The notes under the pieces were generated by a model. It was given only the letters and a program-made list of their open reading frames with translations. It searched no databases and was not told the origin of the DNA. Positions 1 through 64,000 of a stretch of DNA of 64,000 nt are shown here, piece after piece. This DNA comes from Branchiostoma floridae (Eukaryota > Chordata > Leptocardii > Amphioxiformes > Branchiostomatidae): assembly GCF_000003815.2 (NCBI RefSeq), contig NC_049990.1, positions 18,134,768-18,198,767 of the forward strand, written 5' to 3'. The number at the start of each line of letters is the position of its first letter. The first letter of the stretch is position 1. The translations under genes were made by a program, and so were the position numbers.

Positions 1-237
1 CCCATCGACACAAGAATGAAGAATCCTATCTAAAATTACCACCTGTCCACATAGACCGGATTGTATCAGTCCCAACTAGTCTTTTTTGTTTTTTGGCAGA
101 CTTCATTGTATTTATAGCAGTACTAGAAGGTACACACTGGGAGGAACATTCTAGCACGTCTTTCTCCCACCGTGCCAAGTTATGTTTGATCAACTCTTGA
201 CAAAATTGAAGTTGTATACACTGGTTGTGTATTTCAG

Positions 238-3200
238 GGAGAACTGGTGGCACGTCCCCCAAGCCATCCTTCCTGGCCAGCCTGAACCCCGTCCCGCTGG
301 GGGCGTGGCAGCACTGGTAGTACCAGCAGTGGAGCATCAGGCTCACCCACAGACAAGAATGCACCAAAGGTTGGTTTGTTTGTATTGTATACCTGGTAAG
401 CTGCCTCTTGGTGGAACACACCAGGTATGTACTGAAGTGTACAAGCCACATGGATGAATTTATATGATCCACTCAGTTCTACTCCCTTTGACAAATGTGG
501 TGGTTCTTTAATATGATAAAGGTGTTTCTTTCCTTAGATATGTTTATGATTGACTTTGTAGAGCTGAATGTAGAACTGATGGCAAATATTTTACAAGTTA
601 CAATATTATATCTGTGGCATATTTCTGGTTTGACTGATCCTTTGCTGATGTCCTTGATAAAGAAATGAATATCAATATGTAAACATGTGTTTTGGATGTG
701 TTTAGTGAAATTGTATGCGAGGTTAAACTTACATGTACTGTACTTAATCTCTTCCAGGATGGTTCCAGTCTCGGTCTTCCCCGTTCTTCCAGTAACCAAG
801 GTCTGGCTTCAAACAAGGAGAAGATTAAACAGTGGATTAAGGACAGAGCCACCAAGTTTGAGAAGGATTACTTCAGCCACGAGACCCAGGGGATTAGCCA
901 CCCGGCTCTGGATGTGCTGAGAAGACTGTGTGACGCAGTGGAGAAGTTAGCCCTAGAGGTAAGGATTCTAGTTCTTATCTAAAACACAGAAGGACTAGTT
1001 CTTATCTACTGGCTTCGTCTACTTGTACTTAGGATTTCCTCAGTTGGCCATATTTTTTTGCTTGTTTAATGCAGTTATGAAGTTTCCCATTCTGATGTTA
1101 AGTTGTTTTGATGTCAACAGTGTTACAATGGTGATATGATAAGAGAAGATGTCTGAGCAGTGTTCTTTTTAATGTATTAGACAATCCAGCATATATTCAA
1201 CTTTGTTTAACAAAAAGTGTTCATTTATTCAGTCATTGATTGCAACAAGTGGTTTTTATTTGACAAAATTGTTTCTGAAGGAAAAACACCAAGTTAGTCA
1301 CTGCTGGTATCATCTGGCTAGTCATCTGTTGTTGTAGAACTAGAAAAGTAGCATAACCTTGCAGTAACTGCCATTCTTGTCTGCCTTGTAATGCAAGGAA
1401 ATATATGGTGCTAGTCTATACATCCTTCAAAATTTGATACAGTGCATGTTGCAATTTTTTACTGTGCGTTTCCAGTGCGCAATTTTTGGCCTCATCACAT
1501 CACACTGCAAACATGCTGTGAAAGTCTTTAATTATGTTACTACAACACATTGTTTCTAACATGATTTTAAAGGCATATCAATGTCTTTTAGTGTGGCAAA
1601 ATTACAGGGATTTGCATTTGTATTGAAGCTTGTTGCTTATAGTGGAATGGTTTTTCCTCCTATGTATCTACAGAAGGACAGAGGTATTGACTGCCTGGTG
1701 GACATCAGCAGGATTGTGACAGATTCTGACGTCTCACCGTTTGAGATCCAGCACAGCGGGCTGGTGAAGTCCCTCCTGGCGTACCTCACCAGTCAGAGCG
1801 AGAACGACGCCGTGACTCGCATCGTCAGACTCAAGAGGTTCCTGCACGTTTTCCTGGACTGCCCCGTAAGTACACAAGTGTTGCATCACTGTTAGTTCAA
1901 AGTTAAAATGCTTCCTACACCTTTCCACGACCACCTAGTTGTCTATTGCCCACAATAAATTGTGTGAGCACTACAGCAGAAGGTTGTTCTAAGCACTACA
2001 GCAGAAGGTTGTTCTAATAGTAGTGGTATAAGTTTAGCCATATTCTTTCTGATAAGAGCTAAGCAGAGAAAGCAATATGTACAGAGAAAGCAATATGTAC
2101 CATGGCAGCCTTTAGCAGGGTTTGAACCCACAAATGCAAAGCAAATCCTTGGCTATTGCACTTGTTGTTTGCACCACCGTAGTGTGAGGGAAAACATACT
2201 GTCTTGTATTCATGAATTGATTCTGATTTTCCAGTATGTATAAAGAACATACAGCTGAACTTCTGATTCACTTCTAGCACATTTGCTGAATTTGAAATGT
2301 TTCAGCAATCCTGCTTTTTTTGGTTGCATTACTGTATATGTAATAGTATTGATACAAACATGTTGAAAGAGATTGCAGGTATCATAAACTGACTACTGAC
2401 CATATCTTTCTATTTGCAGGCTCCAGATGGCACCATGGTTGTGAAGAGTGCAGACCCGAGTAACCAGCCAGCGTTGTTCCCTCTGGTCGCCAAGCTGAAC
2501 GGCTGTATTAACCAGCTGGAACAGTTCCCTGTCAAAGTGCATGACTTACCAGGGGGAGGGGCTGCCACTGGAAGGTATGGACAGACTTCTGTAAATCTTA
2601 AAATGCTGTAACCTCTCACCTGCAAATTCATAATTTTTGGCATATACATTTCCAGTTTATTACTACTGTGATACAGAATTGTTACAACTGCATAGTCCCG
2701 TTTTATTGCAAAATTAAGTCCCAGCAAACAGGACTGTATTTACAATATTTATGTAATCATTAGCATAGTTTTAGCTATACTAGCAGATATGATATATATT
2801 TTCTTATTGTACAGTCATACAAGTCTTCACATAGCAATAAACTATATGTTCTTTAGAGTGTCATATAAAGTACAGTCTGTAGTTCATCAACATGAACTGA
2901 CTTTGATCTTAATTGTACCTAACATGGTTGTACAGAAATAATATTGTTGTAGGCTGATCCCATAGCCCTGTCTACCTCTGTCAGAACATAAAAATGGAAA
3001 ATAAAACATAGAAATGAAAATATTTGACAGACATGCAGACTCTCTATCAATTATTGGCTACAATTCTAATCAGTCAGGATCGGTCTATAAACGCTTGTCT
3101 TAGATATCTTGTGATATTAACTAGATTGCTATTCCTTGTATCCAGGGGTTCGCAGGCACTGAAATTCTTCAACACACACCAACTGAAGTGTCAGCTCCAG

Positions 3201-6200
3201 AGGCACCCCGACTGTAAGAACGTTAAACAATGGAAGGGTGGTCCGGTCAAGATCGACCCCCTGGCACTGGTACAGGCTATCGAGAGATACTTGGTTGTCC
3301 GCGGTTACGGGAGAATACGAGACAGCGAGGATGAAGACAGCGACGAAGATGCCTCCGACGACGACGTTGATGAATCTTTGGCAAGTGTTTCAACCGTAAA
3401 GTCACATCCATACATTCCACTTCTTGCTTGAAGTGTTGCTCAGTCCAAACATTGTACCAACTCTGTAATAACAATGTAAAAACACAGCACAGCATTTCAG
3501 TACTAGTCTGCTGACAGTTTACATAGAACAGTGTTCTATGGACAATTGTTACTGGTACAATGTATGGATTTGCATTTGCAGTGACTGCATCCTTATATGC
3601 TGTAACACTGTATTCAGTCTTTTGTGTACCTGGTATGTTTGTGCTGGAAGTACAAGGCCTGCTCCAATAAGTTGTCTTCTGTGTCTTCCTTCTACAGTCC
3701 ATAACCTAAGTGTTTCTGGTTGCTTTTCAGTTTTTTTTGTCTGCTGTGAAAACCTTTTTCTTTTGTTCTCCACATTGCACTGAATGCCTTCACACTAGGG
3801 AAATAGAACAGGGGAAGACACATTAACACACACCACCATGTTTTCACTGTAATATAATACAGCATGCTAGAAGATGTTTCTTGAGAAAACAAAGTATCCA
3901 TTCTTTGCATTAAGACATATAACAGCAAACCTTAAATAAAAATATGTTGTTGAACTTGGCATGACATGCAATAATTTTCAGAAGACAAAGTAAAGAGATC
4001 ATGTCAATATGTTCTAATATTTACCTTGCCTTCTCCGTACCACTCTTACAGATGGCCACGTTCTCTGGGCCGAATGTGCGGCACAGACTGCAGTTCTTCC
4101 TGAGTGACCACCTGCTTCCCTACAACATGACTGTGTACCAGGCGATCCGCCAGTACGGACAGACAGCCGAGGAGGACAGGGAGACAGACGACGAGTCCAA
4201 CCCCCTGGGGAGAGCTGGGATCTGGATCAAGACGCACACCATATGGTGGGTCTTCTCTCCGAGTGTTTCATGTTTGGACCAGCCCAGGGTTCTCTACAGG
4301 ATCTGTCCTTCCGTCCCAGGACATGTTGGGATGGAAAAAAAGTTAGCACCACCTGTCAGAAAAATTTCAGGTCATTAATCCAAAATTGACAGATCAAATC
4401 AACAACTTGGTTTCCCAAGCAATGAGTGGGACGGAAAAAAATTTAAAGCTATGTACAGACCTCAGCCAGCTGAAACAAATTAAAAGTGATCTCTCAAACC
4501 AGTTAAGCTCACTGTAAAGGGACTTTTCCACTGGTCATAACAGAGTAGACAGACTATATTCACAATTACAGTATTCACAGAATCTTTGTGTGATGAGAAA
4601 TTCTCCAAGGTCTTTCTGAAAAGTACAATGAACATTTGACCACGGCTTAACATCATGTCCTAAGGACTGCGACCCTTTTGTATGTAGCATGTATGGTGGC
4701 TGAATGACAACTGCCAGGTATAAAGGCCCAAAGTCCGGAGGCAGGGTCACTAACCTCTAGACGACAGTAACTAGTATGTGCAAACCTTAACTGTGAAATT
4801 TCAGTGATACAAACTTCATGTATTTTCAGTACAAAGCATGAGATGACATTCATGGGTTTCCCCCTCTCACAGGTACAAACCAGTCCCCTTCGATGAGGAC
4901 AGTAAGACAGAACTAGTGGCGGCTGCCTCAGCTACCAAGAAGGGGAAGGGGACATCCCCCAACAAGGGGCCGGCCAAGGCAGCAGCTAGGAAACATGATG
5001 AATTGTGGAACGGTAAGTGTTGCATTCATACCATATTCTTGTACTTAGAATATCACAGAAACAAAGTGAAAATGAAGCTCAATGAAGAGGTAATGTTCCA
5101 CTGGTCCTGATTGAAAGGACAGATGCTGTGTACAGTATTTACAGGTTCATTGTACCAGGGAAATTCCCCTAGCTCTTTTTGGCAAGTAGCGTACAATGAA
5201 CAGTGGACTACATCCCATCCAAAGAGCTACAACCCTTTTCATTAGCAAGCATGTGAGGTGAGCAATGGCAGCCAGGATTCGAACTCCCAACCTCTTGGTC
5301 GAGAGGCTTGGGTGCTAACTACTGAACTACCCACACTGCTACTGTGCGTGGTTGGTCTCAAAACAGTTTCTGCTATGTATGCTCTTAATTTGTTAACCAT
5401 ATTGGACATCCATTCATTGTTCTTTCCAGAGGGAGTATGTCCAGGTCCGTTATCACCCCTGAAACCCCTGCTGGTGCCAACCCTCCCTGGGAACGTACGC
5501 ATCGACGACCCGTCCCTAGAGGTCATCTGTTTAATGAGGGTGATCCACGCTCTCAACAGATATTGGTACACATTATTTGAGGTAAGTTTCAGTCTTTCTG
5601 TAGTGCCAAGTTAATACTGAGATTTAACACCAAGCAGTCCAAGTAATGGGTACGCCGGCTCCAGTGGTATGAACCAATGGCTACATAGATACCCTATATG
5701 AAATAGAAGTTACCAAGGTCGTGGTAGACTGAGGAAATCTTGGAAGGAGTGAGGTAAGAAAGACATCAATGTGTGTGTGTGTGGCATTGACTGCTGAACA
5801 GAGCCACTGGGAAGCGTGGTGGTGTGAATACTTGTCCACTATATTGCTCACTGCTGTGTCAGGGACCCATGCAGCAGTATCATCAGATACTGGACAATAC
5901 TACTGTAAATGCATTTAAGTTTGTGGGGATTTAATTTCGCGGTAGCGGGAAAAAGGACTGTTCTTGGTAGCACCATGTACTGTAGTCTCTTACTGCCATG
6001 AAAAAATGTTTGTGGTGGTTTTAAGTTCACGGTAAATTTCCAACGCAAAAGCCGTGGACATAAAACCACCGCAAAATTTATGCAGTTACAGAATTCCTGG
6101 AATTAGATGAGTGTTTTTGTGTTTCTCTTAGTAACTTTTTTTTTCTCCCGTTTTCTCAGAATGCGCCCACGAAGCCCATCCTGCCCCCATCTGACTTCAT

Positions 6201-9200
6201 CAACAGTAAACTCACAGCAAAGGCCACAAGGCAACTCCAGGACCCCCTAGTCATAATGACTGGCAACCTTCCGCCCTGGTTGGTGGAGATAGGCAAAGCC
6301 TGGTGAGTCATGCTTGAACTTGTCCTAAAATTATCATAAACTTCCTTGCACTTTTGACCAATTGCTGATGTCACGTATGCACAAGATCAGGTGTTGATAA
6401 GATCACTCACAGGAGTTTACTTTCTGAAGTAATTGGTCATCAGTATTGATTCTGAAGAAGGCGACAGTTGTCATTGAAAATTTGATCCATGTATACCTTT
6501 GTGCTGGAAAACAGTTAAGCATTGTACTTTGTCCTAAAATTGTTGGAATATCGGAAAAAATTTTATCAGTGTCACACAGTCCACGAGCTTTGGTCCGTAT
6601 TTGTTAATTGCCTTGCACCAAATTTGAAAATCGTCTGAGACTCAAGCACATTTTTCCCCAAAAAATCTACCCCAACACATTGGATAGATCTTGGGACTTG
6701 GCCGATGTCTAAAGTTTGTACGATGATCCTATGAACCCTGTGTGTATAACTGCCAAAAATGTCATTTAGAGCTTTGTTTCCAGTGACATCCATCACTTTT
6801 TCAGTGTCACTGGTTTGTCCTCGCTAAAGAAATCAGGTAGTACATATGGAAAAACAGTTATGTCAAAATCACTAACTCACCATGTTTATATGTAAATGTC
6901 ACTCTTCGAACAGTTTGTCTTATCTCCTGCTGTTGTTTCCCCAGCCCTTTCTTACTCCCATTCGACACGCGGCAGACCCTTTTCTACATGACGTCGTTTG
7001 ACCGAGACCGTGCTATGCAGAAGCTGCAGGACAGCTCTCCCGAGGTCACCAGTACGGACTCCACAGATAGCAGAGTGGCACCAAGACTAGATAGGAGAAA
7101 GGTACGTCATGGACAATGCTTTATGTTTGCTGTGTGCTTCATTGTTCTTGATAAATATGTCATAAAGTGCTGCGTAACTGCACACCGGACTGGAACTGCT
7201 TTAAAAAAACATAACGTCAAGAATCATTTCCAGACCCACAAAAAGAAAACTTGCTTATATTATCCATTTTGTTTTTAACCATCTGAAACCTTCCGTGGAT
7301 CATGGAATTTGCACTGGAGAAAGTTGACATCATTGCCATTTTTCTGTTTTTAAATTGCATGTGACATTTCTGCCAACATGCCACTTAACATGAATTTTTT
7401 TCTATCACACATATGCCATTGGTTATATCACACATATGCCATGGTTTTGTCCTAGGAGTTCTCAGAACTATAAACACATTATACCGGACTGATATAAGTC
7501 TGAACCTGAACCTCTGGATCTAAATCCAGACCTAAACTTGACTTTAAGTGCAAGACATCCGACTGCTAGGATGTTTAACAGATGTGAAGTCTACTCTTTG
7601 AAGACTATATCTAATACTTCCCATTCATTCTTCCAGAGAACAGTTTCTAGAGAAGACTTGTTGAAGCAGGCTGAGTCAGTCATGAATGACCTTGGCAACT
7701 CCAGGGCCATGTTGGAGATACAGTATGAAAATGAGGTGGGGAAAACTTTTTCTCAAAGCATCTTTTTTGCTTGTTGTTTAGATTTTGTCAAGATTTTGAT
7801 AAAGCCAAGCAGACATTGCGTATCTATGATAAGTGTTCTATTGATCTACAGGATGTACAATCCATATCAGCATGTTCTGTTATCTGTGTTAATCGCTCAT
7901 ATCTGTCCATGTTGTCCCTGTCAGGTTGGTACAGGGTTGGGGCCGACCCTGGAGTTCTATGCACTGGTGTCCAGGGAGGTGCAGAGAGCCGATCTGGACC
8001 TGTGGAGAGGAGAGGCTGTGCCACTCCCAGACTCTAAAGGTAAACTAGCAACTTTACCAGACTGGTACAGTACTTTTGTACACTTCTGTTTTTGGCGGTG
8101 CCTCAGGGGCAGAGGCAGTCTTGTACATATGTCTTTTTTGGCAATGCCTCAGGGGCAGAGGCATTCTTGTACATAAATCTGTCTTTTTTGGCAATGCCTC
8201 AGGGGCAGAGGCAATCTTGTACATGTATCTGTCTTTTTTGGCAATGTGTCAGGGGCAGAGACATTGTTGTACATATGTCTGTGGTGTATGGAAGGAATTC
8301 AAACAAAATTTGCAAGTACTACCAAGCACAGACACAGAACACAGGAAAATGGGTGTTGGATTTGACTGTATTCTTCATGGATAGATAATTTGACTGTACT
8401 CTATTTGAGGCCTCTTGCTGTTTTTTTGCTGGCTTTTCATGTTGCTATGTATAAAATCCTCTTAATGTGTTCTTGCATTGCTCGTTTGTCTTTTCTGCAG
8501 GAAACCAAGATGGAACTTTGTATGTGCATTCCTCATTGGGACTCTTCCCACAGCCCTATGGCAGAACAGCCAAGCTTGGTCACGTGACCAAGGCCAAGAT
8601 CAAGTTTAGATTCATAGGGAAGTTCATGGCCAAGGCCTTGATGGACTCCAGAATGGTGAGCTACATCCACAACTTTAATGATATTACAATTGCCAGTGTC
8701 TAGAGATGGTAATGTAGAGGGACTGGTGCATGTGGAAAACCTCCTCCCTCTATTATATACAATGTGATGGACTACCAAAAAAGTGTGGATTCTACTATAG
8801 ATATAATCTGTGCTTGTTATGAACTTAGGTAAAGTGTGTCTTTTGTGGGCCAACAGTTGTTTTATTTACATGCTTTCCGTATCATTATTTCAGGTTGACT
8901 TCCCACTGAGTCTGCCCTTCTACAAGTGGGTGCTAGGGCAGGAGGCATCCCTTTCTGTCACAGATATACAGGTCAGCTTTGGGTTTATGTCATGCAGAAA
9001 AAATGCTTATGGTTTTGAGTACGAAACTGCCCAGCCACTGAGAAGACCCACTCTCTTAGATGAAATAGGAATAGATAGATAAAATCAATGCCTAACTGTC
9101 CCGTTTATTAATACCTTTTTATGCACCTTTTGAGAGATAGGTCTGAACCTAAGGCAAAAACTTCTTTTCCTACCTCCAGTATCTGGACCCTGTCGTTGCC

Positions 9201-11972
9201 AAGTCTGTGTCCCAGCTGGTGGATGTGCTGAGACAAAAGTCTCGTCTCCAAGAGGACAAAGCACATGTAAGTACGCTGCACACACTTCCTATGAAGTTTT
9301 TTTTAATGTTTCATTGCCTTGCAGTCATGGCTTCAACTTTCAATTCAAGTACCAGACTTACCAATCCAGCATTACCAAAGTGCCTAGCCAGGGACTGGCC
9401 CCTTGCTCCTCTCTGTGAGGTTACTCAATATTGTACGGTCCTGAGCAATAGCTACAGTAAAGGCGCCATAACTAGTTAGCTTTAAATCATGCAGCTAGAT
9501 GTGTAAAAGTAAGATGTGACAGTTTGATGTAATATTGCTAGTTGCTGAAGATGGTGTGTTACACCAAAAGACCAGGTTTACAAGTACAGACTCTGTGGGC
9601 ATCAGTGAAACTCTTATATGACAGTACACTAATCTGTGTATTTTGTTGTTCTGGCAGACTGCACAGAGCCTGCAGTTGGCCCTGGAAAGCCTGACATTAG
9701 ATGGGTGTAGAATAGAGGACCTGGATCTGGACTTCACGTTACCCGGGCACCCAAACATAGAGCTGAAGAAGGGAGGCAAGGACATCCCAGTCACTATACA
9801 TAACCTGGAGGAGTATGTCAAGGTAAAGTAGGATTGTGTGCTTAGTGCATTCTCTATGAAGAGCCTATACAAAAGGCTGTACTAAACTGGGCAGAGGTTT
9901 TTACTGTGTGGTTGTGGCCTCTAACCAGCTGACAGCCAATCAGAGAATTGAGTATTTCCTTTAGTTAGACTTGATTCTCTGATAGGCTGACAGCTGCTCA
10001 GAGGCCATGCTGACAAAAGTGGAAACCTCAGGCTGGTCAAGAAGAGCCTCCACAAGATATATTGTATAGGCTGTGGTCGTGGCTCTGTATTGGAGAATAT
10101 CTCTTAATTCAGAATTTGGGTGTTACAGTTCAAACCATCACCGAAGTTGCATATACTATAGTCTTGTTGTTTTTTCTTTCGATGAAAAGCGGCCTCAAGG
10201 CCAAAAAACAAAAAAACATTTTCAGTAAAGAAACAGTTCAGATGTGCATTGTAACTGTAAAAGGAGTTTATAGGGTAGAAAGATTAGATCATCATGTTCT
10301 GTTTTCATATCTATTTGCAAATATTTTGTTCACTTCCCCTCCAGCTTGTAATTCACTGGACGTTAATAGAGGGCGTTTCAAGACAGTTTGAGTCGTTCAG
10401 AGAGGGGTTCGAGTCTGTCTTCCCTATGTCACACCTGCAATACTTTTATCCTGAAGAGGTAAGTGATTTTGATTATCATAATACAAGATTCCATGCTTTG
10501 CTTCATCCTACAAATACAATACAACAGTTTGTTGGGACCATTATATATTCATGTGAAATTTGATCTCTATCTGAATTGACAGGTTTTTTCAGCTCCCTAC
10601 ATGTTTTGGCTCAAGAATTGCATAATCATGACATTGTACTCTTGACATTTAAACTAACGATAGTAATCTTTTTCAATTTTTTTCCCTAGACTTTGGCCCA
10701 AATGCTAGTGATACAGTACAGTAAAGTAATACTGAAATGTATGAGGACACTTTTCAATGCCACACTTAAATTTTATGCATAATGGTTACAAATATGTGGG
10801 TATGGTTACAAATATGCATGTATCCTTCATTAGATAGGACAAGCACTTTTGTGAATAGGAAGCAGGGTGAATGAAAATTCTAACCGGAAACTATGTAACT
10901 CCACTGCCCACCCCAAAAAAGGCTAGTGTTGGCATGCTTTTCTAGGGTAGGTCAGGAAACAGGAAACACAGCATTTTTTTCCTGTGCATTTTTTTCCCTG
11001 GCCTAACGTACATTGTACCCATTGTCTTGTATCAGCTTGATCAGCTGTTCTGTGGCAACAAGACTGAGCCGTGGGACATAAAGATGCTGATGGAGACGTG
11101 CAGACCTGACCACGGCTACTCCCACGACAGCCGCTCCGTCAAACACCTGTTTGAGATCATGAGCAACTTCGACAACGATGAGCAGAGAGAGTTCCTGCTG
11201 TTTGTCACAGGGAGCCCCAGACTCCCAGTCGGAGGTGAGTGACTCAAATCAGCTCCTCTAGCAACAATATACGTGAAATGGTTAACGTTTCAGAGGTCCC
11301 ATGTTCAAGTCCCTAACAGGCCCTGGTGTTGTACCTTTGGGAAAGGCACTTAACACGAATTTCCCACCTAAAAGATGGGTGCTCCCGAGCAGTACAACTG
11401 TTTCACTATTCCTTATACTGGAAGCAACAAGCAAGTTGAATAGATTTCTGCAATATACATTCTTCAACAGTTGAGAAATAGTAAAGCTATGCATGGTTTG
11501 CACAGTAACAAGTCGGTTGAAATGACACCTTTTTCTCAGATAAGGTGTCAGAAGCATCTCAAGTTAAACTTTTGTGGTTGTAGTAGTAGTGGTAGTAGTA
11601 TCCGTTATTCGATTGTACTTCTGCTGGGTTTCCTTGACACAGTATAAGCAGCTTACAGTGATAAAAGTTCTTCAAAAGCTCTCACTTTGAATGTACATTC
11701 TTTGAACATGCTATACAATCTGTGATATATTTTGAGTCCCTGAATTGATTTCTCACTTGATGACATCTGTTGCAGGATACCGTGCCCTGAACCCTCCTCT
11801 CACCATCGTACGCAAGGCCGTGGAAGCGCCTGAGAACCCTGACGACTTCCTCCCATCCGTCATGACCTGCGTAAATTACCTGAAGCTTCCAGACTACACC
11901 TCCATAGAGGTCATGGCCAACAAGCTCCGAACAGCGATGAAAGAAGGACAACACTCCTTCCACCTCTCATAG
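238..11972 (+). CDS. TRIP12: TRIP12, HECT-type E3 ubiquitin ligase, C-terminal half (5' partial)
   Basis: Nuclear HECT ubiquitin ligase of the UFD (ubiquitin-fusion degradation) and DNA-damage pathways. I traced 19 exons with consistent phase: 238-369, 758-958, 1674-1865, 2420-2574, 3146-3380, 4052-4245, 4873-5012, 5430-5581, 6160-6302, 6945-7101, 7637-7735, 7925-8039, 8501-8655, 8894-8971, 9180-9266, 9658-9822, 10345-10458, 11036-11234, 11776-11972 (TAG). Together they give about 968 residues. Diagnostic stretches seen are [76 protein letters not shown] and the catalytic [16 protein letters not shown]. An acidic Asp/Glu stretch lies near 3320-3370. The first window exon needs a 1-base frame change around 287-294, and the intron after 3380 uses a GC donor. 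Upstream exons, including the WWE and ARM-like regions of the family, are outside the window. Identity is near certain. Confidence 0.97.
1966..2101 (+). repeat. Two short tandem duplications in a TRIP12 intron
   Basis: A 26-bp unit (core agcactacagcagaaggttg) is present twice in a row from about 1966 to 2016, and an 18-bp unit (core agagaaagcaatatgtac) twice at about 2066-2101. Both lie in the intron between 1865 and 2420. Confidence 0.8.
4575..4760 (-). repeat. Degenerate tRNA-derived SINE-like copy
   Basis: It shares the order of short blocks (aaattc, acaatgaac, taaggactgcgaccctttt, agcatg, ggaggcagggtcacta) with the better copies at 5100-5345, 24770-24988, 34915-35130 and 44395-44545. It is diverged, and the limits are approximate. 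Confidence 0.5.
5100..5345 (-). repeat. tRNA-derived SINE (minus strand)
   Basis: Read on the minus strand this starts with a tRNA-like head: gtgggtagttcagtagttag resembles an A box, and the gggagttcgaatcctggc region resembles a T-arm/B box. A body follows that is shared with four other loci in the window. It lies in the TRIP12 intron before exon 5430-5581. It is a SINE and not a functional tRNA, because the cloverleaf is degraded. Confidence 0.65.
5901..6091. mobile_element. Foldback MITE-like element
   Basis: The ends are tactgtaaatgcatttaag and aaaatttatgcagttacag, imperfect inverted copies. Inside, ttaatttcgcggtagcgg pairs loosely with gttcacggtaaatttcc. The structure fits a non-autonomous DNA transposon in a TRIP12 intron. 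The superfamily is not assigned. Confidence 0.5.
8083..8283 (+). repeat. Minisatellite of about 50 bp, four copies, in a TRIP12 intron
   Basis: The core cctcaggggcagag (last copy gtgtcaggggcagag) starts at about 8101, 8147, 8197 and 8247, each followed by a variant of gcattcttgtacat and tctgtcttttttggcaat. Periods are therefore 46, 50 and 50 bp. The intron is 8040-8500. Confidence 0.9.
11280..11420 (+). repeat. SINE fragment sharing the 'gggaaaggcactt' block
   Basis: The block tgttgtacctttgggaaaggcacttaacac, with an upstream tRNA-like cccatgttcaagtccc, resembles the heads at 40335-40450 and 42970-43475. It lies in the last TRIP12 intron. It is short and diverged. Confidence 0.5.
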
Positions 11973-14175
11973 TACTTGCTGAAGTAACACATCCCTTTTT
12001 TTATCATTTGTCAGAACACAGTAAAAACCACCACAGCCCCAAAACTGAGCAGCACAATCGGTGTTACAGACGAATCGTTAACAAGTGCATTCCAAGGGCA
12101 ATTGTGGCTTGGTATCTGAAAGAGCTATTCTTAGAAGGCACATGAAGTCCACAAGGGGCAAAGGACTAACAGACTATGGAAATGTTCATTCATTGTCATG
12201 TTTTCAAGGAATATGATTCCATTGTAAGAATTGTACATTGAGATACAAATCCATCATATTTTAACCCTCCAGACAAAATAACTTTCAGGTCTGAAGTACC
12301 AGAACACAGATAATACATCTAGAACTCCAGGCTTAAAGCTCCAGATACAATGTAAGCATAGTACAAAATTCTACACAAGGCTCAAAACAACTGACAGCTT
12401 TGTATGTTATGTATAGCTTACAGTTGATTGCATTGAACTATATGAACAAGCTTCTATCCCCCCCCCCTCCATTTCTGCCACACTGTAAGTTTCCCTTATG
12501 TTTTCCACAATTGTCACTGATGTATAGATTCATATTTCTTTTAACACTTTCTTACATATTCGATGACACTTACAATGACACTTAAAATGTTTTTAGCTTG
12601 CGAATCAAGAGCTTTGGCAATCCTGGCACTAGAATGTTTCTCTTCTAATTACAAAGATGTCTATTTTCTATTCCTCACAAAATGTTTGGCGAGTTACATG
12701 TCCTTTCAACATCTATCCATCTGTGACTTCCTAGTGACTTTAAAGTAAACTATGATTACAGAAACCAACATTGGAGCCAATGTCAGCATTGGAGAGTACA
12801 AAATCATTGCACTTCTTACACTGTATTTCATGTTGAACTACAAATATCACCAAAACCTCTAGTGTTCACAAAGTCTCTAATCAATGTAATAACCTACCAA
12901 GTCGTGTAAGATAGCACAGACCTCTGGAAATGTGCCATAAAGTCTTACATAGTACGAGGCATGTATATAACTCCAGAACACCACCATTTCATATGTCACT
13001 ACCATGTTATAACCTGCTGTAAGTGACACGATGAGGTTTTTGACTTAGACACAACTCAGATACTCTTAGAGTACCATATTTTCACCAGAAAGGACTGTCA
13101 AGACCTTATAGAAAAATGGGTCACCAGCATCTAATTGGCTGTGACATATTATCAGATGGGGGGAAGAAATATATGCCAACAGAACAATTGTGGAAAACAT
13201 TGTATACTAGTACTATTTTTACAGAACAGATTTGTAATGTAGCCCCTCTCGTCTACTCTCCAATCAGAATTTAGACTCTGCCTTTTTTTGGACGTTTGCT
13301 TGTTTTCGGAATTTTTATCAAGCTTTCCACTTTGCCAAACTGGCTCGCAGACCAAAAGAAAACGTGACAAAATGGAAATCTTGACAAAAACGTCTATGAA
13401 GACTTCCAAAAGAAGCCAAAGCCTAACCTTTGCTTTGAGAGTACCTATTGCCACTACCACCACTGATATGTACTTGACCATGTACTTCTTTCCTTGTAAC
13501 TATAACCAAAAATACAAGCCCCAAGTCCTGTGTATTTTCTGTTCAACAGCATGCATTTCATATGTTCCTGTTAATAGGAGTCTCCTGTTGCATTTTTTCC
13601 ATGTCTGTGTGCTTTTATGTACAGGCAGCTGTAAGCTTATGTACAGATTCTAGGCTTTGTGCCTTGATACAGCATACTATGGAAGAAAAAAATAGTTGCC
13701 AAGGCTTCAGACCATTGCTGGACAAATAAGAACATACATTTCTTGGTAACAGTACATGATAAACAAGTATTCTCTTCCTTTTTGTTGTTCACTTTTTATG
13801 TTTTGGACGTATCTCCTACTGTCTTAATGCTGGGTATTTTCTTGGAAACCAACGACAGCAATAACAGTATGTGCAAACTGAATGAAAAATTGACAAAAGT
13901 TGGTAAATGCTGCCAGCATTGCAAAAGCTGTAATATATTTATTTCCTCTTGTCATGAAGCTAAGCGAGAATTTTCAAGAAGAACATTGAAGGATAAGTCT
14001 TTTCACTTGTTACTATTCTGTGTAGAGTTGAGTTAGTTCCAGGTATGAATTTGTTCATTTTTGTCTTGTCAGATTTAGTGTAGTTTTGCCATTTCATTTG
14101 TTAAGATGATGTAGAATTGTATATGGAGATTGATGTACTCCATTCTGGACATTTTCAACTCAAAGTGGAATTAAA
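11973..14175 (+). other. Probable TRIP12 3' UTR and downstream sequence
   Basis: This AT-rich stretch has no convincing coding exon; the short open frames show no family resemblance. A variant poly(A) signal (attaaa, 14170-14175) is the best candidate 3' end. It also contains a diverged MITE at 13254-13443. The extent of the UTR is inferred only from the absence of other genes before 15 kb. Confidence 0.45.
13254..13443. mobile_element. Diverged MITE related to the 23004-23251 element
   Basis: It starts tactctccaatcag and ends gctttgagagta, with inner cctaacctttgc matching the same positions of the better preserved element at 23004-23251. I see no clear target-site duplication. Confidence 0.5.
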
Positions 14176-15010
14176 CTTTATTTGCAAAATGTCCGCAAAA
14201 CATATTTCCAGTACTCGTTTCTGTGTCCTGACTTAGGTAACTTAGTACAAGATAGAGAACTTTTTAAAAGGTTTCCTCACTTAGTTGTTTTGTTTATTTG
14301 TAGCTTTTATCATTGTACAGTTTCATTGCAGCAATATGTACCTAAGTGCTGTATTTACTCTTAGAAGAAATTGAAATGAAGTTATGACAGTAGGATTTGA
14401 TGACTCCATCTACATGGTCCAAAAATCGTTTTAGAATTCCTTCATACCCAGTTATCAATATTCAGTACAACTGCAGCTCTTTATAAATCTAATTGAGAAA
14501 ACAATGCAAAGTGAAAATGTTAATTTTGCTAGGGAGGAAACCTTGAATAGAATGCACTTTCATATGAATGTTAAAGCAGCTGTCACATTTAATACCCTAA
14601 TCGCTTGCTCTTCATTTTGGACACCTATTTCTATATGTAACGTTAGTATAATTTTTAATATGATTTGCTTTAGATTTGATGCGTTCAATATTGAATTTAA
14701 TGGCAAGGAATTCCAGACACAATATTTGAGCAAGCCCGGCGTCAAAGGTTCAAAACTATCACTAGCTCGTTTTTTGCCCCCCTGAAGCAAAGTGGATTTT
14801 TGTCCTTTGGATCTGCAAATATCGTCTGCACGCCCAAATCCGTCGTTTCCACGTAAACAAAGGCGCAATGTTTTGTGAGAAAAAACCCCAACATAATTTG
14901 CATTGTATTCCCCTGATTCCCGAAGACACTGTGTTAAACTGGGCGTGTAACGTAATCCTCCTCGGTCTCACCTGAGCAGCTTACCTTTCTTTCATATGCA
15001 AATTTTAGTT
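14176..15010. other. Intergenic region, TRIP12 to CFAP97D2-like
   Basis: No coding exon or RNA gene recognised. The last 250 bp become less AT-rich toward the downstream gene and probably contain its promoter. Confidence 0.4.
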
Positions 15011-15024
15011 TTCACCATGGCAAC
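15011..15024 (+). promoter_or_regulatory. RFX X-box-like motif upstream of the CFAP97D2-like gene
   Basis: The sequence ttcaccatggcaac fits the RFX consensus GTNRCC-(N0-3)-RGYAAC except at the first base. It lies 133 bp before the start codon. RFX factors commonly drive ciliary genes through such sites, which suits the gene product. An E-box (cacgtg, 15028-15033) follows immediately. Functional use is inferred. Confidence 0.5.
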
Positions 15025-15156
15025 GGTCACGTGGTGACAACCTGTGCGTGCTTGGTGACCGGCGGGGGCATAGAGGTTCATTCAGCAAAAAGCCAGGCCG
15101 ACTTGCGGAAGGGTTTTAGTAATTTCTCGGCGGATTTTTATCGGGAAACTTTGAAG

Positions 15157-18100
15157 ATGCATCGGGCCTACCAACCGATCACCCCGGCTGGCAACAAGTT
15201 GTTACAGCAGAAATGGGACGACAAATACTACAACGAGCACAGGGACTTGGTAAGGCGATTTTTAGTGAGGAAATGTTCAGCGTAGACTAGCACTGCATTT
15301 CCGGATTTCTCTCTCTTAAGACTATGAAAAGTCTGCATGTACAAGTTTTGAGTCGTTTTGATCGGGAAGGGTTCAAGTAATCTATGTTTGTGTTGTATTT
15401 CTATACTTTTCCGTGGATACGTCTATAAAAGGAAATAAATATTCTTGTTGAACTTTTGGCCCTCAGTTTGCCCTATCACCATGGTGCTTTAGAACGGCCT
15501 CAGAAACTTCCATATATCCCTTTGTCGACCCGTTCTTGTCTGCTCGTAAAAGTTGTCTTTCAAACAACTTCTAGAATAATCCAAACCCCTTTCTTAACAA
15601 TTCAGAAGGAAAGAGTTCTGGTCATGTTGTTAAAACCTTCAAAGTTTTCACGTAACCGCGTGCTAAACTCAATACAAAAACATTACAGAGAAGAGAGCCT
15701 CATTTAAGAGGACCCTTAAAATCGATCTTGTTTTAAGTTTTCACGGTCTAAATTTGATACCCGGATCCACAGCTATGCCGACCAATTCAGGAGAAAATTG
15801 CGCCCAATTCTAGACAAGTTGTGTTTGTGCAACAATTAGGTTCGACTTGTTCAAATACCAGCCAGGGAGACGCAACCCTAATCAACACGCTGTTTACTGT
15901 ACTTTACTTCTACTGATAGCCACAATTTGACGCACTATTAAGACGTATCGAAGCCGAAACAGCCCGTCATAATATTTTATTCAAGAGGCTGCATCTGCGG
16001 GTACATTGTTTTTATTGTGTGCAGTACTCTCAAGGGTTACCATAAAACGTTTCCAAGGACAATTAAAGGTGATGGAAAATATTTGTAAAAGGAAGGAAAC
16101 TTAAATAGACATTTCGATTTTAAGGTTAGAATCATGTTAAGAATAAGAGTTATTTCAAACTGTTTTCTGTGTTGGTTAGATTAGCTACAAAATACAGTAC
16201 AAATCTAGTTAACGTTGCCTAAACTTAAAAGGGACTAGGTAGGTAGGTAGGTAAACTTAAAATTTATCATTTCAAATCCTTTCCATGTCTTTTGGTATAT
16301 ATAGCAGTGCTACACTCTGTTTTTATAGCCCTTGGGCCACATAGTTGTGCATAAACAACAAAACATGGCTTGGTGACAAAATGCAGGCTGTATATGCAAC
16401 TTCTACATTGGCTGTTTTTGTTTTGAATTTCAGGTCCGGACAGCAAAGCCGATGGTAGACACGAGGGCCCCTCGTACATACGTGCACATGCACATGAAGC
16501 TTAGAAAACTACAGGTGAGTATCGGTTTTGTTGGAACGATCAAAACTTCAGGTGTTCTTTTGGAGAGGGAGAGACTTTTGTTAGGCGATGTTGATTCGGT
16601 TATATGTATATCATCCTTTGGTAAAAAAACTGATGCGAGCGTGCAAATAAAAGGAATGTCCATCAAGTGGGGGTAGCACCGTCTTCCAGAAGGGACATAG
16701 AATGGAGGTCCCATGTTTAGTGTTAGAGGAGGTGCCTCACAGCATGTAACAAGGGGATTATCATTATAGGGCTAGCGACCCCTCCCTGTAAAAATGTAAC
16801 CCTCAGGGCCTGCTACAGAGACAGCAAGGAAACTTGCTGCCCTATGTGCCACTAGGCCCTACAAGGGGTACAACAATACAGTAACAACAACAACTGTTTT
16901 CACAGTATTATCTTTTGAAGTATAATACCACAACTTTCGTTTGAAGTACAAATGGACCTTTAACAGATTGAAAGTTAAATGATCTATAAAAGTGCCCAAT
17001 TGATAGTAACTGAGCAGAAACTAACAGTAAATGTCAGTAATTGCCATATGGATTTCAGTGCTGTATTGACAGTGAAAGAAGAGTGAAAAGTATTAACTTG
17101 CATAGCATTAATGTTTCAGTAAGACAGCAGAAGCTGATTTGCTGAAAATTTCCTGAAATTATACTGCTAGTAATCAATCAGTACCTGACAGTAAATTTTC
17201 AGTACTGATGGTTTGCCAGTGGTTCTGTTGGACCTTCTTGGTTAATCTGTGCTGAAAGGGGTTGTTTTAGCAGAGCATGACATCTGCATTTTTGTCAGAA
17301 CCCTCCCCTCATTCAGGCCCAGTCATTCGCATCATGGCTCTCAGCTTACAGTGTGACCTTCGGACAGGCAAACTGGATGTCTGTGTCTCTGTGTGCGAAC
17401 CTCTTCTGGTTGGCCCCATTCTTAAATAGCCTGTGTTGGCCAGTTGATTAGTTTATTCCCCTACAAAATGTGCACAAAAGCCTCTCTAGCATCCATTTAG
17501 AAGACAGTTAAGCTGAGCGCTGAAGTTTCTACGGCAACCCAAACACACATACCCCAGTGTAAGACAAATATGCCCTTCAGTATGGATTGTTTTAAAAGGG
17601 CAGATTGCGATTGATCGCAGCATCAATATGTGTTCTTTTTGGACCATGGTCTCTACTTGCACAAGGGATACTGTTGTAGAACACCTGTGCAAAATCCCTG
17701 CTTGTAAATCATCGTGTATCTGCAAAAGAGGTCTACAACCATGCAATTCAAAGGGACCTTCATCGTTGACTGCCTAGGTGATATGTTGTAGCGCTAAATC
17801 ATGTCAAGAAAGTCTAATTAACATTTGGGAAAAGCAGGATTAAATTTGGCCCCCTAAACATTAGACCAATACACCTGACAACATCTCATCCAGTACCTAA
17901 CCCCAACCCTAACCCCTAACCCCAAACCGGGAGCCAGAATCTTGGCAGGCCCTTTGATACAGAAGCTAATTGCAATACCACCACATGCTACTTTAACTAG
18001 TTGGAATGAAAGAAGGATACACAACTAATGGAACCTAAGAGCCTTCCAAAAAAAGTAGGGCATTGTTGTTTGTAAATAAATCAGCCAGAAGAATGATCTC

Positions 18101-21100
18101 ATCTACAGAATATCTTACACCCGTGGACTGTGTGTTTAGTCAGCATAATGTGAGTCATTTGACCCATGGGGAGGGGGGTATGTTATCCTTTGTATGGTTC
18201 TACAGAAAGCTGCTGAACAATTAGCAAAATTAGCACTGAAAACTCAAGCTCATAACAAGAGGTTTGTTTGTCAAAGTGAAAAGGAAGGCGAATGTGGTTG
18301 ACGTACATCCCGTGTTACCGTACAATAGATGTTTTCTGGTAGTGATTTCAGGTAATGGCATGCTAAAGCCACTGTTTTCAAAACACCATGAACAAGATAC
18401 GCATCAAAACCTGAATGCTGTTGAATGAGAAGCATTTTTCTGTTTGAATCTATCTGCCACTGAATTTCTACATCGTTCATTCGTTTGTAAGACTGGTGAA
18501 AATTGATTGCTGCTGTGGGACTGTATCGACAGTGATTGAATCGCATGCGGATCAAAAATTGATATTGTTTGTAGTGAAAACAGGTATTGTTGACACAACA
18601 GTGGGGCACACCTGCATGGTTTGTTTGCATAAAGTCGTAGGCTGGGGCCCGTATGTACTAGCACTGTCAGTCATCCACGGTCATGGCGTGCCGTTCCCTA
18701 GTATTTCTCTACAATACGCAAATAAAGGCTGTGGTGAAATGGAGTCCCTTCAAACTGTATAATAGGATTCCGAAGTTTATTGCAAAGGACGACTTATTTC
18801 AGGCCCAGAATGAATATCAACATAGCTAACCTGACAGTTACAACAAACTGGTTGCTAGACACCAACGTAGGGAAAAGTAGCCAGTCAAAACTTGCTTTGT
18901 ATTCAGCTTCTGTCTTTTACATTCTTAATTCAATTTATTTCAATTCAGTAACTGTCACATTTTGAGGCAGACACATGATTGTGGTGGATTACATTAATTT
19001 TAGCCACTTTCCGATGAAAAAAAGAGATAATTTTGACAAAAATGCAGGTTTCACAGAATAAGATACATTTTTGGGGGGTTGCAGGCATTAGCTCAAATTT
19101 CAGTGGGAGAAAATTGGTATAATTTAGTGGATGACATCATCTTTTGTAACTTGTTGCCAAGCAGTCAGTATTTTTCAAACCTTTGTCAATGTCAGATAAG
19201 AACAGAAGTCTCTCCCTTCTTTGGAGTCTTCAATTCACAAACAATGTAAGGGTGGTTACTGATATCATTCCCTTGAAGACCATTTCTTAAGAACGACAGC
19301 AGAAATTGCGGATTACCGGTAACCCCCAGTCCAGGTGTGACAGACAGCAGATAGCATCGCCCAGCATTGTTTGAACTTTTTCATCCATTCAGCACAATTT
19401 TCCAGAGTATGATCTAATGGTTCAATCCTTTGTTGTGAAATGAGGGCTTAAAAGCTTATTAGTTGGAAGGAGATTCTATCAGTCAGGTATTAGGTGAAAA
19501 TTCTTCTTTTGTGCATGCAAATTTGGGTTTTGGGGAGAAAATTGAGCAGCAAGCACTGCACGAAACGAAAGATTTCCACGAGTTCCCAACATTGTGCACG
19601 ATGGTGAAACTTGACGTGTCCTCACCGTGGGCACAGGTTTCCACGTACCGCCTGTTCCCGCGTGCCCCTACAATGAAAATCTGTGCGCACGATAGGGCAC
19701 GCGAAGAGCCCACGCGTCCCACTGTTGCACACTTCCCGTGTTGAACAATTATCGTTAACAAAGGAGGGCTGAGAAGGGTCTGATAATTTACTTATGTGAA
19801 TTGCCAAGTAAAAATACCCAGAACGCTTGCCACATTTCGGTCTGTACTTGTGGGAAAATCAATAATGAAACCGACGCCAACAGTACGCGAAATAAGATTT
19901 GCAACACAATCGTGCCGCGAAACAAGCAAACTACTTTACCTCTATTTACAGATAACGTGTAAGATAAAAGTCACTAGTGAAACAACATATTCAATTTCAA
20001 GGGATGTGCCCGATTTCTGTAACTAAACATATGAATTGTTTTCTATGCAACATTACATGAATTGATTGTCATCTAGGCTTTAACCTGGAGTGCGGCGCCT
20101 ATCAACAGATAGATTGTATTAGATTGAAGTGTTGTTTTTTGGTCGGTCGGCTTTGTTTATACAGTATATCAACGCCGCATTTCGACACTATGTTGGATCT
20201 GCATTGTACTGACTCCTTGTTAGTAAAAGTTTGAATCGATTTTTTTCGACAAAGATATTTAGGTTATGGAGAACTTCAATATTTTTATAGTTCACTTTCA
20301 CAGTGTAATTTTTGGTTTATATCGGTAATATGGAGATTGTCTGCCTGGCTTGGTTTTTGGTTGAATATTGAGGGGCGGAAGTTTGACCCGCCATGTAGTT
20401 GAATACTAATCAACTCAGCAAATTTCTGTCACAAGTGGGTACTACCGACCATTAAAGTCAAGTATTAAAGCAAGGTGAAAAGCAAGAAGGTTAACTACTG
20501 GACTTCCACAAGCACCCATCCCCTAATACACATTTCATTGTTTTGTTTTGAAAACATGGCGCCCCGACGCGCGAGTCTCATAGCCTCCGTCGCAGGCTAC
20601 GAGGAGGGTTGGATTTTATACATGCGATTTGTATATTTAATAAAACAATGATATCGATACACAAGAAAAGCTCAAGCTTCCTGTAGTACTTGTAGAACGC
20701 AGGGCATTATGTACAAACTCCTTGATGTGACATACAGTATACACAGATAGTATATACAATGAGTTATTGTGTCTGTTTGTATTCAAATACCCACCGAAGT
20801 AGCCAATCGTATTTCACACATGAGGTTGGTGTTTGAAAATGAGGACCAATCAACACACGTGTCCCAATTTTCAAACCTGTGACGGTTGTCATTTCAAATC
20901 TTCTCATTCAGAGTGCTTTTACGCTGCGCAGACCGGCCGATAGCTAGTATTTGATCGCACGACAAACAGCGCAGGTAAACTTATTGAGAGCTTGGGAATG
21001 ATTCTACGTCAAGACCGGACATTATCTTGCCATCGAATTGTATTCCACTGCTAGTGCCACGGGACCAAATTCTACTTTCAGAGCAACGACTGGCTTCCTG

Positions 21101-22297
21101 ACTATTACCCAGTCTACCGAGGCTCGGGCGGGCTCTCTGTGGGTGGGGTGTGGTGATCCCCGCCGCTCGGATCGCCAGACGCGCCCCTGCCTGATATCTC
21201 TACGTGGTACACAAGTTTCTGTCCGGTCGGCTTGGGTGATTTGGAGTTCCTTCGGCTCCGTGGAGGCCCTACATGTTTCACGATGGATTGGATACCACAT
21301 ACAGTTACGTGACTTGCACGTCCACGCTTGCAATTCTGCAACGACGATGTGATAAATGCATATTACTCTTGACTAGCAACTGTTTGTCTAAAAGGACACT
21401 TGGACATCATAGTGTACAGAGCAGGAATGCTGAATTCAAGAGACCTACAGGAATTTACTGTCATCAAACTTGGAGCGACTGCACAGTGGAGCAAGGACAA
21501 CATTTACAACGTCCTTGAGTGGAGCGACTGCGGATAACTACACCAAAACAACAGGACGGTGGCTAGTTGGGCAGCCCTGGCTGTGTGTTCTGAACAGCCA
21601 AACCAATAAATAAATAAATGACGGTGGACCGAGGAATCTTTGGAGGCCAAAGGAGCGACGACACTAAGTACATATGAAGGAACGCGTCAGGAGCGGTCGA
21701 ATCTAAAAAAAATAAAACGAAAAATAACGAAAGATAATTCACCATTCAGAACGAATAAAAGCAAACACACTATATACAGGGGAAGGGAAAAGCTGGGAGG
21801 GTAAATTTTTGGGCTGGGAAAGCCCGTGGCAGTGAAAATGACGCCTCTTTTAATGACAAAGGGTGTAATTACGGCGTAGTCGAGGCCCGGGGAGATAATT
21901 AGGTGATAATTAGCCGCCAAATTATGCACCAGTCATTTGCGAGCAAAAGCATACGTCATTAGTTTCCACGCGTACGCACAAGTGTACTAAGGTGGCACAG
22001 CTAGTGCACACGGGTTTCCACAGGAAGGGCACGTAATGCACACGCAAGTGGTCCGTTTACTCGGATTTGCACGGGTGCCCCATATAGGGGCACGTCACGT
22101 TCGCACAGTGGGCACCCGTTGAAACTCGTGGAAACTCTGAATTTACTTGCATGTGTACACGGGTTTGCACAGCGGAAATCTGCCTTTTCGTGCAGTGAAG
22201 AATTGTATAATATGAAAACTGAACAACATAAAGTTATGGCATCTATCGCCTCCATGAAATATAGAGGTCACTGCTTTTGGTGTGTCTGTGTTTCAGT

Positions 22298-22329
<32 letters not shown>

Positions 22330-25300
22330 TTGTGTTTCAGGATATTTGTGGATGGATTATGATGATATTTGGTATGTGGGTAGGGGTTGGGAAGGCAAAG
22401 TTCAAAATCAATTTTGGGTCCTCTGGTATGTGAACTACCATTCTAAAAAATTTTTTTTGAGGATTCTTTTTGTAGATTTGCCTGCATGTAAATGTTATTG
22501 AAAATTACTACGAAATAATTCTTGAACAAGAAGGAGGCATTAATTGTTTTGATGCTTAAAGTATTTCACTGAAATAAATTTCAATTTGCCCTCTGGTACA
22601 ATGTACCAAGTTTGTGGATAATGTGGTTACTGTTGTGGCATCCAAACATAAAATATTCATGAAACATCATCTCACATTAGTGTCCTACTGACAGACCCCA
22701 GGACAGATCATCACTCAGGAAAAAGCGCTTTTGTCACTTCTCATTCTCTAAAGATTTTGATGGACATTAATCATAATTGTGAATGTCATTACATTTACCC
22801 ATGTGACCTGTATTGCATTTAACCCTGGCACAAATAGCATAAAAGAGAATGATAGATATCCATATAGATATGAATATTTAATATATATGGAGCATTGTTC
22901 AGTAGTTTATTTAGGGGTTATAAAATCTCTTGGGTAGGTCTGTTGCTATCAGCAAAGAATAGCTGTCCAAAGCAGATATTACATATAACAGAATACCATC
23001 AGTTACTCTCCAAGCAGAGGTTAGGCTCCGGCTGTTTTATAAACGTTTTTTTTAGTCGTTTTTATCGGGCTTTCTATTTTTTTTTAATATCTTGCTGTGT
23101 CAAAACCTAACCTCTGCCAGCAGGTTTGCTCCGCCCCTAGGTCAGTGCCGGCAGAGGTTTGGCTGGCGTACTTCAAGAAAAATGACAAAATAGAAAGCCC
23201 GATAAAAATGACTAAAAAAACAGCCGGAGCCTAACCTCTGCTTGGAGAGTAACCATCAGTACTAGTGATCCTACATTTCCAGTCTTTAAAATTGCAGAAA
23301 TCAATGGTTTAGAAAATAAGACATTTTCCTTAGCTTATGCCGAAAAACGTATGAAGTAAATTTAGTAAGAGTACTAGTCTAACTCTAAGAATGCTCTGGC
23401 TATATTAAAGCACTACATGAAAGCCACGTGGCATAAAATTGGTACAGCTGTAATGAATTAGCAAGTCAGAAGAGCTCAAATCCCTGCTGTTATGCTTACT
23501 TTCTTTGTTTGAGTGTGTTCCCACAGAAACCGCTCTCGACTGTGCCCAGACGTAATTACAAGTCTGGAGTTAGCTTTTATCCCTTCAAAGTAAGGAGAAA
23601 ATTAGTGACAATCCCTAAGCCTGGTGGATTTAAAACTGTCTATTAATAGTTAGCACACCTTGGTTCCAAGCACACCTTTGAAGATTTGCAAGACTTCATT
23701 GTTATGCATAATAGTTACCGTACATATCTACTTTTGCAGTGGTTCTATTTTGCATTTAGGAGGTTTTTGCTGTATTTTTCAGTTGGAGGTTAGAATATTT
23801 CTGAAGGATAGCAATTGGCGTCTTTGCGCTGTCATGAATTTGAGGTGGGGAAATCACCACAAAAATGTGAAAGCAGACTCACCGCAAATAATTTAAAGAT
23901 GTACAGTCTTTGAATGGCATGTATGATTCAGAAAGGAGTCTTGCTCTTTAGCATATATGGCTTTGACAGAAAGTTTGTCAAAAGAGCTTGAAAGTTTTGT
24001 TGAGCTAAGTTCCCTGACTTAAGCCAGTTACAATGTTCTGTTTTCTAAAGAGCTTAGGATAAAAACTTTTCCTTCAGACTTTGGGGCTCAGATTTCAAGC
24101 AAGGCTCTCCTTATTAAGTCATTGGTTCAGATTCAGTGGGTGATTTACAGTGAGCTTTTCACTGCAGAAGTAAGAAGGGTTATTGGAAAAGAGTCCTTAC
24201 ACAGTGTTGAGTCATATCTCAACTGAAAAAAAGTGAACATTGTCAAACATCAGTGCCTTTTCGACAGGTGAACCAAGTTCCTTATGTAACAACTCTATTG
24301 TTGAGGTTGTGCGAGTAAAAGTACATGTGTTGAACATTGGTTGGTCAGCTGCAGTTAATCAGATATTGTAAACAAAGCCAAAGTCTTACTTCATTCGTCG
24401 TCGTCGTCGTCGTATCCATTTTTGATTATACTGCTGCTGGGATCCCTGTCACAGGGGTAGGCAGCAGTCGGAATAGTCTTCACACTGTGCTGTGATTTAA
24501 TACTCATATATACAGCTGCCAATTTTATCCATTCATTTTCAACAGACCACATATTGAGAAAATCTTGACATTATAAAAGCTAAATGTTGGTAGCAAAAAC
24601 TTTTACCTAAATGCCAAGGGCTCATTCAAATCCATTGAGTGTCCTGTGCATTCATGTGAGTAACATTCCAATAAAGAGAAGAAGAGAATTGATCTTAGAT
24701 AAGTTTAGCTCAATGAGCACATGAGTTAACCTTCTACTGGTTGTGATAGAGAAGACTGAGACACTTTGCACAGCATCTACAGGTTCTTTGTACTGGAAAT
24801 GGACACCTAGTACTAGTAGCTTTTTTTGACAAGTACAATAAGTGATACTGTGGTCCAACAGTGGACCACAGCTTAACGTACATCCTAAGGGCTGCAACCC
24901 TTCCCAGTAGCATGCATGTTGGGTGAGCAACACGGTCGGGATTCAAACCCACAACCTCTTGATCCAGAGGCAGGGTCCCTATTTTAAATGCTAGGTTACT
25001 TGTGTAGTCCTATGGTTAGTGAGTCGCTAACCATAGGACTACACACGTAACCTAGCAAAAGGTTGGGTTTGTTTCCAACATCATGTTAACCGACATTCTC
25101 CCTTGCATTGTCCCCTCAGCTGGAGGAAGAGAGACTGGCTACCATCGAGAGAGACAACCGCATCCTTCTGGAGAAGATGTCTCACATCATGCGCACAAAG
25201 GGCCGCGTGGACAACCGGAACGAATACGAGCACCACAGGTCAGGGGTCAAGTACTGGGCTTTCTGTTAGTCACTATTTTGGGCATCTGACTCTTGTACAT

Positions 25301-28300
25301 GTGTGAAGTGGACTCTAAGTGTTGCTCTCCTTGTCCAGGAGTGTACCCCTGGTACAGGAGTGTACTTACATGTAATTCAGGGGACAAAATGAGATGAGGT
25401 CCAGTGTATGTGAACAAATCAAGTTAACTGTAGGGACACAGAAGCAGAGGCTTGTATACATAGTAATAGAGAAAATGACCTTGGTTGAATTGTTTTGTTC
25501 AACCTTTTTTCTTGCAATAGCTTCATGCATGGCACATCTGTACTTTATTTGTGGGGTAGCCTATATCCATTGCTTTAAAAACAGCATAATTCGGGATATT
25601 GTGGAGTTGACGGTGGTTTCAAATTGCAAGATTTTCAATATATAGAAAATGGTACACATTCAAACCACTGTCTGTCCACTTGCTATTCCCTGATTCCTTG
25701 TTTATCATAAACAATGGATATAGGTTTATCCCTGGATAAAGGTGAAGTAGCATTATAGTAGTAGTAGGCATCTATTTATGTATAATCTTGGATGTACAAC
25801 CTTCCCCATTGTAAAACAATCAATGTCTGGATGCTATTTTCAATGCACAACTCTTGCCCAACTAAAACATGACCCACATCTATTCTAACAACAGCCTGAT
25901 ATTTTTCTCACAGTCTGAACCGTGAGAAACGCCAGCGGGAGTTGATGCGCATCACCAAGGAGAACCAGGAGATCCTGAAGCGAATCATGAAGCGGGAGCC
26001 GGAGTACGATCACGCCAAGTGGCAACGGGAGTGGGAAAAGAACGAACAGTTCATGGACAACATCGCACGCTACCCGAAGGGCTGGTACGACGAATGGAAG
26101 GGTGAAGAAGAAAAGAGAAGGGTAAGTAAAGTGCTAATGGCATGGTTAGACTACCCAAGAGGCCTATCATGAAAACTTGGAAAAGTACATGTAATGTTAA
26201 TGCTAGTTCACCTTTATCCACGTGTTAACTATAATGCAGGTAGGATGCCAAAATGTTCTGCGAATAACTACAATATTTTGAGCCAGAGTTGATTGGTTAA
26301 TAACAGCACTTCAGCACCAAGGAGAGTACTGATTGGTCAGATCAGCACCAAGGAAAGCTCTTACCAACAGTGTCATTTTATAACTTTTGATAAACCTCTC
26401 CCTCTCTGCGATAAATAATCATGAATAATGTGTACAATATGATAACTTAGCTGACATAGTAAAGTATAATCAGAAAATAGTAATAATTAGCATAATTCCA
26501 AATGTAAAAGAAAAAATACTTATGGCTTCCCTTTACATTTACATGCAGTCCATGTCAAGAATGAGCTCTGGTAAAAAATCTGGCCGCAAATCCCAGGTAA
26601 CGTCAGGAATAATGAATAACCTTGCACTAAACTACGCTGGTCTAAAGACTACACAATTTTTTTTTAAATCATTTTTTTGCCACAACGATTATAAACCAGC
26701 CCTACAGTTAGAAGCATTTTTCATTTCCTTAGCACTAGGTAAAGACGTGTTATGATGATTGTAAAGGAAGACAGATGATAAAATTTTCCCACACTTACGT
26801 CATTTCTTTATAAATGTTGTATAGATTAATGCATTACTAATATTCAAAAGTTATCAGCACAAGTAGAATGCGATCTTAACAATCTAGATATGTTGATTGT
26901 AACTGAAAGTATCCCTCTCTACTGGTGTGTAAATCTCTTTAGAATTGTGCTTGATGTTTCTGTCAATCAATCAGTCAATCTGTCTTATAATTTCTGTTAC
27001 TGCCTGCATGTACCTATCTACCTAACTTCCTACCTAGTCCCTTGACATCCTGATCATTGGGGGGACAAGGTAGCTACTGTTGCATATTACTGTTACCGTT
27101 ACTACCTGTTACTAATGTGTCTAACCCCTGTAAAGGGTGTTCCTCTCTTTGTGCTTCAGCAGGACTTTACACCGGTGAGTGTGTAGTGTCAAGTGTGTAG
27201 TGTCCTTCTGTGTCTTAACACTGTAACCACCTCTTCTTCAAGACTTACTTTACAATCTTACGCTAGTTTACCTTTATCAACAGGGTAACATTTTTCTGTT
27301 ATGTGTCTTTAAAAATAGTATCTAGGGATATCTAGTCAATGGACAGCGGTTTCAAACTGCAAGATTTTGAAAATGTTGCAATTTGAAATTACCATCTGTC
27401 GACTTGATATCCCGATATACTGTTTTTAAAAGCAACGTATATAGATCACCTCGTGGATAAAGATGAACTAGCATTATACGGGAATTATGAATACATAGCA
27501 AGGATTTCTTTCTTGTTTATCAATCTTGCACATAAATTCACAAATTTCTTACCATACTGCATGCATAAATATAGTTTGCTTTAAGGTATGAACTGATAAA
27601 CTGATGCTTAAAGATTGTACTTCCTGTGCTAGTGTAAAGAAAAAGAAAATCAATGTAAATACCCTAGTCCATTGAACAATTAGTAGACTAGGACTTCCTT
27701 GTAACTTGATTGACATATGGCGGAACATTTCTTGCATGCAGCGAGCCAAGCCTCCCCGAAGTGGCCAGTCCCCAGGCAGAACTGGCAGAACTAGCCAGAT
27801 CTCGGGCAGAACTAGCCAGGTGTCGGGCAGGCTTAGCCAGTACTCGGGGAGATCTAGCAGGATATCGGGCAGGTCTAGCGCTATGTCCTGCCAGTCCTCT
27901 GTTAGCCAAGCCCCCCGGAAAGGTCCTTCCCGTCAGGTATACAGACAGGCTTGTAGACCACAATGTATAAACAAAAGCACTTGGCATAAGATTTAGAGTG
28001 TAGCTCTTTTAAGAATTCAAACAAATTAGACAATAACTAGAGCAATAGGCACATGGCATTAGATTTAGAGTAGTTTTTAAAGGCATTTATTAAAAGACAA
28101 GCTTCTAGACTAGACAGTCAGCCCAAAATGCGTATTTACAAAGACACTTAGCTTGGCATATAAGATTTAGAGTGTAGGCCTTTAAAAATGCAAACTAATC
28201 AGCCCACAGCAATAACTACAATAGGCACATGGCATTAGATTTAGAGTAGTTTTAAAGGCAATTATTGAAAATGGCAATAATAAAAATGCAAACTACTAGT

Positions 28301-29285
28301 AGTCACCCCACAAAGCTAAAAGGCACTTAGCTAATCAAAGTAGTTGAAAACAAGTCACATGACAACAAAGTAGCTATTTTAAATGTACATTGGTGTTATG
28401 TAAATGTTGCTTTGTATAGAAAATAAAACGCAAATAGAAATATACATTGGTGCTAAATACATGTTCTGTTTTGAATCGCAAATTAAATGCAAATAGAAAA
28501 AATAGTGCAAATAGAGAAAATTAAAGAAAATAGTGCAAAATTATGTCAATTTCTCACCCTTGTTTCGTTTTCCAGTACAAATGGAGCTAAGTCAGTCAGA
28601 CATAGCTGCTTCCACCAGGTATGGGAACCGATATGCTTGGTGCCAGCCGATATGTTCAACTGGCTTGTCATCCATATCCCAACTTTGTTCCTGTAACTTT
28701 CCCATGATTTGTGACCCTATAAGATGGTAAATGTTACAAGGACGCAAAGTTGGGTCCAACAATTATTGTTTATACAGTCGAAGCCATTAAACTGCACACC
28801 CCATTTGCCAACGCATTTCCTGTGATTATCTGAGCCGTGCAGAGATGCGAAGTCCTAACAATGACGTGAATCGGTTTGGGATTTGGGGATTCCGTGCAGT
28901 TAACAGAAGTGTGCGGTAATCCGTTGTGCAATTAACTGGCTTCTACTGTACTATGAAAGACAAAACGCCAATGGTTAGCACAAAAATCATGTTTGTTCTA
29001 TGATGTAGTGTCTCCTCAATAAAGAAATGTTTTCTCATTTTACAGCAAAAATCTCGCGAGACATCCCGGCAGTCTACAAGACGTTCATCGGAACAGACCC
29101 CACGGAAGAAGAGCCGAACGAAATCAGAGAGGAAGGAGAGCACCCAATCAGAAGACAGAAAAGAAGATGCCGACCAATCAAAAGATGCAAAACAAACTGA
29201 CGAACCAGAGAAGCCAAAGGAAGAAGAGGGGGCAGCAGGAGGAGAAGAGGAACCCAAGAAAGAAGTAGAAGAAGAAGAAGAGTAG
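15157..29285 (+). CDS. CFAP97D2: CFAP97 domain-containing protein 2-like, with long repetitive C-terminus
   Basis: Axoneme-associated protein of the CFAP97/KIAA1430 (hemingway) family. Eight in-phase exons: 15157-15249, 16434-16514, 25120-25238, 25914-26121, 26549-26596, 27160-27174, 27742-27936, 29046-29285 (TAG), giving about 332 residues. The start MHRAYQPITPAGNK fits the family N-terminus. Diagnostic stretches are AKPMVDTRAPRTYVH, LATIERDNRILLEKMSHIM and SLNREKRQRELMRITKENQE, much of it likely coiled coil. Known CFAP97D proteins are roughly 160-180 residues (from memory), so the last four exons form an extra tail: a 15-nt microexon, an exon with five GR-x-S-x-x-S heptads, and a Lys/Glu-rich end. 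Exons 1-4 are secure. Exons 5-8 rest on splice signals and phase and need transcript support. Confidence 0.85.
16675..16893 (+). repeat. SINE body fragment
   Basis: It shares the block gcaaggaaacttgctgccct...gtgccactaggc with the SINE at 52711-53040, but the tRNA-like head is missing. It lies at the start of the 8.6 kb second intron of the CFAP97D2-like gene. Confidence 0.65.
17896..17928 (+). repeat. Degenerate telomere-like C-rich repeat
   Basis: Several ccctaa/cccctaa-type units stand in a row (aaccctaacccctaacccc), resembling the animal telomeric TTAGGG repeat read on the other strand. It is only about 33 bp long and may be a chance low-complexity tract. Confidence 0.55.
20880..21720. 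other. GC-richer patch inside intron 2; possible unannotated exon or promoter
   Basis: CpG-containing sequence within an AT-rich intron, with a good donor-like site (gcgcag|gtaaac) near 20973 and open frames on both strands around 21022-21352. I recognise no protein in any frame. An alternative first exon, a long noncoding RNA or an old insertion are all possible. Confidence 0.25.
22302..22337 (+). repeat. (GT)n microsatellite
   Basis: Mostly perfect gt dinucleotides, ending in tttgtgtttcag. Confidence 0.9.
23004..23251. mobile_element. Foldback MITE, 248 bp, with 9-bp target-site duplication
   Basis: The element begins tactctccaagcagaggtta and ends with its reverse complement. The arms stay paired over roughly 70-75 bp, including ctccggctgttttat and gggctttctatttt. 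It is flanked on both sides by accatcagt (22995-23003 and 23252-23260). A 9-bp duplication points toward a Mutator-like superfamily. It lies in intron 2 of the CFAP97D2-like gene. Confidence 0.9.
24394..24480 (+). repeat. (CGT)n tract with attached repeat tail
   Basis: Six cgt units run into tatccatttttgattatactgctgctgggatccctgtcacag. A related tail follows agtagtagtggtagtagta at 11580-11650, so this is probably the end of a dispersed repeat carrying a trinucleotide tract. Confidence 0.55.
24770..24988 (-). repeat. tRNA-derived SINE (minus strand)
   Basis: On the minus strand the T-arm-like gtgggtttgaatcccgacc is followed by the common body (gggttgcagcccttaggatg, ggtccactgt, cagtacaaagaacctgtag). 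Its head abuts the long inverted repeat at 24989-25057. Confidence 0.65.
24989..25057. repeat. Near-perfect 31-bp inverted repeat with 7-nt loop
   Basis: Arm 24989-25019 and arm 25027-25057 pair at 30 of 31 positions around the loop tgagtcg. It ends 62 bp upstream of exon 3 of the CFAP97D2-like gene. Confidence 0.95.
25541..25757. mobile_element. MITE family 'AACGTTAGTTCACC', copy 1 (diverged)
   Basis: Internal blocks (tttcaaattgcaagattttc, tggataaaggtgaa) match the copies at 27260-27478, 36247-36458 and 39920-40137. The left end is degraded. A further solo end lies near 26205 (gctagttcacctttatcc). Confidence 0.7.
27260..27478. mobile_element. MITE family 'AACGTTAGTTCACC', copy 2
   Basis: It begins acgctagtttacctttatc and ends gataaagatgaactagcat. 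Inside, tttcaaactgcaagattttg and the inverse ttgcaatttgaaa face each other, so the whole element is an imperfect palindrome. It lies between exons 6 and 7 of the CFAP97D2-like gene. Confidence 0.8.
28773..28950. mobile_element. MITE with TACAGTCGAAGCC ends
   Basis: The left end tacagtcgaagccattaa and right end ttaactggcttctactgta are near-perfect inverted copies; inner attaaactgcacac and gtgcaattaac extend the fold. It lies in the last intron of the CFAP97D2-like gene. Confidence 0.8.
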
Positions 29286-30123
29286 AGTAGAGAAATGTGC
29301 AAAGATGATAGTTTCAACAGTAGAGGTGCAGATAAGTCTCCCATAGTGGCAAGATATACCTAAAGAAGCTAGATACATAATGCACAAAAGATAAGTTACT
29401 CAAGCAACTGGACAGATTTTGTAAATGGTCACATTTCAGGTAGCATCCATTACCTTTTGTCAGTCACTGACAAATAGAAATAGTAGGTGTCAGTTGCTTA
29501 GTAAATTTTATCTTGTGTATCTTGGATATCTAACTTTCATTGTTGTGAAGTCTGTCTTTTCCCTATAGCCAAATCAGTGAAACATTTCTTGTTCATAGGG
29601 AAGAATTAACAGTATTTTGAAGTGCCTTCACAATAGAAAATTTCTGGTCTGTGCCTCTAACAAAGGCAACTGGTACACTGAGACTAAGTAATGTGGTCAT
29701 TGTACATGTAGTAGTCTTTTAGATACCATCAAAGAAAGGATATTTGATTTGATTAACATGTATTTGGATTTACAGCACACTACGTTTGATAACTTCTCCA
29801 GGCCTAACATGTATTAAGAGTATGTACAAATAGGACAAGTGAAACCAGAAGCTTATGCTGCTACAACGTATATTATAGTGTGAGAGTGTATGATTTAGTT
29901 AACCTGGTATATTGAATACTGTGACATATCTTGACATAGCTTGTGTATCATAGCATAATGCATTTGTATGACATTTTCTGTCAAAGATATCCAACCAAAA
30001 TGTTATAACAAACATTAATCTATTGTTAAAGACTAAACATCCTAACTGAATATCTGTAGCTGCTGTTTGTTTTAATTGAGTAAAAAAAGAAGTCAATATA
30101 CATGATCATGTACACGTCTGTCC

Positions 30124-30190
30124 AGTGCATTGTGTGTTACATGTACATGTAAGTCAGTGACTTACATGTACATGTAACACACAATGCACT
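30124..30190. repeat. Perfect 33-bp inverted repeat with 1-nt centre
   Basis: Bases 30124-30156 are the exact reverse complement of 30158-30190 around a single g at 30157. The arm contains the self-palindrome acatgtacatgt. Confidence 0.98.
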
Positions 30191-31474
30191 CAGTTTTGTA
30201 GGGTTTGGACACTTCAGCCGTTAACCAACTTGGCCCATGGCTAAAAAGACCAACTTGGCCCAACACCCTTACCTGACCGAGTTGACCAGCTAGGGTGTTG
30301 GGACAAGTTGACCAGTTGGTAAAGGGCTAAGTTGTCCTCATCCCAGATTTGGGGGATTACACTATGTTGAACTAACTAAACACAATGGGTGGTAGAAAGA
30401 ATGGATGACTGATGAGACAACAGATTAACAACTTGATGGATGTGGCTCATGATGACAAGACAAATCCTCTAAACTACAAGAGGCATCATCAGTCATTGTA
30501 GGATGTCACACGAACAATAAAGTTTGTGTGACGGGTATAGATGGGTCTTACGTCATGGTATTTTAACGGTATTAAGTTACCATTCATGTTGTCAAGAAGA
30601 TTTGAATGTTTACGTGTGGTGAAACATGGTGCTTTCACAAGATGGTGATAAAGATGGCCTTATTGTATCAATGTGAAACTGAGTGAAAAATGAACACAAG
30701 AGAAATATGTTATGTCTGCTTACTGTTTATGGTCTAGGTGATAGCCAGTATGAGGGTACAGTACAATTGAAGGAAATGTGTGACAGGTGACACTATAATT
30801 CACTACAGCCTACTTCATTCTGGAAAATCTTATTTGCTACAAGCTTACTGGATGCATGAGTTGATGACTGTAGGTTTGTTGTAAGACATAGAAACAAAAA
30901 TGTCTAGGGTAAAGGAGTCTCAAGGGACCAATTCTGTGGAATTCTCCAGACTTCTGGCCGAGAGGATCCCAGAAATCCACTAGAATTGGGGGACAGTTCC
31001 TACAATGCTGGAACCATACCTATATGTCATCAGCTAATCTGGCCAGTATACTTCGAAAAAGATTTTCCAGAATAAAACTGTCCAGAATTAACGTCAATAG
31101 TGTTACCTGTTAGATATTTGATATTGAAGACAGATTTATCAACTAAGGAAAGAAAAGTATACTCAGTCTGGTCATTCCAAATAGGAATAGCTGTAATTAT
31201 AGAGCAGCATATCCAGAAGTTGGTGGGGTCTTGGTGCCTTATCTTCTCTACAGTGTATCTTCTCATTACCATTCACAATTTGCCTGGATTTCATTAGGGA
31301 CATTTTAGAAGGTACATGTAGATGACAAGATTGTAAGAAAGCAAAATGTGTTCGTGCCAACACCACAGTGAAACTACAGTATTGGTGGGCAAATGTCATT
31401 GTAACAAAAAGCTTTAGTTTGTAGTTTGTGAGATCGTCAATCAAAAAGTTTTTGGGGGGTACCCTCTCTACCAA

Positions 31475-31582
31475 TGTTTCAACAGCCTGTCCACTGTCCT
31501 AATAAGGGCAAAGTAAACTTGTCATGTCGTATTGTTCTTGGTCAATCAATGCCTTTTGCCCAGACAGGCTATTGAAACATTA
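31475..31582. mobile_element. Small foldback element
   Basis: The left end aatgtttcaacagcctgtc and right end gacaggctattgaaacatt are inverted copies with a one-base difference, about 108 bp apart end to end. It is probably a short MITE. Confidence 0.7.
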
Positions 31583-32383
31583 GTAGAAAAAGAAATATGG
31601 TTGTATATCTAGGAAAATTACGATGTCAGTGTATTTTGGAGGTTGTGAGAAACTTTTATCCCTGTGAATGGATTATAATGGAAGACAACACACATAGCAT
31701 TGTACAAAGTTACTACTAGTTACAATGTACACTGTTCTACTGTTTTTTTAACACAATAGTCTAACAGCACTATGAAGATGTTTTTATTGGCATACAAAAG
31801 AAAATAATTGATATGTGTTATGGAGATACATGTATGTGATATATATGACACAGTGTACATATGGTTTTGTATGGAGGATTGTACTGGTATTCTACTGTAG
31901 GTGTGCTCAAGAGAGTGGCATTTTTAATAAACACAACAACTGACAATAAAGTGGACGTTTCATGTCTTTAATTTACTTGAAAGTTTTCGTACAGTCTTGT
32001 TTCAAAGGCATAGTGTCTATGGATTATCCAATAGAGGGGAAATGTTTGGGACAATAAAAATATTTCTTTGAATTAAAATTATAGGCTAGTTTTTCTTAGC
32101 AAATACACATGTACAGCACAGCATGGCCTACTTTTGCCCTGTTACAAATATTTACATGGACAGCAAATGATTTTGCAAGTTCGCTAAAGGGTGACAATAC
32201 CAGAAAGGACCAACCTGACTTAAAATATCTCACAGTTTTAAGACAATGTGGTTCTTTCAAGCAAGACAGGTTCTGCCAAATAAAGCATAGGAAATTTTTT
32301 GATGGTAAAAAGAAGTCTGTCTTGATCATGACCCCTAAGTAGTGTCCAGAAATTTAAGCTCAGGTTTTCCGTCAACAATGTCC

Positions 32384-35300
32384 TTAAAAATTGACCATTT
32401 CCATGGCGATGATCTTGCTCTCGATGATGTCCTTCAGCCATTTCTCGCGGAATCTTGACTGGCCCGGTCTGTAAGAATCATATAAAACACTGTCACTTCT
32501 TTCTTGCTCTCTCACAATGTCAAATGTCCAAAGCTCTACTAAAAACACACAATATCAAAATTGTATTTCTGATATCCAAATTACATAACTTTAACATTAT
32601 AGTAGATCTAAATCACTTAATTGAATTGAATCATTTAATTGATGTTTTGGTGGTTCATTGATGACAACAACCGATGGATGGTTTTGTCCGAGGTGCTGAA
32701 TTCTTACATTAACAATACCAAACAACTGACTTACATCAGTCTGTGTTAGTGAAACGCTTGTTCACCATGGGGTAATCTTTACCCAAATTTGTATTTCTGA
32801 TATCCAAGTCCATAACTTTAACATTATAGTAAATCAAAGCATACCAAAGTTGAATTTCTGATATTCCAGTTGTACAAGTTCAACAAACTGAATCAAAATA
32901 AAAACTTTGCATTTTTTATATCCAAGTTGACAACTTTAACACACTAAATAGATAGAAAACTAAATTTGTATTCTGACAATACCAACATCTTTCAAATAGT
33001 CTATCTGAAATAACTTACGGTAATGGAACTGTAGCTACCATCCAATGCCATAGCTTCTGTTTTGCAGGCCTGCACAACACCACGACTTTCCCCATTTTAG
33101 ATTTGTATCCATCTTTTTTCTCTGTCCTCTTACTTTAACCGATATGGCCAGAAGGAGTAATAATGTAGGAAATGATATAATTGAAATCATACCTGTGGAC
33201 AAGCTTGTTTGTCTCAAACACATAGTACACCTGGACTGGAAAATGCNNNNNNNNNNNNNNNNNNNNNNNNNNNNNNNNNNNNNNNNNNNNNNNNNNNNNN
33301 NNNNNNNNNNNNNNNNNNNNNNNNNNNNNNNNNNNNNNNNNNNNNNAAGTAAACGTACCCATGGACAAATTGAACTTATATTAAGTGTTTTTTTTAGTTA
33401 TTGGTAGAGGAATGACAAATATGGAGCAAAAAAATCATGCCTGCAGTACCATACTGTGGCCTGAACGTAGCACCTTAGACTGCTCGGCCATCCTGACTCG
33501 GTTATGCAACAATGGCTTTTAAAAGGGCCTTTAGAATGGCTCGATAAGATTGACCTACAAAATGATCCATCCAAACCAAACAATCCGTCCAAACCAAAGT
33601 TTGGTCCAAACAAACCACGACAATCGATTCAAAAAGTGTCAGTCACTGCCCACACCCCTAATGCATATGAAGAGGCTTCACCATCAGCACATGGAGCAAA
33701 TATGTAACAAGAATGGGCACACATCCTGCCCCCAGGCACAAGTGAATTGCCTGTGTCTGACAAAAAAAAAAACATTTCCTGCCTTCCTTGCTTGATCAAC
33801 AAAACAACTGGATTAACGGATATAGGAAATTTTTCCCACTCTATAATAAACTGTCTGCATTCTGTAGAAAAGTAATTTCAAGATAAGATTGCAGTCTTCC
33901 TTCTTCAATGATTCAGTTGAATAGTCATGAAAATCTGTTTCCTGCTGAACAGTGTGGAATCCTACATAAAGGGTACCTCACCAAAACTGTGAATGTGTTT
34001 TCATTGGCATCGTCACTGTAGCAAACGGTTTGACAGAGTGCTAAACAAATTTTATTGATAAAAATAAATCTTTTTACACTTTGCATGTTTTGTTGTCATT
34101 TTAGTCATACTTGCACATTGGCATTGTTGTTGCAGCAAGTGATTTGACAGAGAGCTCAACGAGTTTCATCCATAAAAACAAATCTTTTTACACTTTGTCA
34201 GTTTGTGTGTTTTGTTGTCATTTTAGTCATACTTGAGCATTTTACATGACCAAAAAATGGGTGACAAAAATTCAATCTACAATTCAGCATCAACACCAAC
34301 ATAGTTCAGTCCAGTGAGAGACCCCTTTATCCTAATACCTGTCACAGAGCTGACATGAAGAAGATATACTAGTATGCTTGGTGTACTCTCAATCAATGTA
34401 CGTATTTTCAAAAGATCAGCCGATATTTGAAGGTCCCTAACATTCAATGTGATGGGGAAGAGTTTTAGGTGAAAAATATGGTTGAGTCTCGGACGAATTT
34501 TTACTTTCGGTGCCTTGTGCCATTCAAAAAACAAATAAAGCTTCTTGACTTCTAGATAGGGCCTTATGTACATTGTATGACCACAGGAGCTGCCCTCACC
34601 TTGGGTTTGATTTTGGACACCTCGATGGTGAAGTAGACGCAGGCCGTCGCACGCGGGATGGGTTTCCTCCTGGTGGGGATGCTCCAGCGTACGCGGTAAC
34701 GATACCGCTTGTCGTACTCGTGGTCTTCCTCCTGCAGGAAGTCGATGCAGTACAGCCAGCTGCCTTCATAATCCCACGTCTTTTGGAAAGGATAACAAGT
34801 AAACGAATGTAGATTAATAAGTAAACAAATGTACAAAAACAAGTAAACAAATGTATCAGGAGTCTAAAGGGAAAGAAAGTGGACGTGACAAGGATCCAAT
34901 TCAGCTCACTGAAGAGCTATTGTTCCACTGGTGGTGACAGATACTATGTACAGTATTTACAGGTTCATTGTTTGTTTGTTTGTACCAGGGAAATTCCCCT
35001 GGCGCTTTCCGACAAGGGCAATAAAGAGTGGACCAGACGACCAGTCCTATGGACCCTTTCCTGTAGTGTGCATGTCAGGTGAACAACACAGCCAGAATCA
35101 ACCTACTAGTAACTGCTCCTAGTTCCAGAGGCAGTCCTGCTGGACCATGCACACTATGTGATACCCTGAGAGTTTTGCACTAGGATTATTCTTAACGACT
35201 CATAAAAAATGTATCATGTCATTTTAGTGATTGTAGCAATGAACAAGCTTGTAGGTAGGAAGGTGTCTAGGTGTCCTTGGGACGCCCTTCACTAAAAAAG

Positions 35301-37529
35301 AAAACCAGAAACTGCCTGAAAAGCAATGCAGCGACCAGAACACATGTTAATGTTACTATGCAAGACATAGTTTGAAACAAAATCATACCCTTTCTTGCTA
35401 AAAGTTGAATTTCAACCTGTCTACAAAAATATTTAAAGAAAATATTTTGATTGAATGTACAGACATAAAAAAGTGTAAACATGTCTACCTTAATAAATTC
35501 GTTGATCTTCTCGTCCCCTAGTTTGATGTCAAACTCCTCTGCCTTAGGCCAGGTGATGTTTTTGACGGCGTAGTCTTCCTTGTCTTCTAGCATCAGGTAG
35601 TCATAGTAACCATACTTCTGGGTCTGAGGTAGGAATGGTAAGTATGGTACAGTCATGAAAGATGTAGGTGTCTGTCAGACACCATCATCAGGGTTAAAAT
35701 GACTGGATCTACTTCTACGTATAGCCGATGTAGGTACATATGTAGGTGGCCCTGAAGCAGCAAGAATGCTGTCCCAAACGTGACTCAGTTTGAATCCCCC
35801 CTCATCTCTATTCACTGAATTCTATAAACTGAGTCACAAACATTTTCGGATGGCATTCTAGCAGCTAGCGCCACCTACCTATGGCTATAAGTAGCAGCAA
35901 GAAGTAGTTTCCAGTCATTCTAACCCTGATGATGGTGTCTGACAGACATCAAAACGTTGGATGTGAGTACAATTCTGGTTGTATTTACAAGAGCTTTACC
36001 ATGTACCAAACATTTTCTAAACATTAATAAACAAAAAAAGGAACGGTTGTAAATGACAAGGGCTCCCCTGAGACATTGTCATAAATACATTCACTTATAG
36101 TTATACACATTCTAATTTCTCTCGTACAGCAAAACTTGAAGGCAGGGAAAAGTGAGGATTAGAAATATCTAGCGTTAAAGAAGGACACAGAAGGAGTTTG
36201 ATAGCAGATAAAGTGGGATGATCAGTATTAAGTTGGAACTGAAAGTAACGCTAGTTCACCTTTATTTGTGGGGCAACCTACATTCTATATTCATGGTTTC
36301 TACAAAATTTTAGGGATATTACATTGACGGACAGTGAATTCAAATTGCAATATTTTCAGAATAGGCTACTTTGAAAGAACAGCCAGTCAACTTGATATCC
36401 CTAAATACCATCTTTAAAACAATGGGTCACCCCTAAGAGAAAGTTGAACTAGTGTTAACTTTATATGATATTGAGTTGACAGTTGTGAACTTACCCCAGC
36501 CATGGTGCCATTCACACCAGTAGAAAGTGCACTGGGAGATAGAGGTTTGGGAAATGCTTTAGAGAAAGAATAAACAAAAGCAAGGGCAAAGCTGTTCTTG
36601 TACTGCCAAGAACAAAAGTGTTCTAGAACTTCTTGTTGAAACATCTACTTTGAACTAACAATGGAATCACTACCTGATGACATAATAAACAATGTACAGA
36701 TGTGTCATTTGACAAGCATTGTTGTAGAACACATCATTGTTATATGATAAAAAGTGACTGCTGAAAAAGGCATATGAAAAATATTTAAAGAAACTTTGCA
36801 GAATGCCTCTTGTTTTCCAGATGCTCCGTAATTATATTGTATGTAAGAATCTGAGGATTTTAGGCAAGCTGTTAGAAACTGAATCAATTTGGTGACAACA
36901 AATGTCATGAAACCTGGCTTTTTTGCCTGTACTAAGTCTAAGTTTACTAGACCAAAAGTTGATACAAAGGTGAACGTAGAAAGAGTAAGATATGGGGTGT
37001 TCAGATACACAGATCGATGATACAATTGCTCTTTTGAAATCTCTCTATATGACATCAACTCTCATAATTCCACCACAAGCTACATAAAAAAAATAAAAAA
37101 AAGTAACCACCATATGAGAAAAAAATACATGAATTTAAACTGATTTACAGATATGTAATCATGCTGCATCTCAGTAATCCTCACGAGGTATATACTGTGA
37201 CTTGTGATATTTAGGTGTTCAACTTCAAGACAATCTTGAGAAGGCCTTTATAACAATTTTTTATGTGGAGGTATTATGGCACCCGGTGGAATTATTATAT
37301 GAGAGTTGATGTACTTTTGTAATGTCATGATCAGAGAAATGCAAAGTCAACACTTAGTGCTTCTACTAACCCCCATCACAGCCTCCTGTGCCTGATGCTC
37401 AGCTTCCTTCTCTTTCTCCTCCTCGATGAGCCTCTGTTTGGCATTTTCTATCACCATGTCCACCAGAGCATGGGCCTGCGCTTCCATCTCTGGGGAGCCC
37501 AGCATAGGGGGCGTTTCTGGCTCCGACAT
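32384..37529 (-). CDS. AKAP14: A-kinase anchoring protein 14 (AKAP28 family)
   Basis: Ciliary/axonemal anchor that tethers protein kinase A through its RII subunit. Five in-phase minus-strand exons in coding order: 37371-37529, 35489-35623, 34600-34779, 33193-33230, 32384-32468 (TAA). They total 198 residues, close to the human protein (about 197, from memory). Near residues 18-40, AHALVDMVIENAKQRLIEEE forms the expected amphipathic RII-binding helix. Family stretches follow: NITWPKAEEFDIKLG, RYRVRWSIPTRRKPIPRAT, CVYFTIEVSKIKPK, YYVFETNKLVHRPG and RFREKWLKDII. Exon 4 is only 38 nt and begins 16 bp from the assembly gap. An exon start hidden in the gap cannot be excluded, but the short version keeps phase on both sides. 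The gene is convergent with the CFAP97D2-like gene and divergent from CDC16. Confidence 0.92.
33247..33346. other. Assembly gap (100 N)
   Basis: Exactly 100 N, the usual placeholder for a gap of unknown size. It lies in AKAP14 intron 3, next to exon 4. Open frames crossing it are artefacts. Confidence 1.
34000..34246 (+). repeat. Two-copy tandem duplication of about 115-130 bp in AKAP14 intron 3
   Basis: The block running from ttggcat...ttgacagag through aaatctttttacactttg to ttttgttgtcattttagtca occurs at about 34000-34115 and again at about 34117-34246, with roughly 80-90 percent identity by eye. Confidence 0.8.
34915..35130 (-). repeat. tRNA-derived SINE copy
   Basis: It contains the shared blocks tatttacaggttcattg, accagggaaattcccct and gagtggacca. 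The T-arm-like region is degraded. It lies in AKAP14 intron 2. Confidence 0.6.
35670..35946. mobile_element. Foldback element with 35-bp inverted ends
   Basis: Arms 35670-35704 (gtctgtcagacaccatcatc...) and 35912-35946 (...gatggtgtctgacagac) pair with one mismatch. It lies in AKAP14 intron 1 and is a probable MITE of about 277 bp. Confidence 0.8.
36247..36458. mobile_element. MITE family 'AACGTTAGTTCACC', copy 3
   Basis: It begins aacgctagttcaccttta and ends agttgaactagtgttaa, with the internal ttcaaattgcaatattttc and cttgatatccctaaata of the family. It lies in AKAP14 intron 1. Confidence 0.75.
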
Positions 37530-38739
37530 CTTGGAAATGGGTGGTATGTAACTACAGTACTAATAAGAAGAAAGAAAAAAAGAGTTTAAAAACATTCGTC
37601 AAGAACCCATATTTCCGTTCGGTGTAAAATGACCAGCTGCTGCCACACCGCGTGCCTGCGAAGCGAAGGGCTACTATATATACCGGCTACATAGATACAG
37701 ATACGTACAAAGGATTTGCACTAGCCGCCATTTTCCCTTACGTATAAGCTGCAATCAGCTGTTTTACATATTTCATACTTTGATCAATCTGATTCTCCGT
37801 CAAGCATGATCGTGTATTTATCGTCCTTTTGATGTATTATTATATTAGAGAGAGAGAGAAATCAGCAATTTAGATTTGTAACATAGAAAGTAGCCTGTAT
37901 ATATGAATTCACCACCCGATACATGGACATGATTTGATGACTATTTGCATCTTTGTCATTTTCAATAAAAAATTTCGTGCTTTATTGTCATTTATATGTT
38001 CATGCACTGCAGCTCTAATACAAGAAACCATGGAGCTTTTATACTTGAAGAAACAGGTCACATTGTAGTAGCTGAGTGTCTCCATATAAAATTGATACGG
38101 AGATGTATGATATTACAGAATCGACAACACATCTGGCTTTTACATAATGATATGAATGAATATTAATAAAATTGTGTCCCATTGAGGTATCTAGTAGAAG
38201 GAAGAGTAGAGTGACATCAAACTTTTTGCACCTGCCATTTCTGATTATATTTGCTGATCTCCAACATAATTTCCAGCAATGCCCTAAGGAAACTCAGATT
38301 TTGACAGTCTACATGTAGTTCTGTACAAAACTTTCTAACCAGTTTTGAGTTTGTGTCTAGAATCTGTGTCTACATGTATCACTATGAAAGCAAGTTGAAT
38401 TGATGAAAGCTCCTTGGTCTATAAAACGGCCTTCAACAAAACAAGAAGGGCAATTTCGGCCCTATCTTCACATTGTAGGAGATCGTTATTGCTGCAAAAT
38501 CCATATTTCAATACACATGCATGGGGAAATAACGATAAAACGGTAGAAACGAAGTAAACTTCCCAACCTTTCCACCGCCTCCACTGCCTGCTTGTTGTAG
38601 TGATTGTTGCTACCGGACAACCGGAAGTAAACTTCTCTCCAAATCCAAAGGAACCAATCACAGATGAGCTTACATCCCATCAACAGGAATGAGGGTCTGT
38701 GATTGGTTAGATTCCCACATGTAACCTTTGACCCTCAAA
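37530..38739. other. Divergent intergenic region between AKAP14 and CDC16
   Basis: 1.2 kb between two divergent start codons, presumably holding both promoters. The CDC16 side has a CCAAT pair (38652-38708) and an ETS-like accggaagt near 38619. The sequence gaagtaaacttc appears twice (near 38550 and 38624). I see no distinct motif set on the AKAP14 side. Confidence 0.5.
38652..38708. promoter_or_regulatory. Inverted pair of CCAAT boxes at the CDC16 promoter
   Basis: aaccaatcacaga (38652-38664) and its exact inverse tctgtgattggtt (38696-38708) lie 32-88 bp upstream of the CDC16 start codon. NF-Y binds CCAAT boxes in many cell-cycle promoters, so the fit is good. Occupancy is inferred. Confidence 0.6.
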
Positions 38740-41700
38740 ATGGCGGGCGATGAAATTATGGACTCAAATTTTGGGCAAATTTTAGTGAATTTGGACAAAT
38801 TACGGACACTAGTGAGGCAATATGTTGATGCGGTAGGTGTATCAAATGTTTATATGTGTATTGAAGTCAAAATTTTTAATTCTATTTGTATTTCTAGTCC
38901 TCGTTGCGCGTTGTAAGCTTTCTAAGAACAGTCATCGCACAGAAAGAGGGAGGGGGGGGGGGCTATAATATTTAAAACTTCTCCATACAAATTATTTTAC
39001 GTGCCATTTTAGTCTAGACATAATGGCCGAGATTGAAGCAGAAATCTGTTGTCATTTTTTGTTTGCATTCACTCTATTCTTTTTGTACAATTCTTAGGGT
39101 TAGCTATTGACAGGATGCCCATGTTAATAGTGTGTAAAAAAACGTGTTGCTATTGACAGGATGAGATACTGTATAATTTGGCTCACTCGGTAGATTCCCG
39201 TAGACTCAGCAGAGTCCACTACTGACAGGATGGTCTTTTCAATGGTGGAAAAATTCATACCATTGACAGGATGATACTTCAGCACTTAGAAAAATTTGCA
39301 CTGTTGACAGGATCATAATATTATATATATCATAATATAGGATCATTATATTACTAGTAAAGTAGAGTAGAGAGTAGAGTAGAGTAGACTTCTTGGCTAT
39401 AGCCACTTCTAAAAATAGACAGGAACATGTTGTTAATAACCTTGGCCTTATCTTCATACTGTTAATTACCACATCTAAATTTTATTACCTTTTCCCCACA
39501 GCATCAGTACAGCTCTGCACTTTTCTGGGCAGACAAAGTTTCATCCCTTTCAAATGGTGAGAATATGTTTTATGTTTGCATCCAGGTCTTGGCTTTTCTT
39601 AAGTTAATGTTGTGTCATTTGTTGCTATGGCCACTTTTGTCAAGTTGTCTTCTTTTTAGATAAAAATATTTAGTATTTCATGTACCACTGCTGCTAAATG
39701 TATTGCACTCTTTTAGCATCATTTCTCATAATCCGTCCGGTTGCCTCTGTAGTGACTTGCACAAATGTGTGGCCCAAGGGCTTCAGAAATGGGGATGGGC
39801 ACCACCCCTAAGCATCAGAACTGGTGTACAGGCAACTTTAACTTAAACTTAATCCAGAATGCAGTAGCCAGTGTAGCCCGATAGAACTGGAAATGGGCAC
39901 AAGTTCCGCACAACTCCTATAACGTTAGTTCACCTTTATCCGCCTTTAACCTATATCCGTTGAGTTACTAAACAGGGTATCCTGGGGTATCAAGTCGATT
40001 TACGATAGTTTCAAATTGTACTATTTTCAAGATATTGCAGTTTGAAACCACCATCTTTCGACTTGATATCCCTAAATACATTGTTCTTAAAAAGAACGGA
40101 TAAAGGTTACCCTACGGATAAAGGTGAACTAACGTTACAGTGAAAGGTGTAGGAAGGATTTTAACATGTTGACATGCTTGTTCCAGGAGAAGGCCAGGAT
40201 ATCTATTGGCTGGCCCAGTGTATGTTCCTGACAGGGCAGTATCACCGAGCCTCTCATCTCATCAGGAGTAAAAAGTTAGACAAGGTAATTCTAAAGATTT
40301 ATACTGCTGGCAACTACTGATAGTGATAGTGGCATTGGTGTGGCGTAAGTGGTAGAACGTTTGGCTCAGAACCGTGGGGTTCAGGGTTTGATACTCGCCA
40401 TGCCCCCATCATTGTGCCCTTGGGAAAGGCACTTTACATTACTTTTCCTTACAGTGGAGTGACAAACATCAAGCCCCATAGTTAATTTGTCAAACAGTGT
40501 GCCGAAAAATACGCACAGATTTGGTGAGCTAATGTGCCATCATGTATATGCCAACATTTGCCACCGTAAAAAAATTGACCAATGGCATTTTGAATAATCT
40601 GATCTGCTTTAGCCTGAGCCTGAGCCCTGAGTTACAGATCCAGATATTGATATGACCATGGGCATATTTCTGATAGGTACATGTACAGGGTTCTGATCAG
40701 GCTTTTAGCCAGGCAACCGTACAGGCGTACATTGTACGGCCTGTTAAAAAAATAACTCAAATTGTATGCCCTTACACTGGGGAGCACATCCACTTACAAG
40801 CATGAAATTCTGGTTGACCAGGGATGCTACAGGTCACATGTGGCCTGTCTGACAGTAAATTTACTTCATTCCCCCAAATTTGCACCTCAAGATGTGGGAA
40901 ATGGTGTTTCAGGGAGTTATAAATTTCAAAATTTTCTGAGTGAGGATGTCCCCAGACCCCCTTCAATACTCGCACCAGCAGCGCTCGCCGAACGGCAAGA
41001 AATTTGGATACCCTATGATAAAATCCTGGCTAAAAGCCTGGTTCTGATTACTTGTGCCCCCTCCAAACATACAAACACACACACACAAACACACACAAAT
41101 ACACACACACACACGCATGCACACACACACGCACACTCACACACTCACTTCAATTCCATCCCCAGGCTTTTATGTATATTATGGTCACACCTTATATTAC
41201 TAGTTTCATACCTACCAAGAAGTACTCCAAAAAGTCAGGCCCACAATGTAAATGTGACACCAAATTACTTTATTCTATTAATAAAATATATAAATAGAGG
41301 CAAGTTCAAAATGCTTATATTGCAAGCTAGTGGGAAGATACTTGTAAATGAAGAAGAGACAACATTACTTTACAAAATAATGTGAACACATGTACTTGGT
41401 ACGTGCACTTAGTTTCTTACCAAGCCTCTTGTCATTTTTTAAGTGAATTATGTGCTATTTCATACTAGTAATAGTGTGTAGATAATGTCCTTTAAATCTG
41501 CACATTCAATTTTTGCAACATTTTCATTGTCATACATGTATGAGTATGCAATATTAAAACAGTAATCTTTATCCTCTTTCTCTTTCTATGCAAACACATT
41601 TCAGAAACACTTGTTTCAACTTTCTAATACATGAATTGTGGATATTACCTGTAATTCTAAACATTGTTGAAAATAAAGCAACAACATTATGAAATACATT

Positions 41701-44700
41701 ACATGAAAATACATACAAACACACAAACGCACACAAATCAGCTTGAAATGTAACTGATCAAAGCAAGATTAAGAATATGAGTTGCATCTACTTCTCTATA
41801 TATGTCAGATCATGGTAAACGATAAAAGGCAAAGTACTTTAATTTTCTAGGTACAGTTTTAAGTAATGTGGACTGTCAACATTCCCAAATCAGGGGATAG
41901 TACAATACTTGAAAAGTTGCATTTACGGTGCTCAATGCATAACTTGTATTATGTCATACCTAGGCAGCCATAACATTTGATACAGGTGTTATATGGACCA
42001 GGTGATGATGTATGACACAGGCTTCTCAATTGTGTCGCGCAGGCTTCCATCTTCCGATTAAATAGAACACACTCCAATGCAAGCAAAGGGAGTTCAAATT
42101 TTTCTCAAAATTTTGATGTTCTTAAAGAATATAGTCGTTGGCGCAGGTTAAATAACCTTTGGTCATCAGGCGATCCGACGCGCGGCCGGGCTGGTACCTT
42201 GGTTGATGCGGAATACACTGTGTTGTATTCTACATTTACGATGTAGTAAAATGTTACTTGGTGTACTACATGCCAAAAGGATGCCAGTTCCTAAAATAAT
42301 CCCTTATTACTTGAAGATATTTATGTGATTTAAGAAAGGAAAGAGCTAAACCATACCCAAAATCCATCAGAATGGAGCCCTCAGCTGTAACTTGTCCTGG
42401 TGTGATGAATATACATTGTATATATATACATGTGCATAGAAAAATACACATTGACTGGGTATGACATAGCACTGTCATTGCACAATCTATGTGTATTACA
42501 ATATGCTATAAGTGAACATTTTGCTGTTCTGTATGTCCATGGATCATTATAAGTTTCCCTATATGGTAGTGCAGTGCTATTAAGGCAAGCCGAGTGAGAG
42601 ACTATTACTAGTAGTATGATGTAAGTTTTTTCTTTACCATACACGCGTGTGTATACTGTCCCTGGATGATATATTCAGTTGCTCAATTGAAGGCAACCCT
42701 CATACAGCAAAAAGGCTCATCTGCCATAGAAAGGCACAGGTGGGTTCGAAAACAGTCTGCCTTCTGCTGCTTGCACGAACCTGAACTTCACGTCTAACAC
42801 ACTATATGGGAAACCCACTTGAACTTAACACAAACGTCTTTTTCTTGTGGGAACAATGGCGCTGTGACCCCATGCACGGTGGTGGGCCTGCCCTTACCTC
42901 GGTATGAAAAGCATACTACTTGGTCACATGTACTGGCTGATAGTAGGATTGCCAATCAGGAAGCCTCAAGATTTTTTTTTTTTTTTATTGATCTTTTAGG
43001 GTAGTCCCTTCAGTTAACGTAGTAACTGATTTCCAAGGGAGCCCTATATACATGTTCGCACATGTTCGCACAACGACGGGTTATGCCGCCCCTTACGGGG
43101 TGACACACCCGTCCGGGTGAATGATGTAGATCACCATGTGGCTGATACGAGACAGAGGTTCGCCAGGCCTCCATCCGGGTGATTTGAAGTGAATCACCAA
43201 CTTCCGACAGAAGGATTTGCACCAACGCACACCGCACCATCGCACGTGTGGGGGTTCTTTAACGTGCATGGGTTATGGCTCTCCCCATACACGGGACCTC
43301 CATTTAACGTCCTATCCGAGGGACGACTCATTTTTCACTTGAGTAAAGTGAGGAAAGTCGTGTAAAGTGCCTTTCCCAAGGGCACAAGACCGGCAACACG
43401 GCAGGCGGATTCGAACCGGCGACCTCTCAGTCATGGGCCGAATGCACTACCACTGTGCTACACTGCCCCATTTTAACGTAGAATACTCTAAAATTCCACA
43501 TCATCCCCCACTAGGCCATCCCACTCCCTTCCAATGCTTTCCTTTAAAAACCTAGAAGAACCCTGCTTGTGTTTGGATCAGGGAGAAATTGTGCTGAGGG
43601 TACAATATACAGTCAAACCTGTCCATAGCGGCCACTCAAGGGACCGGACAAATGTGGCCACTATAGACAGGTGGCCTCTGTATAGAGGTGGCAACTTGTA
43701 CATAAAATACCCAAGGGACCGACAAAAAGTGGCCACTATGGACAGGTGGCCCCTCTGTAGAGGTGGCCCCTAATACAGGTTTGGCTGTATTCCAATGTGT
43801 CTGATTCACTGAAGACACAAGAAGACCTAATGTAAAGATACAGTAATACTTTCAGATACAATACACCACAATATTTGTATCATTCGTCTTTTGATATATA
43901 TTCTAGTTTTGTGTAGAGCACTCTGAACAGTCACAGCTGAAGGCTCCACCCCTGATGGGTTTGAAGTATTTAGTCTCCATTTCAGCTTGTCAATAGCAGG
44001 ATATGGTTAATTTTATGTTGTTAAACTGGCTCCCTGTAGCATGTAGCAGTTTTGTACAACTGAATGATGCAAAGTGATCTTTTAGCAATTATTGTGCTCA
44101 GAGAAGAGCTAATCTTCCACTGGTCCTACATATTAGGAAAAACATATATAGATTACTGTAATTCCTGATATTTTCAATGTACTGTTATGTTCACGGTTTT
44201 CACGGTGACGACTGTAACGTGAACTTATCATTACTGATAACAAATAATTCACAGACTTTTTTTATGTGCACTTGCAGCAACAGTGAACATTTGGTTACGA
44301 GAACAAGTTAAATTTTCTCAGACCATGAAAGTTTGGTACCGAGAAGACAAAGTGAATTACAGTATACAGTTCTAAGGTTGACATTGATCTGGAGAAATTC
44401 CCCTTGCATGTTAATTGTCAAGTGCAAAGAACTGTTGACCATGGGTTAGCATCCCGTCATGAAGACTGCAACCCTTTTCAGCGTCCAGTGCGGTGCTTGT
44501 CAGCAAGCAACAACTGCCAGGATTCAAACTGCCATCTTTCAGGTCCATAACCACATGATGCACACTACTACTACTACATGTAGATGTTCACTTCTTTTTT
44601 TTTTGGCTGAGCTCCAATTCAAACCGGGCTTGAAAGTGTTCTTCACTATTATTAATTCAATACTTTACACATTTACATAGTATAGATGATGAACATAAAC

Positions 44701-47700
44701 GTCCATTGTCCGAAATATGCTGCTATTAAGTCAATACTTCATACATTTGCATGATGTATATGATTTACATAAATTCTACAGAATTAGTTCTAACATTATA
44801 TATGGTTAATTCACAAAATCTATAAACAAATGCATGGTTGATAAAAGTTCAACTACTACTTCAAACCTACAATGTCTATAACAATGAATTATACAATACT
44901 GATGTACCTGCAATCAGTAACTCATAATTATTAAGACTCTAACAATGGATGCAAATGATATGCTTAAAAATGTGATAGTTTCATTCAGCAGATACAGTTG
45001 GCAGTAGATTTGAGATTGCACTGCAATCAGGGCTTTAGCCAGCTCGAATTTTTTTTCCGTCAGCCAATTCCAATCGTCGTGAAAACCGCGAAAATGAATT
45101 TTCCCTATGACACTACAAAGTAGTAAATGTTGCCATTGAGACCTTGAAAAACCGGTTTTAATGAGATTATCGTATTCAAAAGAGCGCCGACACACATTGG
45201 CAGCAATCATAGTAATAGCAAAACAAACAGTGTGTGGCTTTCACCGCCGTGGACGGCGTCCCCAAGCCGCCTGTAGCTTCCACCAAGGATTTTTGTCCAT
45301 CAAGGTTGACGGATTGGTTTTAAAATTTTTCCGTCAGACGCATCAAATTTCCGTCAACTGACGGAAAAACGGACGCTGGCTAGAGCCCTGACTGCAATGT
45401 ACACCAATGACACTGGAATATACAACAGTTCCTGACTACAGGCAACTGACCTGGCCACAGGAATCAAGAACTAGAAGTATGATGATTTGTAGAATAGTAG
45501 CAGTCGTAGTTCAAAAACAGAAAGGCATATAATATATATTTTGCATAAAATCTATGCTCATTGAATAATTGTGTTGTCGCTGAATGTAATCAAGAAATGT
45601 TGAATTTTTTATAGCATAGATGTAAATGTAACTACACTGTACGTTAAAGGGACATAATGTAAAATTAAAGTCATTGTTTTCAGTCATTTCTCTACATAAT
45701 GAGTTGAGTCTACCTTATTACACTGAACAGCAATATTTACAACGCATGACTACGACTTTGTTGAGCCGTGAGGATGTCTTGAAATATGCGCACTTCCCTT
45801 CGCCGCTTGAGTTGTCCGCCATTTTATTCAACTCGCCGGCGAGCCAAATTGCGCTTTAGAACGCGTTCGGTGGTTCGCTCGAATCATTACTGAAGTTTGT
45901 TGAAAGTCCCGCTACGCTCCAAAGATCTGCGACCGCAACGGTCGATTCGGAAATCTACGGTTGGCTTACTTCCGGTAGGCTACCCGGAAGTAAGTGAATT
46001 TGGTCGCGGCTTACTTTGACGTTGTTAATAAGCACTAGAAATGTGATAAAATGATGCAGATAAGTTAGAAATAAGTTCAGAATATTTGAAATTTTGGCGC
46101 CATATTTCTACATTATGTCCCTTTAACCTTTGCACTCCTGAGGGGGCCTATTGGTACATGTACAAACCTCTGGGATCCCAACCTGTGTGTGAAAAGAGTG
46201 GTCCCTTGCTTGATCAATGATCTATGTAAGCCACAAGAGCACTGATATTTTCATGTTGTTTTTTACTTGTGAAAATATTTCTAGATTTAAAAAAAATTGA
46301 CTCAAATGTTGCCACTAAAAGTAAAAACGTTGTTTTAGATGGACATAAATGAAAGAAAACAAGTCCTTTGTTGCATTCCAAAGAAACTTATGTCACTTCT
46401 TCCCAACCACAAGGGCTAAATACCAACCAAAAGTTTTGACCATATCTTGCAATTGTTTGTCAGGTCACCAGATATCAAAATGGGAAGTTCCGCTGCTAGG
46501 GGGCCCAAAATGTAACCTTTTCAATGTCTCATCAAGACATACCCACATACCAAGTATCAAGACAATCCATCCTGATATTCTGGACTTATTGTGTTGACAT
46601 ATGGACAGACACACAAATACTGCCGAAAAATTTTGATTAAAGAAGGCTATATATATTTTGGATTCTCCTGTCGATTTGACAGATGAGGAGGCAGACAGGC
46701 ATTTGCCTGTTTGCCTGACCTGCACATGACTTTTTATGGTGAAGGAGGGGTGTGCAATTCCTTCTCCACCCTCTCGTCTATTGGAGTACTAAGTCTCACA
46801 GGGGCAACTACATGTATATGCCACGTGTGAGGCGGCTCCAGCAGATGCAGCTTTGTTGTTCGGCTATGTATATTATACATGTGTTAAAAACCTGGAAAAA
46901 CAGTTGTTGTTGTTTTTTCAAAATAGAATGGGGCTACTGAGAAGTTTCAACATCTAGTGAATAAGAATTTTTTTTCAATAAATGACATTTCCAGTCATAT
47001 TCTGTTTACTCCTGTTTGACAATGTAAAAAATTGTCCAGTTGTTGCTGTACACAATGCTCCAATGTTATCACTATCGTAATATGGATAAGGGACATACGA
47101 ATATGCATGGAGAGATGAGGAAATGCCCGTTCCCTCAGGCCATGGAAAACTCTTCTTCCTGACAGACTCATTTCCAGACATCAATTTTCAGCCATACCAT
47201 AAAATGATGAGATGGTGCCTTATGTTTTATTGATGGACAGGATATCATTTGAAAGCCGAGAAAGAAATTTTGGGACATTTTTGTTTTTTCATTGTGTGTT
47301 TTATAATGATAATAGGCATGCATTAATTTTAAACGAACCTTGTTCTGACCAAATAAATCTGCTGATGAAATGCAATCTTGAAGTTAAGATAGCCAGTGCA
47401 GAGACAGGTTCATGCCATGGTGTGTTATGGGTTAAGAGCAGCGTTCCCGCCAGGCATACGTCTTTACGTCTTTGGACGCATTTTTTTCTGGAAAGACGCA
47501 CTCGGCTCGGCTGAATGCGTCCATAAAAAAATCTGTAAGAAAGGCTGACCTGTACCACCAGTGTACAAAATGTATCTGGAATCTTTTAGAAAATCTGTCT
47601 TTATAAGAAGGAATCGTACCTTTACTATTTATACTTCAAATTGTTCACTTTCCGGTCATCCCATGGGGCGGAGCGCGGCACGTTGTACAACTAGCAGACC

Positions 47701-50700
47701 CATGTGCAACACACCCAGCCACGCGCCAGTGCTGTCTGTTGCGCAATATAATTATTTGTAGTCCGTGAAATAACGTTACATCTGACAGCCAGCATTCTGT
47801 AACACTACTAGTACTGGAAGAAATCTTATGCAGATTTTATATTCTGATTTTAACATGATACTTACTTGTCCTCATTTTCATGTATTTGTTAAAGATTTGT
47901 GGTTAATACTAGTATTGAACAAACAAACTGTTCTGCGCGAGTGTTGCACATCTCAACAAAAGTTCTCACGCTGTGGGCAGTTGATTGGCAGTCGGTTTCT
48001 TTGACAACAGGCCGCCGGCGCCAAGCAGTCTAGGTCCAAATCCAATCATCTTAATAACCAATCAGCGTTTGATAAATGTAATGATGTACTCTGTGATTGG
48101 TCACCGGAGAAAATACAAAAGTTACAGAGTATTAGCGCACGTGACGTTGTTTTGTGATATTGTTAGGCGCCCGTGTCGTCTGGCAAGTTTCTTCCCTAGC
48201 TGCTAACAATTTACTATTAAAGTTTCCCCATTTATCCAAGTTAAAAAAGCGGTGCGCGGTAAATAAGTGAAGAATCCAAAACTATACACTTTATTTCTTA
48301 TTTCCAAAATTTCTTTTGTTTCAAAAAGACAAAATTTGTGGCAGAAAAGGGGCCGCAATATTGTTGTCAAGCGTCGATCGAGTCGGCTGTGCACTGGCGT
48401 TGGCCTCCGTGGCACAAGGTGCGGCACGCCCCCCTCCCAAGACGGACCGTCGATCGCAGCGCCCAGCACGTTGGAACGTCTTTCTGGCTACTAGTTCAAG
48501 GCTACCCCGGCACTGATCACTGCCAAAGAGGCAACAGATCGTCCTCCTTCGAGTAATGTATAACGTTCTTGGTCTATTTAAAAATAAATCCAGCCAAAGA
48601 TTTCACGCCGAAAACGGGGTTACCTGAGGTCGCAGGAAACAAACGCACGCTCGTGGAAAATGACAGCACGGCCTTGTAAAACCCCACCGATTCGTGAGTG
48701 TGATGTCGTCGTTATTTTATCGTCTCGGAAAACTATTTGATGAGGGAGGGCGCAACATCGATCGCACGAGGTCGACATTCTTTTATTCAATGACGGAAGA
48801 AATTGGCAGAATTTTTCCATGGGCTGACGAACTGGCTAGAGCCCTGTTGCGAAGCATAAAAAATCCAAAAATTTTCGTGTCTGGAGAAATTATCCCCGGG
48901 CCAGATCACTGACGGCTGATTCCCCGTGCTGAGAGAGGGCGGTTGTCGATTACTGAATTACGGGAGTAAAAGAGGCAACCGACATCCAATCTCAAGCGCA
49001 TGATTTTCCTCTCAAATTGCGGGAAATTGTGTTTTAGAGGGTTTGAAAATCCAAATTTTACCGGGGGAGCATGCCCCCGGACCCCCTAGAATGCGAGCGC
49101 CTGCGGCGATCGTCTCGCGCCTCCGGCGCTCAATACCCCCCTCAGAAATATTTGGACGCATACTTTCAAGAACCTGGCGGGGACGCTGGTTAAGAGGGAG
49201 GGACGCCCGCCGTGATGTGTTGTAAGATTGTATCTCCCATGGCCAGTAGGTATTTGGTATTGTAAGTGGGAGGGACGCACGTCGTGGTGTGTTGTAAGAT
49301 CGTGTCTCCCATGACCAGTAGGTATTTGGTATGGTAAGGGGGAGGGACACCCGCCGTGGGGTGTTGTCAGATCATATCTCCCATGGCCAGTAGGTATTTG
49401 GTATTGTAAGGGGGAGGGACGCCCGCCGTGAGGTGTTGTCAGATCGTATCTCCCATGGCCAGTAGGTATTTGGTATTGTAAGGGGGAGGGACGCCCGCCG
49501 TGAGGTGTTGTCAGATCGTATCTCCCATGGCCAGTAGGTATTTGGTATTGTAAGGGGGAGGGACGCCCGCCGTGAGGTGTTGTCAGATCGTATCTCCCAT
49601 GGCCAGTAGGTATTTGGTATTGTAAGGGGGAGGGACGCACGTCGTGGTGTGTTAAGGGTTCCCTTCCCAGGAATCTCCCATGGCCAGTAGGTGTTTGGTA
49701 ATGTGGGGAGGGATGCGTGCCGTGGTGTGTTGTAAGATCTGATCTCCCATGGCCAGTAGGTCTTTGGTATTGTAAGGGGGAGGGATGCTGTACGGGTTCC
49801 CTCCCCTTGAATCTCCCACGGCCAATAAGTGTTTGGCAATGCTCGATCCAAAGGGGCTTGGAAAGGTGTGTTTTGGGCTCCCTCCCCAGCTGAGACCACC
49901 TGAGACCAGTTGGTGTAAGCCTTTCTATATGTACCATGACGGTACCTGTTTCCCCTAGCCACTCCATATGTTTGAAGAAGCCTGTCAACTGACTGGTTAC
50001 TGTATGTAGCAACACGACAGCACCTGTCTCCCCTAGCCACTCCATATGTTTGAAGAAGCCTGTCAACTGATTGGTTACTGTATGTAGCAACACGACAGCA
50101 CCTGTCTCCCCTAGCCACTCCATATGTTTGAAGAAGCCTGTCAACTGACTGCTTACTGTATGAAGTAGCCTTTCTGTATGTAGCAACACGATGGTACCTG
50201 TCTCCCCTAGCCACTCCATATGTTTGAACAAGCCTGTCAACTGACTGCTTACTGTATGAAGAAGCCTTTCTATATGTGGCAACACGACGGTACCTGTCTC
50301 CCCTAGCCACTTCATATGTTTGAAGAAGCCTGCCAGCTGACTGGTTACTGTACGAAGAAGCAACATTGCTGTCCAGATATGTTTGTGGGTTTTGTCTAGT
50401 CTTTGTGACTGTAGGAAGGGACGGCTCTGATACAGCACTGTAGAAGCGAATGTGTTCATCATCATCATCGCTGTCTGACTCTAGGGTGTTTGGGAGACCA
50501 GGCAGGGGCCTCTGTGCAGCAGCTAAATGATCGGGAATATCCCAGTAGGTGTTTGGGAGACCAGGCAGGGGCCTCTGTGCAGCAGCTACAAGATCTGGAA
50601 TCTCCCAGTAGGTGTTTGGTAGACCAGGCAGGGGCCTCTGTGCAGCAGCTACAAGATCTGGAATCTCCCAGTAGGTGTTTGGTAGACCAGGCAGAGGCCT

Positions 50701-53700
50701 CTGTGCAGCAGCTAAATGATCAGAAATCTCCCAGTAGGTGTTTGGGAGACCAGGCAGAGTCCTCTGTGCAGCAGCTAAATGATCGGGAATATCCCAGTAG
50801 GTGTGTACTGTACTAGTGTCTGAGCTCCCATGATAAATAGACTGAACAGTTTGGAGGTTTGCAGGCAATGACCTACAAGAGACAATACCTCCAGGAGGTG
50901 TCTGGAACGAATGGTCTCGTGGGCTCTTGTTTCTTAACTTTTGTAGGCATCTGCTCAGAAGCAACCCTGCAAAGAGTAAGACTAACAAAATCCCCCCTGT
51001 AGAGACAACAACTGGGATGACAAGAGTCTCTGGTGCTGGGGTATTCTGCTGAGGATTCGCCTGCATCGTAGACATTGATGCCATCATCGTCAAAGACCTG
51101 TGCTCTTCCGTATTTGGGGGCCTGGTTTTAGGTTTGGATGTTCGAAAGCTTGCTTGATCTGTCGTTGTGTCACCGTTATATACAGGACATTCTTTGTGGA
51201 CCTTCAAAGAGAATTTAGGAATGTTGATGAAAACTGGTTGGCCATATTTAGAAAGCAGAATGCAGGTTAACTGCTGTGTATTGGTAGTGGGTGTATGGAA
51301 ACTGCTGTGATTCTGACTGGCTTCTGAATGTGTGGTGCTGACTGTCCGTGTATCTGGTGTGTTGTCAACCATTATGGCAACATCGGCCTGGCTTGTGTTC
51401 CCCACTCCCATAGAAACCAGCTGTAAGATGGAGTTATCAGGCTTCAAGGCTACCGTAATGCCCAGGTTGTGTTCCCACACCTGCTTGCACTTCCCCTCGT
51501 AATAACGTTCCATTTTCTCTGGATGGCCATGAGCCGCAAAGACAACAAAAGGTGGCTGAGTGGTGATGCTTCTCTCAGAACTATCCCCAAAATGCATGAA
51601 ACATACACTGGGCCCTTGGTTCTTCTGTGTGGGGCGAGGTACTGTCTTCACAGAATCAAACTTCCATCGAAGTTCGAGAGATGTCTCACTTCTTCGTTTG
51701 TCCTTTTTGACACAGAGGAAGAAGTTGGGCACCTCAACAGATATGACTTGTCTGTATTGGATAATTCCATCATGCAAGGCAAGGCTCCATCCCATTCTAT
51801 GTGGCATTTCATCATGTACTGTTGCCAACTTGTCACCACTGACATAGAAGGTTGACAGTTCCTGCTGTTGCCATATCCCTGATGCCCCCCAATCCAGACA
51901 AGACATAGCGCTTCCCTGCATGTAGAACTCGTCAATTTTCATGCCTTCGAATATGGTCTGGGGAAGGCTCTTGATGCTATTGCCCCCCAAGTTCAGGTAT
52001 GTCAGGTACCGGTTTGGGCCATGGAGCCAGGCAGAGTCTACAACCCGTAACTTGTTGTTTTGTAAGTTCAGCCATCTAAGCGTTGTCATGTTCCTGAAGC
52101 ACCCTGGGTCAATCTGTTCTATCCTGTTATTGGACAAGGTCAGGAAAGTGAGCTGCAAGCCAGTGAACCAACTCTCTTTGACATGTGTCAACCTGTTGAA
52201 ATCCAAGCCCAACCTAGATAGCCTCCTAAACCCACTGAAGGTGTTTTCCCCCACTTCTTCAATCTCATCATCTATGAGAACTAAATACGACAGACTTATT
52301 CTAGAAGTAGAATAGTGTAAGGCTGACAGTTTCCTTGCTGATAGAACACCAATTGGATTGCGTCTTAATGCAAAAGCATGCATTTGCATCTGAGGCAAGC
52401 AAGATTCAGCAGGAATATTACTGACAGGAACAGCACTACCTTCCTTACCATTACATAAGATGCATACGCTTTTGGCATTGTCGCGCCCAAAAGGTATGAT
52501 CATGGTGTCATGCACACAATTGGACCAAGCATCTCTGTTACAATGGGGCCAGCAGAGGCTAGCTGAAGCTGTACATGCTGTCAAAAGTACCAAATAATAT
52601 AGCATGATCACAGAAGCACCCATTCTAAAAGACATTATGATTAAGATACATCTCTTTGTAATCATAGATATCACTATTATCACTAAATATCAGGTGTCTG
52701 TATCAATGGTGGGGATGTCCCGATAGCTCAACTGGTAACAGTCTTACAGTTGAGCTCCTGGTTCCAATGAGTTAGTAACTGGTAGACTCGGTTCAATCCT
52801 GGAAAAGGCATCTCAGTTGGGGCTGCACCCATCTTTTGGAAGGGGCACAAAATGAGGGGTATGGGTCGGAGAAGTTGCCTCAAGCAAGTTAAGGAGAAGG
52901 GCTGGGAAACCCTGCCTGCAAAAATATACCCTGCTACTGAAACAGCAAGGAAACTTGCTGCCCTGTGTGCCACTAGGCAGTACAAGGGTCCGAACAAACT
53001 ATCACTTGGCACTAACCAGTGTTTGTCTGTCTGTCTAGTACTGTAATGTAACATCACAATTTTTTAAAACAGAGACATACCTTTCGGTAGAAAACATTGA
53101 AGATCCCCTTCCAGTCAGAAAACGTGGCTCCTCCCAATGCAGCTGTGCCTGTTCTGGCCTTGGTGTATGCAAGGTCTGACTTTTAATGATCACTGTGACA
53201 CTGTGCGTTTTATTTTAATATGGATTAGGCACATAGAAATATGTGTGGTGTCACAGAGGAATGCCAAATTCTCCAGGCCTCGGAAAACTCTTCTTCCTGA
53301 CAGACTCATTTCCAGACATCAATTTTCAGCCATACCATGAAATGATGAGATGCTGCCTCATGTTTTATTGATGGACAGGATATCATTTGAAAGCCGAGAA
53401 GTAAATTTTGGAACAATTTCATTTTTCCATTGTGTGTTTTATACTGATAATGGACATGTATTTATTTTGAACGAACCTTGTTCCGACCAAAAAAATACTG
53501 TTGTTTTGGTTGATGAAATCCAATGTTATTTAAGTTAAGATAGCCAGTGCAGAAAGAGGTTCATGGTGTGTTTTGGGTTCCCTCTCCAGGGAATCAGGGA
53601 CAAACGCATGCTGTGATGTTTAGGTCCCCACCCCCGCCCCTGGAATCTCCCATGGCCAATAGGTGTTCGGTAATGTGGGGAGGGACGCACGCCATGCTTT

Positions 53701-56700
53701 TTGGGTTCCCTTCCCTGGAATCTCCCATGGCCAGTAGGTATTTGGTATTGAAAGGGGGAGGGACGCACGCCGTTGAGTATTGTAAGATCGTATCTCCCAT
53801 GGCCAGTAGGTGTTTGGTATTGTAAGGGGGAGGGACGCACGCCGTGGTGTGTTGTCAAATCGTATCTCCCATGGCCAGTAGGTATTTGGTATGGTAAGGG
53901 GGAGGGACGCCCGCCGTGGGGTGTCATAAGATCGTATCTCCCATGGCCAGTAGGTGTTTGGTATTGTAAGGGGGAGGGATGCTGTTTGGGTTCCCTCCCC
54001 TTGAATCTCCAATGGCCAAGAAGTGTTCGGCAATGCTAGATCCAAAGGAGCTTGGAAAGGTGTGTTTTGGGCTCCCTCCACAGCTGAGACTACCTGAGAC
54101 CAGTTGGTGTAAGCCTTTCTATATGCAGCAACACGATGGTACCTGTCTCCCAGAGCCACTCTATATATTGGAAGAAGCCTGCCAGCTGACTGGTTACTGT
54201 ATGAAGTAGCACCATTGCTTTCTAGATATGTTTGTTGATTTTGCCTAGTCTTTGTGATTGTAGGAAGGGACGGCTCTGCTACAGCACTGTAGAAGTGAAT
54301 GTGTTCATCATCATCATCACTGTCTGACTCTAGGGTGTGGGGGAGACTAGGCAGGGGCCTCTGAGCAGCAGCTAAATGATCTGGAATCTCCCAGTAAGTG
54401 TTTGGGAGACCAGGAAGGGGCCTCTGAGCAGCAGCTAAATGATCAGGAATCTCCCAATAAGTGTGTGGGACAGAAAGCAGATGGTCCTGAGCAGCAGACA
54501 CAGTACTAGTGTCTGAGCTTCCATAGGAAATAGACTGAACAGTTTGGAGGTTTGCAGGCAATGACCTACAGGAGACAATAGCTGGAGGTGTCTGGACTGA
54601 ATTGTCTTGTGGGATCTTGTGGAGGCAATTCCTCCGAATCAACACTGCAAGGAGTAAGAATAACAGAATTCCCCCTGTCGAGACAACAACTGGGATGACA
54701 AGAGTCTCAGGTGCTGATGTGTTCTGCTGAGGATTCGCCTGCATCGTAGACATTGATGCCATCATCGTCTGGATACTCTGGAACTGGTTTGTCATGGTCA
54801 AAGACCTGTGCTCTTCTGTAGTTGGGCTCCTGGTTTGAGGTTTGGATGTTGGAAAGCTTGCTTGATCTGTTGTCGTGTCACCTTTATACACAGGACATTC
54901 TTTGTGGGCCTTCAAAGAGATTTTAGGAATGTTGAAAGAAATTGTTCCACCATATTTGGAAAGCAGAATGCAGGTTAGCTGCTGTGTATTGGTAGTGGGT
55001 GTATGGAAACTGCTGTGATTCTGACTGGCTTCTGAATGTGTGGTGCTGACTGTCTGTGTATCTGGTGTGTTGTCAACCATTATGGCAACATCTGCCTGGC
55101 TTGTGTTCCCCACTCCCATAGAAACCAGCTGTAAGATAGAGTTATCAGGCTTCAAGGCTACTGTAATGCCCAGGTTGTGTTCCCACACCTGCTTGCACTT
55201 CCCTTCGTAATAACGTTCCATTTTCTGTGGGTGGCCATGAATCATAAAGACAACAAAAGGTGGCTGGATGGTGATGTTTCTCACAGAACTATCCACAAAA
55301 TGCATGAAACATATACTGGGCCCTTGGTGCTTCTGTGTGGGGCGAGGTACTTTCCTCACAGAATCAAACTTCCATCGAAGTTCTAGAGGTGTCTTACTTC
55401 TTCGATTGTCCTTTTTGACACAGAAGAAGAAGTTGGGCACCTCGACAGATATGACTTGTCTGGATTGGATAAACCCATCATGCAAGGCAAGGCTCCATCC
55501 CATTCTATGTGGCATTTCATCATGTACTGTTGCCAACCTGTCACCACTGACATAGAAGGTTGACAGCTCCTGCTGTTGCCATATGCCTGATGCCCCCCAA
55601 TCCAGACAAGACATAGCACTTCCCTGCATGCTGAACTTGTCGATTTGCATCTCATTGAAAATACCTTGAGGAAGGTTTTTGATATTATTTGCCCCTAAGA
55701 ATAGCATATTGACCATGCTTGTACCAAGGAACCAGGCAGGGTCTACAACCCGCAACATGTTGTTTTCGAGGTTCAGCACCAACAGGTTAGGGAGACCTGC
55801 GAAGCACTCTTGGTCAATCTGTGCTATTCTGTTATTGGACAGGCTCAGCACACCGAGGTGCACTAAGCCAGTGAACCAACTATGCTTGACATGTGTCAGC
55901 CTGTTGAAATCTAGGCCCAACTCGTGCAGATGAGAAAATGCAGGCTCATTGTGATCATTGTCAACCTCATGAGCAAAGAAGATGTGATCCTCCATGTCTG
56001 TGATTTCAGCATCAATCAGAAACAAAGACGACATAGAATTATCAAAGTCAAAAGACTCCAGTTTCTGCACTGATAGAAAACCAAATGGATGGCCTCTTAT
56101 CGCAAATTCTTTTTGCATGTGCAATACACAGTCTGAATCAGGGGCAGAAGTCATCCTAACAGTTGTTACATTCCTTCCTAATTCCTGACACAAAATGCAG
56201 GGGTCCTCTTTTTCTGCAGTAAATGTTGGGACTTTTGTCTTCTGAATACAGTTGGACCAGGGAACACTGGAACAACCAGGGAAGCAGCATTTAGCTGGGG
56301 CTATAGTGGCAGTTACGATCACCAAGACCAGGCAAAATTGCTTGATCTTTGGAGTATCCTTACTAACAGCCAATAGATTCATCTTTCTGACAAGACAAGG
56401 ATAGGATTTCATATCATGAGCCCAACTATGGCTTCTTACAGTGCTTGCCTTTCTGTTTGTGGGTATGATTTTCCCACTTTGTTACAGAAAGAATTTCATC
56501 CATTCCCCTTTGACAGGCAAAATCATGACATAGTCATCAACTGCACTACAAATCTTTTTAAAAGATGAAGCACTAAGTCTTGTACTTACTACATCAGACA
56601 AAATGCTCTCTCCACTTCTGACAAAATACAATCACCACTTCTGACAAAATGTACTGACTCTCACTACTTCTAACAGAATACAATCACTGATTCACTTATG

Positions 56701-59700
56701 ACAAAATGAATCACTACTTCTAACAGAATTACACACAAACAATTGCTAATTCTTGACAAAATGCACTCACTTCTTACTGACAACATGCATTTGTCAGCAT
56801 CTCTGAGTTCCAGCAAAATGCTTTTACTAAAAACTTCTGACCAAATACACACACTATCTCTGATAAAATGTACTCACTACTTCTAACAGAATCACACACA
56901 AACAATTGCTAATTCTGACAAAATTTACTCAATGCTTACTGATAAAATGCACTTGTCAGTATTTCTGAGTTCTGACAAAATATTTTCACTACCAGATACT
57001 AATGAGCAAATGCACTCACTTCTTTTGAAAAAAAAATACTTCTTCTGACAAGATGCACTCACTACAATTTTCCCCTCAAAATACAATCATCACTTCTGGC
57101 AAAATGTACTCACTACTTACTGACAAGATGCACTCAGTATTTCAGAGGTCTGCCAAAATGCTTTCTCTACAACTGACCAAATGCACTCACTATCTCTGAA
57201 AAAATGTACTCATAACTTCTGACAAGATGCACTTACAAGTACTACAATTTGCTGCTCAAAGTACAATCACCACTTCTGACAAATTGTGCTCATAACTTCT
57301 AACAGAATACAATGTTGTTATCACTCATTTTGAAAAAAAAGTACTCAGTACTTACTGACAAAATGCACTTGTCAGTATTTCTGAGTTCTGACAGAATGCT
57401 TTCACTACCAGATGCTGATGAGCAAATGCACTCACTTCTTTTGAAAAAAAATACTCACTACTTCTGACAAGATGCACTCACTACAATTTTCCCCTCAAAA
57501 TACAATCACCATTTCTGACAAAATTTACTCACTACTTCTACAATCACTTAGTCTGACAAAATGTACTTATTACTTACAGACAAAATGCACTTCAGAGTAT
57601 TTCAGAGTTCTGCCAAAATGCTTTCTCTACAACTGACCAAATGCACTCACTATCTCTGAAAAATTGTACTCACTACCTCTGACAAGATGCACTCAAAACA
57701 ATTTTCCCCTCCACATACAATCACCACTTCTGACAGAATGTACTCACTACTTTTAACAGAATAACACTCAAACATTTGCTTATTCTGACAAAATATACTC
57801 ACTACTTACAGGCAAAATGCTCTTGTCAGTATTTCTGAGTTATGACAAAATGCTTTCATCATTATTACTAAAAATGCGCCCAGTATCACTATCACTATAA
57901 AAATTTACTCAGTACTGACAAAATACACTCACTACAATTCGCCACTTAACATGCAATTGTCACCTCTGACAAAATACACTCAGTACTTCTGAGTTATAAC
58001 AAAATGTCTTCACTACTAGATACTAGTGACCAAATGTACTCACTACATGTACTTCTGAAAAAATGTACTCACTACTTCTGACAAGATGCACTCAATGTCT
58101 ACAATTTTCCCATCAAAATACATTCAGCACTTCTGCCAAAATCTTCTACTTCCTACAAAATGAGATCACTACTTCTGACCAATTTATGCACTCACTATCT
58201 CTGAAAAAATTTACTTCCTACCTCTGACAAGATGCACTCACTACAATTTTCCCCTCAAAAAACAATCACCACAGTCACTTCTGAAAAAACATGCACACTA
58301 CAATGTACTTCTAACAGAGTACAATCACTGACAAAATGTACTCGGTACTTACTGACAAAATGCACTCAGTATTTCTCAGTTCTGACAAAATGCTTTCACT
58401 ACCAGATACTAATGACCAAATGCACTCACATCTTTTGAAAAAAATGTACTCACTAAATCTGACAGAATACAATCACTTAGTCTGACAAAATGTACTTGCT
58501 ACTGACTGACTAAATGCTCTCAGTATTTCTGATTCTGACAAAATGCTTTCACTGGTACTCCCCAAATGCACTCACTACTTCTGAAAAAGATGTACCCTTT
58601 TTGACAAAATGTATTCACCCCCATTCTCCTCTCAAAATGGGAATAGTTCAAAGGAAATTTCCTGGAGGGGGGGGGGTGCCTCCAGACACCCTTAGATTTC
58701 TCACATCACTGGCACCCAATGCAAAGCTTCACTTTGTGTACCAAAATTGAGAACTAACAAATTAGAGCTAGCAAAATACCCTTACTTGCCTGAGAGTTCA
58801 AATGTTGTGCATCAGAATCAGTCGGATGCTCGTGGACTGAACACTCTTCTCTCCCTCACCTGCAGTAAAGATGCTCTTAACATGTGTCTCATCCCTGTAC
58901 ATCAGTGCCTGACCATACTGCAGTATGATGCGTTGGGAGATATGGCTGTATTTTGTGTAAATGTGTTATATAAGGGACACAGAAATATGCAATTAAGAAA
59001 AAGATATCAATTCCCCAAGGCTGTGGGGTACTCTTCTTCCTGATACTAGTAGTCAGACTAATTTCCATTTGCCACTGGTCATCTGATGATGAATTAAATA
59101 TTTTTTTGTGAAATGGCCAAGCTAGTAACACACAGTAACGTTACTTTACTATAATCATTAAAAGAATAAGAATCGTATGTAAAGAAAGAAATTAAAAAAG
59201 CTGAGTGTTAAAATAACCTCCTTGGTCAACAAACGATGTCCTGTTTGAAGGTGAAAGCGTTGTATATATAAGATAAACGTCTAAAATTAGCAAAAAGAAA
59301 AAAGAATATATAAAATAAGTCCCTCACATTGGACAAGAACTTTCGTTCTTCAGCTTCATATACATGTAGATGGTAGCATTAATGACAGCATAGATAATTG
59401 AGGTACTGGCATCTGCATTACGTAATGGTGACTTTTATGCTATATAAATTAAATGCTTTAGCCTATGTCACAGTAACAACACAGGCACCATTTGCACAGA
59501 AGGGTGTACATGTACAGAAAAGTAGTGGCCACCATGAGCAGATGCTCGCCGGAATAAAAACACACTCCACAGTTCAATTGTTGTCCATTTCAATCCATGA
59601 GTATTTACACTATTAAGTTACATATTCTTAGAATGTATCGTATACATTGTAAAAAAGTGAAGGCAGGAATGGCAGAGTGAATGAAAAGCGTAGATTCACC

Positions 59701-62700
59701 ACGCAAACCACAATCAGAATGGGAGACAAACATTAACACGTTTGATGACGTCAAGAGAATAAACCTGAATATATGCAACTAACTTGACAATTTTCCACTG
59801 TTTTCCAGAAAAATGCTGCTTGCCGGTACCTTGCTGCAAGATGCCATGTAAGTAACTTTTTATATCTCAATCATTGCTATATACTGTAATTGAATGGAGG
59901 CAGCCAGGCACTATTCAATTGTAAGTACTAGGTAGAACCAAATTTAGCCCTTTGTTGCAGGCTAAAGGTAAATGAGTCACATAGGAAAATCTGTCCAACT
60001 ACATAAAATGTAATTTAGCTAATATACATTTGTATCCAGAGCACATGGATTATGCAACTCCACAGGCATGGAATTCACCACTTTTACTGGTGAAAACCTC
60101 GGCCAAGAGTGAACTTTCTGAGTTAACAGAAACTGTGACTTCATGGCCATAGGCTTACCACTAAAAGTGCATGGTGTCTGGACAAACCTGTCTCATCACC
60201 ATACCTGTCTACCTTCTACTGTATCTTTGAGCACAGGACAGAATAGTTAGGGATGTGCGTAAGGTAACAGTTACTCCACCAACTGGATAGAATTGGGAAA
60301 TGGTCAGACGTTTCAGGCATTATCCGCTGTCTTTCTTCAGTGACTGGGATGTCAATGACATTCGTGATGTCCCGCCACTGATGAAAGACAACGAATGCTG
60401 TCTGAAACATCTGACCTTTGTCAATTTCTATCCAGTTGCCGCAGAAACTGTTACGTGCATATCTACCTGGATGTTTAATTTGGCAGCCTAGTATTGAGTA
60501 CCATGTTGGCAAATAGAATCTACCACACAAGTGTCACTTGTACAGATACCAAATATAGTTTCAAATCAGGAGCTACTTTGCATAATTAATGAGAAAATTT
60601 AAATCCACTACAATTCATGATAGGACTCTCATACATGTAACATATTTTAACTGATGTGATGTTATGTGTGTTGCAGGCAGAGGTGAGAGAATGGCAGCAG
60701 GCCCTTCACATCCTGGACAAGGTGGACCTGGAGGCGCAGGTGGGGCCGCAGGTACGGCCCGACGACGGGAAGGACGACAAACTGCAGTTTGACTGCGGGA
60801 TTCCCCAGCACAGGGTATGTCTGCAGTACCAACGTGCTGTAAATTTATATTATTTTCACACTGACTAAATTTCATGGAAGAAGAGGAAAGGAGGTTTTCG
60901 CAGTATTATAAGTTCACAATTAAGAGAATTCTGTAATACAGTCATGATACATTGGAAACACATATTTACAGTATCATGAATTTGGAGCAAAAACTGTTTC
61001 GACATTTGAAAATTTCAACACCTCAGAATGGGAACTAGCAAATACAATATAGCACATAGCGCAAACTGCAGAATAACTACCTTGAACCTGGACCTATTGG
61101 CAGTTAGCATTCATTAATGAGAAATATGTCAAAATTTTATTATCAGTCAGATGTCAATGATATTATTCATACTTTGTATTGTACAGTTACAAACATGGAA
61201 CATGTACCAGCACATCTAAAAAATGTAATAAAAGTTTTATCGGAGTTACATTTAATACATACAACTAAGGAAATGAGTGCATGAAAGAAATACTTCCTTT
61301 ACAGTTTGTTGTTTTTTTGTTGCTGTGACTTACAGATAGAAAGCTCCATTGCCCTGATGCGAGGTAAGATCTTCGAGTCCCTTGACAACCGTGACCAGGC
61401 GACGGAGTCATACCGGACGGCGCTGAAACTGGACGTGTACTGTGAGGAAGCCTTCCAGCTTCTCGTGTCCCACCACATGCTGACTGCTCAGGAGGGTGAG
61501 TGGAGCAAACTTTATTTGTCTTCTTCATAAACTACAAAGGATCTAAGTTTTCCGTCTATTTTACAAAGAAGTACACACACCGTTAGGGTAGTGAGCTGAC
61601 CGTCACTTGTCTTACTTTTGGTTCCTATTGGACTCTCTAGAATTTGTCTTCACCTTCTTTGCGTATCGATTCATAGTAAGGGTAATTAATACAAAACATG
61701 CTTATCAACAAATCTGCTCAGAATCACTGACAAAAGGTAGTTGATGCTACCTGAAACGAATGACCGTTTTCATAATCATATCCAGTTGCTTGAGTAGCTG
61801 CTATTTGGCATATCTTCTTGCCTGGATGTCTAACCGATTGATTGGTTCTCCAAGTCCATTCCAGTGATACTTAAGAAGATGATGAATGTCACTTGAAATG
61901 TCCGAAAGTAATCTCTGTATCTTGTCTAGTTTTGAATTATCTTTGAATTCAGTTTACTGTGTAATTGTAACATGGTTCCCATTATTTTCCAGCACAGTGA
62001 TTGGACTCAGATGCAGAATGATGCAGAATTAGAAGAATTGTACAACATAAGATGCATGGTTTACCGAAATGTATATCACATTCTTAAAGTTAAAAGGTTA
62101 ATGTTGCATCAATTTCAGAACGTGAGCTGATTGAGTCGCTGCCGTTTGCCAAGCAGTGTCCAGAAGAAGAAGTAGAGTTGGTTCGACTGCTGTATGAAAC
62201 CAAGCTGAAAAAGGTTTGTACACACAACTTTTTGTGTTAGAAAATAACACCATTGGTTGTTTGGACATCATGTAGCTTAGCAAGCCAGGGTGTTCTTGTG
62301 ATGTACATGTAGCCAACCAGCCCTTTCGGTCTCAACTAAGTACTCGCACTAAGTAGATAAGCCAATCATCACGAAAGGTCTCTCTGTCTTCATCCCGCTT
62401 TTGACACCATGCATTTGGAACAGATCCTCATTTAATACATGAGTCCTTGGGTTCTTGATGCTTGTACATGATTGTGTAATATGTACTTCAAACATTGACG
62501 CTGTTGCAAACATTGGCAATAATGCTTTATTCTGCTCTGTCCCTCAGCAAATGTCTGTTGATACAGTAGCTGCTAACCAACACCACATGATGATACAGTG
62601 TCCTTGTCACACCTCTTACAGTATGACAAGCCCAGAGAGCTGGAGATCCCGACCAGTCTAGACCCGCTACATGAGAACCTGGACGTGGTGGTGAACCAGG

Positions 62701-63727
62701 CAGAGAGAAACTACTACAACTGTAACTTCAGAACTGCCTACAAAATCACTTCTAAGTGAGTTCACTGATTTCTTTCTATCACAATCTGTAGTGAACAATA
62801 GCTACGAATTAGCACTATGTTGGTATGCACACTACAGGCTAGGGGTACAGACACTACTGGGGGTATGGACACTACATGTATGTTGGTATGCACACTACAG
62901 GGGTACAGACACTACAGTGGGTACGGACACTATTGTGGGTATGGACACCACTGAGGGTACGAACACTAGTGGCCTGGGGAATACAGACACTACTTGGGCT
63001 ACGGACATTACTGGGGGTACGGACACTACTTGTCCGTTTGGGTACGGACACATCACATGAAGTACAGATACTACAGGGCCGCCATCACCACAGGGGGTAG
63101 GGACACTACAGAGTGTAGGTTATAGCTAGGCAGTAAGGACAGTACTGTTGGTATGGACACTACCAGGGTACAGATGATATCATTTCGTTGTACATGGTGT
63201 TACATGTATTTTAGAAAAGCTGTTCATGACAGCCATGGTGTTTTAGTGGTAGTAAACCTTTCTCTTTCATTTTTCAGAGTTTTGCAACAGGATCCATACC
63301 ACAACACATGTCTTCCACTGCACGTAGCCTGCCTCACCGAGCTCAAGAAAACAACAGGTGAATGTCTCAATTATGTGTTTATGTCTGCTTAGGAAATTTA
63401 AAACACAGCTTTGATACACTTAATACATCAATTGGCCATTAAAGCAACTTTCCCCACTATATAGGTGTAAAAAGAGGTACCTGACTTTTGTTGTGGAGGT
63501 GGTGGAAGGAGAGGGATGGACTCCACCTTTTAATACTGTAACCTAGACACAGTGGATAACAACCCACTCCCCTACTGCTTCTATTTCAAAAAGACTATGG
63601 GACTATCTTCCCCATTACCTAACATTGCATAGAATGTGATAAAGCTTGGTTTTTGATTATCGGTCTTGTTGTTTCAGAGTTGTTCTATCTTGGCCACAAG
63701 TTAGTGGACCTGTATCCCAATGACCCT
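38740..63727 (+). CDS. CDC16: CDC16 / APC6, TPR subunit of the anaphase-promoting complex (3' partial)
   Basis: Scaffold subunit of the APC/C ubiquitin ligase, built from TPR repeats. Ten in-phase exons: 38740-38832, 39502-39556, 40187-40284, 59809-59847, 60677-60814, 61336-61495, 62119-62213, 62622-62755, 63278-63357, 63678-63727; the gene continues past the window. This gives 314 residues. Family stretches are LDKLRTLVRQYVDA, QYSSALFWADKVSSLS, DIYWLAQCMFLTGQYHRA, ACRYLAARCH, LKLDVYCEEAFQLLVSHHML, DPLHENLDVVVNQAERNYYN and LGHKLVDLYPNDP. The start ATG is 38740; an internal Met is six residues on. The protein carries about 11 residues before the usual N-terminus. Intron 3 is 19.5 kb and hosts two oppositely oriented LRR receptor genes. 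Confidence 0.96.
39106..39314 (+). repeat. Degenerate minisatellite with core 'ttgacaggatg' in CDC16 intron 1
   Basis: The core (t/c)tgacagga occurs five times near 39107, 39152, 39222, 39262 and 39303, about 40-70 bp apart, with diverged spacers. It lies between exons 1 and 2. Confidence 0.7.
39920..40137. mobile_element. MITE family 'AACGTTAGTTCACC', copy 4 (best preserved)
   Basis: Perfect 23-bp inverted ends: left 39920-39942 (taacgttagttcaccttt...) and right 40115-40137. Inner cttgatatccctaaata and its inverse make the whole 218 bp an imperfect palindrome. No clear target-site duplication is visible. It lies in CDC16 intron 2. Confidence 0.9.
40335..40450 (+). repeat. tRNA-derived SINE head
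   Basis: gtggcgtaagtggtagaac resembles an A box, and ggttcagggtttgatactc a B box. It is followed by tgtgcccttgggaaaggcac, shared with the full element at 42970-43475. Confidence 0.65.
40698..41040. mobile_element. hAT-like MITE, 343 bp, TSD gttctgat
   Basis: Ends caggcttttagccagg and cctggctaaaagcctg are perfect inverted copies. The 8-bp gttctgat flanks both sides (40690-40697 and 41041-41048). CAG-starting ends plus an 8-bp duplication are the hAT hallmark. An open frame of about 200 codons starting inside it runs into a CA repeat and is not a gene. Confidence 0.95.
41068..41149 (+). repeat. (CA)n microsatellite, interrupted
   Basis: acacac tract with caaa, gcatgc and cgc interruptions, just downstream of the hAT-like MITE. 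Confidence 0.95.
42970..43475 (-). mobile_element. Full-length tRNA-derived SINE (minus strand), about 500 bp
   Basis: Read on the minus strand from 43475: tRNA-like head with A box (gtagcacagtggtagtgc) and B box (gccggttcgaatccgcc), then tgtgcccttgggaaaggcac, a long body including gttaaagaacccccacacgt, and a terminal A tract (T run at 42971-42986 on the given strand). The tail and internal pol III boxes show retroposition. It lies in CDC16 intron 3. No target-site duplication was identified. Confidence 0.85.
43608..43790. mobile_element. MITE with TACAGTCAAACCTGT ends
   Basis: Ends tacagtcaaacctgt and acaggtttggctgta are inverted copies. The interior has repeated ggccac/gtggcc blocks (ggtggcctctgtatagaggt). 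It may be related to the CAGTCGAAGCC element at 28773-28950 by its first bases. Confidence 0.8.
44395..44545 (-). repeat. tRNA-derived SINE copy, partial
   Basis: Shared blocks gaaattccccttgc, ctgttgaccatgggttagca, gactgcaaccctttt and caactgccaggattcaaac match the family at 5100-5345. It lies in CDC16 intron 3. Confidence 0.55.
45028..45390. mobile_element. hAT-like MITE, 363 bp, TSD actgcaat
   Basis: Ends cagggctttagccagc and gctggctagagccctg are inverted copies with one mismatch. actgcaat flanks both sides (45020-45027 and 45391-45398). No coding capacity. Confidence 0.95.
45644..46126. mobile_element. TTAA-flanked non-autonomous element
   Basis: Inverted ends agggacataatgta and tacattatgtccct are bordered on each side by ttaa (45644-45647 and 46123-46126). 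This is piggyBac-like insertion geometry, though ttaa could instead belong to longer inverted ends. The interior of about 475 bp has no recognisable protein. Confidence 0.75.
47110..47438 (-). repeat. Duplicated 3'-flank segment of the LRR receptor unit (copy A)
   Basis: It aligns by eye with 53265-53585, the sequence just downstream of LRR receptor B. Long shared stretches include ggaaaactcttcttcctgac, cagacatcaattttcagcca and gatggacaggatatcatttg. It contains the minus-strand aataaa (tttatt near 47225). It was therefore once directly 3' of receptor A and is now separated from it by the 47439-49188 transposon. Confidence 0.85.
47439..49188. mobile_element. hAT-like DNA transposon, 1750 bp, inserted at the 3' end of LRR receptor A
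   Basis: Terminal inverted repeats cagcgttcccgccagg (47439-47454) and cctggcggggacgctg (49173-49188) differ at one base. The target duplication gttaagag is exact at 47431-47438 and 49189-49196. CAG ends and an 8-bp duplication are hAT-typical. The interior holds only short open frames and no transposase that I can recognise, so it is non-autonomous. Its right end reads as about 60 in-frame codons fused after the last receptor A repeat, ending at a TGA at 49012-49014. Confidence 0.93.
49233..49664 (-). repeat. 72-bp coding tandem repeat, six units, receptor A tail block 3
   Basis: tctcccatg starts at 49233, 49305, 49377, 49449, 49521 and 49593, an exact 72-bp (24-codon) period. Less regular units follow near 49672, 49742 and 49812. 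Each unit encodes RRASLP...NTYWPWEI. The two units at the 3' end of the coding strand lie beyond the TGA stop but remain in frame. Confidence 0.95.
49372..52665 (-). CDS. LRR single-pass receptor A with tandem-repeat signalling tail
   Basis: Intronless frame of 1097 residues on the strand opposite CDC16; not matched to a named family. The first in-frame ATG is 52665; MSFRMG at 52635 is an alternative just before the signal peptide (MLYYLVLLTACTASA). Order: Cys-containing N-terminal cap; about five leucine-rich repeats (LGLDFNRLTHVKESWFTGL, LTLSNNRIEQIDPGCF, LNLQNNKLRVVDSAWL, LNLGGNSIKSLPQTIF); a conserved domain from CLDWGASGIWQQQELSTF; a Ser/Thr/Pro-rich stalk; a membrane helix near residues 545-568 (VIPVVVSTGGILLVLLFAGL). 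The tail of about 530 residues has three repeat blocks: RPLPGLPNTYWEI (21-residue unit), TYGVARGDRY (26 or 32) and RRASLPLTIPNTYWPWEI (24). The frame ends at TGA 49372-49374, where adjacent repeats have CGA. Confidence 0.88.
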   Translation of the reverse strand: MITKRCILIIMSFRMGASVIMLYYLVLLTACTASASLCWPHCNRDAWSNCVHDTMIIPFGRDNAKSVCILCNGKEGSAVPVSNIPAESCLPQMQMHAFALRRNPIGVLSARKLSALHYSTSRISLSYLVLIDDEIEEVGENTFSGFRRLSRLGLDFNRLTHVKESWFTGLQLTFLTLSNNRIEQIDPGCFRNMTTLRWLNLQNNKLRVVDSAWLHGPNRYLTYLNLGGNSIKSLPQTIFEGMKIDEFYMQGSAMSCLDWGASGIWQQQELSTFYVSGDKLATVHDEMPHRMGWSLALHDGIIQYRQVISVEVPNFFLCVKKDKRRSETSLELRWKFDSVKTVPRPTQKNQGPSVCFMHFGDSSERSITTQPPFVVFAAHGHPEKMERYYEGKCKQVWEHNLGITVALKPDNSILQLVSMGVGNTSQADVAIMVDNTPDTRTVSTTHSEASQNHSSFHTPTTNTQQLTCILLSKYGQPVFINIPKFSLKVHKECPVYNGDTTTDQASFRTSKPKTRPPNTEEHRSLTMMASMSTMQANPQQNTPAPETLVIPVVVSTGGILLVLLFAGLLLSRCLQKLRNKSPRDHSFQTPPGGIVSCRSLPANLQTVQSIYHGSSDTSTVHTYWDIPDHLAAAQRTLPGLPNTYWEISDHLAAAQRPLPGLPNTYWEIPDLVAAAQRPLPGLPNTYWEIPDLVAAAQRPLPGLPNTYWDIPDHLAAAQRPLPGLPNTLESDSDDDDEHIRFYSAVSEPSLPTVTKTRQNPQTYLDSNVASSYSNQSAGRLLQTYEVARGDRYRRVATYRKASSYSKQSVDRLVQTYGVARGDRYHRVATYRKATSYSKQSVDRLLQTYGVARGDRCCRVATYSNQSVDRLLQTYGVARGDRCCRVATYSNQSVDRLLQTYGVARGNRYRHGTYRKAYTNWSQVVSAGEGAQNTPFQAPLDRALPNTYWPWEIQGEGTRTASLPLTIPKTYWPWEIRSYNTPRHASLPTLPNTYWPWEIPGKGTLNTPRRASLPLTIPNTYWPWEIRSDNTSRRASLPLTIPNTYWPWEIRSDNTSRRASLPLTIPNTYWPWEIRSDNTSRRASLPLTIPNTYWPWEI
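49930..50365 (-). repeat. 78/96-bp coding tandem repeat, receptor A tail block 2
   Basis: cact(c/t)catatgtttgaa starts at 49960, 50038, 50116, 50212 and 50308, giving periods of 78, 78, 96 and 96 bp (26 and 32 codons). The longer unit adds an ATYRKA stretch. The encoded module contains SVDRLLQTYGVARGDRY. Confidence 0.93.
50485..50799 (-). repeat. 63-bp coding tandem repeat, five units, receptor A tail block 1
   Basis: ggtgtttgg(g/t)agaccagg starts at 50485, 50548, 50611, 50674 and 50737, an exact 63-bp (21-codon) period. Each unit encodes NTYW(E/D)IPD..AAAQ followed by R(P/T)LPGLP. Confidence 0.97.
52711..53040 (+). mobile_element. tRNA-derived SINE between the two LRR receptor genes
   Basis: The head has an A-box-like tagctcaactggtaacag and a B-box-like ggttcaatcc. 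The body contains gcaaggaaacttgctgccct, shared with 16675-16893. It lies 46 bp upstream of the receptor A start codon and so may have displaced or supplied promoter sequence. Confidence 0.8.
53265..53585 (-). repeat. Duplicated 3'-flank segment of the LRR receptor unit (copy B)
   Basis: Immediately downstream of receptor B and homologous to 47110-47438. Shared order and near-identity of long stretches show that the duplicated unit comprised coding sequence plus 3' UTR. Confidence 0.85.
53364..53369 (-). terminator. Candidate poly(A) signal of LRR receptor B
   Basis: tttatt on the given strand is aataaa on the gene strand, about 250 bp after the stop codon. The same signal is kept in the duplicate flank near 47225. 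Confidence 0.5.
53620..56412 (-). CDS. LRR single-pass receptor B with tandem-repeat signalling tail
   Basis: Intronless frame of 930 residues, tandem paralog of receptor A. The first ATG is 56412; MNLLAV ten codons on is an alternative. A hydrophobic segment (FCLVLVIVTATIAPA) near residues 26-42 is the likely signal peptide. Then follow a Cys-containing cap, about five leucine-rich repeats (LGLDFNRLTHVKHSWF, LSLSNNRIAQIDQECF, LNLENNMLRVVDPAWF, LFLGANNIKNLPQGIF), the shared SAMSCLDWGASGIWQQQ domain, a Ser/Thr stalk, and a membrane helix near residues 567-590 (VIPVVVSTGGILLFLLLAVL). The tail of about 340 residues has two block 1 units, one block 2 unit and about five block 3 units. The frame ends at TAA just past the last repeat. 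Another frame resembles a further degraded repeat beyond it, so a small indel may have shortened the tail. Confidence 0.88.
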   Translation of the reverse strand: MKSYPCLVRKMNLLAVSKDTPKIKQFCLVLVIVTATIAPAKCCFPGCSSVPWSNCIQKTKVPTFTAEKEDPCILCQELGRNVTTVRMTSAPDSDCVLHMQKEFAIRGHPFGFLSVQKLESFDFDNSMSSLFLIDAEITDMEDHIFFAHEVDNDHNEPAFSHLHELGLDFNRLTHVKHSWFTGLVHLGVLSLSNNRIAQIDQECFAGLPNLLVLNLENNMLRVVDPAWFLGTSMVNMLFLGANNIKNLPQGIFNEMQIDKFSMQGSAMSCLDWGASGIWQQQELSTFYVSGDRLATVHDEMPHRMGWSLALHDGFIQSRQVISVEVPNFFFCVKKDNRRSKTPLELRWKFDSVRKVPRPTQKHQGPSICFMHFVDSSVRNITIQPPFVVFMIHGHPQKMERYYEGKCKQVWEHNLGITVALKPDNSILQLVSMGVGNTSQADVAIMVDNTPDTQTVSTTHSEASQNHSSFHTPTTNTQQLTCILLSKYGGTISFNIPKISLKAHKECPVYKGDTTTDQASFPTSKPQTRSPTTEEHRSLTMTNQFQSIQTMMASMSTMQANPQQNTSAPETLVIPVVVSTGGILLFLLLAVLIRRNCLHKIPQDNSVQTPPAIVSCRSLPANLQTVQSISYGSSDTSTVSAAQDHLLSVPHTYWEIPDHLAAAQRPLPGLPNTYWEIPDHLAAAQRPLPSLPHTLESDSDDDDEHIHFYSAVAEPSLPTITKTRQNQQTYLESNGATSYSNQSAGRLLPIYRVALGDRYHRVAAYRKAYTNWSQVVSAVEGAQNTPFQAPLDLALPNTSWPLEIQGEGTQTASLPLTIPNTYWPWEIRSYDTPRRASLPLTIPNTYWPWEIRFDNTPRRASLPLTIPNTYWPWEIRSYNTQRRASLPLSIPNTYWPWEIPGKGTQKAWRASLPTLPNTYWPWEIPGAGVGT
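53646..54018 (-). repeat. 72-75-bp coding tandem repeat, receptor B tail block 3
   Basis: (t)ctcccatggcca starts near 53646, 53721, 53793, 53865 and 53937, with a diverged unit near 54006. Encoded units carry NTYWPWEI, and three carry RRASLPL. Confidence 0.93.
54334..54468 (-). repeat. 63-bp coding repeat, two units, receptor B tail block 1
   Basis: Two units encoding HTYWEIPDHLAAAQRPLPGL and its near copy with RPLPSLP, against five in receptor A. Confidence 0.93.
56520..58640. repeat. 2.1-kb satellite-like array of short 'cttctgacaaaatgcactcac' units
   Basis: Degenerate units of about 20-25 bp with core tctgacaaaatgcactcact fill the region. Longer-range copies also exist: ttcactaccagat occurs near 56985, 57400 and 58395, and tctgccaaaatgctttctct near 57150 and 57610, a higher-order period of about 415-460 bp. 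It starts about 110 bp upstream of the receptor B start codon. No coding potential. Confidence 0.88.
58930..59110 (-). repeat. Diverged third copy of the LRR 3'-flank segment
   Basis: gggacacagaaatatg, ttccccaaggctgtggggtact, cttcttcctga and cagactaatttcca match, in order, the segments near 53230-53320 and 47090-47170. It is clearly more diverged, with no receptor coding sequence beside it. It may be a relic of a third unit. Confidence 0.45.
62822..63175 (+). repeat. Minisatellite 'ggtacggacactact' in CDC16 intron 8
   Basis: About fifteen degenerate units of 18-22 bp, core gggtacggacactact(g/t)g, lie in the intron between 62755 and 63278. Confidence 0.9.
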
Positions 63728-64000
63728 GTAAGTACTGTTTTAACAATGTACAGGTTTTTTCTAATGTTTATCGTGAATTCTTCCCTTCTGGAATATGCTT
63801 GTTTTGCAGTACCAATGATTATTCCTAGGAGGCATTCCTACACTGTAGCTTACAGTACCAACTTCATTCAAATCATAACAGCAATATGTGCGTATAGCAA
63901 AACTTACAGTGTAGGCCATAACCAGCAATGTACATTTGCAAGATATCCTAAGAAATGATATTGTTTTGTGTTTAAACTGTCTATTTGTGCCTTGTTTTCC

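Follow-up and report, generated by a model that had tools for sequence, protein, structure and literature searches.

Two genes on the minus strand of the window, the 64,000-nucleotide stretch of Branchiostoma floridae DNA analysed here, belong to a large family of LRR receptors that is dispersed in the genome; its members are single-ORF, single-pass proteins and share one architecture in the ORFs read. Within the repeated cytoplasmic tails of this family, purifying selection is concentrated on motif cores while the spacers drift. Judged by their sequence, the tails may be multivalent docking strips for SH3 and SH2 domains of the Src-family type (RPLPxLP plus YxEIPD), with a distal Tyr/Ser array added where present, a reading we hold to be about evenly balanced between right and wrong.

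Architecture and family of the window genes

Each gene encodes a signal peptide, LRRs, a second ectodomain segment and a single membrane helix, followed by a long tail of repeats:

49372..52623, minus strand: gene 1, single-ORF LRR receptor (stop included; start Met uncertain)
51922..52284, minus strand: gene 1 LRR region, approximate (Pfam LRR_8)
51196..51921, minus strand: gene 1 second ectodomain segment (LRR edges aside, no relative in Pfam or PDB)
50962..51024, minus strand: gene 1 membrane helix (hydropathy maximum)
53620..56412, minus strand: gene 2, the sister gene of gene 1 and likewise a single-ORF LRR receptor (stop included; start at 56412 or 56382)
55630..55992, minus strand: gene 2 LRR region, approximate (Pfam LRR_8)
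54904..55629, minus strand: second ectodomain segment of gene 2, identical to that of gene 1 at 216 of 242 residues
54637..54699, minus strand: gene 2 membrane helix (hydropathy maximum)

A sequence-only reading had ascribed a signal peptide, LRRs, one helix and an in-frame tandem-repeat tail to both proteins, and this was confirmed by open ORFs, Pfam, hydropathy and Tandem Repeats Finder. The gene 1 ORF is open from a signal-peptide-like start to the stop (about 52623..49372), with more in-frame Met codons just upstream, and the gene 2 ORF on the same strand is likewise open from a signal-peptide-like start to its stop. LRR models passed Pfam cut-offs, with LRR_8 E-values of 3.8e-39 and 5.6e-21 in the window proteins. 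Tandem Repeats Finder placed 63-bp units at 50485-50804 and 54335-54470, 78/96-bp units inside 49944-50361, and 72-bp units at 49191-49785 and 53720-53979.

The tails of both proteins matched no Pfam family, a tail search of the PDB found nothing, and a Pfam search (E up to 1) found in neither protein the TIR domain that would define a Toll-like receptor. For the second ectodomain segment, a single sequence had no PDB match, a family profile matched LRR edges only among the best 60 of 160 PDB matches, and a Pfam search of 19 members gave mostly LRR edges plus weak matches in single members. AlphaFold2 run on the two window sequences returned a mean pLDDT of 36, with only part of the LRRs reaching 60-79. 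An alternative-frame ORF (49086-50480) matched IL11 below the curated cut-off, which we attribute to chance in repeats.

The two genes had been described as a pair of receptors, which is not supported, as they belong to a larger family: 73 genome places came from one search and about 18 more from two tail searches (lists merged by hand), and places from one of the tail searches have open frames ranging in length from 344 to 5559 codons. Of the 73 places, 48 were read; the other 25 and the roughly 18 extra places may carry other ectodomains. The analysed set comprised 47 ORFs at 46 loci. Excluded from it were the gene 1 copies L009 and L015, ORFs in alternative frames, L014 and one frame of L019 (X runs), and L031, which is absent from the family statistics as motif counts overlooked its block 1 units. 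A signal-like start was found in 38 of the 39 ORFs with a closed 5' end and a clear helix, and tail counts refer to the 43 ORFs whose membrane helix is clear.

Motif cores and spacers in the tail

Next to the membrane lies block 1, which alternates a Tyr motif with a PxxP motif:

50488..50805, minus strand: gene 1 block 1, five 21-residue units YW[ED]I..D..AAAQR[PT]LPGLP (repeat finder and profile)
54337..54465, minus strand: gene 2 block 1, two units (repeat finder and profile)

In frame, Y.[ED]I occurs five times in gene 1 and twice in gene 2, and RPLP..P four times and twice. The block 1 profile matched 139 units across 46 of the 47 ORFs, with Tyr in 129 of them, and the sole ORF without a match covers just the ectodomain part of L035, a locus that is split. 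Between membrane and linker, 114 of 202 Tyr fit the block 1 pattern by a script regex that undercounts a few adjacent ones. Some distal units are degenerate, without Tyr or without EI, and forms such as YEGMHD, YQKIPD and YWKTPN were missed by the profile. Outside the 47-ORF set, L031 has two block 1 units and an acidic linker. As had been remarked earlier, block 1, the sole block judged, is not a standard ITAM: its units repeat every 21 residues and 17 residues separate the motifs, where an ITAM has two YxxI/L motifs 6-12 residues apart.

The distal array is block 3:

49375..49839, minus strand: gene 1 block 3, RRxSLP / PNTYWPWEI units (repeat finder and profile)
49191..49371, minus strand: remnants of block 3 units, still in frame, downstream of the gene 1 stop (ORF reading and repeat finder)
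53623..54033, minus strand: gene 2 block 3 units (repeat finder and profile)

The stop of gene 1 is a TGA (49374..49372) at a codon that is CGA in sister units, with unit remnants continuing in frame beyond it; such remnants follow the stop in 17 of 46 ORFs. Genes 1 and 2 have four and three RR.S and seven and five YWPWE[IV] motifs in frame. Across the family, the block 3 profile matched 325 units, spread over 45 of the 47 ORFs, with Tyr in 306 of 312 aligned units and Ser in 265 of 295; 186 of 284 units have RRxS and 205 of 284 have RxxSxP, the form of a putative PKA or other basophilic site that also fits 14-3-3 mode I (R at -3, P at +2). Some members lack block 3 or have a shifted or truncated one, and neither L034 nor L031 has it in frame.

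Between-gene pN/pS was computed by position group and bootstrapped over 14 clusters, with groups chosen once the per-position values were known and unit profiles seeded on intact units. In block 1, values were 0.055 (0.02-0.10) for Y+EIPD and 0.049 (0.02-0.10) for RPLPxxP, and in block 3 they were 0.067 (0.04-0.10) for PNTY and 0.25 (0.15-0.35) for RRxSLP, compared to 0.68 (0.57-0.79) and 0.77 (0.67-0.88) for spacers. Constraint in block 1 covers Glu+2, Pro+4 and Asp+5 in addition to Tyr and Ile. With motif values far below those of spacers, blocks 1 and 3 do not show the Ka/Ks near 1 that had been named in advance as grounds for refutation. The proposal of a class I SH3-type ligand beside a YxEI Tyr is supported for block 1, where purifying selection acts strongly on both motifs family-wide. 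For block 3, selection on the RRxS and Tyr cores bears out part of what had been claimed, but the claimed YxxI motif was wrong, since Tyr+3 in TYWPWEI is Trp. Whatever the binding partners, short linear motifs have been retained here while the surrounding spacers drift.

The LRR concave face, where diversifying selection would be expected if these proteins were immune receptors, as had been tentatively proposed, showed no general excess of amino acid change in the groups that allowed a ratio: in the five of eight groups where a change ratio was computable, it was 0.41, 0.67, 0.42, 0.29 and 3.46 (the last being the window pair, over 16 codons), and the remaining three groups had zero synonymous change at this face.

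Candidate partners of the tail motifs

When the 43 family tails were compared to 200 composition shuffles of themselves, Y.[ED]I occurred 120 times against 3.0, RPLP..P 73 against 0.2, [RK]..P..P 103 against 29.6, RR.S 183 against 11.3 and R..S.P 244 against 16.6. Y-x-E-I, the form of a putative Src-family SH2 ligand, and [RK]xxPxxP, that of a candidate class I SH3 ligand, are both enriched and conserved. None of five motif strings was found in the literature text searched. Two other adaptor arrays looked attractive in the window pair and were rejected: the Grb2 form pYxN (YSNQ, YTNW) is near chance (YxN 42 against 33.3 shuffled), and pYxxP, the form bound by the Crk SH2 domain (YNTP, YDTP), is depleted (36 against 89.2).

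Src prefers the ligand RPLPPLP. In the unit YxEIPD..AxAQRPLPxLP, the class I PxxP would hold the SH3 domain of a Src-family-type kinase, and the block 1 Tyr, once phosphorylated, would offer a pYEEIP-like SH2 ligand. Clustering of receptors would allow a docked kinase to phosphorylate neighbouring Tyr, and SH2 capture would render this phosphorylation processive; the next Tyr follows PxxP at a distance of two residues, which makes it hard for one kinase to hold both in the same unit. Where present, the RRxSLP...PNTYWPWEI array would add Tyr sites for some further reader. A basophilic Ser/Thr kinase, and possibly 14-3-3, would gate these sites, as Ser has Arg at -3 and Pro at +2. The number of units shifts through tandem duplication, stops or frameshifts, and docking capacity would therefore differ among paralogs. 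Published accounts give pYEEI as the best Src SH2 sequence, with Ile at +3 filling a pocket (PMC7337045), and RSXpSXP as the 14-3-3 mode I form (PMC6770128). Amphioxus Lck is described as phosphorylating the tail of another LRR receptor (PMC8211107), so a suitable kinase would be at hand.

The same residues could instead form a trafficking tail, with YxEI as a YxxPhi clathrin-adaptor signal and PxxP recruiting endocytic SH3 proteins for uptake rather than kinase signalling. Y-x-E-I does fit YxxPhi, but the constraint on Glu+2, Pro+4 and Asp+5 exceeds what that signal needs, and the block 3 Tyr precedes WPW, which is no YxxPhi; we therefore consider this unlikely, even though another amphioxus LRR protein, found with Grb2, is reported to promote phagocytosis (PMC10199209).

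A little harder to credit is that the Tyr recruit SH2 phosphatases or other SH2 readers, with Src-family kinases doing no more than phosphorylating them, which would make these proteins inhibitory receptors like BbLcLRR. A hydrophobic residue at +3 suits several SH2 classes. The ITIM form [SIVL]xYxx[ILV], however, is absent from both window tails and occurs 14 times in the 43 tails, below the 32.6 of shuffles, and the conserved PxxP would be left unexplained; the ITSM form TxYxx[VI] occurs once in the 43 tails. BbLcLRR itself is described as Lck-phosphorylated and as recruiting SHIP1 and, less, SHP1/2 (PMC8211107).

Many aromatic and Arg residues at regular spacing would also suit a phosphorylation-independent scaffold, in which aromatic (YW, WPW) and Arg stickers drive clustering or cytoskeletal binding. 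We find this very improbable, as the L044/L046/L048 group keeps Tyr while Trp is largely replaced, Tyr rather than aromaticity is fixed (Phe in just 2 of 312 block 3 units), and Ser is retained too.

Several known systems come close to these tails. FAK and p130Cas similarly have a class I PxxP near a YxxI/V Tyr for joint SH3 and SH2 docking, but these are cytosolic proteins with one PxxP, one Tyr and a longer spacer, whereas the window genes have alternating units on a transmembrane receptor. In LAT, nephrin and CD3 zeta several Tyr on a membrane protein cluster adaptors, but these tails are not known to have tandem arrays in which Tyr alternates with class I PxxP, and CD3 zeta uses ITAMs. Pro+4 of block 1 is shared with Src-family SH2 ligands. 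So are Tyr, Glu+2 and Ile+3 of pYEEI as published (PMC7337045), from which block 1 differs in Ser, Trp, Ala or Cys at +1, conserved Asp+5 and repetition on a receptor tail. BbLcLRR, the Lck-associated amphioxus receptor, is known here by its published description (PMC8211107): like the window proteins it has an LRR ectodomain, one membrane helix and several tail Tyr, but it has 699 residues, and its WSC and LRRCT domains and ITIM-like contexts DDYATV, HDYSEV and HDYDDP are missing from the window proteins, which have arrays. FrLRR is likewise an amphioxus LRR protein tied to the SH2/SH3 adaptor Grb2, and its reported folate-receptor domain and predicted GPI anchor imply that it has no such tail (PMC10199209).

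A broader and more tentative reading, possible but held with less confidence, is that a basal chordate repertoire of some ninety gene places (48 of them read, some broken) signals by tandem Src-type SH3/SH2 units rather than ITAM, ITIM or TIR, most with the distal Tyr/Ser array. In this reading the repeat number would set the output, and different genes would have independently made different tail segments into arrays. If so, one genome would offer many natural length variants of a repeated SH3/SH2 module on related receptors, whether clustering or output scales with docking-unit number would become directly testable, and a basal chordate would have a receptor-proximal tyrosine-kinase route unlike vertebrate ITAM/ITIM tails.

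Repeat turnover and block 2

Unit number varies widely among members, stops and frameshifts inside arrays are tolerated, and among the ORFs read only gene 1 has a block 2 array, all as expected of coding minisatellites without motif function, homogenised by gene conversion; yet synonymous sites have diverged under fixed residues (block 3 Tyr codon pN 0.008, pS 1.0) and spacers within the same units drift, which leaves this barely credible overall and refutes it for blocks 1 and 3 unless profile bias far exceeds that seen, the refutation not extending to block 2.

49918..50361, minus strand: gene 1 block 2, five copies (repeat finder and profile; array in no other ORF read)
54112..54210, minus strand: gene 2 block 2 equivalent, one diverged copy (profile)

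Block 2 did not hold up as a conserved repeat array: the array is in gene 1 alone, the profile (built from 4 units) matches 2 of 47 ORFs, both of them the window pair, and w is about 1.1 over 31 codons. It was judged by profile because an earlier script cut the linker region in just 22 of the 43 tails. The exact form TYGVARGDRYHRV has a single occurrence, and the second Tyr is changed to Cys in two of the five gene 1 copies.

Repeat tails in a family of LRR receptors

Two open reading frames in the window encode LRR receptors:

about 52623-49372, minus strand, open reading frame of gene 1
56412-53620, minus strand, open reading frame of gene 2

Both proteins begin like a signal peptide, followed by LRRs, a second ectodomain segment, a stalk rich in Thr and Ser, a single membrane helix and a long repeat tail. 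Pfam searches gave LRR models above the cut-off and, at E up to 1, no TIR, WSC or LRRCT domain. Their tail arrays are genuine tandem repeats. The gene 1 stop, a TGA (window 49372-49374, minus strand), replaces the CGA of sister units by one C-to-T step, and array units go on behind it.

The sequence-only reading took these receptors for a pair, but they are members of a larger family. When a genome of 513,431,437 bases in 431 contigs was searched with the gene 1 second ectodomain segment and an abridged tail, 191 matches were found, and those listed were hand-merged into at least 73 places (the number of candidates scored, out of 442), which are spread over 15 large and three small contigs. 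Consensus searches with block 3 (the distal tail units) and block 1 (the membrane-proximal units) found at least about 18 further places, a hand count that is a lower bound. One block 1 match (G000, the searched genome, C262:33442-33906) lies within an open frame listed at 5559 codons, possibly with unread letters. From the 48 of 73 places that were read, made up of 28 (30 loci, two being repeats of gene 1) and another 20, we drew an analysed set of 47 ORFs at 46 loci that excludes locus L031. Complete members form a single frame from signal peptide through tail; L027, L035, L036 and L037 are broken or gapped.

Block 1 has the 21-residue form Y-x-E-I-P-D-x-x-A-x-A-Q-R-P-L-P-x-L-P and occurs as 139 units in 46 of the 47 ORFs; the one ORF without it comes from the split locus L035 and covers the ectodomain half. 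With alignment gaps not counted, 129 of the 139 units have the Tyr. Block 3 (...RRxSLP...LPNTYWPWEI) occurs as 325 units in 45 of 47 ORFs, with the Tyr present in 306 of 312 aligned units and a Ser core that retains Arg at -3 and Pro at +2. At L044, L046 and L048, TYWPWEI is changed to TYVQCDI or TYMPCEI in many units with the Tyr kept. L034 has no in-frame block 3, its units standing downstream and out of frame, parts of the array lie in another frame at L011 and L020, and unit motifs stand behind the stop in 17 of the 46 ORFs with a closed 3' end. The block 3 repeat is also open in a second frame, for example at window 49086-50480. Of 43 tails, 27 also carry an RxxS[LVF][PHT] motif close to the membrane.

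The middle units, block 2, gave five profile matches in gene 1, one in gene 2 and none in the other 45 ORFs. Two other tails hold private arrays, identified by eye: a different stretch, threefold, in L006, and a stretch of the linker, also threefold, in L019. These look as if tail segments had repeatedly been turned into arrays. None of the papers listed by literature searches, including one by motif string, deals with such repeat tails; the LRR passages of PMC2575513 and PMC5787515 do not describe them, and the main text of the lancelet pangenome paper (PMC12373286) contains neither "LRR" nor "leucine-rich".

Selection on the tail motifs

The repeat tails are real and under selection, and the set of receptors that carries them is larger than first reported. 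Synonymous sites are well diverged between genes while motif residues are retained, and across 14 clusters the block 3 Tyr showed a pN of 0.008 against a pS of 1.0. Homogenisation alone cannot explain this conservation, because it would have frozen the synonymous sites too.

Between-gene pN/pS was then grouped by position (14 clusters, 100 bootstraps over clusters), in groups that were chosen with knowledge of the per-position values yet match the motifs named in the sequence-only reading. Values were 0.055 [0.02-0.10] for Y and EIPD, 0.049 [0.02-0.10] for RPLP..P and 0.044 [0-0.10] for two spacer alanines in block 1, and 0.067 [0.04-0.10] for PNTY, 0.25 [0.15-0.35] for RRxSLP and 0.36 [0.18-0.56] for WPWEI in block 3, with spacers at 0.68 [0.57-0.79] in block 1 and 0.77 [0.67-0.88] in block 3; the seeds and profiles behind these values are biased to intact units, and degenerate units exist. 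Among 26 overlapping close pairs, 20 to 26 of them usable per region, median w was 0.35 from block 1 to the linker and 0.39 in block 3, and the same pairs gave 0.55 for the LRRs, 0.48 for the second ectodomain segment and 0.54 for the helix and juxtamembrane region.

Predicted docking by the tail units

The YxEIP of block 1 agrees with the Src SH2 ligand pYEEI at +2 and +3, and its Pro at +4 presumably matches as well. RPLPxLP has the class I form and presumably comes near the optimum for a Src SH3 ligand, a point for which our literature search found no citable paper. Selection falls on exactly the YxEIPD and RPLPxLP residues, which alternate in one unit, and the best reading of block 1 is therefore a predicted Src-family-type SH3/SH2 docking unit. 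According to PMC7337045, Src SH2 domains bind no sequence better than pYEEI, whose Ile at +3 fills the specificity pocket. PMC8211107 describes an Lck of B. belcheri with expression in gut and gill; it phosphorylates the tail of another LRR receptor, BbLcLRR, which differs from the receptors of the window in its motifs and domains.

The earlier proposal that the tails are arrays of SH3-ligand and Tyr motifs holds in kind for block 1 and fails in detail for block 3. In block 3 the Tyr is retained even in units that have lost W, P and W, which suggests that the Tyr itself is what would matter in PNTYWPWEI, and the Ser core resembles the 14-3-3 mode I motif, given as RSXpSXP in a passage of PMC6770128, in its Arg at -3 and Pro at +2. 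For block 2 the proposal is unsupported, since the array is confined to gene 1 among the ORFs read and the comparison with gene 2 gave a w of 1.1 over 31 codons.

A wider reading, which we regard as possible but on balance doubtful, is that about 90 places make up a basal-chordate repertoire that would signal through tandem Src-type SH3/SH2 units and not through ITAM, ITIM or TIR, most members adding a distal Tyr/Ser array, with output following repeat number and different genes independently arraying different tail segments. Our confidence in it was lowered slightly by L031. This member is full-length and has an acidic linker and two block 1 units, but block 3 is absent in frame.

Ectodomain and flanking sequence

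The second ectodomain segment is common to the family and has conserved Cys and Trp residues; no Pfam or PDB relative was found. Across the family, the three receptor parts compared co-evolve, with correlations of 0.86-0.91 over 703 pairs. Identity between genes 1 and 2 is 90% in the segment (51196-51921 and 54904-55629) and 52% across the LRRs. When 38 genes were compared in pairs with >70% segment identity, this gap of 0.38 was by far the largest, the next being 0.12. Over the N-terminal and LRR parts, genes 1 and 2 have a dS of 0.73-0.80, against 0.11 for the segment. The simplest account of this pattern would be a recent gene conversion on the downstream side of the LRRs.

For concave positions of the LRRs, a ratio was computable in five of eight close-paralog groups, the other three having no synonymous change there. 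Four groups fell between 0.29 and 0.67, and gene 1/gene 2 gave 3.46 over 16 codons, too few to weigh. These values do not show a general surplus of amino acid replacements and may speak against a straightforward immune role.

Directly upstream of gene 2, a degenerate tandem repeat of ~23 bp (AAATGCACTCAC...) forms clusters in window 56597-58244. In the left part of the window, residues 144-184 of an ORF stretch (7493-8173, plus strand) match the E3 ubiquitin ligase TRIP12 (E 2.8e-24), indicating an exon of a TRIP12-like gene.
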